A stretch of DNA of 40,134 nt from the NCBI GenBank assembly GCA_903906515.1, contig CAIVKO010000035.1, positions 1 through 40,134 on the forward strand, written 5' to 3'. This DNA is from Akkermansiaceae bacterium (GTDB lineage: Bacteria; Verrucomicrobiota; Verrucomicrobiia; Verrucomicrobiales; Akkermansiaceae). Shown here piece by piece: positions 1-40,134 of this stretch (positions are counted from its first letter, which is position 1; each line of letters opens with the position of its first letter). Both the position numbers and the translations under genes were made by a program. The notes beneath the pieces are model-generated. The model was not told where the DNA came from, searched no databases, and saw only the letters and a list, made by a program, of their open reading frames with translations.

Positions 1-1320
1 GATCGAAGTGGTGGTGATGCCCGTCTGGAGCGCCGCGAGGCGCACGTTGGAGCCTGCCGTCACGGTGGTATTGAACTGGTTGGTCGTATCCAAGGCGCGG
101 AAGCCGAGGGTGGTGTCATAGGTGACGAAGGTCGAGCCAGTGTCGGCATTCGTGCTGCCGCCCACCAGATATGGGATGATCTTCACATCCTTACTGGTGT
201 CGGTGTTGGCGGCGTTGTTCAGAGTGGTCGTGCCGATATAGCTCAAGGAGGCGCCGGCATCGGTGAGAGTGATTCTACCCAAGGAAGTGCTGCCTTGTCC
301 CAGCGAGGCGCCGCGGATCAGAGCGGTGGCATTATTGGAGCGGGAGAAAGCACTGGCATTCAAGGTGGATACTACGGTAACCCCTTGGACCGTGACGGTC
401 GAATACCCGGTGTTGATTCCAAGCACACCGAATGCTTCGCTGGTGCCAGCCGCATTACCCGAGAGGCTCAGTTCACCACCCGCAGAGAGATTCACGTTGC
501 CCGCGATGCGGTTGGCATTGTTGGTGGTGGAGCTATCTAGGAAGAGTTTGCCGCCGTTCAGTGTGATCGGGCTGCTTGAATTCAAGATCGAGCCATTGGC
601 ACCGTTGAGGGTGAGGGTGCCCGCCCTGACGGTGGTTGCACCTGTGTAGGTGTTGGCAGCGGAGAGGGTAGTGACGCCTGCGCCACTACTATTGACAGTG
701 AGCGCAACATTGCCGGGACCGGCACCATCGCCGATGATGCCGCCGAGGGTAATGCCGCCAGCGGCGCTGGAACCCACGGTGATCGTCTGCGTGCCGGTGG
801 TGGCAGCACCAGTGATGGCACCGAGGGTCTGAAGAGCGGTGCCGCTATTCGAGATGGCAATGGCGGTGGCCGCGCTGTTGAGGATGATGCCGGTGCTGAT
901 GATATTCGCCGAACCCGTGGCGTTGGTGAAGAAAATGCCGGAGCCCGTCGTGGCGCTGCCGAGATTGATGTCCGTGCCACCGCTGAGAGTGATGCCGCCC
1001 GTGGCATCATCAAAGGTGATGCTGTGTGCTGACTGAGTGGTGCTGACAGTCACAACGCCGCCAGTGCTGTTAGATGCGGCGGAGAAGAAAAGATCGGAAG
1101 TATTGTCGATCGTCTGCGCGGAGGTCGCGGTCGCACCCGTCGCATCCGTGCTCCAGAAGTTGCTAGTGCCCCAATTACCGGTAGCGGCAACAGCAGCTGT
1201 GGAGTTGCCGTTAGCATCCCAGTAGAAGGTGGCGGCATTGGCAAGCGGTGCTAATAGAGCGGCGAGCGCAGTAGCAAGCGCGAAGGATAAGCGGGCGGAG
1301 GAGAGGAGGCGAGGTTTCAT
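1..1320 (-). CDS. Autotransporter-associated beta-strand repeat protein, N-terminal part (runs off the left edge)
   Basis: Translating back from the ATG at 1320 gives 440 codons without a stop up to base 1, so the gene is 3'-truncated by the window edge. The first ~30 residues are a signal peptide (MKPRLLSSAR, then an Ala/Leu-rich core ending LANAA), so the product is exported. The mature part opens with FYWDANGN and then GNWGTSNFW, as in verrucomicrobial autotransporter-repeat proteins. It is rich in Gly, Thr, Ser and Asn and contains the family hallmark SAANTYTGATTV followed by AGTLTLNGANGS near residues 220-245. Such proteins form long beta-helical passengers and often end in a PEP-CTERM sorting tail or an autotransporter barrel; that end is not visible here. 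No clear ribosome binding site precedes the ATG. The family is well supported, the role is unknown. Confidence 0.85.
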   Translation of the reverse strand, partial: MKPRLLSSARLSFALATALAALLAPLANAATFYWDANGNSTAAVAATGNWGTSNFWSTDATGATATSAQTIDNTSDLFFSAASNSTGGVVTVSTTQSAHSITFDDATGGITLSGGTDINLGSATTGSGIFFTNATGSANIISTGIILNSAATAIAISNSGTALQTLGAITGAATTGTQTITVGSSAAGGITLGGIIGDGAGPGNVALTVNSSGAGVTTLSAANTYTGATTVRAGTLTLNGANGSILNSSSPITLNGGKLFLDSSTTNNANRIAGNVNLSAGGELSLSGNAAGTSEAFGVLGINTGYSTVTVQGVTVVSTLNASAFSRSNNATALIRGASLGQGSTSLGRITLTDAGASLSYIGTTTLNNAANTDTSKDVKIIPYLVGGSTNADTGSTFVTYDTTLGFRALDTTNQFNTTVTAGSNVRLAALQTGITTTSI

Positions 1321-1910
1321 GGTTGGGGAGGTAGAGTTAGATGTCTAAAAGTCTGAAAGTCGAAGGTCTAAAAGTCGGGAGAGGGAGAGGAAGAAGAAAG
1401 TCAATGGTTTGACTCAGTGATTGAAGTGAAGTGTTCGTCTCAAATCCTGCGGATTGGTGCGGTCATTGGTCATCGGGGAAGAAGAAGATTGTTATCGGTT
1501 ATCTGTTATTGGGTGAGAGATAGCACAGCGTTTTTTAAGTCTTCACTTCGATGTTTAATGCACAGCGTCCTGACGTTGGATGTTCGTCAGAGGGCTGTGG
1601 TGGGTTGGGGGTTTTTGGGGTTTTTTTTGGGCGGGCTGATGCGTGAAAATGAGAACTCTCCCACGACTCAATAGAAAATTTAGCCCGAAATCGGGCGTTC
1701 AACAAATCTTTTTTAAAATTTTTATCGCGGTTGATTTTCCATTTTATGGAGAGGTTGAGAAGACGCGAGACTTCAAGACTCAAGACTCAAGACGTAAGAA
1801 AATGGAAGAGTTATTAGTTATAAGTTATTGGTTATTAGGGAAGAGGAAGAAGATCTGAATCACTTCAACATCATCCTTGAAAAATGATTCCGTCTGAATT
1901 CTTCGGTTTT

Positions 1911-2005
1911 TTAGCCGCGAAAGAGCGCAAGGAACGCAAAGAGAAGAGGGTTTGAAAACTACATAAGTCTTTAACTTTGCGTTTTTTGCGTTCCTTTGCG
2001 GCTAA
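1911..2005. repeat. Short inverted-repeat element (MITE-like)
   Basis: Arms 1911-1941 and 1975-2005 are 31 bp each and imperfectly inverted (ttagccgcgaaagagcg... against ...ttcctttgcggctaa), with a 33-bp centre. The GCG-AA-CGCAAAG theme resembles the ends of the elements at 14237-14733 and 15956-16108, so this may be the smallest member of that family. No coding capacity. Confidence 0.6.
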
Positions 2006-2012
2006 GAATTCT

Positions 2013-2061
2013 GAACAGGAGGCAACGGAGATGGCCAATTGGAGGGATTTTCAAGCCGATC
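2013..2061 (+). repeat. 49-bp direct repeat, copy 1
   Basis: Starts gaacaggaggcaacggag and ends ttttcaagccgatc. It is identical over 49 bp to 2184-2232. A degenerate 25-bp relative of its first half lies at 3090-3114, downstream of vapC. Confidence 0.85.
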
Positions 2062-2150
2062 ATTGGCCGATTTCTCACTTCTTTGCGGGAACGATTGGAA
2101 TTGCAGGAACGAAAGCGAAAGCCCAGCGCGAAGCTCCTCCATTTCTCACC

Positions 2151-2202
2151 TCTCCGTTTCCTCCTGTAAAAAATTCTTTCTTGGAACAGGAGGCAACGGA
2201 GA
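2151..2202. repeat. ACAGGAGG inverted pair
   Basis: tctccgtttcctcctgt (2151-2167) is the reverse complement, with one mismatch, of acaggaggcaacggaga (2186-2202). The 18-bp loop is AT-rich. The right arm is also the start of the second 49-bp direct-repeat copy, so one repeat family occurs here in both orientations. Confidence 0.7.
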
Positions 2203-2232
2203 TGGCCAATTGGAGGGATTTTCAAGCCGATC
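2184..2232 (+). repeat. 49-bp direct repeat, copy 2
   Basis: Perfect second copy of 2013-2061. The intervening 122 bp are not repeated. Confidence 0.85.
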
Positions 2233-2241
2233 CGATCCACT

Positions 2242-2287
2242 CATTCGCATTTCATTGGCGCGGACCGCTCGGAGTTCGGTCCCTGCC
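2242..2287 (+). repeat. REP-like palindrome, ggaccg family, single copy
   Basis: Contains ggaccgctcggag followed by cggtccctgcc, a hairpin with ggaccg/cggtcc stems. It is preceded by cattcgcatttc, which also precedes the copies at 27716 and, inverted, at 34003. This is a solitary half of the paired elements found at those two loci. Confidence 0.7.
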
Positions 2288-2346
2288 TTGGGCGATGAGA
2301 TTTGGCTCCAATCTCCAATCTCTTTTTCTTTTGGATTTACATCTGC

Positions 2347-2374
2347 TTGACCTGATATCTGTTCTGTGTATGCT
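2347..2374 (+). promoter_or_regulatory. Candidate vapBC promoter giving a leaderless start
   Basis: TTGACC (2347-2352) and TATGCT (2369-2374) are separated by 16 bp. A start site 6-7 bases downstream falls on the vapB ATG at 2381, so the mRNA would be leaderless; no Shine-Dalgarno precedes that ATG. The box overlaps an imperfect inverted repeat (tatgc-tacat-gcatg) that could be an autoregulatory operator. Inferred from consensus similarity only. Confidence 0.35.
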
Positions 2375-2380
2375 ACATGC

Positions 2381-2620
2381 ATGTCTACAAAGACGATATC
2401 GATTGATTTGGAAGCCTACGAGAGGCTGAGTCGGGCCAGGTTATCGCCGAAAGATTCGTTTTCACGGGTAATCAAGCGCGCGAAATGGGAGATGCCAGCG
2501 AAGACGTGTGGGGATTTATTGCAGTCGTTGGCGACCATGCCGCCTGCAGACGACGATGTGCTGCAGCGTTTGGAACGAGCCCAGGCGGAAGATCAAACCC
2601 CTGACCACCCATGGGCATGA
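2381..2620 (+). CDS. vapB: VapB-type antitoxin
   Basis: A 79-residue protein starting MSTKTISIDLEAYERL. The N-terminal beta-strand-helix pattern (TISIDLEAYERLSRAR, then SFSRVIKRA) fits a small ribbon-helix-helix/AbrB-like antitoxin of the family found upstream of PIN toxins. The acidic C-terminal tail (PADDDVLQRLERAQAED) is the usual toxin-binding part. I chose the ATG at 2381 over the in-frame GTG at 2366 because the extra residues (MYATC) look unlike the family and 2381 fits a promoter-proximal start. Its stop overlaps the vapC start, so the pair is translationally coupled. It should bind the VapC product and repress its own promoter. Confidence 0.75.
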   Translation: MSTKTISIDLEAYERLSRARLSPKDSFSRVIKRAKWEMPAKTCGDLLQSLATMPPADDDVLQRLERAQAEDQTPDHPWA

Positions 2621-3009
2621 GGCGCTTATTGTTCGACACCTGTTTTCTAATCGATCTGGAGCGGGAAATGAAGCGAGGGGCAGGCAAGGCACATGTATTT
2701 CTCCATGAAAACCGGGAAGCACTGGCCTGCATTTCATGGACTGTGGCGGGTGAATTCGCTGAGGGATTTTTGGACATTCGTGATCCTGCCTGCGCGGCGA
2801 TGCTGGGGCGTTTCGAGATTCTGCCGATGGACGAGGCCACGGCGGGTCAATACGCCCGGATCACGGCGAAACTGCGGAGGGAAAATCAACTGATCGGGAC
2901 CAACGACCTGTGGATTGCTGCGGCAGCGGTGGCGCATGGATTGGAGCTAGTCACCAACAACACCGCCCATTTCGCACGCGTGTCGGGGTTGTCATTGCGC
3001 GGCTATTGA
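2617..3009 (+). CDS. vapC: VapC-type PIN-domain ribonuclease toxin
   Basis: A PIN-fold endoribonuclease of about 130 residues. Counting from the ATG at 2611, the acidic site comprises D9 (LLFDTCFLIDLE), E48 (VAGEFAEG) and D99 (GTNDLWIAA), with the TNNTAHF motif at the end as in active VapC proteins, so the toxin appears intact. Two starts are possible. The one at 2617 makes the classical ATGA overlap with the vapB stop at 2618-2620 and is preferred; 2611 adds two residues. VapC family members cleave RNA, often tRNA anticodon loops or rRNA; the target here cannot be read from sequence. A degenerate copy of the ACAGGAGG repeat follows the gene. Confidence 0.88.
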   Translation: MRRLLFDTCFLIDLEREMKRGAGKAHVFLHENREALACISWTVAGEFAEGFLDIRDPACAAMLGRFEILPMDEATAGQYARITAKLRRENQLIGTNDLWIAAAAVAHGLELVTNNTAHFARVSGLSLRGY

Positions 3010-3089
3010 GAGCATGGAGATCGACTCAAGCGAGATTCTTGCTCGCGTCTCTGCGCTGATTGGAGCAGCGGACACACTGAAGATTTTTT

Positions 3090-3114
3090 ACAGGAGGGAA
3101 CGGAGGTGGCGAAT
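3090..3114 (+). repeat. Degenerate ACAGGAGG repeat copy
   Basis: acaggagggaacggaggtgg... matches the first half of the 49-bp direct repeat (2016 onward) at 22 of 25 positions. It lies between the convergent vapC and ABC-ATPase genes. Confidence 0.6.
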
Positions 3115-3128
3115 AGACTTGTAGCGCC

Positions 3129-3821
3129 TTACTTTTTTACATCGCTTTCGATCAGTCCGTCCCTGACGCGGATCACGCGGTTGGCGTGGGATGCGACTTC
3201 GTCTTCGTGGGTGACCATGATGATGGAGATGCCGCGCTCCGAGTTGAGGCGGGTGAGGAGATCCATGATTTCGTGGGTGGTTGTGGAGTCGAGGTTGCCG
3301 GTGGGTTCGTCTGCAAAGAGCGTGTCCGGGTTGGTGACGATGGCCCGGGCGATGGCGACCCGCTGTTGCTGGCCGCCGGAGAGTTCGGCGGGGGTGTTGC
3401 GTTCCTTTTCCGGGATGCCCACGCTGGCGAGAGCCTCGCGGGCCAGTTGGTGGCGTTGTTTGCGTGAGTAACCGCGGTAAAGCAACGGCAACTCAACGTT
3501 TTCCAGGGCGGACGTGCGGGCGAGCAGATTGAAGCCTTGAAAAATGAAACCCAAAGCATGACGGCGAATGAGCGAGCGCTGGTCCTTGTTGAGGTTCTCC
3601 ACGGCAATGCCCTTAAAAAAATAACTGCCGGATGTTGGGGTATCGAGACACCCCAACAGGTTCATCAAGGTCGATTTTCCAGAGCCGCTGGGACCCATGA
3701 CCGCGAGGAACTCGCCACTTTGGATCGTCAGGTCGACACCCTTGAGAGCCGCGAAAGCGGCGTCTCCACTGCCGTAGATCTTGGTGAGCCCGTGCAACTC
3801 GATGAGGGGTGGCTTGATCAT
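3129..3821 (-). CDS. ABC transporter ATP-binding protein, MacB/LolD type
   Basis: A 230-residue ATPase with all motifs in place: Walker A GPSGSGKST (43-51), Q-loop FQGFN, signature LSGGQQQR, Walker B LFADEPTGNLD and the H-loop MVTHE. The order and wording match the LolD/MacB/FtsE branch, whose ATPases pair with FtsX-like permeases to work on lipoproteins, export or cell division (mechanotransmission type). No permease gene lies next to it: downstream is convergent vapC, and upstream, after 112 bp, is cyanophycin synthetase. It therefore either pairs with a distant permease or belongs to a dispersed system. The specific function is open. Confidence 0.92.
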   Translation of the reverse strand: MIKPPLIELHGLTKIYGSGDAAFAALKGVDLTIQSGEFLAVMGPSGSGKSTLMNLLGCLDTPTSGSYFFKGIAVENLNKDQRSLIRRHALGFIFQGFNLLARTSALENVELPLLYRGYSRKQRHQLAREALASVGIPEKERNTPAELSGGQQQRVAIARAIVTNPDTLFADEPTGNLDSTTTHEIMDLLTRLNSERGISIIMVTHEDEVASHANRVIRVRDGLIESDVKK

Positions 3822-3933
3822 GATTCCGAAGCAACGGAAGCTTGTTCAATCCCACCGCGCGCGAAAAGGAGAAATTTCCAATTTCGCGCCATCCTCAATA
3901 TCAAATCCCCCAATATCCTATTCCCCTTTCAGA

Positions 3934-6486
3934 TTATTCAGCGGTCCGCATTGCGATGTGAGCGAGAGCTTCGTCGATCTGATCGATGAGGATCAGGCAG
4001 AGGTCGCCGGATTCGAGACGGGAAAGCGCGGTATCGATGGCCAGGAACTCACCGCGGATTTCCTCGGAGTGGCGGGTTCTGGCGGCGTTGGCAAGTCCCT
4101 CGCGCAGCAATCCGAGCACTTCGCCATCGGCGCGGCCGCGCTGGCAGAGATCCTGATAGAGAATCACCTCGTCAAAGGCGGCTCCCAGAATCTGCGTTTG
4201 TTCGCGGATGTCGCAGTCGCGGCGGTCGCCCGCGCCGCTGATGACCACGATGCGCCGCTTGGCGGGGATGGGATCGATGGCTTGGACGAGGGCGCGGATG
4301 GCGTCCGGGTTGTGACCGTAATCGGCGATGACGGTGGCACCGTGATGGTTGAAAACATTGAATCGGCCGGGAGCGGTTTGCGCGTCGGATAGAAACGTGG
4401 CCAATCCGCGGCGGATGATGTCCCATGGGATTCCAAGTGCCCATGCGGCGGCGATGGCCGCCATGACGTTCTCGACTTGGAAATGAATCGTGCCGTTGCG
4501 GGTGACCGGGATATTGGTTAGATCAGTGCGATAGCGCAGTTTACCCCTGCCTGCGACAATGTGGCCGTCTTCCACAAACACCCCGCGCTTGCCTTGGGCG
4601 AGGTGGTTGGCAAGCACGCGCTCGTGGCGGTCGAGAGCGAAGAAGGTGACGGATCCCGGGCAGGCATTCGCCATTGCGGCCACGCTGGGATCGGCGGCGT
4701 TGAGCACGGCCACGCCATCGGGCAGCACGCTGCGGACGATGACGCGCTTGACCACCGCGAGGTCCTCGACGGTGCTGATGTAATTCATGCCCAGATGATC
4801 ACCCGCGCCGATGTTGGTCACGACGGCCACGTTGCAGCGGTCGAATCCCAGACCTTCGCGGAGGATGCCGCCGCGTGCGGTTTCGAAAACCGCGGCATCA
4901 ACCTCAGGATGAAAGAGGACGTTGCGGGCGCTGCGCGGGCCGCTGCAATCGCCGGTATCGATACGTTTTCCGGAAATATAAACGCCGTCGGTATTGGTCA
5001 TGCCCGTGCGTTTTCCTGATAGAGAGAGAATGTGAGCGATCAGGCGCACGGCGGTGGTCTTGCCGTTGGTACCGGCCACTGCGACCACTGGAATGCGACC
5101 GTTCTCGTGACCATCGAACATGGTGGAAATGATCGCTTCACCGACCGGGCGGCCTTTTCCAAACGAAGGTTCCAGATGCATGCGCAGTCCCGGAGCCGCA
5201 TTGACTTCGATGACGCCGCCGGATTGGTGTTCCAGCGGTTTGAGCACGCTTTCGCAGACCACATCCACGCCGCAGAGATCGAGCCCCACCATTTTCGCGG
5301 CGTCCACGGCGCGTGCGGCGAGATCGCGGTGGACGTCGTCGGTCACATCGGTGGCGGATCCGCCGGTGCTGAGATTGGCGTTGTTGCGCAGGATCACACG
5401 CGTGCCCTTGTGCGGAACGGAGTCCGCATTCAGCCCCTGTTTAGCCAGCACGGCCAAGGCGATCTCATCCAACCTGATTTTCGTTAGAGACGTCGCATGA
5501 CCGTCACTGCGGCGGGGGTCGCTGTTGACCACGTCGACCAATCCGCGGATCGTGTGTTCGCCATCGCCGATGACCAGCGGTGGATCGCGGCGCGCGGCGG
5601 CGATCAGTTTTCCGCCGATGACCAGCAGGCGGAAATCATGTCCGGATATGTATTGTTCGACCATGACCGCCTCGCTGACTTCGTGGGCGGCAGCGTATGC
5701 TGCGATCACGCTCTCGCGAGACTCGATGTTGGCGGCCACGCCTTTGCCCTGGTTGCCATCGCGGGGTTTGACCACCACGGGTTCCCCGATTTCGCAGGCG
5801 GCGGCCCATGCGTCCTCGGCATCCTTGACCGGCCGGCCCTTCGGCACGGGAACCGCTGCGGACTCTAACAAATATTTAGTAAGCTCCTTGTCCTGCGCGA
5901 TCGACTCGCCGATCACGCTGGTGGTATCCATTTCCGCAGCTTGGATGCGGCGTTGTTTGCTGCCCCATCCGAACTGGACCAGGCTGCCCTCGGTGAGCCG
6001 GCGGTATGGGATGTGACGGGCGACCGCCGCCGCAACAATGGCACCGGTGCTGGGGCCGAGGCGCACGTCCTCATCCAACAGGCGCAGGCGGGTGAGCGCG
6101 TCTGGCAGGTCGAACGGCAGATTGTCACGGGCAGCGGCACACAAAGTTTTGGCCAATTCCATGGCGAGCCTGCCGACGGCTTCCTCGGTGTATTCGACGA
6201 CCACCTGATAGATCCCCGGTTCCACGGTGGCGACCGAGCGGCTGAATGCCACCGGGCATCCGGCCTGGGCTTGGAGTCCGAGGGCGGCGAGCTCCAGTGC
6301 GGAAGCCATGCCGGCACCGGATTCGAACGGGCCAATCTGTGGAAACCGTTCGCGCAGGCGCTCTTCGAAGCCCGGCATTTCATCCAGACAAAGTTCCTCG
6401 CCGCTGCAAGCGACCACGGCTTGGATGGCGGTATGCAGGCTCCAGAGATTGGGGCCGCGGAGTGCCCTGATATTGAGGATGTTCAT
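3934..6486 (-). CDS. cphA: Cyanophycin synthetase, apparently active
   Basis: An 850-residue protein close to the usual ~875 of CphA1, which polymerises Asp and Arg into the nitrogen-storage polymer multi-L-arginyl-poly-L-aspartate. It has an N-domain (~1-160), an ATP-grasp domain (~165-455; VVVKPRDGNQGKGV near 240, IEVNAAPGL near 427) and a Mur-ligase-like domain (~465-850) with the intact P-loop GTNGKTT (472-478) and IADYGHNP near the C-terminal domain. The N-domain is divergent: where the family, and the adjacent paralogue, carry H-x-x-E-H followed by LE-x-Q, this protein reads ASALELAALGLQ. Its ATG overlaps the stop of the upstream paralogue by 4 bp (ATGA), implying coupled synthesis and a complex or balanced stoichiometry. 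No cyanophycinase gene is in the window. Confidence 0.93.
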   Translation of the reverse strand: MNILNIRALRGPNLWSLHTAIQAVVACSGEELCLDEMPGFEERLRERFPQIGPFESGAGMASALELAALGLQAQAGCPVAFSRSVATVEPGIYQVVVEYTEEAVGRLAMELAKTLCAAARDNLPFDLPDALTRLRLLDEDVRLGPSTGAIVAAAVARHIPYRRLTEGSLVQFGWGSKQRRIQAAEMDTTSVIGESIAQDKELTKYLLESAAVPVPKGRPVKDAEDAWAAACEIGEPVVVKPRDGNQGKGVAANIESRESVIAAYAAAHEVSEAVMVEQYISGHDFRLLVIGGKLIAAARRDPPLVIGDGEHTIRGLVDVVNSDPRRSDGHATSLTKIRLDEIALAVLAKQGLNADSVPHKGTRVILRNNANLSTGGSATDVTDDVHRDLAARAVDAAKMVGLDLCGVDVVCESVLKPLEHQSGGVIEVNAAPGLRMHLEPSFGKGRPVGEAIISTMFDGHENGRIPVVAVAGTNGKTTAVRLIAHILSLSGKRTGMTNTDGVYISGKRIDTGDCSGPRSARNVLFHPEVDAAVFETARGGILREGLGFDRCNVAVVTNIGAGDHLGMNYISTVEDLAVVKRVIVRSVLPDGVAVLNAADPSVAAMANACPGSVTFFALDRHERVLANHLAQGKRGVFVEDGHIVAGRGKLRYRTDLTNIPVTRNGTIHFQVENVMAAIAAAWALGIPWDIIRRGLATFLSDAQTAPGRFNVFNHHGATVIADYGHNPDAIRALVQAIDPIPAKRRIVVISGAGDRRDCDIREQTQILGAAFDEVILYQDLCQRGRADGEVLGLLREGLANAARTRHSEEIRGEFLAIDTALSRLESGDLCLILIDQIDEALAHIAMRTAE

Positions 6487-8525
6487 GCGCGGTGGGTCAT
6501 GGACGAAAACACTACTGACTCCGGTGGATCCGGTTGGTTGGCGTCGTGCGGTTCGTTAGAAAAGGTTTCCACTCCGGTGCGGAGCACATGAAGGGCGATA
6601 TCCAGCGCCCATGCGGCGGCCACGGCGGCCAGCACAACGCCGGTTCTGATAGGTCCTGGTTCGCTGGAAATAAATGGAATCGAGGACAAAGGAGCGATCA
6701 AGGTTTCTTCGGATGCGCTTGCCAGGATCAAATTTTCTTCGCGGATTGTCACGGCCCGACCGCCACCGGCCAAATGGTTTGTTAAGACCGGCGTTGATGG
6801 ATCCGCCGCATAGAACACCACCTCGCCATCACACAACGGTGCAAGTTCCGCGACCCGCGGGTCTTCCGCATTGAGAACCGCCGCGCCATTCGGCAACACG
6901 ACATCCACTTGGGAGCGTATCACTTGGATCACCCGCTCCGGAGTATCGATATAATATCTTCCGTAATGATGCTCCGGCACGATACAGGTGACGACTCCGA
7001 CCTTGCAGCGGTCATACGCAAGACCTTCGCCTAGGATCACGTCCGCGCTGTTTTCCAAGACCGCGGCCTCCACCGAGCGGTTCATCAGGATGCGCCGTCC
7101 GGAATGCCAGTTTCCGCAATCCGTGGTTTCCACCTGCCTGCGGTTAAAAAACAATCCGTCGCCACATGCGAGACCGGTTTGTTTGCCGCTCAGGCGTAGA
7201 AACTCGGCGATCAGGCGGGCGACCCCGGTGGTACCTTCAGACCCGGTGATGCCAACCACGGGGATGCGTCCGTCATCGCCATTTGGGAACAAGCCGTCAA
7301 TGATCGAGCGTCCCACGGGTCGGGGTTCGCCGCTGGCGGGGTGGAGGTGTGTGACCAATCCGGGAGCTGCGTGCACACCGATGATCGCTCCGTGATCGGC
7401 GGACAACGGGCGCTCCACATCTTCCAACATCACATCGATCCCTGCGATATCGAGGCCGACGATCTTTGCGGCCAGGCATGCGGCTTCCGTGGTGGACGGG
7501 TGAACCAATCCGGTGACATCGGCGGCGGAGTTTGGGACATTCGATGATCCCGCACCACCGTCCAAGCGGGCGGCGGCCACCAGTTTTCCGCCCAGCACCA
7601 GCAAGCGGTGCGGCTTGCCGGGAATGATTTTTTCGACAATCACCTCCGCGCGGTTGCCGGAGAGATTTTGCCAGGCGGCTTCCATTTCCACGCGATTTGA
7701 AACTTCGGCACGCGGTTCAATCGTTCCGTGCTGGCTCGATTTGACAGACACTGGCAGTCCCATGTCCTCGGCCTCTTCCCATGCCTCATCCACGCTTTCT
7801 GCTAGAATTCTAGGAGGCACCGGCAGCCCACAGGTTTTCAAAAGCCGGTGGGACAGGCTGGGGTCCCTCGTGATGCCCTCGGCGATCGCTCCGGTAAGCT
7901 CGGTCTCCGCAGCCCAGATCCGCTTCTGGCGCGCGCCGTATCCGAGTTGCACCAGGTTATCCGGAGAAAGGCGCATGGTTGGAATCCTGCGGTCCTTTTC
8001 CTCTGCGGCGGCGACGATACAGGCGGTGCTGGGGCCCAGCATATATTGCCCAGCCAGTGCCTCAAGGCGCACCACCGTTTCTTTGACATCGAACGGTTTG
8101 TCCTCGATGGCGGCCATGACCAGATCGCGTGCCGCCTCCAAACAAGCGCGGGTTACGTCTTCCTGCCGCGCGCTGACCACGACCTTGTAGACTCCCCTTA
8201 CGCCTGTTTCACGGGCTTTGCCGAAGCCTCCGGGCATTCCTGCGAGGTTCTGGATCTCCAGAGTAACATGTTCGAGGATATGGGCCGGCCAGGTACCCTC
8301 ATGCAGGCGTTTGATGAAACCGCCCGGCTCGCCATAACTGCAGCGGTGCTCGGACAAGCTTGGCAACCAGGCGCACAGGCGCTCCACAAATCCCGGAATC
8401 GTATTTGACGGGCAATCCTCCAGATCACCGATGTCCACCCAAGCTTCCAACGTGGGACGATAAGTCCACAAACTGGGTCCGCGCAGCGGGAAGATTTTGA
8501 GAAACTGGATAGTCTTGCGTTCCAT
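6483..8525 (-). CDS. Degenerate cyanophycin synthetase paralogue (CphA-like, probably inactive in synthesis)
   Basis: A 680-residue protein alignable with CphA from the start (LRGPSLWTYRPTLE) but lacking the final ~150-residue Mur-ligase domain. Both synthetic sites are damaged. The Mur P-loop reads GSEGTTG (428-434), so the essential Lys is Thr432. In the ATP-grasp domain the nucleotide loop is replaced by VKSSQHGTIEPR, about 60 residues between VAAAR and ADVT are missing, and the metal-binding E-V-N before AAPG is G-V-H. The N-domain by contrast is canonical: H82-I-L-E85-H86 followed by LEIQNLAGMPGGFGK. In CphA1 this domain has been described as a cryptic metallopeptidase-like site that makes primers. 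It precedes and overlaps cphA. Adjacent cphA paralogues are known in other bacteria. A regulatory or primer-making subunit is my inference. Confidence 0.87.
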   Translation of the reverse strand: MERKTIQFLKIFPLRGPSLWTYRPTLEAWVDIGDLEDCPSNTIPGFVERLCAWLPSLSEHRCSYGEPGGFIKRLHEGTWPAHILEHVTLEIQNLAGMPGGFGKARETGVRGVYKVVVSARQEDVTRACLEAARDLVMAAIEDKPFDVKETVVRLEALAGQYMLGPSTACIVAAAEEKDRRIPTMRLSPDNLVQLGYGARQKRIWAAETELTGAIAEGITRDPSLSHRLLKTCGLPVPPRILAESVDEAWEEAEDMGLPVSVKSSQHGTIEPRAEVSNRVEMEAAWQNLSGNRAEVIVEKIIPGKPHRLLVLGGKLVAAARLDGGAGSSNVPNSAADVTGLVHPSTTEAACLAAKIVGLDIAGIDVMLEDVERPLSADHGAIIGVHAAPGLVTHLHPASGEPRPVGRSIIDGLFPNGDDGRIPVVGITGSEGTTGVARLIAEFLRLSGKQTGLACGDGLFFNRRQVETTDCGNWHSGRRILMNRSVEAAVLENSADVILGEGLAYDRCKVGVVTCIVPEHHYGRYYIDTPERVIQVIRSQVDVVLPNGAAVLNAEDPRVAELAPLCDGEVVFYAADPSTPVLTNHLAGGGRAVTIREENLILASASEETLIAPLSSIPFISSEPGPIRTGVVLAAVAAAWALDIALHVLRTGVETFSNEPHDANQPDPPESVVFSSMTHRA

Positions 8526-8662
8526 GTAGCGGCGTCCCTTCGATGCAGTGGCGGGGCGCTTTCTTCATTTTTATTTCATTCAAATCAAGCCTGCTGTGAC
8601 AAAATTGGAGAATAAGGGCGGTTTTTCCGAAAGATTGCCCAGAATTCCCCCGTTCTATCCGG

Positions 8663-8857
8663 CTATTCCGCTTCGTCGGCCGTGGCCTTGATGTCAGTGA
8701 GGGCAGCGATGAAATCCCCGAGAATCTCGGCAGGGACCATGATCGTATCGCGGTTTCCACCCACGTCTTCGGTGATCTTCACGACCATTCCGCGAGCATT
8801 CCGCTTCAGATCGAGAAAGAAAATCTTCCGATCCGCGAGGATTTTTTCGGTGTGCAT
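8663..8857 (-). CDS. Small PUR-domain nucleic-acid-binding protein
   Basis: A 64-residue protein if started at the ATG at 8857, or 72 residues from a TTG at 8881; neither has a clear ribosome site. The core reads KIFFLDLKRNARGMVVKITEDVG, then RDTIMVPAEILGDFIAAL, which is the one-repeat PUR fold (beta strands then a helix) found in bacterial PurA/DUF3276-type proteins. These bind single-stranded DNA or RNA as dimers. It lies 137 bp upstream of the degenerate cyanophycin synthetase gene on the same strand and diverges from dus, so it may head the cph operon, though no functional link is known. Family call good, start uncertain. Confidence 0.75.
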   Translation of the reverse strand: MHTEKILADRKIFFLDLKRNARGMVVKITEDVGGNRDTIMVPAEILGDFIAALTDIKATADEAE

Positions 8858-8965
8858 CAAATCGTTGTCCACAGTCGTCAAAGGTGTTGTTTAATCTGTG
8901 AAAACCATCGCCAAGGATGCTGGGTTGTCAATGGAAAAGATCGGCGCTAGAACATCCCCCACCCG

Positions 8966-9997
8966 ATGCGCCACCTACTTCCCGAGAACCGCCCGGCCCT
9001 CGTGCTGGCACCAATGCAGGACGTCACGGACCTGCCGTTCATGCGGGTCATCGCGCGTCGTGGTGCGCCGGACTGGTTTGTCACCGAGTATTTCCGCGTT
9101 CACCCGGATTCCGTGCCGCATGCCTACATCCTGCGCTCGATCACCGAAAACCAAACCGGCACACCTGTCTTCGCCCAGATGATCGGGCGCGATTTACCCA
9201 GCTTGATCCGGACCGCCGGGAAACTTGCGCAGCTTCCCGTGGCGGGCATCGATCTCAACCTTGGCTGCCCTGCCCCGATCGTCTGTCGCAAGAATGCCGG
9301 CGGCGGACTACTGCGCGAACCCGCCGCGCTGGACCGGTTGTTAGGATCGCTGCGTGAGGCGATTCCCGGCACCTTCACGGTGAAGACCCGGATTGGATAC
9401 GCCGACGCCTCGGAGTTTCCCGCGCTGTTGGATGTTTTCCGCAAACACCACATCGACGGCCTCACCATCCACGGCCGCACGGTTGGAGAACGCTATCAAT
9501 CGCCGGTGCACGCGGACTGCGTGAGACTTGCTGTGGAATCGATGCCCTGCCCGGTGATCGCCAACGGCAATATCGTGGACACCGCCACCGGACTCGCGCT
9601 TCTTACGCAATCAGGAGCGGCAGGCTTGATGGTCGGACGTGGTGCCATCCGCAATCCATGGATTTTTTCACAGCTCCGATCGGTTTTTGATCAAACCCCG
9701 CCACCCGTTCCCACCCACAGGGATTTATTGGAATATGTGCTGGAGTTGTATGACGAGCTTGCCAGAGAATCCCGGAAACTCATCCCCCGGGCCCACGTCC
9801 AGCGTATGAAAAAAACCATGGCCTACATCACCCACGGCCTTGAGGACGGCGGATTCGAACACGCGATGCGCCGCGCCGTGACTCCGGACGATTTCTTCCG
9901 CATCTGCCGCGAGCATCTCGATCACGATAATCCGCTCCCAACTCTCCCGCCCGCCGGATCGAAGTTGTTCTGCGGATTTGAAGAATTGTTAGAATAG
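8966..9997 (+). CDS. dus: tRNA-dihydrouridine synthase
   Basis: A 343-residue FMN enzyme that reduces specific uridines in the tRNA D-loop. The TIM barrel opens with LVLAPMQDVTDLPFM. The family signature is NLGCPAPIVCRKNAGGGLL at 98-116, with catalytic Cys107. FMN and tRNA contact motifs follow: VKTRIGY, LTIHGRT, IANGNI and MVGRGAIRNPWIF. The C-terminal helical domain (RKLIPRAHVQRMKKTMAYI) is complete. It resembles the DusB/DusC branch, but the target position cannot be fixed by eye. The gene ends 6 bp from the end of convergent metH, with no room for separate terminators. Confidence 0.92.
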   Translation: MRHLLPENRPALVLAPMQDVTDLPFMRVIARRGAPDWFVTEYFRVHPDSVPHAYILRSITENQTGTPVFAQMIGRDLPSLIRTAGKLAQLPVAGIDLNLGCPAPIVCRKNAGGGLLREPAALDRLLGSLREAIPGTFTVKTRIGYADASEFPALLDVFRKHHIDGLTIHGRTVGERYQSPVHADCVRLAVESMPCPVIANGNIVDTATGLALLTQSGAAGLMVGRGAIRNPWIFSQLRSVFDQTPPPVPTHRDLLEYVLELYDELARESRKLIPRAHVQRMKKTMAYITHGLEDGGFEHAMRRAVTPDDFFRICREHLDHDNPLPTLPPAGSKLFCGFEELLE

Positions 9998-10003
9998 CAC
10001 GAA

Positions 10004-13000
10004 TCACACGGGATACCCGAGCCATGGCCCCAGCCATTTTTCGACTTCGGCCACGGTCATGCCCTTGCGGCGGGCGTAGTCCTCGATCTGGTCCTTCTGG
10101 AGTTCCGAGATCGCGAAATAATGGCTGTCGGGATGGGAGAAATACAACCCGCACACCGCGGCGCCGGGGTGCATGGCGCGGCTTTCCGTTAGCGTGACGC
10201 CGGTTTGTTCCGGAGCGCCCAGCAGATCGAAGAGCGTGGTTTTCTCGGTGTGGTCGGGCTGCGCCGGGTAACCCGGAGCCGGGCGGATACCCTGATAGTT
10301 CTCGTGAATGAGTTGGTCGCGAGTGAGTTCGTCCTCGGATTCGTAACCCCAGTCGATGCGCGCCTGGTGATGGAGTTTTTCCGCGAAGGCTTCCGCGAAC
10401 CGGTCGGCAATGGCCTTGACCATGATCGCGCCATAAGGATCGTGGGCCGCATCGAGTTCCGCGGCGAATTCATCCGCGCCATGGATGCCAACCACGAATG
10501 CGCCGATGTGGTCCGTGGCGGCGATCACCGGTCGCCGCTCTCCGTCACAGAATTTCCCTTCACCCACAAAATCCCAACCTTTCAATCCGGCCGTCTTCGG
10601 GTTTCTTAAAATATATGCCCGCTGGTTCCAGTAGTCGTCGGCATCACGAATGATGTGATCGTAGGACTCCTTCTGCCAAACCGCACCCTTGCCATCTGTT
10701 AGGCTATTGATTTTCTTAGATGACGCTGACTTGATGCCCTGCAGAATGGACGAAAGCGAATGCCCTTCCTTCGGTCGGATCACCAGATGGACGTGATTTG
10801 CCATCACGCACCAAGCTCCGAGGTAATACCGCTCACCGTCGTAATGCTGGAGTGCATCGCGGACAATGGCCGCGATTTCGGGACGCTTCATCAGGCAGGA
10901 GCCGTGTCCGGCATCCAACGCAAAATCCATGCGCTTGTGGTAATGATCGTTGAGTTCGCTCTTCAGTTGGATCGCCGTTTGGCTGTCACCAGAATCTTCA
11001 GCTTGTCGGATGCTGGCGAGCAGTTCGCTTTTCTCGGATTGATACTGCTTGAGAACGATCGCCGGCAGGGAATCTTCGAGTCGGAAGGTGACAGCGTATG
11101 TTGCGCCGTCCTGATGCCAGTGGGGGAGCCTTCCGGTGTCACATTTTTTGATGGAGTTCCGGGGATTCAGGAAGGTGGATTCGAAACTCTCTGACGATGG
11201 CGGCGGCGACCGATGATCGCCGCTACATGGCGGCGGCGACCGATGATCGCCGCTACATGGCGGCGGCGACCGATGATCGCCGCTACATGGAGCCACCCAG
11301 TCTGCCAGGGCGACGTTGGGTTTTTCCGTGTCCTTTTTGATTTGCTGGCGCAGGGCATGAAGGCGGGTGCGCTCTATCATCCGGGATTCATCCGTCCAAA
11401 CGATGATGTCATCGCCATCCGAGTTTGCCGGAAAAAACCCATACACGCCGCGTGCCTGGAATCGGTTTTCGGCGATGATGCGGTCGATCCATTCCAGCGC
11501 GTCATGATGGAGTTTCGCCGCCTCTGCGGCACCCTCCGGGTTTTTGGTTTTGAGGATGTGGTTGTCACGGTCCCACACGCCGCGCAGTTCCCACGCGTGG
11601 AAAAACGGTGTCCAGTCGATGTAGTCTACGAAATCCCTGAGGGAAGAGGCTCCGGGCAGAATGCCCGGGCCACCTGTGGCGCGGGCATTCTGCCCGCCGC
11701 CTTCTTCCTTGAAGTCACCCTTCCATTCCGTCTTGTGTCGCAGAATGTAAGCTCTCTGATTGCAAAAATCATCCATTCCACGGATCAAGTGATCGTATGA
11801 CTCCTGCTGCCAAAAACCTCCTTGCCGGCCTAGAATTTTGTTCGCCTCGCGTGCGGTGAACGATTTCCATGACTGGAGGATGTCATGCAATGAATGTTCT
11901 CCCAGTGGCCGGACAATCGCATGCACATGATTTGGCATCACGCACCATGTCAACAGGTCATACCTGTCTCCATCGAAATGTCCGAGCGATTCTGAAATCA
12001 TCCGGGCGATTTCGGGATTGCGAAGCCAGTCAGGACCATGGCCTTCTTCCAGTGATTTTTCAACAATCTCTTCGTAACAGTCCGTTTGGCGTTTTCTCGC
12101 ATCCTCTGCCAAAGCACTGTCACCTTTTGACAAAGCCAGTTGTTCGAGATCCTTCCATTGTTTTTTTTCGCCAAGATAGTTGTGAATCACCACTTGTGGA
12201 ATGGTATCCACAAGCCGGAAAGTCACCGCATAAGTCGCCTGCTCCTGTGTCCAATGAGGAAGGGTTCGCCGGGATTTATAGATATCGCGATTGTTTGAGA
12301 TGAACGTCGGTTGTTTGTGGGAAGAGGCTCCGGGCAGAATGCCCGGGCCACCGACGACGCGGATTCCTAAAAACGATGGCACAGGCGGAGTGTAACTGTC
12401 CCAATCAAACACCGGTGAGGTGGCACGCGCTTGTTCGAGCGTGAGCGTTTCCTTTTTCGGGCCTCCGGTGTAATTGTCGCGGAGGATCTTTTGTTTTGAT
12501 AGATTCTCTGCCACAAAGGTGTCGCGCTGGTCCTTGGAGAGCAGCGAGGTGGTCACCGGTACCGAACGTGAGGCGTCCAGCACATGCACGACCGGGCCTG
12601 AGTAATGTTCCGCGATCTTGATCGCGGTGTGCGCTGCGGAGGTGGTGGCCCCGCCGACCAACAAAGGAACCTTGAATCCCCGGCGCTCCATTTCCTTGGC
12701 GACATGCACCATCTCATCGAGCGACGGGGTGATCAAACCGGATAGACCGATCACATCCGCGCCGATCTCGATGGCTTTATCGAGGATCTTGTCACAGGGC
12801 ACCATGACACCCATGTCGGTGACTTCGAAGCCGTTGCAAGCGAGTACCACGCCGACGATATTCTTGCCGATGTCATGGACATCGCCCTTGACGGTGGCGA
12901 TGAGGAAACGCCCCGCCGATCGCCTTCTGCCCGCGAGAAGCAGTGCATCATCATCGCTGAGCGCGGGATTTTCCGCCATGATTTCGGCGATGTCGGATGC

Positions 13001-14230
13001 GAGAAACTCGGCTTTTTCCGCCTCCATGAACGGGGTGAGCCAAGCGACGGCCTTTTTCATCACACGGGCGGATTTCACCACCTGCGGCAGGAACATCTTG
13101 CCCGCGCCGAAAAGATCGCCGACCACGCCCATGCCATCCATCAGCGGGCCTTCGATCACCTTGAGTGGACGTCCGTATTTCAGACGCGCGGCTTCGGTGT
13201 CTTCATCGATGAATTTATCGATACCCTTGAGCAACGCGTGTTCAAGGCGTTTTTCCACGGGATCGTTTCGCCAGGAAAGATCCTCCTCGATGCGTTTGCC
13301 ATCCTGGCCCTTGAAGCGTCCGGCCAGATCTAACAATCTTTCGGTGGCGTCCGGTCGCCGGTTGAGCAGCACGTCCTCGACATGTTCGAGCAGTTCTTTG
13401 GGGATCTCGTCATAAACCTCCAACATGCCGGCGTTGACGATACCCATGTCCATCCCGGCCTGGCCCGCATGATAGAGGAAGGCCGAGTGCATCGCCTCGC
13501 GGACCACATTGTTGCCGCGGAACGAGAATGAGATGTTGGAGACACCGCCGGAAACCTTGGCTCCCGGCAGGTTCTGTTTGATCCAGCGGGTGGCGTTGAT
13601 GAAATCGAGGGCATAGTTGTTATGTTCCTCGATGCCGGTGGCCACGGTCAGCACGTTCGGATCGAAAATGATATCGTCCGGATTGAATCCGACCTCATCG
13701 ACGAGCAGGCGGTATGCGCGTTCGCAGATGCGGATTTTCTCATCATAACTCGATGCCTGGCCGTCTTCATCGAAGGCCATCACCACCACAGCCGCGCCGT
13801 AACGCATGATGTGGCGGGCGTGCTCCTTGAACACTTCCTCACCTTCCTTGAGCGAGATCGAGTTGACGATGCCCTTGCCCTGCAGGCACTTGAGCCCGGC
13901 TTCGAGGATTTCCCACTTCGAACTGTCCACCATGATCGGCACCTTGGCGACATCCGGCTCACCCTGGAGGAGTTGGAGGAAACGCGTCATCATCGCCTTG
14001 CCATCGATCAGTCCGTCGTCAAAGCAGATATCAATAACGTTAGCGCCATTGGCCACCTGTTGGCGTGCGACCTCGACGGCGGCTTCCAGATCACCGGCGC
14101 GGACCAGCTTGGCAAACTGCGGTGAGCCTGCGACGTTGGTGCGCTCGCCGATCATCAGGAAGCGCTTGTCGGAGGTGTGGTTATAGGCCTCGGATCCGGA
14201 GAGGCGCAGGGCATGGGGGATGGTTTTCAT
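10004..14230 (-). CDS. metH: B12-dependent methionine synthase, large part, with two in-frame RAYT insertions
   Basis: One uninterrupted frame of 1408 codons. Native MetH parts are: pterin domain from GERTNVAGS (28-36), cap and cobalamin domain with DVHDIG (450-455), [10 protein letters not shown] and LLVGGATTS, and the AdoMet reactivation domain from [15 protein letters not shown] (610-624). That domain resumes as [15 protein letters not shown] (870-884) and again as [10 protein letters not shown] (1239-1248), and contains [10 protein letters not shown]. Removing residues ~627-863 and ~982-1238 leaves about 914 residues, as expected for MetH without its homocysteine domain. The two inserts are complete transposase domains (separate entries) placed in loops of the reactivation domain. 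The homocysteine-binding domain is encoded by 14734-15846. It transfers methyl from methyl-THF via cobalamin to homocysteine. Whether the enlarged protein still works, or is processed, is unknown; the intact frame suggests selection for MetH. Confidence 0.93.
10516..10539. repeat. REP-like palindrome at the 3' border of the second metH insert
   Basis: ggcggcgatcac followed by cggtcgccgc forms a near-perfect palindrome. It is translated as ERRPVIAA just before native MetH resumes at TDHIGAF. It closely resembles the palindrome of the 30-bp tandem repeats at the other border (11201-11290), so the transposase domain is bracketed by its own repeat type. Confidence 0.75.
11201..11290. repeat. Three perfect 30-bp tandem REPs inside metH
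   Basis: Units 11201-11230, 11231-11260 and 11261-11290 are identical. On the minus strand each contains GTAG followed by the imperfect palindrome CGGCGATCATCGGTCGCCG, the head-plus-hairpin layout of REP elements served by RAYT transposases. The 30-bp length keeps the frame and encodes [10 protein letters not shown] three times (residues 982-1011). Confidence 0.92.
11642..11697. repeat. Head-to-head REP pair at the 3' border of the first metH insert
   Basis: On the minus strand GTGGCCCGGGCATTCTGCCC (head at 11673) and on the plus strand GTGGCGCGGGCATTCTGCCC (head at 11676) face each other with a 2-bp spacer, a minimal inverted REP pair. Bases 11642-11674 are identical over 33 bp to 12320-12352 at the other border. 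In the metH frame the pair reads [20 protein letters not shown]. Confidence 0.9.
12320..12352 (-). repeat. GTGG-type REP at the 5' border of the first metH insert
   Basis: Direct repeat of 11642-11674 (33/33 identical), containing the palindrome CCGGGCATTCTGCCCGG behind a GTGG head. It encodes [11 protein letters not shown] (residues 627-637). Confidence 0.9.
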
Positions 14231-14236
14231 TATATG

Positions 14237-14733
14237 ATCGAAACGCGGAGGCGCGGAGTTCGCAGAGAAAGACGCTGAGATTTATTGAGGGAAGTTGATG
14301 ACATGGCGTTTGATGCCATCCTTGAGAAGCGGGACATGAAAATTGATGAGCAGTCCGAGCGATTTGTCAGATAGTTTCATGTAGGTATGGAGTTGTGCTT
14401 CGTGAATCGGTAAAAGAGCCGTGACTGTCTTAAGCTCCACAACAATGGTTTCCTCAACCAGCAGGTCGATTCGATAGGCTTCTTCCTCCAAGATCTCGCC
14501 TTTGTAGATGACTTGGGCGGCAACCTGACGGCGTGAAGAAATACCACGAATCGAGAGTTCTTTTGCGAGCGACGCTTCATAAACCCGCTCCAACAATCCT
14601 GGCCCAAACTCACGATGCACTTCGATAGCGGAATCAATGATGATGCCGGACAATTTATTCAGTTCTTCTTTTGTTTTCATGTAATAATAACTCTGCGAAA
14701 ACCTCAGCGTCCTCTGCATCTCTGCGTTTCGAT
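14237..14733. mobile_element. GxxExxY-gene element with terminal inverted repeats, between the two metH genes
   Basis: The outer ends are ATCGAAACGC (reading inward from 14733 on the minus strand) and GCGTTTCGAT (to 14237), followed inward by imperfectly inverted sequence with GCAGAG/CTCTGC and CTGAG/CTCAG blocks. The 497-bp unit contains only the GxxExxY gene. It begins directly after the TGA of the homocysteine-domain gene (14734-14736) and ends 6 bp before the ATG of the large metH gene. Without it the two metH genes would be ~6 bp apart. No target duplication is evident. Confidence 0.7.
14282..14680 (-). CDS. GxxExxY family protein (PD-(D/E)XK nuclease-like)
   Basis: A 132-residue protein, MKTKEELNKLSGIIIDSAI onward, started at the ATG at 14680; a longer frame to 14821 runs back into metH and is rejected. 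It has the family-naming motif G-L-L-E-R-V-Y-E near residues 28-35. It also has a PD-(D/E)XK-like core, YRIDLLVEETIVVELKTV, with the D and E-x-K typical of nuclease folds, and ends in a typical ...HVINFP-like tail. The biochemical role of this family is not established. Members are common in Verrucomicrobiota and often sit between repeats like those seen here. It interrupts the metH operon and would be co-transcribed with it. Family certain, activity unknown. Confidence 0.88.
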   Translation of the reverse strand: MKTKEELNKLSGIIIDSAIEVHREFGPGLLERVYEASLAKELSIRGISSRRQVAAQVIYKGEILEEEAYRIDLLVEETIVVELKTVTALLPIHEAQLHTYMKLSDKSLGLLINFHVPLLKDGIKRHVINFPQ

Positions 14734-15846
14734 TCAGCCTATCACCGGCACTGGTCGTGGTTGTTTGCCTTTCACGGCCTGGGCGATGGCGGCGATGTGG
14801 TCCGGGGTGTTGCCGCAACATCCGCCGGCGAGGTTGAGCAATCCGGCATTGGCGAACTCCTCCATGAAATCGTGCATGTGGCGTGGTTCCAGATCAAAGC
14901 CGGTGGGGGCCAGCGGGTTGGGCAGTCCGGCATTCGGATAACAGGAAACGTGGGTGGTGGCGCACTCGGAGAGTTCTTCCAGATGCGGACGGATCAGGTC
15001 CGGGCCGAGCGAACAATTCAAGCCGATCGCCAACGGATGGGTGTGGGCGAAGGCATTCCAGAACGCCTCGATTTTTTGTGCCGAAATCATCGTCTCCCCA
15101 CCCCGGCCGACGGCGGCGGAGATGATGAGCGGAAATTGCAGCTTCATTTCCGCATACACTTCCTGCACCGCGACGGCGGCGGCTTTGGCATTGAGAGAAT
15201 CAAAGATGGTCTCGATCATCAGGATATCACAGCCGCCCTCGATGAGTGCGCGGATCTGGTGCTTGTAGGTTTCCAACACCTGATCAAATGTCACCACGCG
15301 GAAACCCGAGTCATTGGCATCCGGCGAGTTGCTGAGCGAAACCGTGAGAGGCCCGATCGCCCCGGCGACGTATCGTTTGCGACCGGTGTCCGTGCCGATG
15401 TCATCCGCCCACTTCCGGCACAGCCGGGAGGACTCGATATTCATTTCCCACGCCAGGTCGTTGAGGAATGGATCGGTGATGATTTTCTGATAGAAATCCG
15501 GATCCTTGCGACCGCCGGTTTCACGCGGGTCATCCACGAAGAACTCGCTCTGGGCGATGCTGGTGGCGGAGAAGGTGTTGGTTTCACAGATATCGGATCC
15601 CGCCTCGTAGAAGCGTTTGTGGATGTCTCCGATGATGTCCGGGCGGGTGATGGTGAGGATGTCGCCGTTGTTGAGCAGATCCTTGTCATTGTCCGCGTAT
15701 CGGCTGCTGCGCGCGTCCTGCTCATTCAGCCCGTATGAGCGGATGGTGGTGCCCATCGCCCCATCGAGGACGAGGATGCGCTCGGCGAGCGCTTGCTTGA
15801 GTTCAGGGGTGCTATCGGCTTGCGGCATGGGCACAGTGTATGACAT
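14734..15846 (-). CDS. metH: Methionine synthase homocysteine-binding subunit
   Basis: A 370-residue protein equal to the N-terminal domain of MetH. It opens ERILVLDGAMGTTIRSYGL and has CETNTFSA (87-94), AGAIGPLT and the zinc-thiolate ligands C278 (GLNCSLG) and C343-C344 (GGCCGNTP), which activate homocysteine. It ends at the exact domain border before the pterin domain, so MetH is split into two genes here, separated only by the GxxExxY element. Both pieces must assemble, or act in trans, to make methionine. The ATG at 15846 is used; MPQADS at 15828 is an alternative. A 14-bp palindrome lies 29 bp upstream of the start. Confidence 0.93.
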   Translation of the reverse strand: MSYTVPMPQADSTPELKQALAERILVLDGAMGTTIRSYGLNEQDARSSRYADNDKDLLNNGDILTITRPDIIGDIHKRFYEAGSDICETNTFSATSIAQSEFFVDDPRETGGRKDPDFYQKIITDPFLNDLAWEMNIESSRLCRKWADDIGTDTGRKRYVAGAIGPLTVSLSNSPDANDSGFRVVTFDQVLETYKHQIRALIEGGCDILMIETIFDSLNAKAAAVAVQEVYAEMKLQFPLIISAAVGRGGETMISAQKIEAFWNAFAHTHPLAIGLNCSLGPDLIRPHLEELSECATTHVSCYPNAGLPNPLAPTGFDLEPRHMHDFMEEFANAGLLNLAGGCCGNTPDHIAAIAQAVKGKQPRPVPVIG

Positions 15847-15874
15847 TTGGTCATGGCATCAAGAAACAAATCGT

Positions 15875-15888
15875 CATATCTGGATATG
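15875..15888. promoter_or_regulatory. Palindrome upstream of the metH operon (candidate operator)
   Basis: CATATC-TG-GATATG is a perfect inverted repeat apart from its 2-bp centre, centred about 35 bp before the first metH ATG. Its position suits a repressor site. An ArsR-type methionine-cycle regulator such as SahR is one possible reader, but I cannot confirm the motif. No SAM or cobalamin riboswitch fold was recognised in this leader. Confidence 0.4.
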
Positions 15889-15955
15889 TTGATGCGATTT
15901 TTAAAAGCCAGGCATGGTTGCCATGTGCAGGGCCGACGCATCAAAATAGGATTCA

Positions 15956-16108
15956 GCGAAACGCCGAGATGCGGAGATCGCGGAGAAAAGCGCTGAGGTT
16001 ATCAAATATTTGAATTTGAACGGGGTAGAAGTCATTCCTTGCCACATCATGGAAATTCCATGTTTCTCCGCGAAGTCCTTTGCGCTCTCCGCATCTTTGC
16101 GTTTCGAT
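15956..16108. repeat. Short inverted-repeat element related to the GxxExxY element
   Basis: The left arm gcgaaacgccgagatgcgga... (15956-15998) and right arm ...gcatctttgcgtttcgat (16065-16108) are imperfectly inverted and share the CGAAACGC / GCGTTTCG ends and GCGGAG/CTCCGC blocks of the 14237-14733 element. The 66-bp centre codes for nothing convincing. This is probably a non-autonomous relative. It occupies most of the gap between metH and the hydrolase gene. Confidence 0.7.
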
Positions 16109-16199
16109 TCTGTCATTTCAGATGAATTTGGTGCGTCGGCCCTGTTGCCGTGAGTTCTTGGCTCGACAAATCGGGGTTCATGGTGTCAGTTTGGACGTC

Positions 16200-17120
16200 A
16201 TGCAGCGATGGATTGCGGTGATCATGATAGGGCTAGCGCCCCTGTGTTGGGCGGCCGAAGCGGTTCCTACGGTGAAAAATCCGGTGCTGCCATCGTTGTT
16301 GGATGATCCCAGCGGAGATCTCACCCGTTTGGCCAAGGGCATTCTGGGAGATCATGGGGGAAACCAGTTGTTTTATTTTCCGACCCGCAATGCTTCGGAG
16401 ACACCCGCAGCGTGGGGCTGCAATTTTGAAAGTGTCACGTTCAAGTCCAAGGACGATACCCCGCTTGTCGGTTGGTTCATCCCGGGAAAAGGAGCTAAAG
16501 CGAAAGGCACTGTGGTGTTTTCCCACGGCAACGCGGGCGCGATGGGATACCACCTCGGTTTCGTCGTCTGGCTGGCGGAGGCGGGTTACAATATCCTGAT
16601 GTATGACTACCGGGGGTTCGGAAAATCCGGTGGCACGGTGGATCGGCGTGGCATGGTGGATGATGTAAAAGCAGCATTCACCTACGCCCGTGGCCGGTCG
16701 GATGTGAATGCCGGCCGTTTGGTTTCCTTCGGTCACAGTTTGGGCGGAGCCAAGTCTGTCACGGCTCTCGGCGAGGCACCGGTCAAGGGTCTGCGTGCGA
16801 TCATCACTGATGGCGCGTTCTCGTCCTACCGGTCGATGGCCAAAGTCATCGCAGGGCAGTTTGGCGAGAACATGGTAACTGACGAGTTGGCACCCAAGGA
16901 CTACGTGGCGAAACTCAGCCCGGTGCCGTTATTGATCGTTCACGGGGAAAAAGACGAGGTGGTGCCGATCTCCGAGGGCCGCGTATTGTTTGAGGCCGCC
17001 CATGAACCGAAGACCTTTTTCGCAGTGAAATCCGGGCACCACGGAGACTCGCTATCCCGCGACAACGGTGCGTTCCGCAAACGCATGCTTGAATGGCTCG
17101 CGGAAACCACCGCCCACTGA
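16200..17120 (+). CDS. Secreted alpha/beta hydrolase
   Basis: A 306-residue protein from the ATG at 16200 (MQRWIAVIMIGLAPLCWAAEA is a signal peptide; the longer frame from 16080 includes repeat DNA). The fold is the BEM46/DUF1749-like alpha/beta hydrolase branch: oxyanion motif FSHGNAG, nucleophile Ser in GHSLGG, the acid in HGEKDEVVP and a final His in KSGHHGDS. The sequence between these (MYDYRGFGKSGGTVDRRGM) is typical of this branch. Substrate unknown; a periplasmic esterase or peptidase-like role is possible. It is transcribed alone, convergent with the SAM-domain operon and 29 bp from that operon's end. Confidence 0.85.
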   Translation: MQRWIAVIMIGLAPLCWAAEAVPTVKNPVLPSLLDDPSGDLTRLAKGILGDHGGNQLFYFPTRNASETPAAWGCNFESVTFKSKDDTPLVGWFIPGKGAKAKGTVVFSHGNAGAMGYHLGFVVWLAEAGYNILMYDYRGFGKSGGTVDRRGMVDDVKAAFTYARGRSDVNAGRLVSFGHSLGGAKSVTALGEAPVKGLRAIITDGAFSSYRSMAKVIAGQFGENMVTDELAPKDYVAKLSPVPLLIVHGEKDEVVPISEGRVLFEAAHEPKTFFAVKSGHHGDSLSRDNGAFRKRMLEWLAETTAH

Positions 17121-17149
17121 AATCCTGTCGTCACACTCTCAAGCCGAGC

Positions 17150-19054
17150 TCAGTAGCCGAGGCGTCCTCTGCCACCCGATGCGCCACCCGTAGTTAGGAA
17201 GCGGTAATAGACCTCCAGCATGAGAGTGCACAGGCACGTGCTGAAAACCGTATTTTTCACGTGTTTGGATCCGGGCGGAATACCCCACGAGCCATCGCTT
17301 TGCTGATTATTGAGCAACTGGTCGCGGAACATGTCATTGTATCTTTTCCACTCCGACGAACTGCGCTGAATCATGGCTTGGGATTCGTAATAGTGGGAGT
17401 AAAGGTCGGCATCACTCTTGAAATCGAAAGTCGTCGATTCAATCGTATGTTTGGCCGCCCTGCGGACCACGGAACCCTTGCTTTGGCCCCAGATCTGGAA
17501 GCTGAGCATGCCAGCACCGGTGAGGGATTGGTGTGCCGGACCGTTCGGCGGCGGGCCCGTATAGCCAAACGCTCCGCTCTCGTTCTGGCAGGTCGCCAGA
17601 TATTCGAGTCCTCTGTTAGTGGCTTCATTCAGGTTCTTGAATTCGATGCCGGTGTGACTGCATGCCTTGAGCGCCTGCATTTGCCAACTGACCACGGAAA
17701 CGTCGGTGTGCCCGGCGGATCTGGCATACGAATAGGCCCAGCCACCGTTGGCGTTTTGGTTCTCGATGATATATTGGCCGGCTTTTTGAGTGACGTCCGT
17801 CAAACTGGGAATATTGAATTTGATTTCCTTGCAAAAGGTCGCCGCCTCGGCGAGCGCATAAGTGCCGATGGCGTGTTCATAACAGAAGGTCTGGCTGCCC
17901 GGATTTCCACCCAGCATGCCACCATTCCTCATGCCCACACTGACCAAATAAGTGATGCCTTTGGTGCAGGTTTCACCAAATTCGGGAGAGACCGGGGTTT
18001 CGCAGTGGCCGAAAAATGCCAACAGAGCCAATCCGGTCATGGCGACTTCGTCGGATTGTCCCCAGGATCCGTCTGGATTCTGGTTCTTCTTGAACCACTG
18101 GAGCGCTTTGACCACAGCATCCTCGCAAGCGGGTGTCCCGCCATTGTCCTTGAGGCGCTGGAGCCGGTCCGCCTTCGAGCAGCGCTTACTCATGGCTTGC
18201 GGAATCATGGCAAAGAGTTTGCCCGTACCACCGCCCATGCCACCGATTCCATTGCCGCTGCCATTGCCAAAGCCAATTCCGGTTCCGAAGCCGGCACCGC
18301 CCATGCCCGACATACGGCCCGCAACGAACTGCGTGCTGGTCGTGGGAACGGACGGCATGTCCGGCAGTGTGATCTTGGATGCAAGACCGGCCACGGCGAT
18401 GCGCTGCGCCTGCGCGGGGGCTCCTCCGGCATTTTTCTTTTGTTGGAGTGACACCCGATGCTCCAGCGCGCGTTGGCTTGGATTCGTCGTTGGCGGGCCT
18501 TCAGCAAATTGGAGTTTCCGTTTGACCTCCATTTTCTGCACCACCCAGTAACCTGCACCTACGGCCAGAACGAGGTGAACCGCAACAGAAACAGCCATGA
18601 AACTGCCAGAGAATCCTTTGCGACCGGAAAGCACCGAGTGCCCGGACTTTGAAACAGGAGCAGGCGCGGGGTTTTTAGCCGGAACGTCTTGATAGGCAAC
18701 CGGCTCAACCACCTTGTGTATCTTGGGGGCGTCCGTCTTCTTTGACGCGGCCTTCAATGGCACCAGTTGCGGACCGATAACGGCGCGGCTCGGGCGGCCT
18801 TGTTTTTTCCGCGGCTCCCGCATAGGGGCTGCGGCTGGCACATGGCGGGCTGGTGTCGGCATATTCAACTGGGCGATGGCGGCAAGCAGCTTTTTGCGAT
18901 GACCGAGTGAGGTGATACCCAGTTCGTTGAGATCATCGGACGTTAGACGATGCAGCACGTCCGGCGTCGTGAGGTGATTCTCTTCAAACACAGGAGCGAA
19001 ATCGCCGAGATCAAGGCTTTCAAGCCATGAGCGAATGTCTGAGGATGGATTCAT
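17150..19054 (-). CDS. SAM-domain, single-TM, prenyltransferase/squalene-cyclase-like repeat protein
   Basis: A 634-residue protein with an unusual order. Residues 5-62 are a sterile alpha motif (SWLESLDLGDFAPVFEENHL ... DDLNELGITSLGHRKKLLAAI). A basic/Pro/Ala linker and one transmembrane segment (~151-172) follow, then a Gly/Met-rich stretch (248-278). From ~310 to 610 come alpha-alpha toroid repeats with the N-x-DGSWG pattern (NQNPDGSWGQ, NANGGWAYS, NESGAFGY, QQSDGSWGIP) of squalene-cyclase/prenyltransferase-type folds. The DxDD motif of true cyclases is not visible. The SAM domain should be cytosolic and the repeats periplasmic. Its ATG overlaps the stop of the exbD gene by 4 bp, so it is the last gene of the ExbB-ExbD operon and sits in the position of a TonB/TolA-like partner. 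Function unknown. Confidence 0.8.
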   Translation of the reverse strand: MNPSSDIRSWLESLDLGDFAPVFEENHLTTPDVLHRLTSDDLNELGITSLGHRKKLLAAIAQLNMPTPARHVPAAAPMREPRKKQGRPSRAVIGPQLVPLKAASKKTDAPKIHKVVEPVAYQDVPAKNPAPAPVSKSGHSVLSGRKGFSGSFMAVSVAVHLVLAVGAGYWVVQKMEVKRKLQFAEGPPTTNPSQRALEHRVSLQQKKNAGGAPAQAQRIAVAGLASKITLPDMPSVPTTSTQFVAGRMSGMGGAGFGTGIGFGNGSGNGIGGMGGGTGKLFAMIPQAMSKRCSKADRLQRLKDNGGTPACEDAVVKALQWFKKNQNPDGSWGQSDEVAMTGLALLAFFGHCETPVSPEFGETCTKGITYLVSVGMRNGGMLGGNPGSQTFCYEHAIGTYALAEAATFCKEIKFNIPSLTDVTQKAGQYIIENQNANGGWAYSYARSAGHTDVSVVSWQMQALKACSHTGIEFKNLNEATNRGLEYLATCQNESGAFGYTGPPPNGPAHQSLTGAGMLSFQIWGQSKGSVVRRAAKHTIESTTFDFKSDADLYSHYYESQAMIQRSSSEWKRYNDMFRDQLLNNQQSDGSWGIPPGSKHVKNTVFSTCLCTLMLEVYYRFLTTGGASGGRGRLGY

Positions 19055-19503
19055 TCTTCTTCCGCGTTAAGGGTGAATGTGACGTTGGTGATTTCTGCCA
19101 ATGCAAGCGCGTCCAAAGTGTCAACCACGCGGGAATACTGGGCATCCGGTTCGCTGATGATAGTGACAAGCACGGGCGTCTTCGCGGAATCACCGCCTTG
19201 TTTGAGACGCATCAAGGAGGCGGTCAGTCGCTTCATCCGATGTTGACCGATCGGATCCATCGGTTCCTCATTCAGCAGCACTTCCCCATTCTCGGAAATG
19301 TTGATGAGGATTTCGTCGGTGAATTCCACGCTTTTCGAAGTTTCAACGGTGCCGGGAAGTTTCTGGTTGAGTTCTTTTTCAACTTTCACGGCCCCTGCCA
19401 TGACCATGAAGAACAACATGATCACGAATACGACATCGATCATCGGGGCAATCTGGAAACCCAGATGGCCGTCGGCGTTAGCGTTGGGGTCGAAACATTT
19501 CAT
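19051..19503 (-). CDS. exbD: ExbD/TolR-type proton-channel subunit (second copy)
   Basis: A 150-residue protein starting MKCFDPNANADGHLGFQIAP. One N-terminal transmembrane helix contains the channel Asp (PMIDVVFVIMLFFMVMAG) and is followed by a periplasmic domain ending VDTLDALALAEITNVTF. ExbD with ExbB uses the proton gradient to drive a periplasmic partner. I rejected the longer frame to 19563 because it overlaps the previous exbD. It starts 1 bp after the stop of the upstream exbD and overlaps the SAM-domain gene by 4 bp, so the three are tightly coupled. Confidence 0.9.
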   Translation of the reverse strand: MKCFDPNANADGHLGFQIAPMIDVVFVIMLFFMVMAGAVKVEKELNQKLPGTVETSKSVEFTDEILINISENGEVLLNEEPMDPIGQHRMKRLTASLMRLKQGGDSAKTPVLVTIISEPDAQYSRVVDTLDALALAEITNVTFTLNAEEE

Positions 19504-19504
19504 A

Positions 19505-19969
19505 TTATTCCTTGTTGGCGGTGGAGAATGAAATATCGCTGATGCCCGCCTCGGCAGCAGCATTCATGACGCGCGAGACGCTGCGTGCCGTGCCTTCGCG
19601 ATCACCCCGAATGACGACGCGGAAATCAGGATTCTTCCCTTTCGCTGCAATTCGTTCACTGACTTTTTTCGCAGCAGCCAGTGCCGCGCTGAGCTTCGGC
19701 ATATCCGTATCCATGTAAGGTTTTTCATCATACGTGTAGAACGCCTTCTTTTTGGCGACCTCCCAACGCACATTGATGACGGCTTCGGCACGAGTGTTAT
19801 CTTTCTTACTGCCGTGCTCAGCCACAGGTAGGACAATATTCTGATCGACTTTCAAGACCTGTGCGGTGGTGATGCTCATAAAGAAAATGAGCAGCACCAG
19901 CAGCACGTCGATCATTGGAGCGATTTGAAACTCCGGGTCGCCAGCTTGTCCTCCGCCTCCTCCTGCCAT
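19505..19969 (-). CDS. exbD: ExbD/TolR-type proton-channel subunit (first copy)
   Basis: A 154-residue protein, starting MAGGGGGQAGDPEFQIAP and continuing with the transmembrane helix MIDVLLVLLIFFM (channel Asp in PMID). The periplasmic part carries RVVIRGDREGTARSVSRVM, as in ExbD. A GAGGAA ribosome site lies about 9 bp upstream of the ATG, one of the few clear ones here. The two ExbD copies differ in length and in the periplasmic domain, so they probably form a hetero-oligomeric channel rather than being redundant. Confidence 0.92.
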   Translation of the reverse strand: MAGGGGGQAGDPEFQIAPMIDVLLVLLIFFMSITTAQVLKVDQNIVLPVAEHGSKKDNTRAEAVINVRWEVAKKKAFYTYDEKPYMDTDMPKLSAALAAAKKVSERIAAKGKNPDFRVVIRGDREGTARSVSRVMNAAAEAGISDISFSTANKE

Positions 19970-20018
19970 AATATCATGTTCCTCAGGTTATATGGAAATA
20001 AACGTTTGGTTCCGATGT

Positions 20019-20828
20019 TTACTGATAGGCTCGCTCATGCTCGTCGGCCACCCACCATTCGGGGTCGGCAGCCACGATTTCCTCATCGCCGATGTGTGCT
20101 CCGGCGAATTTTTCATAGGGCATCTTGCGCATCATGTGAGAGATGACTTCCTGAATATCGTGCAGCACCTTGGATCCGCGGTTGCGCAACCAGTAGAAAG
20201 CACCGAACGCGGGAATGGCGATCAAGAGTCCGGAAGCGGTGGCGACCAGCACCTCGCCAATCGCCGCGGAGAGGCTGCTGGGATCGCCGATGCCCGAAGA
20301 ACCCAGCACCGCAAAGGCGCTGATCATCCCGGTGACGGTTCCAAGCAGACCAATCATCGGCGCGCAGACTCCGATCACGGAGAGATAACTGACGAAGGTC
20401 TGGATGCGTGAGTTTTCCTTGATGATTTCCGTCATGATCGCTTCTTCAGTCGCCGTTTTTCCTTCTCCGAGGCAACTGATGGCGACGCGCGCCACATTGG
20501 CAAACGCCGAATCCTGGACCTTGCAGTATTGATAGGCATCCACGTATTTGCCATAGCGGAAAAATTCCTTCACGGTTTCGACCTGTTGGCGGGGAAGCAT
20601 TTTTTTCGGTGAAGTGACCCGGAGAAACCCGTCGCCAATGAGATAGAAAGTGAGCATGGAAACGATGCCGATCGGGAACATGACCCAGCCGCCTTCCTTG
20701 ACTTGTGTCCAGAGCGTTTTGGAATGCACGGCGGCGGCGTTTACAGGCTTGGCCGGTGCGGAGGTTTCCGCAAACAAGGCGGCGCTGGCGGCGAGCATGA
20801 GAGTTAGGACAAGTGTGGGTAGTTTCAT
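20019..20828 (-). CDS. exbB: ExbB/TolQ/MotA-family proton-channel protein
   Basis: A 269-residue protein from the ATG at 20828 (a TTG 15 bp earlier is less likely). A cleavable signal peptide (MKLPTLVLTLMLAASAALFA) is followed by three transmembrane helices: WVMFPIGIVSMLTFYLIG, a long SYLSVIGVCAPMIGLLGTVT segment, and EVLVATASGLLIAIPAFGAF. The last two form the conserved channel core of the family. ExbB pentamers surround ExbD. It is followed by two exbD genes and preceded by TPR genes on the same strand. A signal peptide on ExbB is common in Planctomycetes/Verrucomicrobia-type versions. Confidence 0.92.
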   Translation of the reverse strand: MKLPTLVLTLMLAASAALFAETSAPAKPVNAAAVHSKTLWTQVKEGGWVMFPIGIVSMLTFYLIGDGFLRVTSPKKMLPRQQVETVKEFFRYGKYVDAYQYCKVQDSAFANVARVAISCLGEGKTATEEAIMTEIIKENSRIQTFVSYLSVIGVCAPMIGLLGTVTGMISAFAVLGSSGIGDPSSLSAAIGEVLVATASGLLIAIPAFGAFYWLRNRGSKVLHDIQEVISHMMRKMPYEKFAGAHIGDEEIVAADPEWWVADEHERAYQ

Positions 20829-20865
20829 GGTGTGAATTCTCAATGAATGGGGTTAATGACGGGGT

Positions 20866-21774
20866 TCAGGGTTCTTTGGCTTCTTCGATGACGCGGCGGC
20901 GGCGCTTCCACTCCGGCAACAGGGTTTCAGCAGTGGTGATTTCCGGTGTTTCCGGCCGTGTTTTGATCAGGCTTTCCAATACGGAAATCGAGCGGTCGAA
21001 ATCTTCCATCCCGTAGTAGGCACGCGCGGTGCCCAGCAGGGCGATGCCACTCAGCGCGGTCTCGTCCGGGAGAAATACAGGCAACTCCAAAAACGCCTTC
21101 AACGCTTCCGGGTATTGTTTTTTTTCCAACAAACACAAGCCGCGAACCACCGATGCCGCGGCAGTGGCGCTCGGACCCGAGTTTTCATCGATCAAGGCTT
21201 CCTCCAGCAGGGAAGCGGCCTCCCCATGGTCACCTTTGCGTGCCGCGATGAGGGAGAGGATGGTTCGTGAATTGCACACGAGATTGGGAGTCTTGGTTTT
21301 TCTCATCGTGGACGCCATCGCAGCGGCGTCCGCATCCTTGCCCATCGCCAGGAGAATGTGTGCCTTCAATACGAACAACTCGGGCCAGCGACAGCCTGGC
21401 ACGTCAACGTATGTTTCCGCGGTTTTCAGCGCGGGTTCCACTTCCTCCAGCGCTTTGGAGAATTTTCCTACAGCCAGCAACGGCGGAGCGGCACCTAACA
21501 CAGCGGGCACATCGCAATCCACCTTGGCAATCTCCGTGATCGGGATGCCGACCGGCTCGGTCACAGCCTCACCATCCGGACCTACGGTTAGAAAGATCGC
21601 GTTATCCTGACGGACAAAAGTTTTTCCGGCAACAGCGCGGCCGTCTTTGAGCACCAGCGTGTCCGCGCCAACACCTGCCGAGAGAAGAATGAAAACACCG
21701 AATAGGGAATGACGCACTGGAGAGAATGGTGAAATTCTGCGGGCCACAAGCATTATAGGGGTTCTACCGTTCAT
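20866..21774 (-). CDS. Secreted TPR-like protein of the Exb operon
   Basis: A 302-residue protein starting at 21774, whose ATG overlaps the stop of the larger TPR gene by 4 bp (ATGA). An N-terminal hydrophobic segment (HSLFGVFILLSAGVGA) looks like a signal peptide preceded by a long basic n-region. Then comes a small beta domain (DTLVLKDGRAVAGKTFVRQD) and helical pairs with TPR spacing (YPEALKAFLELPVF, GTARAYYGMEDFDRSISVLE). It is probably periplasmic and partners the 989-residue TPR protein. No enzyme motif is seen. The C-terminus is strongly basic (PEWKRRRRVIEEA). Confidence 0.7.
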   Translation of the reverse strand: MNGRTPIMLVARRISPFSPVRHSLFGVFILLSAGVGADTLVLKDGRAVAGKTFVRQDNAIFLTVGPDGEAVTEPVGIPITEIAKVDCDVPAVLGAAPPLLAVGKFSKALEEVEPALKTAETYVDVPGCRWPELFVLKAHILLAMGKDADAAAMASTMRKTKTPNLVCNSRTILSLIAARKGDHGEAASLLEEALIDENSGPSATAAASVVRGLCLLEKKQYPEALKAFLELPVFLPDETALSGIALLGTARAYYGMEDFDRSISVLESLIKTRPETPEITTAETLLPEWKRRRRVIEEAKEP

Positions 21775-24740
21775 AATTGCACCCCCCATTTCAATAACAG
21801 TTCACGGGCTTTCAACTTCGCGTCGAGACCCAATTTGTCGTTGCGACGCAACTCCTGGAGATGGGCGATCGCCTCATCGCGTTTATTAAGTTTGTCGAAG
21901 CAGAGAGCGGCGCTGATATAGGCCTTCTCAACCCATGTGGCATATTTTTGATAGCCCACAAACACGCGTTGATAATAAGCGATGGCCTCCGGCAACTTGT
22001 TTTGCTGTTCTTCAACCACGCCGAGGTAATAGACGGCCTGCCCGGTCGATTCTCCACGCCACTCGCGTGTGGACGCGACTTGCTCGAAAAGTTTGCCTGC
22101 CTCGGGATAGCGTTTGCTTTCAAGCAAGGCCATGGCGAGACCGAGCGTGCTGTCTTTCACCTTGGCACCCGCGTATTCATTCGCCGCCAGCGTGTAAAGT
22201 TCGACAGCCTTCTGCGTATTGCCTTTGGCGAGCTCGATGGCGGCGAGGCCAGAATATGGGTAATCTAGCCAAGCGCTCTTGAGGAAATTGTTTTTGAGGA
22301 AGTTGTAATGAACGATGGCTTCGGCATCACGTTTTTTACTTTGCAAATAATCGCCGGAGAGCGCCAACAACTGCGGGCTAAGAATCTCGGGTTTGGATTC
22401 GGCGATTTTACCCATCAGCTTGTCCGCTTCCTCCGGCATTTTGAGAATCTTGAACATTTCCATCCGCACGTAGTTCAGGCGCTGGCGCCCACCGTCATCA
22501 GCAATGGCTGTGAGAGGTTGAATTTGTTTTTCCAATTCCGCCATCGCATCCCATGGCGGCAATGGGGGCGGGGCTGGAGGCTCCGGCCGCGGAACGGGCT
22601 TTCCATCCTTGTCCAAAACCGGTAGTGGCTCCTCAACAGGCGGTGGCAATGGAACCCTCGGGCGTTTCCAGCAAAGTTGCGCGAGATTTTGCAACAACAT
22701 TTCCACGGATTCGTTCTTATATTGGTTCAGGCTACGCTTGAGCTGGGTCACGGTAATAGCCTTGGCCTCATCGGTTTTTCCTTCCCGCGTTTTCGCCTTG
22801 CTGATCCAGTAGATGCCGACGACGACGCTGAAATGATCAGGGCGCTGCGTGATGAATTCCTCCCACATTTGCGAGAGCTGTGCCATGTCGCCGGTTTTCT
22901 GCAACAGCTTGCTGGCTTGGTTGAGCGCGTAGTTGAGCACCTCGTCACCGGTCGCGCACTTCGCCGCGGTCCGGTAGGCATCGGCGGCCTCCTTGTTTTT
23001 GAGAAGTGCTGCGAGACAATCGCCTTTCAACGAGTACATCTCGGATTCCATGCCGCTGCCGGAGTGTTTTCTCTGCCACTTCTCCATGTCCGCGAGCACT
23101 TCGTCATAAAGGTTGGCGGCGTATTTGCAGACCATCAGGCGATATTCCGCCTCGGAGGCGAAGGGGCTATTGGGATAGCTTTTCAGAAATGCTTCCAAGG
23201 TTTTCCACCCTTCCTCGTATTTACCCTGAAACACAGGGATGACCGCGGCCCGATAATGGGCTTCCTCGGCAGAGGCGCCGGTTGGGAATTTACCGATATA
23301 ATTCTGGTAGGTGCTTTTTGCTTCATCGAGTTCGCCCAGACTGAAGTGCGAGCTACCCAGCAAAAGATACATCTCGTGGATATAGGTGTTATTCGGATAC
23401 AACGCCACCATCTTCTCAAACACGGTGGCCGCTCCTTTCAAGTCGCCGGCCTGCAAGGCCACAGCACCCTGCACGTAGGCTACGACTCCTGCGTTTTCAC
23501 CTTTCGGAAACTCTATCAGGTATTGCTCGCACACCTGCTGGCAGGTTTTGACTTGCATGACATCCGCATAACAAATCGCGTTGTAGTAAAGTGCCGCCTC
23601 CTTCTCCTTTTTGGCGTTCGGATAGCGTTGGATGAGGCGCTCGTTCACAAGAATCGCCTCCCACTTCTTGTCGCGTCCATACCAGCAGCGGGCATTGCGC
23701 AACATCATCCCCGGCATGTAGTCGGGCAGCTTTTCAAAATCCGTCAGCAGTTCCTTCGCCTGATCCAGCACGGTCTGGAGCGCCGCGTTCTGACCCAGGA
23801 TCGATAGCTTCGACTGTGGACTATTTTCAGCTACCAGCTTGTTTGCCGCGATGCGCTTGGTCAAGGTATCGACGCGTTGTTTTTGGAATGCGATCACCTG
23901 CGCTGGAGGCAACACATTCAGGTAGGTGCGCGATGCCTTTTCAAACTGGTCCTTCCCCATCTGCGCGTCTCCCAAAGCGACGATGAGCGAGTTGAGTTCG
24001 ACGATATTCTCTATCAGATGTCTGCGGGGAATGAGTTGTTCCAGAAGGCTGGCAAGCTTTACGTATTCGCCCGCTGCCGATCTAGCTTGCGCCAGCATCA
24101 GAGCCGCTCCAGCGCGTGGCGTTGTCGTGATGCCATCCGCAATCAGTTTTTCCACAACGGTCACCATTTCCGGAATTTTACCGCTTTCCTTGAGGCACTC
24201 CGCCTGAATGACCAGCGACTGTTCGCGTAGTGACGGATAGCGTTCCAGTTCTTCAAACAATTTGGCGGCCTTGGCGAATTCGCCGTTCAAATAAGTGGCC
24301 CGTGCGACGGCAAGACGTGCTTGGGGCACCCTCTCGTCTTTGGGGAAAAGCTTCATGAAAGTCGTGAATGCGGCGATGGACTTGGTATATTCCGGCACGT
24401 TGAACTGCGCCGCTCCAATCACATAATACACCGGACCCAGGCGCAGCTTCGCATCCGCCGCCGCCACCGGATCGGGGTATTTTTCGCAAATCGAGATCAC
24501 CTTTTCCATTTCGGTGACGGCCTTTGACCAATCCGCCTTCTCGTAGGCGGCCATACCTTGATTGAAGCAGGTGGTCATGGCCTGCGCGGTCACACTGTCA
24601 ATCTGGGGTGGGGCGGCTAGGGAACCTCCCGTGAATCCCAGCCAGGCAATGATCGAGACCGCCATGGTGAGCACTCGCCATCCTGTGTTTTTCTGGTGAA
24701 CAGAACGTTCGTACAATCGGACGTAGGTTGCGGATGACAT
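21771..24740 (-). CDS. Large exported TPR-repeat protein, first gene of the Exb operon
   Basis: A 989-residue protein from the ATG at 24740. A TTG one codon earlier is possible, and an internal ATG at 24665 would place the signal sequence (MAVSIIAWLGFTGGSLAAPP) right at the N-terminus. After the signal, the whole length is helical repeats of tetratricopeptide type, for example GMAAYEKADWSKAVTEMEK, YTKSIAAFTTFMKLFPKDER and GNTQKAVELYTLAANEY. A Pro-rich linker (PRVPLPPPVEEPLPVLD) sits near residue 690. Such proteins are scaffolds, and in Verrucomicrobiota and Planctomycetes similar ones accompany ExbB/ExbD genes. It heads a six-gene operon (24740 to 17150) with overlaps or short gaps throughout. 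Confidence 0.82.
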   Translation of the reverse strand: MSSATYVRLYERSVHQKNTGWRVLTMAVSIIAWLGFTGGSLAAPPQIDSVTAQAMTTCFNQGMAAYEKADWSKAVTEMEKVISICEKYPDPVAAADAKLRLGPVYYVIGAAQFNVPEYTKSIAAFTTFMKLFPKDERVPQARLAVARATYLNGEFAKAAKLFEELERYPSLREQSLVIQAECLKESGKIPEMVTVVEKLIADGITTTPRAGAALMLAQARSAAGEYVKLASLLEQLIPRRHLIENIVELNSLIVALGDAQMGKDQFEKASRTYLNVLPPAQVIAFQKQRVDTLTKRIAANKLVAENSPQSKLSILGQNAALQTVLDQAKELLTDFEKLPDYMPGMMLRNARCWYGRDKKWEAILVNERLIQRYPNAKKEKEAALYYNAICYADVMQVKTCQQVCEQYLIEFPKGENAGVVAYVQGAVALQAGDLKGAATVFEKMVALYPNNTYIHEMYLLLGSSHFSLGELDEAKSTYQNYIGKFPTGASAEEAHYRAAVIPVFQGKYEEGWKTLEAFLKSYPNSPFASEAEYRLMVCKYAANLYDEVLADMEKWQRKHSGSGMESEMYSLKGDCLAALLKNKEAADAYRTAAKCATGDEVLNYALNQASKLLQKTGDMAQLSQMWEEFITQRPDHFSVVVGIYWISKAKTREGKTDEAKAITVTQLKRSLNQYKNESVEMLLQNLAQLCWKRPRVPLPPPVEEPLPVLDKDGKPVPRPEPPAPPPLPPWDAMAELEKQIQPLTAIADDGGRQRLNYVRMEMFKILKMPEEADKLMGKIAESKPEILSPQLLALSGDYLQSKKRDAEAIVHYNFLKNNFLKSAWLDYPYSGLAAIELAKGNTQKAVELYTLAANEYAGAKVKDSTLGLAMALLESKRYPEAGKLFEQVASTREWRGESTGQAVYYLGVVEEQQNKLPEAIAYYQRVFVGYQKYATWVEKAYISAALCFDKLNKRDEAIAHLQELRRNDKLGLDAKLKARELLLKWGVQL

Positions 24741-24867
24741 CAATGAAGCAATGGGTTTTAGAAGCTACCGGACGTGAACGGATTCGGTTTTGATGTTCTT
24801 TAGGGTATGTGGTGGAGGCCACGATACGATAGTTTCACCAGAGAATCCGCACCCGCAATTTGAAAAA

Positions 24868-24902
24868 TGCACGGTATTGTGCAAGTAAGATTTTTAAAAA
24901 TC
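24868..24902. promoter_or_regulatory. Two palindromes in the divergent promoter region
   Basis: TGCAC-N6-GTGCA (24868-24883) and the perfect 14-mer GATTTTTAAAAATC (24889-24902) lie next to each other between the divergent Exb operon and the membrane-protein gene. Either could be an operator. No clear -35/-10 pair was identified. Confidence 0.3.
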
Positions 24903-24985
24903 CGAATTTAATTTGCCGTGATGAGCCCGCCACTGGAGGGAACCCGGTCTTGCGCCGGATCCAGAAAACCGCTAATCTGATCGGG

Positions 24986-25624
24986 ATGTCCGATGCTCCA
25001 CCCAAATCGCAGCGCAATCCGTCATGGTCGCGCACCCTCGTCCGCGGGTTGTTGATCTGCGCCGGTTGTGTGGCGCTCCTACTGCCGGCGTGGTTGCCAA
25101 ACCGATCCAGCGCGCCTCTCGAGCGGAGCACGGTGGAATTGCTGCAGGCGTTTCTGTTGGTTGCCTCCTCAGTGGTGATGCTCGGGGCCTCTCCCCATGC
25201 CGGGGCCTACCGTCCGGTTTGCCGGATCATGGCACTGGGGTTCATCGCCGCCTTCATCGGTGAGATCGAGGACTTCGTTTCCGGCATCATGGGCTTGAAA
25301 TTTCCGGCAGTCTGGATCATCGGACTGCTGTTACTGGTGATCTTGATTTCCACAATCCGTCACCGGCGTGTGATGGTGGTTTTTCTGTCCACCCTTGGCA
25401 ACCACGCGGGATCCGGATTTATCGCCAGCGCCTTGTTGATTCTCTACATTTTCGGCCGCGTGATCGGGAGTTTCGCCTTCTGGAAGGCCTCGCTCGGTGT
25501 GGCGTTCTCCCCCAGCATCCCGAGGATTTGCCGGAGTTACTTGGAGCTTCTCGCCTGCTACCTCGCTTTTATTGGGGCGCTCGGGCTTTCCATCACCCTT
25601 GCCCGGCGCAGGGACCCATCCTGA
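24986..25624 (+). CDS. Integral membrane protein of unknown family
   Basis: A 212-residue protein from the ATG at 24986 (MSDAPPKSQRNPSW); the frame upstream to 24860 has no hydrophobic or family features and crosses the palindromes. About six hydrophobic segments follow, for example LLICAGCVALLLPAWL, LLQAFLLVASSVVML, AVWIIGLLLLVILI and LLACYLAFIGALGLSI. The charged loop FIGEIEDFVSGI is notable in the third segment. I do not recognise the family. It sits 15 bp upstream of trmL and may be co-transcribed with it. Confidence 0.7.
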   Translation: MSDAPPKSQRNPSWSRTLVRGLLICAGCVALLLPAWLPNRSSAPLERSTVELLQAFLLVASSVVMLGASPHAGAYRPVCRIMALGFIAAFIGEIEDFVSGIMGLKFPAVWIIGLLLLVILISTIRHRRVMVVFLSTLGNHAGSGFIASALLILYIFGRVIGSFAFWKASLGVAFSPSIPRICRSYLELLACYLAFIGALGLSITLARRRDPS

Positions 25625-25639
25625 TCCAGTCTCGCCTCT

Positions 25640-26101
25640 ATGTTTCACATCGTGCTCGTCCATCCGGAAATCCCCCACAACGCCGGGGCTGCCGGTCGTT
25701 TGGCGCTCGCCACCGGGTCCACCCTCCATCTCATCGAACCCCTCGGGTTCTCGCTGGATGACAAACACGTACGTCGCACCGGGTTGGACTATTGGCAGGA
25801 TGTCAAACTGCACGTCTGGCCCACTCTCGATGATCTCCGACTGGCCGCCGATCCCAGTGCCGGATTATGGTTTCTGAGCACCAAAGCAAGCACCACCCCA
25901 TGGCAGGCGGACTTCAAACCGGGCGATTACCTCGTCTTCGGACGTGAAACCAAGGGCCTTCCGGAACCCCTCATCGCCGCAGCCGGCGATCACGCCCTGC
26001 GCATCCCGATGCAACCCGGCGGCACCCGCAGCCTCAACCTCTCCACCGCAGTCGCGATCGTGCTATACGAAGCCGTCCGCCAGCAGGGTCCGGAGTGGTG
26101 A
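25640..26101 (+). CDS. trmL: tRNA (cytidine/uridine-2'-O-)-methyltransferase TrmL
   Basis: A 153-residue SPOUT methyltransferase that 2'-O-methylates the wobble base (position 34) of tRNA-Leu isoacceptors. The opening FHIVLVHPEIPHNAGAAGR, the middle YLVFGRETKGLP and the C-terminal trefoil-knot motifs RIPMQPGGTRSLNLSTAVAI are all typical, and the length matches E. coli TrmL. It lies 60 bp before pdxA on the same strand. Confidence 0.93.
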   Translation: MFHIVLVHPEIPHNAGAAGRLALATGSTLHLIEPLGFSLDDKHVRRTGLDYWQDVKLHVWPTLDDLRLAADPSAGLWFLSTKASTTPWQADFKPGDYLVFGRETKGLPEPLIAAAGDHALRIPMQPGGTRSLNLSTAVAIVLYEAVRQQGPEW

Positions 26102-26161
26102 TGGGTTGTTCCGGTGATTTTAGTAGTTTTCAATTCCCTTTCGTGAGTGGATGCTTGGGCC

Positions 26162-27019
26162 ATGCCACGCATCCTGATCACATTGGGTGACCCCGCCGGG
26201 ATCGGTCCGGAGGTCGTTGATAAAGCCATGGCCTCGGGGAAACTGCCGGAAGGCTTTGAGTTTTGCATTCTCGGTGATCGCAGTGCGGGCACTCCCGGCA
26301 AGCCCGATGCCCGGTCGGCCGGGGCAGCCATGGAGGCGTTGGACCAAGCGGTGGTGGAGTTGAAAAACGGCAGCGCTCAGGCCGTAGTCACCGGGCCGGT
26401 TTCCAAAGAAGGTTTGCAAGCCTTGGGTTTTCCGTTTCCCGGACAAACCGAGTATTTCGCGCATGCTTTCGGCGTGGACGATTTCGGCATGCTGCTCACC
26501 GGCAACACTCTGACGGTAGGCTTGGCCACCATCCACGAAGCGTTGGCGGATGTGCCGGGGCTTCTCAGCATCAGTCAGATCCAGCGCATCGGACTGCTCA
26601 CCGCCGCGTTTCTCAAGCGTCTGGGCATCGCCGCCCCGCGCATCGCCGTGGCCGGTCTCAATCCGCACGCCGGTGAGAATAGTGCGTTCGGCGATGAGGA
26701 AACCCGGATCATCCTGCCTGCCATCGAGCGATTGAATGCCACAGGTGAAGGTGTTTTCTCCGGACCTGCCGTGCCGGACGCGGTCTTCCGCGAGGCCGCA
26801 CTCGGAAAACTGGACGCCGTCGTTGCGATGTATCACGATCAGGGTTTGATCCCGCTCAAGCTGTTGGATTTCGACAACGCGGTGAATGTCACGCTCGGCC
26901 TACCCGTCCCGCGCACCAGCCCGGATCACGGCACCGCTTTTGCCATCGCCGGCAAGAATCTCGCCAACCCCTCGTCCATGATCTCCGCCATTCGTCTGGC
27001 CTGCCGGTTGGCAGTCTAA
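26162..27019 (+). CDS. pdxA: 4-hydroxythreonine-4-phosphate dehydrogenase PdxA
   Basis: A 285-residue protein from the ATG at 26162; a GTG at 26147 adds five unlikely residues. PdxA oxidises 4-phosphohydroxy-L-threonine in the DXP-dependent pathway to pyridoxal phosphate. Signatures: ITLGDPAGIGPEVV at the start, AVVTGPVSKEGL, the metal-site His in GLNPHAGENSAFG, YHDQGLIPLKLL and PRTSPDHGTAFAIAG. It is shorter than the ~330 residues of E. coli PdxA, mainly in the N-terminal third after DRSAGTPG, but the active-site segments are present. Confidence 0.93.
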   Translation: MPRILITLGDPAGIGPEVVDKAMASGKLPEGFEFCILGDRSAGTPGKPDARSAGAAMEALDQAVVELKNGSAQAVVTGPVSKEGLQALGFPFPGQTEYFAHAFGVDDFGMLLTGNTLTVGLATIHEALADVPGLLSISQIQRIGLLTAAFLKRLGIAAPRIAVAGLNPHAGENSAFGDEETRIILPAIERLNATGEGVFSGPAVPDAVFREAALGKLDAVVAMYHDQGLIPLKLLDFDNAVNVTLGLPVPRTSPDHGTAFAIAGKNLANPSSMISAIRLACRLAV

Positions 27020-27058
27020 CCAACTTGACGCGAGCCGGATTTTGATTAGTTTCGCCGG

Positions 27059-27616
27059 ATGTCTTCACTTCTACAAAATTGGATGTCCTGGGAGGGCGGC
27101 GTGGATCTCGTCGCAAAAACCGCAGCCGGCTTGGAAATTCCGAATGTCATCATCCATGTCGCGCGCATGGTCCACACCCCGGTCGGCTCAGCGCCGAGTG
27201 GCATGTTGTTCTGGCAGCCCGATCCCGCCGCGGCTCCGCTCGTGTTCGGCTTCGTGAGTAGCGATCCGGTAGTTGGCGCCTATTTTGCCAAAAACATTTT
27301 TGCCGGCACGCCCTTTGAAAATGCTCCTGCGATCCTCGGCAGCATCGTGATTTCCACATCCGCCACGGAAGCCACCGCCCGCGTTGAAATCCACGGTTTT
27401 GTCTTTGAATCGTGCCTCACATCGATCGGCGAGACCACCATGATTGATCGTGCTCCGGCCGCGATGTCACCCTTCCGCCAGCAAGGACTGGAAGCGGCTG
27501 CGGCCAGCGCCACGCTCAAGGTCAATGGTGTCCCGGTTGAAGTGGTGATTCCTCCCGTCGGCATGACCGGCGGTCCTTGTGCGGTGCTTTCCGCCTGCGG
27601 TATTTACGCCCGCTGA
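27059..27616 (+). CDS. Conserved-looking protein of unknown function
   Basis: A 185-residue soluble protein, MSSLLQNWMSWEGGVDLVAK onward, 39 bp after pdxA on the same strand. It has no signal peptide or transmembrane helix. Beta-rich segments such as GLEIPNVIIHVARMVH, GMLFWQPDPAAAPLVFGFV and AILGSIVISTSATEATARVE suggest a compact beta fold. I do not recognise a family. Codon use and start context are like the neighbours, so it is likely a real gene and the last of the trmL-pdxA group. Confidence 0.65.
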   Translation: MSSLLQNWMSWEGGVDLVAKTAAGLEIPNVIIHVARMVHTPVGSAPSGMLFWQPDPAAAPLVFGFVSSDPVVGAYFAKNIFAGTPFENAPAILGSIVISTSATEATARVEIHGFVFESCLTSIGETTMIDRAPAAMSPFRQQGLEAAAASATLKVNGVPVEVVIPPVGMTGGPCAVLSACGIYAR

Positions 27617-27647
27617 TTCTTGCGGTGTGGCGCGGCTGACAAACAAA

Positions 27648-27761
27648 GGCAGGGACCGTCTCTCCGCAGCGGTCCTTGCGCATGTATAGAGAATAAACAG
27701 CCGTGCCGAACCAATCATTCGCATTTCTTTCGCGCGGACCGCTCGGAGATCGGTCCCTACC
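27648..27761. repeat. Inverted pair of ggaccg-family REPs (REPIN-like)
   Basis: The left copy (27648-27675, with agggaccgtctctccg and gcggtcc) and the right copy (27716-27761, with ggaccgctcggag and cggtccctac) are inverted relative to each other. They fill the gap before the beta-CASP gene. The right copy shares the cattcgcatttc prefix with 2242 and 34003. Confidence 0.75.
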
Positions 27762-27846
27762 CTGCCTTGCGCTCGGAGAGACTGGTTGACAGCCCATCAG
27801 TGACTGTCCATGTTTTGCATCCACTCATCGTCCGATCTTCTTTTTC

Positions 27847-29208
27847 ATGATTTTCAAGAGCCTTTGTCGCCACGCCGGAATCGGCGCGAATTCGTATCTG
27901 CTGGAAACCCGCGACGCGAGAGTGGTTCTGGATGCGGGAATGCATCCGAAACACGAAGGGATGGAGGCGGTGCCGCACTACGAGTTTCTCGAAGAGGCAT
28001 CAGCCGATTCCATCGTCATCACCCACTCGCACCTCGATCATGTGGGGACCTTGCCGGTTTTTCTACGGGATCAGCCGCGGGCGAGGGTTTTCCTGACTCC
28101 CGAAACTGCGGAGTTGGCCACCGCGATGCTCCACAACTCAGTGAACGTGATGCAGGCCAAACGCATCGAACACGGCATCGCCGAGTATCCGCTTTTCGAG
28201 CACCGCGAACTGGACCGCATCGTCGATAGCTTCGAGCACCGCGGGGTCGAGCGTCCGTTCGATCTCGATCGTGATGGCCTGCTGCGCGGGACATTCCATG
28301 ATGCCGGTCACATTCTTGGATCGGTGGGTGTGACCATCGAGGGCGCTGGAAAACGCGTAATGTACACCGGCGACATCAACTTCGAGCACAGCACGCTGCA
28401 AAAAGGCGCATTGTTTCCGGAGGAAACAGTTGATGCCCTGATCGTGGAAACCACCCGTGGAGCACAGGCGCGTGCGCCGGAATATGATCGGATCACGGAG
28501 GAAAACAAATTTGCAGAAGCCATCGCCGGAGTGATCGCACGCAAGGGGTCGGTGCTTGTTCCGGTGTTTGCGATGGGGAAAACCCAGGAAGTTCTCGGCA
28601 TGCTGCATCGCTTCAAGAACGAGGGGCGCATTCCGTTCCATACGCCGGTGTATATAGGCGGGCTGAGCACCAAGATGACGCATGTGTATGACCGCTACAG
28701 CGACGTTTCCCGGCGCCATCTTCAGGGATTTCGTTTCCTCAAGGACATGGAAATCATGGGAAGCGACAAGAAACGCAAAGGCCCCATCCCGTTTGGTCCT
28801 GGCTGCATTTACGCGCTTTCCAGCGGCATGATGTCCGAAAACACCGTGTCCAACATCTTCGCGCGCCAAGGCGTTCTTGAAAACAAGAAACACGGGCTTT
28901 TCTTCGTCGGCTATGCGGATCCGGAGACTCCCGGCGGACGCATCCGCGTGGCCAAACCCGGTGACAGCGTTTTGCTAGATCCCGCGCATCCGCCGGTGAA
29001 GCTGCGCTGCGAAATGCGGATCTTCGATTTCAGCGGTCACTCGACCCGTGAGGCGATCGCCGATTATATCGTGAAAGTCCGGCCGAAAAAATGTTTTCTC
29101 GTGCATGGCGACGATGACGCGGTCGCATGGTTCCGCAGCGAGATCCAGCAGCGCTTGCCGGACACGCAGGTCATCGTCCCGATTCCGGGCGAGGAGCACC
29201 GGATCTGA
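27847..29208 (+). CDS. MBL-fold beta-CASP metallohydrolase, RNA-processing nuclease type
   Basis: A 453-residue protein. The metallo-beta-lactamase domain has HSHLDH (H60, H62, D64, H65 as zinc ligands), FHDAGHILGS and YTGDINFEHS. The beta-CASP part is seen as VLVPVFAMGKTQEVLGML, then GCIYALSSGMMSE, and the C-terminal motifs DFSGHSTREAI and VHGDDDAVAWF. This is the CPSF73/YSH1-like branch of RNA nucleases that also occurs in bacteria. It should cut RNA with two zinc ions; the substrate is unknown. The preceding REP pair separates it from the pdxA group, and it is convergent with the sugar kinase gene 18 bp away. Confidence 0.9.
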   Translation: MIFKSLCRHAGIGANSYLLETRDARVVLDAGMHPKHEGMEAVPHYEFLEEASADSIVITHSHLDHVGTLPVFLRDQPRARVFLTPETAELATAMLHNSVNVMQAKRIEHGIAEYPLFEHRELDRIVDSFEHRGVERPFDLDRDGLLRGTFHDAGHILGSVGVTIEGAGKRVMYTGDINFEHSTLQKGALFPEETVDALIVETTRGAQARAPEYDRITEENKFAEAIAGVIARKGSVLVPVFAMGKTQEVLGMLHRFKNEGRIPFHTPVYIGGLSTKMTHVYDRYSDVSRRHLQGFRFLKDMEIMGSDKKRKGPIPFGPGCIYALSSGMMSENTVSNIFARQGVLENKKHGLFFVGYADPETPGGRIRVAKPGDSVLLDPAHPPVKLRCEMRIFDFSGHSTREAIADYIVKVRPKKCFLVHGDDDAVAWFRSEIQQRLPDTQVIVPIPGEEHRI

Positions 29209-29226
29209 GCGGGAGTGGCGTGGGTT

Positions 29227-30324
29227 TCAACGCACCACGCGTGCGCCGCCGCCGCCGATTTGTTTTTCGACTTCCTTGCGTGTGGCCATCGAGGTGTCAC
29301 CGGGCGTGGTCGAGGCCAGCGCGCCGTGGGCAGCTCCGTATTCGACGGCTTTCTGCGCATCGTTGAACTCCATGAACCCGAACTGCACACCGGATGCGAA
29401 CGAATCGCCACCGCCGACGCGGTCCATGATTTCGAGGTCGGGATACTTGCGGGATTCGTGGAATTTTCCGTCGTGCCAGAGGATGGCGGACCAATCATTG
29501 ACGGTGGCGGTCTTCACGCCACGCAGGGTGGTGGCGGCAACCTTGAAATTCGGGAATTCCTTCACCGCGGTTTCGATCATCGCTTTGAAGGCATCCAGTT
29601 CGATGGAGGAAATATTGTGGTCCACACCTTTCACCTCGAAGCCGAGGGATGCGGTGAAGTCCTCTTCATTGCCGATCATGACATCGACGTATTTTGCGAT
29701 CTCGCGGTTCACTTCCTGAGCCTTGGCGAGTCCACCGATGGTTTTCCAGAGCGACGGGCGGTAGTTGAGATCGTAGGAAACGATGGTGCCGTATTTGTTA
29801 GCGGCCTTCACCGCTTCCACGGTGAGGGCGGCGGTGGTTTCCGAGAGAGCGGCGAAGATGCCACCCGTGTGGAACCAGCGCACGCCGAGCTTGCCGAAGA
29901 TGTGTTCCCAATCGATGTCGCCGGGCTTGAGTTGGGAGGCCGCGGTGTTGCCACGGTCCGGGTTACCGACCGCGCCGCGGATGCCGAAGCCGCGCTCGGT
30001 GAAATTCAAACCATTTCTAACATTGCGGCCGATGCCGTCGTCCCCGCGCCACTGGATAAAGTCGGTGGCGACGCCGCCCTGCATGATGAAGTCCTCGACG
30101 AGGTGGCCCACTTCATTATCAACGAATGCGGTGATCACGGCGGTCTTGTAGCCGAAGCATTTGCGCAACCCGCGGGACGTGTTGTATTCGCCGCCGCCTT
30201 CCCAAACGGTGAAGTTGCGGGCAGTGCGGATCCGGCCTTCACCGGGATCGAGACGAAGCATCACTTCGCCAAGCGAGATTTGATCGAAGGCACATTCGGA
30301 TTTTGGCTTGAGTGTCAGGGGCAT
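29227..30324 (-). CDS. kdgK: PfkB-family sugar kinase, probably 2-keto-3-deoxygluconate kinase
   Basis: A 365-residue ribokinase-fold enzyme. Substrate-side motifs are GEVMLRLDPGEGRIRTARNF and GGGEYNTSRGL (43-53), which match KDG kinases. The PfkB C-terminal signature MDRVGGGDSFASG (300-312) carries the anion hole and catalytic base Asp307. It would phosphorylate 2-keto-3-deoxygluconate to KDPG, which the eda product (33352-33981) splits to pyruvate and glyceraldehyde-3-phosphate, so uronate or Entner-Doudoroff-type catabolism is supported by both genes. A related sugar such as fructose or 5-dehydro-2-deoxygluconate cannot be excluded. Confidence 0.85.
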   Translation of the reverse strand: MPLTLKPKSECAFDQISLGEVMLRLDPGEGRIRTARNFTVWEGGGEYNTSRGLRKCFGYKTAVITAFVDNEVGHLVEDFIMQGGVATDFIQWRGDDGIGRNVRNGLNFTERGFGIRGAVGNPDRGNTAASQLKPGDIDWEHIFGKLGVRWFHTGGIFAALSETTAALTVEAVKAANKYGTIVSYDLNYRPSLWKTIGGLAKAQEVNREIAKYVDVMIGNEEDFTASLGFEVKGVDHNISSIELDAFKAMIETAVKEFPNFKVAATTLRGVKTATVNDWSAILWHDGKFHESRKYPDLEIMDRVGGGDSFASGVQFGFMEFNDAQKAVEYGAAHGALASTTPGDTSMATRKEVEKQIGGGGARVVR

Positions 30325-30387
30325 GAGGATGGTGATTTGGGTGAGAGTTGTGAAACCGGCGCGGTGTATCTCCGTGGTTCCGGGGAA

Positions 30388-30924
30388 TCAAGCCATGATT
30401 TCCTCTGCCACGCCATCCGCAGCGGACTGGCCCAGCAGCAGCGTCACCAAGGACATCGCAAAATCCATGGCGGTCCCGGCACCGCGCGAGGTGATGATGT
30501 TTTGATCGATCACGACCCGTTCATCGAGCCCGCCACCGAGTTCCTCGCGCACCGAGTGATAGGCGGTGAAACGTTTTCCTTCCAACAATCCGGCGTCCAT
30601 CAGTAGCAGCGGTGCCGCACAGATCGCCGCGACCAGCTTTCCAGATGAGGAAAAATCCTTTGCCAGCAACGCTGCCCGGCCATCTTCACGGTGCTTCCAG
30701 ACACCGGGACCACCCGGAATGAGCAGCAAATCAAATCCATGTGGATCCACATCCGCCAACGCGGCATCCGCTTCCATCCGGATGCCGCATTTCCCAGTCG
30801 CTATCCCGCTCTGCAAGCCAGCGATCACCACCTCCACACCCGCCCTGCGCAGAACATCCACCGGAGTCACGGTTTCGATTTCCTCAAAACCATCCACCAA
30901 CAAACAAAGCACTCGTTTTTTCAT
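30388..30924 (-). CDS. DJ-1/PfpI/YajL-family protein
   Basis: A 178-residue protein from the ATG at 30924 (MKKRVLCLLVDGFEEIETVT); a second ATG one codon before is equally possible, and the long frame to 31011 is not family-like. It has the conserved Glu in GFEEIE, the loop LLIPGGPGVW (68-77) and the reactive Cys102 in AAICAAPLLLMDAG. Family members act as chaperones, deglycases or glyoxalases in oxidative stress; the exact activity cannot be read here. It lies 63 bp upstream of kdgK on the same strand and may be co-transcribed with it. Confidence 0.9.
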   Translation of the reverse strand: MKKRVLCLLVDGFEEIETVTPVDVLRRAGVEVVIAGLQSGIATGKCGIRMEADAALADVDPHGFDLLLIPGGPGVWKHREDGRAALLAKDFSSSGKLVAAICAAPLLLMDAGLLEGKRFTAYHSVREELGGGLDERVVIDQNIITSRGAGTAMDFAMSLVTLLLGQSAADGVAEEIMA

Positions 30925-31142
30925 CATGAAAAAATCTGCCACCCATCTCCCCCCGTGGCAAGCCTCGTCATTCCATATCGGCCGGAAGAGAGCTGGAAAA
31001 ACTGTTAGCAAATCATTTGGACGATCGTCCGGATAATCGGGAGCTGGGGGTGAAAAATCAAGAGGCGATACTCCGCTTCACCAATGTCCGTGGGAGGACA
31101 TTGAAAATGTGTATCCTAGCTAATTTCTACTTGAAATCATTA

Positions 31143-31152
31143 CCAATATTGG
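31143..31152. promoter_or_regulatory. Palindrome upstream of higB (candidate operator)
   Basis: CCAATATTGG, a perfect 10-bp palindrome flanked by TT and AA at symmetric positions, ends 16 bp before the preferred higB start. HigA-type antitoxins autoregulate at such sites. No strong -35/-10 pair was identified around it. Confidence 0.4.
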
Positions 31153-31168
31153 CAACAGTTTGCCGAGA

Positions 31169-31450
31169 GTGATTCAGAACTTCACATGCAAGGAAACCTC
31201 CAAAGTCTTCCACGGGGAATATTCCCGGAAATTCCCGGGCGACATTCAGCCGCGGGCACTGATGAGACTTCGCCAGCTCCATCGAATCATTTCCATCGAT
31301 CAACTTCGTCAACCCCCTTCCAACCGACTTGAAATACTCTCTGGCACTCTCAAAGGGTTCTGGAGCATTCGTATCAACCAACAATGGCGTGTCGTCTTCC
31401 GCTGGGAAGACGGACATGCCACAGACGTCCAAATCACCGACTATCACTGA
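31169..31450 (+). CDS. higB: HigB-type toxin (RelE/ParE superfamily)
   Basis: A 93-residue protein from the GTG at 31169 (read M-I-Q-N-F-T-C-K-E-T); a TTG at 31160 adds three residues. The core matches HigB mRNA interferases: CKETSKVFHGE at the start, ALMRLRQLHRI in the helix, LEILSGTLKGFWSIRINQQW and VVFRWEDGHATDVQITDYH at the end. HigB cleaves translated mRNA on the ribosome. The order toxin-then-antitoxin is typical of higBA; the gap to higA is 9 bp. Confidence 0.92.
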   Translation: MIQNFTCKETSKVFHGEYSRKFPGDIQPRALMRLRQLHRIISIDQLRQPPSNRLEILSGTLKGFWSIRINQQWRVVFRWEDGHATDVQITDYH

Positions 31451-31459
31451 TCTACCGCC

Positions 31460-31765
31460 ATGAAAAAGAAACCTCGCCAGATCCCGTTGCTCAATTTCTT
31501 CGCGGAAACTCTCCGAGAAACGCTTGAAGGATCGAGCCTATCCCAAGCAGAGATCGCCCGCCGCTGCGGGATTCCCGCACCCCACCTTACCCAGATGAAA
31601 CAAGGCAAACGTCGCTGCACTCCCGAAACCGATCTTCGCTTGAGTGCCTTCTTTGGCATCACCCCTGGCATGTGGATGAGCCTTCAACTGGATTACGAAT
31701 TCATGCGAGCTGACCGCGAAAAGGGCGAGGCCATCCGCACAGAAGTCCAGCCATGCGCGGCGTGA
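31460..31765 (+). CDS. higA: HigA-type antitoxin, XRE helix-turn-helix
   Basis: A 101-residue DNA-binding antitoxin. The helix-turn-helix is LSQAEIARRCGIPAPHLTQM (27-46), followed by GKRRCTPETDLRLSAFFGIT and the family tail PGMWMSLQLDYEFMRA. It should neutralise HigB and repress the operon, perhaps through the palindrome at 31143-31152. Confidence 0.93.
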   Translation: MKKKPRQIPLLNFFAETLRETLEGSSLSQAEIARRCGIPAPHLTQMKQGKRRCTPETDLRLSAFFGITPGMWMSLQLDYEFMRADREKGEAIRTEVQPCAA

Positions 31766-31799
31766 CGAAGGCAATCCGCCGTTCCTTGAAAACTTCATG

Positions 31800-33281
31800 T
31801 CACAAAATCGAGCCCGGGCCGTAGGCGGCGGCTTGGGGGTAGGCGGATTCGAGTTTTTTCACGGCGGTGGCGAAGGCGGCGATCTGGGTTTTGGCTGCGC
31901 CGGATTCGCGGTCGCCGCGGGCGAGGATGGCGTCGAGCGCCTGACGGGTCAGGCCGAGCCGGGTGTCGCCTGCGAGGCGGTCGACCAGGTTGTTGCGGTC
32001 GATTTTTCCAGTGCGCAGGTCGTTCACGGTGGCGACGGCGTGTTCCTTGATCGCCTTGTGGGCGGATTCGCGGCCGACGCCGGCTTTCACGGCTTCCATC
32101 ATGATGGTGGTGGTCATGAGGAACGGCAGGTAGTGGGCGGTCTCGGCATGGATGACGGCTTCATAGGCGTCCATCTGGTCGAGGATGGTTAGAAAGGTTT
32201 CGAACATGCCGTCGATGGCGTAGAAAGCATCCGGAAGCATGATGCGGCGGACGACCGAGCATGAGACATCGCCCTCGTTCCATTGGTCGCCGGCGAGACC
32301 TGCGGCCATGGTCAGGTAGCCCTTGAGGATGACGTGAAAACCATTCACGCGTTCGCACGAGCGCGAGTTCATCTTGTGCGGCATTGCGCTGGAGCCGGTT
32401 TGACCGGGGGCGAATCCCTCGCTGGCGGTTTCGTGACCTGCCATGAGGCGCAGGGTTTTGCAAAGTGAGGACGGGCCGGAGCAGAGATCGGTTAGGGCGG
32501 AGATCACGCGGAAATCCAGCGAGCGGGGATAGACCTGGCCGACGTTGGTCCAGACGGCGGGCATGCCGAGGTGGGCGACGACCCGTTGTTCCAGCGCCGC
32601 GACTTTCGCGGCATCGCCCTCGAACAGGGAAAGTTGGTCCATCTGGGTGCCGACGGCTCCCTTGAGGCCGCGCACCGCGTAGTTGGAAATGACGGCTTCG
32701 AGGGCGGTGAGGCTGTCCAGCAGTTCTTCGCCGAACATGGCCACACGTTTGCCGAGTGTGGTCGGTTGCGCGGCTACATTGTGGGTGCGGGCGGTGAGGA
32801 TGAGATCGCTCCATTGTTCCGAGCGCTCGCGGAGACGGCGCAGCGCGGCGATCGTCTTGTCCCGGACCAACAGCAGCGAGCGGTAAACCTGGAGTTGCTC
32901 GACGTTTTCGGTGAGGTCCCGCGAGGTCATGCCTTTGTGGACCTGTTCGTGGCCGGCGAGATCATTGAACTCCTCAATGCGCGCTTTCACATCGTGTCGG
33001 GTGATTTTTTCCCGGGCCATGATCGATCCGGTGTCCACCTGGTCCTTCACATTTTCGTAGGCGGCGATGGCATCGGCGGGCACATCGAGCCCGAGATCGC
33101 GCTGGGCTTTCATCACGGCGATCCAGAATTCCCGTTCCAGGACGATCCGCCCTTCGGCGGACCAGATGGATTGGAGGGCGGGCGAGGCGTAGCGTTCGGC
33201 GAGGACGTTTGGAATCACGCCGCGGAGTTTGAACGGCGGGACTGCGGGTGACAAGCTTCTTGCAGGTGCAGGCACGTTCAA
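31800..33281 (-). CDS. purB: Adenylosuccinate lyase
   Basis: A 493-residue fumarase/aspartase-superfamily enzyme acting twice in purine synthesis (SAICAR to AICAR, adenylosuccinate to AMP). Signatures: HDVKARIEEFNDLAGHEQVH, GMTSRDLTENVEQLQ, LTARTHNVAAQPTTLGKR and the flexible signature loop with catalytic Ser, GQTGSSAMPHKMNSRSCE. The first ~21 residues (NVPAPARSLSPAVPPFK) are unlike the family; a GTG at 33218 would give the more usual start read M-I-P-N-V-L-A-E-R-Y. It is divergent from eda. Confidence 0.95.
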   Translation of the reverse strand: MNVPAPARSLSPAVPPFKLRGVIPNVLAERYASPALQSIWSAEGRIVLEREFWIAVMKAQRDLGLDVPADAIAAYENVKDQVDTGSIMAREKITRHDVKARIEEFNDLAGHEQVHKGMTSRDLTENVEQLQVYRSLLLVRDKTIAALRRLRERSEQWSDLILTARTHNVAAQPTTLGKRVAMFGEELLDSLTALEAVISNYAVRGLKGAVGTQMDQLSLFEGDAAKVAALEQRVVAHLGMPAVWTNVGQVYPRSLDFRVISALTDLCSGPSSLCKTLRLMAGHETASEGFAPGQTGSSAMPHKMNSRSCERVNGFHVILKGYLTMAAGLAGDQWNEGDVSCSVVRRIMLPDAFYAIDGMFETFLTILDQMDAYEAVIHAETAHYLPFLMTTTIMMEAVKAGVGRESAHKAIKEHAVATVNDLRTGKIDRNNLVDRLAGDTRLGLTRQALDAILARGDRESGAAKTQIAAFATAVKKLESAYPQAAAYGPGSIL

Positions 33282-33351
33282 CTTGCAATTCCTGCCTATT
33301 TCGAGATCCTCCAGCGGATTTCAGCTGAGTTTTTCCCCATCTCCCACCGCC

Positions 33352-33981
33352 ATGATCGACCGCATTCTCGCCAAACGTATCGTCCCAGTTGTTGTCCTTG
33401 ATTCCGTGGAATCCGCGGAGCCGCTTGCCGAGGCCTTGCTTGCCGGCGGTCTGGACATCATGGAAATCACCTTTCGCACTGCGGCGGCGGAGGAATCCAT
33501 CCGGCGCATTGCCGCACGATTTCCGGAAATCCTGTTGGGTGCGGGGACTTTGTTGGAAAAAGAACAGGTCGCGCGTGCGAAAAACGCCGGTGCGGTCTTC
33601 GGCCTGGCTCCCGGCCTCAATCCGGAAATCATCGCTGCCGCACAGCAGGTCGGGCTGCAATTTTCGCCCGGCGTGATGACTCCCAGCGAAGTCGAGCAGG
33701 CGCTCGCTCTGGGTTGCAATCTTCTCAAGTTCTTTCCTGCGGAGGCGGCAGGCGGAGTGAACATGTTAAAATCCCTGGCCGGTCCTTACGCTCATACCGG
33801 CGTGAAATTCATCCCCACCGGTGGCGTCACAGCCGCCAACCTGGCATCCTATCTCAAGCTTCCGGTCGTCGCCGCGATCGGTGGGTCCTGGATGGTGGAC
33901 AAGGCGCTCGTCAATCAGGGTAAATGGGCGGACATCACCCGGCTCACCCGTGAGGCGCTCGAAGCTGCGGCGGCTTGCTGA
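33352..33981 (+). CDS. eda: KDPG/KHG aldolase
   Basis: A 209-residue class I aldolase from the ATG at 33352 (MIDRILAKRIVPVVVLDSVE). Active-site features: E38 and R42 in IMEITFRT, GAGTLLEK, and the Schiff-base Lys126 in LLKFFPAEAAGG. FIPTGGVTAANL forms the phosphate site. It cleaves 2-keto-3-deoxy-6-phosphogluconate to pyruvate and glyceraldehyde-3-phosphate, the step after the kdgK product, which lies 3 kb away on the other strand. Confidence 0.95.
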   Translation: MIDRILAKRIVPVVVLDSVESAEPLAEALLAGGLDIMEITFRTAAAEESIRRIAARFPEILLGAGTLLEKEQVARAKNAGAVFGLAPGLNPEIIAAAQQVGLQFSPGVMTPSEVEQALALGCNLLKFFPAEAAGGVNMLKSLAGPYAHTGVKFIPTGGVTAANLASYLKLPVVAAIGGSWMVDKALVNQGKWADITRLTREALEAAAAC

Positions 33982-34002
33982 GAGCCTGTCTAAAAATGGA
34001 TA

Positions 34003-34111
34003 GGACCGTCTCTCCGAGCGGTCCACGCCAAAGAAATGCGAATGAATGTATCGCAACGGCTTTTCATTCTCTGTCCATTCTCGCGGACCGCTCGGAGAGA
34101 CGGTCCCTGCC
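34003..34111. repeat. Inverted pair of ggaccg-family REPs (REPIN-like)
   Basis: The left copy (from ggaccgtctctccgagcggt at 34003) and the right copy (34081-34111, with ggaccgctcggagagacggt) are near-perfect inverse complements around a ~60-bp centre. The pair lies between convergent eda and the lipoprotein gene and could also fold as a transcription stop. Confidence 0.85.
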
Positions 34112-34152
34112 TTCGGGAATATTCAGACAGCTTGCTGAGAACGTGGCGTCGC

Positions 34153-35115
34153 TTACTGGATGTTGCGGAGTTTCTTCTGCTCGGCGATCCATGCGCGGTC
34201 CCCGTCGCAGAGCTTGCTTTCCTCGGTGCGGCAGCGGGTGCCATCGGGTTCGATGAGGATGAGGGTGCCGTTGGAATACCTAACGAGTTTAGCCATGACC
34301 TTGCGGTCCTTGCGGTCCTTCCACTCGCGATAGCCTTTTTTCTCAAGCCCGGCGCGCCATTTTTGATAGGCATTGGCGGAAACGGCCTCGGCCTGCTTGA
34401 GGAGCCCCCAAGTGTAATCACCTTGGCCGCGCCTGTATCCTCGGTAGTGACCGATCACCTCGCCACTCGGGTTGAGCATGACCAATGCCGGATAGCCGAG
34501 CACCTTGTATTGCTTTTTCAGTCGTGTGGCATAGCTCCGCACGTCCACCATCCGGCTTTCCTTATCGCTCAACGAGATGTCCTTGTCCGTGACGAAGCTG
34601 CTGCTGGCCACGTTGGCGTCGATCCGCAGGCGGACGAGTTTTTCGGTCGCCCACTTTTCAAAATCCGGGGTGGAGAGTAGATCCCGGGCCAGCGCCTTGC
34701 ACATCGGGCTGTTCTTGGAATCGGTGAACCAGATGAGCAGGGGTTTTCCCTCGCGGGCGGCGCGTTGTTTGGCGATGGTTTCGCTTTCCTCCCACGGGTT
34801 AGTGCGTTTGGGAGCATTGGCCAGAATGGCGGAGAGTTCAGGCAGGCTAGCCTCCGGGTTATCGGGATCGATGAAAACGATGTCCTCTTCCGGAGTGAAG
34901 TTGAGCGGGGCGGCGGCATTTCCACCGGGGGTCACGGGAGTTCCTGAGTCACCACCTTTTGCTCGCAACGCGGGCGGTATGCCCGTCGGGCCAAACGGGC
35001 TTGGCTGGGTATTCGGCGAAGGCTTGTTCGGTTTCGGGTTGCCGATGCCAAGTTTGGCACAGGAAACCAATGACACCATGATGGTGATCGGCAGCCATGG
35101 AAGGAGGCGATTCAT
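34153..35115 (-). CDS. Lipoprotein with thioredoxin-like fold and SHD1-like C-terminal domain
   Basis: A 320-residue protein from the ATG at 35115. Its N-terminus MNRLLPWLPITIMVSLVSC has a lipobox (LVSC), so it is a lipid-anchored envelope protein; upstream residues of the longer frame overlap the next gene. A Pro/Gly/Asn-rich spacer leads to a thioredoxin-like fold (KPLLIWFTDSKNSPMCKALA, then LGYPALVMLNPSGEVIGHYRGY). The CxxC site is reduced to a single Cys (SPMC), so simple disulfide exchange is unlikely. The C-terminus (REWKDRKDRKVMAKLVRYSN, then LIEPDGTR) resembles the SHD1 domain common in Planctomycetes and Verrucomicrobia. Role unknown. Confidence 0.78.
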   Translation of the reverse strand: MNRLLPWLPITIMVSLVSCAKLGIGNPKPNKPSPNTQPSPFGPTGIPPALRAKGGDSGTPVTPGGNAAAPLNFTPEEDIVFIDPDNPEASLPELSAILANAPKRTNPWEESETIAKQRAAREGKPLLIWFTDSKNSPMCKALARDLLSTPDFEKWATEKLVRLRIDANVASSSFVTDKDISLSDKESRMVDVRSYATRLKKQYKVLGYPALVMLNPSGEVIGHYRGYRRGQGDYTWGLLKQAEAVSANAYQKWRAGLEKKGYREWKDRKDRKVMAKLVRYSNGTLILIEPDGTRCRTEESKLCDGDRAWIAEQKKLRNIQ

Positions 35116-35132
35116 TGAAGCCAGGGTCGGTG

Positions 35133-36188
35133 TTACTCTTTCAGGCGGATGGGAGTGCCACAGTGGGTGCAGCGAAACCAACGGAAGATGAGGATCTGAA
35201 AGCAGAGGGGGATGATGTATCCGAGGCCCGGCACATGGTGGGCCTTGCTGTTTTTCGTATGGGGCTGGTAAATGAAAAGCTTCTGCCCGCAGACCCGACA
35301 GGTTCCGCTGCTGCCAAAGATCAGAAAGAAAATACCGACAACCGGCAACGAGACAGGAATCCACAGCAACCAACCGGGCACCCAACCGAAGGTATCTGGA
35401 ATCTCGCCTGACAGAAGAAGCAGCGTGGCAGCAATCACCGATGCCGGAATCACGGCTAACAACAACAAGGTCACCGCAGCGCCAAACCAGATCGATCCCG
35501 AGTGAGAGTGAAGCACCCCGCGGATATACCAGCGGGATTGTGGGTTACGGCCTTTGTTGGTGGATTCCTTGGGCGCACGCAACAAAGCGACCCGATTATT
35601 TTCCTGTATGGGGGGTCTTGCCGGCCGTGTGGGTGGGGAGGCGCTGATTTCATCGGTGGATTTCAACTTCGAAGCGTCGATTTCCAAGCGCTGGATGGAT
35701 TTTGAGATGGTTTTTACATTGCCGGAGAATGCGGCGGGTGGTTTTTGCGGCCGACTTACCGGCACACGATGCTCGACCCTCACATCCAAATCCCCGGAGT
35801 AACGGTTGAGCAGGATGGCGGGAGGAATATCCGCGACGACCAATTGCCGTTCCATCAGGATGCGGGCTGGCAAGGGAATGGCAAAGGGTGCATTGGTGAT
35901 CATCGGAATCACCTGTTCGCTGAGCTCGTAGTTGACCGGCATCGATGACAGGTCGGCGGATTCTCTGGTGATGCCTGCTATGTCACACGCTTGAAAAATC
36001 CATTTTTCCACCGACTTGCGGGTCGGCGGACGTTTGAATATTTTGAGGATGCGGTTAGCGCGAACCAACTCTTTGACCAGGTCGTCCAAACCGGCCTTGG
36101 CCAAGGACTCGACATCCTGAAATCCCGCCGCTTCGAGCAATTCGAGCGTTGGTTTTCCGATTCGGGGAATGGTGTCGAGACTGGCCAT
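35133..36188 (-). CDS. HhH-domain membrane protein with a C-terminal zinc ribbon
   Basis: A 351-residue protein from the ATG at 36188 (MASLDTIPRIGKPTLELLEA). The first ~70 residues form helix-hairpin-helix-like repeats (IPRIGKPTLELLEAAGFQDV, ESLAKAGLDDLVKEL), as in DUF4332-type domains. A long linker leads to two transmembrane segments (WFGAAVTLLLLAVIPASVIA and LLWIPVSLPVVGIFFLIFG). The tail has two CxxC pairs (TCRVCGQ and RCTHCGT) that should bind zinc. HhH domains usually bind nucleic acid or proteins. Its stop is 17 bp upstream of the thioredoxin-lipoprotein start, so the two are likely co-expressed. Family not firmly recognised. Confidence 0.72.
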   Translation of the reverse strand: MASLDTIPRIGKPTLELLEAAGFQDVESLAKAGLDDLVKELVRANRILKIFKRPPTRKSVEKWIFQACDIAGITRESADLSSMPVNYELSEQVIPMITNAPFAIPLPARILMERQLVVADIPPAILLNRYSGDLDVRVEHRVPVSRPQKPPAAFSGNVKTISKSIQRLEIDASKLKSTDEISASPPTRPARPPIQENNRVALLRAPKESTNKGRNPQSRWYIRGVLHSHSGSIWFGAAVTLLLLAVIPASVIAATLLLLSGEIPDTFGWVPGWLLWIPVSLPVVGIFFLIFGSSGTCRVCGQKLFIYQPHTKNSKAHHVPGLGYIIPLCFQILIFRWFRCTHCGTPIRLKE

Positions 36189-36239
36189 GAAGAGGCTTTC
36201 AGTGGAGAGAGTAACCAAGGCAGCCGGGTTGGCAAGCCG

Positions 36240-38915
<2,676 letters not shown>

Positions 38916-39050
38916 GGGGGCGGATGGATGCCAGAGCGGGGCCGGTTTGTCCAGCATGGGAATGCGCAAAGCCCTAAAATCCAACCACAATCGGGGCGGT
39001 CCGAGTCAGGGCCATCCATTAGGGGGATTTGATTCCGAAACAAAGAGATA

Positions 39051-39182
39051 AACCACAGATTACACTGATTCCACAGATTAATTTGAAAAGAAAAACACAA
39101 AAAATCCTTACAATGAAATTTCAGACTCCAATATACCACGGTTAATTTCTGAAAATCAGCGTAATCAGCGTAATCAGTGGTT
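39051..39182. repeat. Inverted-repeat element with ACCAC-GATTAC ends
   Basis: The left arm aaccacagattacactgatt... (39051-39080) and right arm ...gcgtaatcagtggtt (39154-39182) are imperfectly inverted over about 30 bp. They carry internal direct repeats (aatcagcgt twice), and the centre is an AT-rich 73 bp. It is probably a small non-autonomous element; no gene inside. Confidence 0.65.
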
Positions 39183-39209
39183 AAATCTTCCGGTTATTTC
39201 CCTAGCGTA

Positions 39210-39225
39210 GGCACCCTGCGGTGCC
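39210..39225 (-). terminator. Hairpin downstream of lspA, possible terminator
   Basis: ggcacc-ctgc-ggtgcc forms a perfect 6-bp stem with a 4-base loop, 13 bp beyond the lspA stop. No U-run follows on the minus strand, so it may be another REP-type palindrome rather than a Rho-independent terminator. Confidence 0.35.
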
Positions 39226-39238
39226 CGGTTGTCCATGC

Positions 39239-39847
39239 TCACCCGATTTTCGCGTCCGCCGCCGCCTTTTCCTGTTGCTTGATCCGTTTTTCCTCACGGA
39301 TGCCGCCGATGAAGAGCATCACCGCGGAGACGCAAATGCAGGAGTCCGCGACGTTGAAGGACGGCCACCAACCGTGGCTGGATGGCACGATCTTGTCGTA
39401 GAGCGGGAGCTTGATGGAAATGAAGTCCACCACATAGCCTTGCGAGAACCTTTCCCAAAGGCCGACATCCTTGAAATCCTCCAGCAGGAATCCTTGCACC
39501 AATCTGTCGGTTAGATTTCCGAAAATTCCGCACAGCAGCAGTGCAACCGCGATCTTGGAAAGCGGATGATCAAACGCACCCTTTTTCCAGAAAAGCCGGA
39601 TCAGGGTGAGCGCGATCAACGGAACGATGAGGAACACGACGGGTGCCCACGCGGTGCCGTTGCCGAAACCGAAGGCCACACCCTGGTTGTGGACGCGTCC
39701 GAGGTAGAAGAAGTTCTCCACCACCTTGATGTGGGCATCAGGCTCCACCCACGGCGGCGGGAAGGTGCGGATGGTCCAGAACTTCGTGACCTGGTCGACC
39801 ACGTAGAGCGGGAGTGTGAGGAAGAAGAGGAGTTTTGGAAAAGTCAT
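39239..39847 (-). CDS. lspA: Lipoprotein signal peptidase (signal peptidase II)
   Basis: A 202-residue membrane aspartyl protease from the ATG at 39847 (MTFPKLLFFLTLPLYVVDQV); the upstream extension reads through the REP pair and is rejected. It has four hydrophobic helices and the catalytic aspartates in GNLTDRL and FNVADSCI. VHNQGVAFGF matches the conserved NxGxAF region. It removes signal peptides from prolipoproteins such as the one at 34153-35115. It lies just after ileS, the ileS-lspA order known from many bacteria. Confidence 0.95.
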   Translation of the reverse strand: MTFPKLLFFLTLPLYVVDQVTKFWTIRTFPPPWVEPDAHIKVVENFFYLGRVHNQGVAFGFGNGTAWAPVVFLIVPLIALTLIRLFWKKGAFDHPLSKIAVALLLCGIFGNLTDRLVQGFLLEDFKDVGLWERFSQGYVVDFISIKLPLYDKIVPSSHGWWPSFNVADSCICVSAVMLFIGGIREEKRIKQQEKAAADAKIG

Positions 39848-39857
39848 TGGTTGCGAA

Positions 39858-39956
39858 TGTAGCGGCGGTCTGTGACCGTCGGCAGATTTCAGAAAATGAG
39901 GAGAGAGTGCATGGCCGGAGAATGACAATCAGCGACGGTCATAGACCGCCGCTACA
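39858..39956. repeat. GTAG-type REP pair (REPIN-like) between ileS and lspA
   Basis: tgtagcggcggtctgtgacc... (39858-39882) and its inverse (39932-39956) match at 23 of 25 positions, in head-out inverted orientation. Each has the GTAG head followed by a cggcggtc/gaccgtcg hairpin. The first ten bases (TGTAGCGGCG) are shared with the tandem REPs inside metH. The right copy overlaps the end of ileS. Confidence 0.85.
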
Positions 39957-40134
39957 GACTTCCGCGCAGCGGGCACACAGTCCGCTGTCGAGAACCGGTT
40001 CGTGCTTCCGGCAGCGCGGGCAGAGGCAATAACCGGTCTTTCGGGCGGTGGCGGTGAGTTCCGCTCCGGCGGTGGCGGTGAGTCCGGCGATGATGAAGAA
40101 CTCGGTCGCAAAATCGCGGTCGTTGAGCAACGGC
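39939..40134 (-). CDS. ileS: Isoleucyl-tRNA synthetase, C-terminal end (runs off the right edge)
   Basis: The last 64 codons of a gene entering from the right edge; the frame is open to 40134. The sequence NDRDFATEFFIIAGLTATAG, followed by a Cys cluster (CLCPRCRKHEP, then GLCARCAEV), is the C-terminal zinc-binding domain of IleS, and its position before lspA supports this. The final residues CSGGL and the TGA stop are coded by the right-hand REP (39932-39956), so the native 3' end has been replaced or extended by the repeat. Confidence 0.85.
   Translation of the reverse strand, partial: PLLNDRDFATEFFIIAGLTATAGAELTATARKTGYCLCPRCRKHEPVLDSGLCARCAEVCSGGL

Follow-up and report, generated by a model that had tools for sequence, protein, structure and literature searches.

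The methionine synthase locus

The window, by which we mean the whole 40,134-nucleotide stretch of DNA analysed here, carries on its minus strand an open frame of 1408 codons without a stop (14230 to 10004). The encoded chain of 1408 amino acids comprises the C-terminal part of methionine synthase (MetH), with its pterin, B12 and activation domains, together with two nested RAYTs. RAYTs are REP-associated tyrosine transposases of the TnpA-Y1 superfamily (PMC3733652, PMC6006769). Pfam matches on the chain were Pterin_bind, B12-binding_2, B12-binding, Met_synt_B12 in two stretches and Y1_Tnp, above its cut-off, also in two, and the whole chain matched the NCBIfam metH model (TIGR02082) above its cut-off. 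An earlier, sequence-only reading of this DNA had proposed a 1408-codon MetH frame with two in-frame RAYT domains at residues 627-863 and 982-1238; the open frame, Pfam and NCBIfam confirm this, and because comparison with insert-free relatives places the native parts at residues ∼1-627, 864-981 and 1239-1408, the proposed borders were right to within a few residues. The homocysteine S-methyltransferase domain is encoded by a separate ORF, the N-terminal part of metH (14734-15846, minus strand). metH is accordingly split over two ORFs in the window with a GxxExxY gene between them, an arrangement absent from the earlier reading.

The segments of the frame follow one another on the minus strand. 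Native MetH residues 1-627, comprising the pterin and B12 domains and delimited by comparison with insert-free relatives, occupy 12350-14230. Insert 1 (11642-12349; 708 nt, ∼residues 628-863, border ± a few codons) has the order REP, RAYT 1 (11708-12307), REP pair, and lies in the linker between the B12 and activation domains. The first part of the activation domain (residues 864-981; 11288-11641) and its remainder (residues 1239-1408; 10007-10516), both aligned with insert-free relatives, are separated by insert 2 (10518-11282; ∼765 nt, border taken from the empty allele of genome G007), which is composed of three tandem REPs, RAYT 2 (10568-11188) and an inverted REP and falls in a loop of that domain.

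At its 5' end insert 1 has a REP copy (REP1; 12326-12349, minus strand) that is translated as GPGILPGA. A second REP1 copy at the 3' end (11648-11671, minus strand) has an inverted partner on the plus strand (11678-11701, 3 mismatches), with which it forms a REPIN-like pair. Insert 2 begins with three in-frame REP2 copies, GTAGCGGCGATCATCGGTCGCCGC, arranged as 30-nt units (11203-11286, minus strand), and an inverted REP2 copy with 2 mismatches marks its 3' border (10515-10538, plus strand). The inverted REPs that flank the transposases are also dispersed in the window's genome, the one in which dispersal was examined: allowing up to 3 mismatches and including the window copies, we counted 33 copies of REP1 and 14 of REP2, and reversed control patterns gave 0.

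The chain as a whole scored 123.2 bits against the NCBIfam model REP_Tyr_transpos (NF047646; cut-off 80), RAYT 2 alone 80.2 and RAYT 1 alone 55.7. The HUH pairs named by the sequence-only reading, H768/H770 in RAYT 1 and H1146/H1148 in RAYT 2, are borne out, and the His-x-His motif is kept in all 98 nested RAYTs that we collected (see below). Its choice of Y812 and Y1190 as catalytic tyrosines was mistaken. These residues sit in an ESYDH motif whose tyrosine is replaced in 32 of the 97 nested RAYTs and in 23 of the 26 stand-alone ones, and we rejected them in favour of Y828 and Y1206, the tyrosines of AYILR, which align with Y115 of E. coli TnpA-REP (PDB 4ER8) and are conserved in 96 of 97 nested copies (a single one lacks it) and in 26 of 26 stand-alone copies. 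The nested copies thus have the HUH motif and one catalytic tyrosine in a Y1 fold, matching 4ER8 by sequence and by fold, and differ from the RAYT class in not being stand-alone genes with their own start and stop.

Extent, sites and empty alleles

A RAYT match was present in 68 of the 73 genomes of the genus, the window's own included. The 64 best matches listed, counted by hand, all lay in frames of at least 425 amino acids and ranked before the first stand-alone copy. The search for other genes with in-frame RAYTs, which the earlier reading had advised, yielded many: the 95 frames that we fetched hold 98 RAYTs in 11 host groups, named from the Pfam matches of representatives, among them IspG (36 frames), MetH (25), leucyl-tRNA synthetase (LeuRS; 18), HsdR (6) and CarB (5). 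One of the 98, L164, is a doubtful member, since its RAYT stands at the end of a frame with no host domain by Pfam and may be a stand-alone gene. The window's genome itself has a related RAYT in frame inside ispG. Pfam host domains flank the RAYT on both sides in CarB, HsdR, DUF5107/TPR, ValRS, Sua5, L139, L333 and L322, and on one side only in L149, L144, L153, L305, L300 and L294. Most genomes compared are draft assemblies or MAGs; isolates carry nested RAYTs too, for example the cultured Roseibacillus persicicus KCTC 12988, whose MetH-RAYT frame (L266) encodes 1180 aa. Related nested copies occur beyond the order, in Sua5 of Chthoniobacterales records, and in records from other phyla, in valyl-tRNA synthetase (Phycisphaerae/Planctomycetes) and CarB (Armatimonadetes). 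A chance long frame in GC-rich DNA was rejected for MetH, IspG and LeuRS because host sequence can be aligned to the left and to the right of the RAYT and alignments with empty relatives run through the insertion point.

Insert ends were compared among the 93 inserts with complete flanks (L096, L131, L154, L164 and L165 lacked full flanks). An exact terminal inverted repeat of at least 12 nt was found in 72 of them, as against 2 of 1860 letter shuffles. Hairpins tagged with GTAG/GTGG were detected in 2 of 17 LeuRS, 0 of 4 HsdR and 2 of 5 CarB inserts, so the tag rule is not universal.

In a RAYT tree that sampled 26 stand-alone copies, the 12 gene/site labels required 14 changes, compared with 73.6 in shuffles. 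IspG site 1 formed one clade of 35, MetH site 1 a clade of 4 and MetH site 2 one clade of 23 (support 88, not starred); the LeuRS RAYTs fell into three clades, not one. Inserts 1 and 2 of the window belong to different clades, which supports the view that they record two independent events.

Empty sites were found in the metH genes of close relatives, where a comparison had been suggested. For the IspG site, a hand tally of the 73 genomes gave 36 filled (7 cut by a contig end), 31 empty and 6 undecided (G010, G020, G064, G025, G024 and G094). The LeuRS of G060, which is outside the fetched frames, also looks filled. On a 37-row host tree the filled or empty state of MetH site 2 requires at least 9 changes, 5 of them forced by starred branches; the scatter is weakly below chance (25 of 500 shuffles were as low) and cannot by itself separate gain from loss. 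G007 is empty at MetH, IspG and LeuRS and its sister G070 is filled at all three. Read by eye from GTAG to CAC, the metH insert of G070 is 741 nt long; an overlap of 16 nt between the two alignments made the automatic border come out at 743 nt. Insert lengths from the LeuRS and IspG comparisons were 627, 627, 738 and 708 nt, all multiples of three. At some insert sites we observed alleles with only an in-frame REP scar, which suggests that extra in-frame residues are tolerated there. Like inteins, the inserts lie in frame in conserved genes, each at a fixed site, have empty alleles and spread horizontally.

Proposed passenger domains and competing explanations

The explanation that we favour, with a probability of about 0.85 on comparative sequence evidence, is that RAYT-REP mobile elements live as translated, unspliced passenger domains in host proteins and spread in the fashion of inteins. 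The inserts would be a family of REP - HUH/Tyr transposase - REP elements resident in host proteins, each keeping the host frame, having no start or stop of its own and being translated as an internal host domain, with its palindromic REP ends read as short linkers. They would occupy fixed sites, mostly linkers and loops of housekeeping enzymes, where selection on the host would remove frame-breaking copies. Besides being inherited, copies would move to other species, entering the same gene at the same site, and would disappear again, in some cases with an in-frame REP scar left behind. The host protein would work with the RAYT domain looped out, the fused transposase would be active on its REPs, and spread could rely on HUH chemistry acting on the GTAG/GTGG end of the REP, on recombination via short stretches of flanking host sequence, or on both. 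A frame-preserving passenger domain, intein-like but without splicing, was what the sequence-only reading had envisaged, and it is favoured by the filled and empty alleles and the gene/site clades, with further support from horizontal sharing in some pairs, purifying selection on host and insert, and the lack of a splicing domain or Rfam match. Sequence comparison establishes the position and frame of the inserts, their REP ends, the site clades and empty alleles, the constraint on both host and insert and, in several pairs, horizontal sharing. That these elements constitute a new class, in which autonomous HUH transposases home unspliced into fixed sites of essential proteins and are permanently translated from the host promoter, we consider probable, with less assurance.

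The clearest sign of transfer comes from the metH genes of two species (L102 and L103), in which the RAYTs show a synonymous difference of 0 over 208 codons and the host gene 0.647. The identical tract of 733 nt consists of the insert and short host-gene flanks of ∼20 nt and 42 nt. The public records that match these two (L288 and L286) differ in accession series and isolate names. In three other close pairs RAYT and host are about equally diverged (synonymous differences of 0.395 and 0.409 in L108/L113, 0.450 and 0.402 in L078/L082, and 0.574 and 0.406 in L132/L135), as expected from ordinary vertical descent. In Verrucomicrobia-type bacteria, nested RAYTs seem to move from species to species and to settle at the same sites, in the manner of inteins.

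The extension of the L102/L103 tract into the host gene is what recombination or gene conversion predicts, and it is possible, if the less probable course, that ordinary homologous recombination of host segments spreads the inserts with the RAYT as passive cargo whose catalysis is irrelevant. The weaker constraint on the RAYT agrees with this: median dN/dS was 0.24 for MetH2, 0.27 for IspG1 and 0.18 for LeuRS RAYTs (45, 193 and 15 unsaturated pairs), above the host medians of 0.09-0.13, and some nested copies may therefore be decaying. Yet values of 0.18-0.27, the HUH pair kept in 98 of 98 copies and the tyrosine in 96 of 97 speak against mere cargo, the identical tract hugs the insert and includes no long host stretches, and cognate REPs are dispersed in the genome.

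Purifying selection on the RAYT domain, and the repeated occupation of the same genes across genus and order, could also mean that a domesticated RAYT benefits the host enzyme, through regulation or DNA contact, and is kept for that reason. We judge this improbable, given the patchy presence of the insert with near relatives empty (G007 empty, its sister G070 filled), the unrelated functions of the host proteins and the horizontal sharing.

In-frame, site-specific spread over housekeeping genes is the pattern of inteins, and an unrecognised splicing activity might remove the insert from RNA or protein to leave an insert-free enzyme. This is very doubtful. The 1408-residue chain gave no Pfam or NCBIfam match to a splicing (Hint) domain at E up to 0.001, Rfam, introns (group I/II) included, gave no match up to E 1 in 9990-15900, the insert consists of REP-RAYT-REP only, and the REP-scar alleles suggest that additional residues can be tolerated.

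Structure prediction, another of the earlier suggestions, gave a weak model for the window chain (mean pLDDT 65, pTM 0.37) and a moderate one for the MetH-RAYT chain of R. persicicus (mean pLDDT 69.5, pTM 0.53). In Foldseek comparisons the target TM against the MetH activation domain 1MSK was 0.74 (R. persicicus) and 0.55 (window), and against 4ER8 0.62 and 0.58, respectively. In the R. persicicus model, which is of moderate quality, MetH activation and RAYT folds are predicted to coexist in one chain. The sequence-only reading had noticed no evident start or stop for the RAYT domains, and this is supported: an in-frame ATG within 40 codons before LPHW was present in 16 of the 97 nested RAYTs (L131 left out), as against 23 of the 26 stand-alone ones, which disfavours independent translation of the nested RAYTs. 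ATG/GTG with a Shine-Dalgarno-like stretch was found in 9 of 97 nested and 3 of 26 stand-alone copies, a non-discriminating test that we did not use.

A genome search found no second metH in the window's genome, and metE (PF01717) was likewise not found in this 96% complete assembly, the control search being positive in 10 of 14 genomes. Native MetH had dN/dS of 0.04-0.10 in pairs with the window gene, indicating purifying selection (one saturated pair, printed as 0.000, is uninformative), and among 8 genomes compared the activation domain was equally constrained in filled and empty alleles. An assembly artefact, or a decaying pseudogene with an intact copy elsewhere, is scarcely credible: the window's genome is in 265 contigs, but the nested arrangement recurs in G004 (MetH) and G059 (IspG), each assembled as a single contig, and in L266, L264 and L309, whose records do not bear MAG in the title, and the pseudogene or second-copy reading is rejected by the missing second metH and metE and by dN/dS values far below 1.

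Relation to known systems

Inteins, which splice themselves out, are the textbook route for a selfish element inside an essential protein, and those with homing endonucleases lie in frame in conserved genes, each at its fixed site, have filled as well as empty alleles and spread horizontally. Nested RAYTs resemble them in all these respects and in forming, for the most part, a single clade at each site; they differ in that no splicing domain was found, an HUH transposase takes the place of the nuclease and the domain presumably stays in the protein. Rickettsia palindromic elements, which are mentioned in PMC3733652, are palindromic repeats in frame inside genes. They carry no transposase, whereas the palindromes of the nested RAYTs enclose a complete one; the REP-only scars resemble these elements. 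ShiLan, in a phage DNA methylase, is a non-splicing homing insertion that introduces no stop in the host frame and is predicted to loop out; its HNH nuclease is read in a different frame from a GTG start of its own, and the phage gene is non-essential according to the authors (PMC11855218). In contrast to ShiLan as presented there, the nested RAYT transposase shares the reading frame of its host, a cellular housekeeping gene. With RAYT/REPtron genes (PMC3733652, PMC6006769), the nested copies share the HUH motif and single tyrosine, the matches to REP_Tyr_transpos (the whole chain and RAYT 2) and to 4ER8, inverted palindromes on either side, which carry GTAG/GTGG tags in IspG and MetH, and dispersed REPs; unlike those genes, they are not stand-alone, are predicted to be translated inside host enzymes and form site-specific families, some horizontally shared. 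A literature search of open PubMed Central, bioRxiv excluded, brought up no account of RAYTs lying in frame within host genes.

Nested RAYTs appear to occupy essential proteins without splicing, the transposase folding as a passenger domain, and this lifestyle would suggest how a RAYT gets expressed and spreads. MetH, IspG and LeuRS, with their empty as well as filled alleles, offer natural experiments in domain insertion, and the existence of a cultured carrier makes nested RAYTs open to testing now. For annotation they are a warning that an enzyme name can hide a mobile element.

Elements of the IS200/IS605 family have a stand-alone tnpA and insert 3' of a fixed tetranucleotide without target duplication. 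Nested RAYTs share their Y1 HUH fold; the family differs in its stand-alone tnpA and in not being known for frame-preserving passengers. Most LeuRS ends are untagged, and the G007/G070 metH comparison fits insertion beside a tetranucleotide without target duplication. The site-2 GTAG is present in the empty G007 allele and missing from the other empty metH site-2 alleles compared, so that in G007 it may be a footprint of excision rather than the target.

The methionine synthase frame and its two inserts

The C-terminal part of metH lies on the minus strand (14230..10004) in an open frame of 1408 residues without a stop, and two RAYTs (REP-associated tyrosine transposases) are nested in it. The sequence-only reading had described MetH as interrupted by two RAYT domains within this 1408-codon frame, and the open frame, Pfam and NCBIfam all confirm it. 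In Pfam the chain matched the methionine synthase pterin and B12 domains, the activation domain split in two stretches, and two IS200-like Y1 transposase domains; NCBIfam labeled it both metH and REP-associated tyrosine transposase. By alignment to insert-free relatives, native MetH comprises residues about 1-627, 864-981 and 1239-1408; insert 1 occupies the linker joining the B12 and activation domains and insert 2 a loop within the activation domain. Neither metE nor a second intact metH, a possibility raised by the sequence-only reading, was found in the window's genome (96% complete).

A separate ORF (14734-15846) encodes the homocysteine-binding part, and a GxxExxY gene (14282-14710, minus strand) separates the two metH ORFs. 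Inverted repeats, ATCGAAACGCAGAG... and ...CGTTTCGAT, flank this gene (at about 14734 and 14250), and it has the look of a further small mobile unit. The C-part is a separate ORF of about 930 aa in many genomes of the same genus, and frames of about 1250 aa occur in several other families.

Insert 1 carries the palindrome GGCCCGGGCATTCTGCCCGGAGCC (REP1) at both start and end. This sequence has 33 copies in the genome (at most 3 mismatches, window copies included; reversed control 0), several of them in inverted pairs about 30 bp apart, and REPINs are likewise inverted REP pairs. Insert 2 begins with three tandem GTAGCGGCGATCATCGGTCGCCGC units (REP2; 14 genome copies, control 0) and ends with one inverted copy. 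The reading frame runs on through the REP copies of both inserts. The HUH pairs are those reported previously, H768/H770 in the first RAYT and H1146/H1148 in the second. The catalytic tyrosines had been placed at Y812 and Y1190; alignment with TnpA-REP (PDB 4ER8), whose Y115 we take to be catalytic, instead predicts Y828 and Y1206. Elsewhere in the window's genome, a REP2-like copy (G000:C12:14145-14168) inside a range matched as the leucyl-tRNA synthetase C-part could be a REP that sits in frame with no RAYT beside it.

Host enzymes and site-specific families

Seven Y1_Tnp matches were found in the window's genome and, besides the window's two, only the copy on contig C129, nested in frame in ispG, closely resembles the window RAYTs (49% identity). 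Of 73 congeneric genomes, counting the window's own, 68 matched a profile built from these three RAYTs. By hand count, the best 64 matches listed were all in frames of at least 425 aa, and the first stand-alone copy ranked below them. We collected 95 long frames with 98 RAYTs, some ending at contig ends and one (L164) doubtful, and named their hosts by clustering and Pfam analysis of representatives. The hosts were IspG (36), MetH (25), leucyl-tRNA synthetase (LeuRS; 18), type I restriction R subunits (6) and CarB (5), with single cases of DUF5107/TPR, adenosine-deaminase-like, Eco57I, DUF1156 and unknown proteins. RAYT matches were present in 255 of 386 genomes sampled from the order and 208 of 387 from the phylum, many of the best matches listed again being in long frames. 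Among the matches listed from a public genome collection, which overlaps these genomes, 60 of 80 loci had frames of at least 500 aa. Records not titled as MAGs include Roseibacillus persicicus KCTC 12988 (RAYT in MetH) and Verrucomicrobiaceae bacterium E54 (RAYTs in IspG and DUF5107). In public records of other groups the hosts were valyl-tRNA synthetase, Sua5, CarB and DNA methylases; the records with in-frame RAYTs in the first three (L282, L298, L318, L267, L287, L333) are from outside the order. Two RAYTs in one gene were also seen at sites 1 and 2 of IspG in genome G075 and of MetH in G085 (L124, L074), the latter being the same double arrangement as in the window.

On a tree of the 98 nested and 26 sampled stand-alone RAYT domains, 12 labels required 14 changes, compared with 73.6 in shuffles. 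Clades with support of at least 98 corresponded to IspG site 1 (35 rows), IspG site 2 (2), MetH site 1 (4), CarB (5) and both HsdR groups; MetH site 2 (23 rows) formed one clade with support of 88, and the LeuRS RAYTs formed three. None of the 26 sampled stand-alone copies fell inside these site clades. Since their site-specific clades differ, the window's two RAYTs belong to different families, in agreement with the earlier proposal of two independent events. There are two insertion points in MetH, two in IspG, whose borders vary by some 20 residues within a variable linker, and about one in LeuRS.

Probable gain, spread and loss

The clearest case of mobility is metH of genomes G015 and G017, where synonymous divergence is 0 over 208 RAYT codons but 65% in the host codons. 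The two genes are identical over 733 nt, a stretch that covers the insert and reaches about 20 and 42 nt into the host gene, and the corresponding records (L288 and L286) differ in accession series and isolate names. Weaker cases are L093/L094 (RAYT 0.066, host 0.399), L079/L083 in IspG (0.10, 0.42) and L154/L156 in LeuRS (0.024, 0.155). In other close pairs (L108/L113, L078/L082) RAYT and host diverged equally, as in vertical descent. The MetH site-2 state changed at least 9 times on a 37-row MetH N-region tree, where well-supported branches require 5 of the changes; counts as low arose in 25 of 500 shuffles.

By hand tally, 36 of the 73 genomes have a filled IspG (truncated at a contig end in 7 of them), 31 have an empty one and 6 were left unassigned. 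Of two sister genomes, G007 is empty and G070 filled at all of MetH, IspG and LeuRS, at 90-94% DNA identity. At MetH site 2, CCCTGTAG is followed directly by CAC in G007 and by REP...REP and then CAC in G070, with no target duplication in this comparison. IS200/IS605-type insertion also lacks target duplication, and the pattern is as expected from such insertion or from excision leaving GTAG; GTAG is absent from the other empty MetH site-2 alleles compared. Some empty alleles retain in-frame REP remnants (LeuRS and IspG of G007, MetH site 1 of G006; L030, L180, L227), as if the transposase had been lost and its ends left behind. Among 93 inserts with full flanks, 72 carried exact inverted repeats of 12 nt or longer at their ends, versus 2 of 1860 shuffles, and a GTAG/GTGG-tagged hairpin marked either end of 34/34 IspG and 25/27 MetH but only 2/17 LeuRS inserts.

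Most likely, and here we infer tolerance, activity and route of spread alike, the element would enter a tolerated host site in frame, by insertion or recombination, and the frame would be kept open by the host's need for the enzyme. The transposase would then be produced whenever the host enzyme is, and could act on its own REP ends and in trans on other REPs.

Comparison with known systems, selection and fold

The RAYT protein family and REP ends are already known; the lifestyle inside host enzymes is not. Nested copies share RAYT sequence and REP ends with RAYTs but are not stand-alone genes. They behave like inteins, as had been suggested, but without a detectable splicing domain: Pfam and NCBIfam gave no such match in the window chain, nor Rfam an intron at the locus. 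We found no report of nested RAYTs in the open PubMed Central literature (without bioRxiv and most subscription papers). The nearest published behavior found is that of the ShiLan element, whose HNH nuclease is out of the host frame (PMC11855218). A Y1 superfamily survey of 924 proteins put aside small clusters whose best domains were unrelated to Y1, and nested copies may have been among these.

In three site families, median dN/dS was 0.24, 0.27 and 0.18 for the nested RAYTs and 0.09, 0.13 and 0.11 for the corresponding host parts. The MetH activation domain is equally constrained in filled and empty alleles (8 genomes compared). Relaxed selection on native MetH (dN/dS near 1), also considered in the sequence-only reading, was not seen in unsaturated pairs with the window metH, which gave 0.04-0.10. 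Of two predicted chain structures, the window's was weaker than that of R. persicicus (pLDDT 69.5); in the latter model the host portion matches the MetH activation domain 1MSK across the insert (target TM 0.74), and the insert itself matches 4ER8 (0.62).
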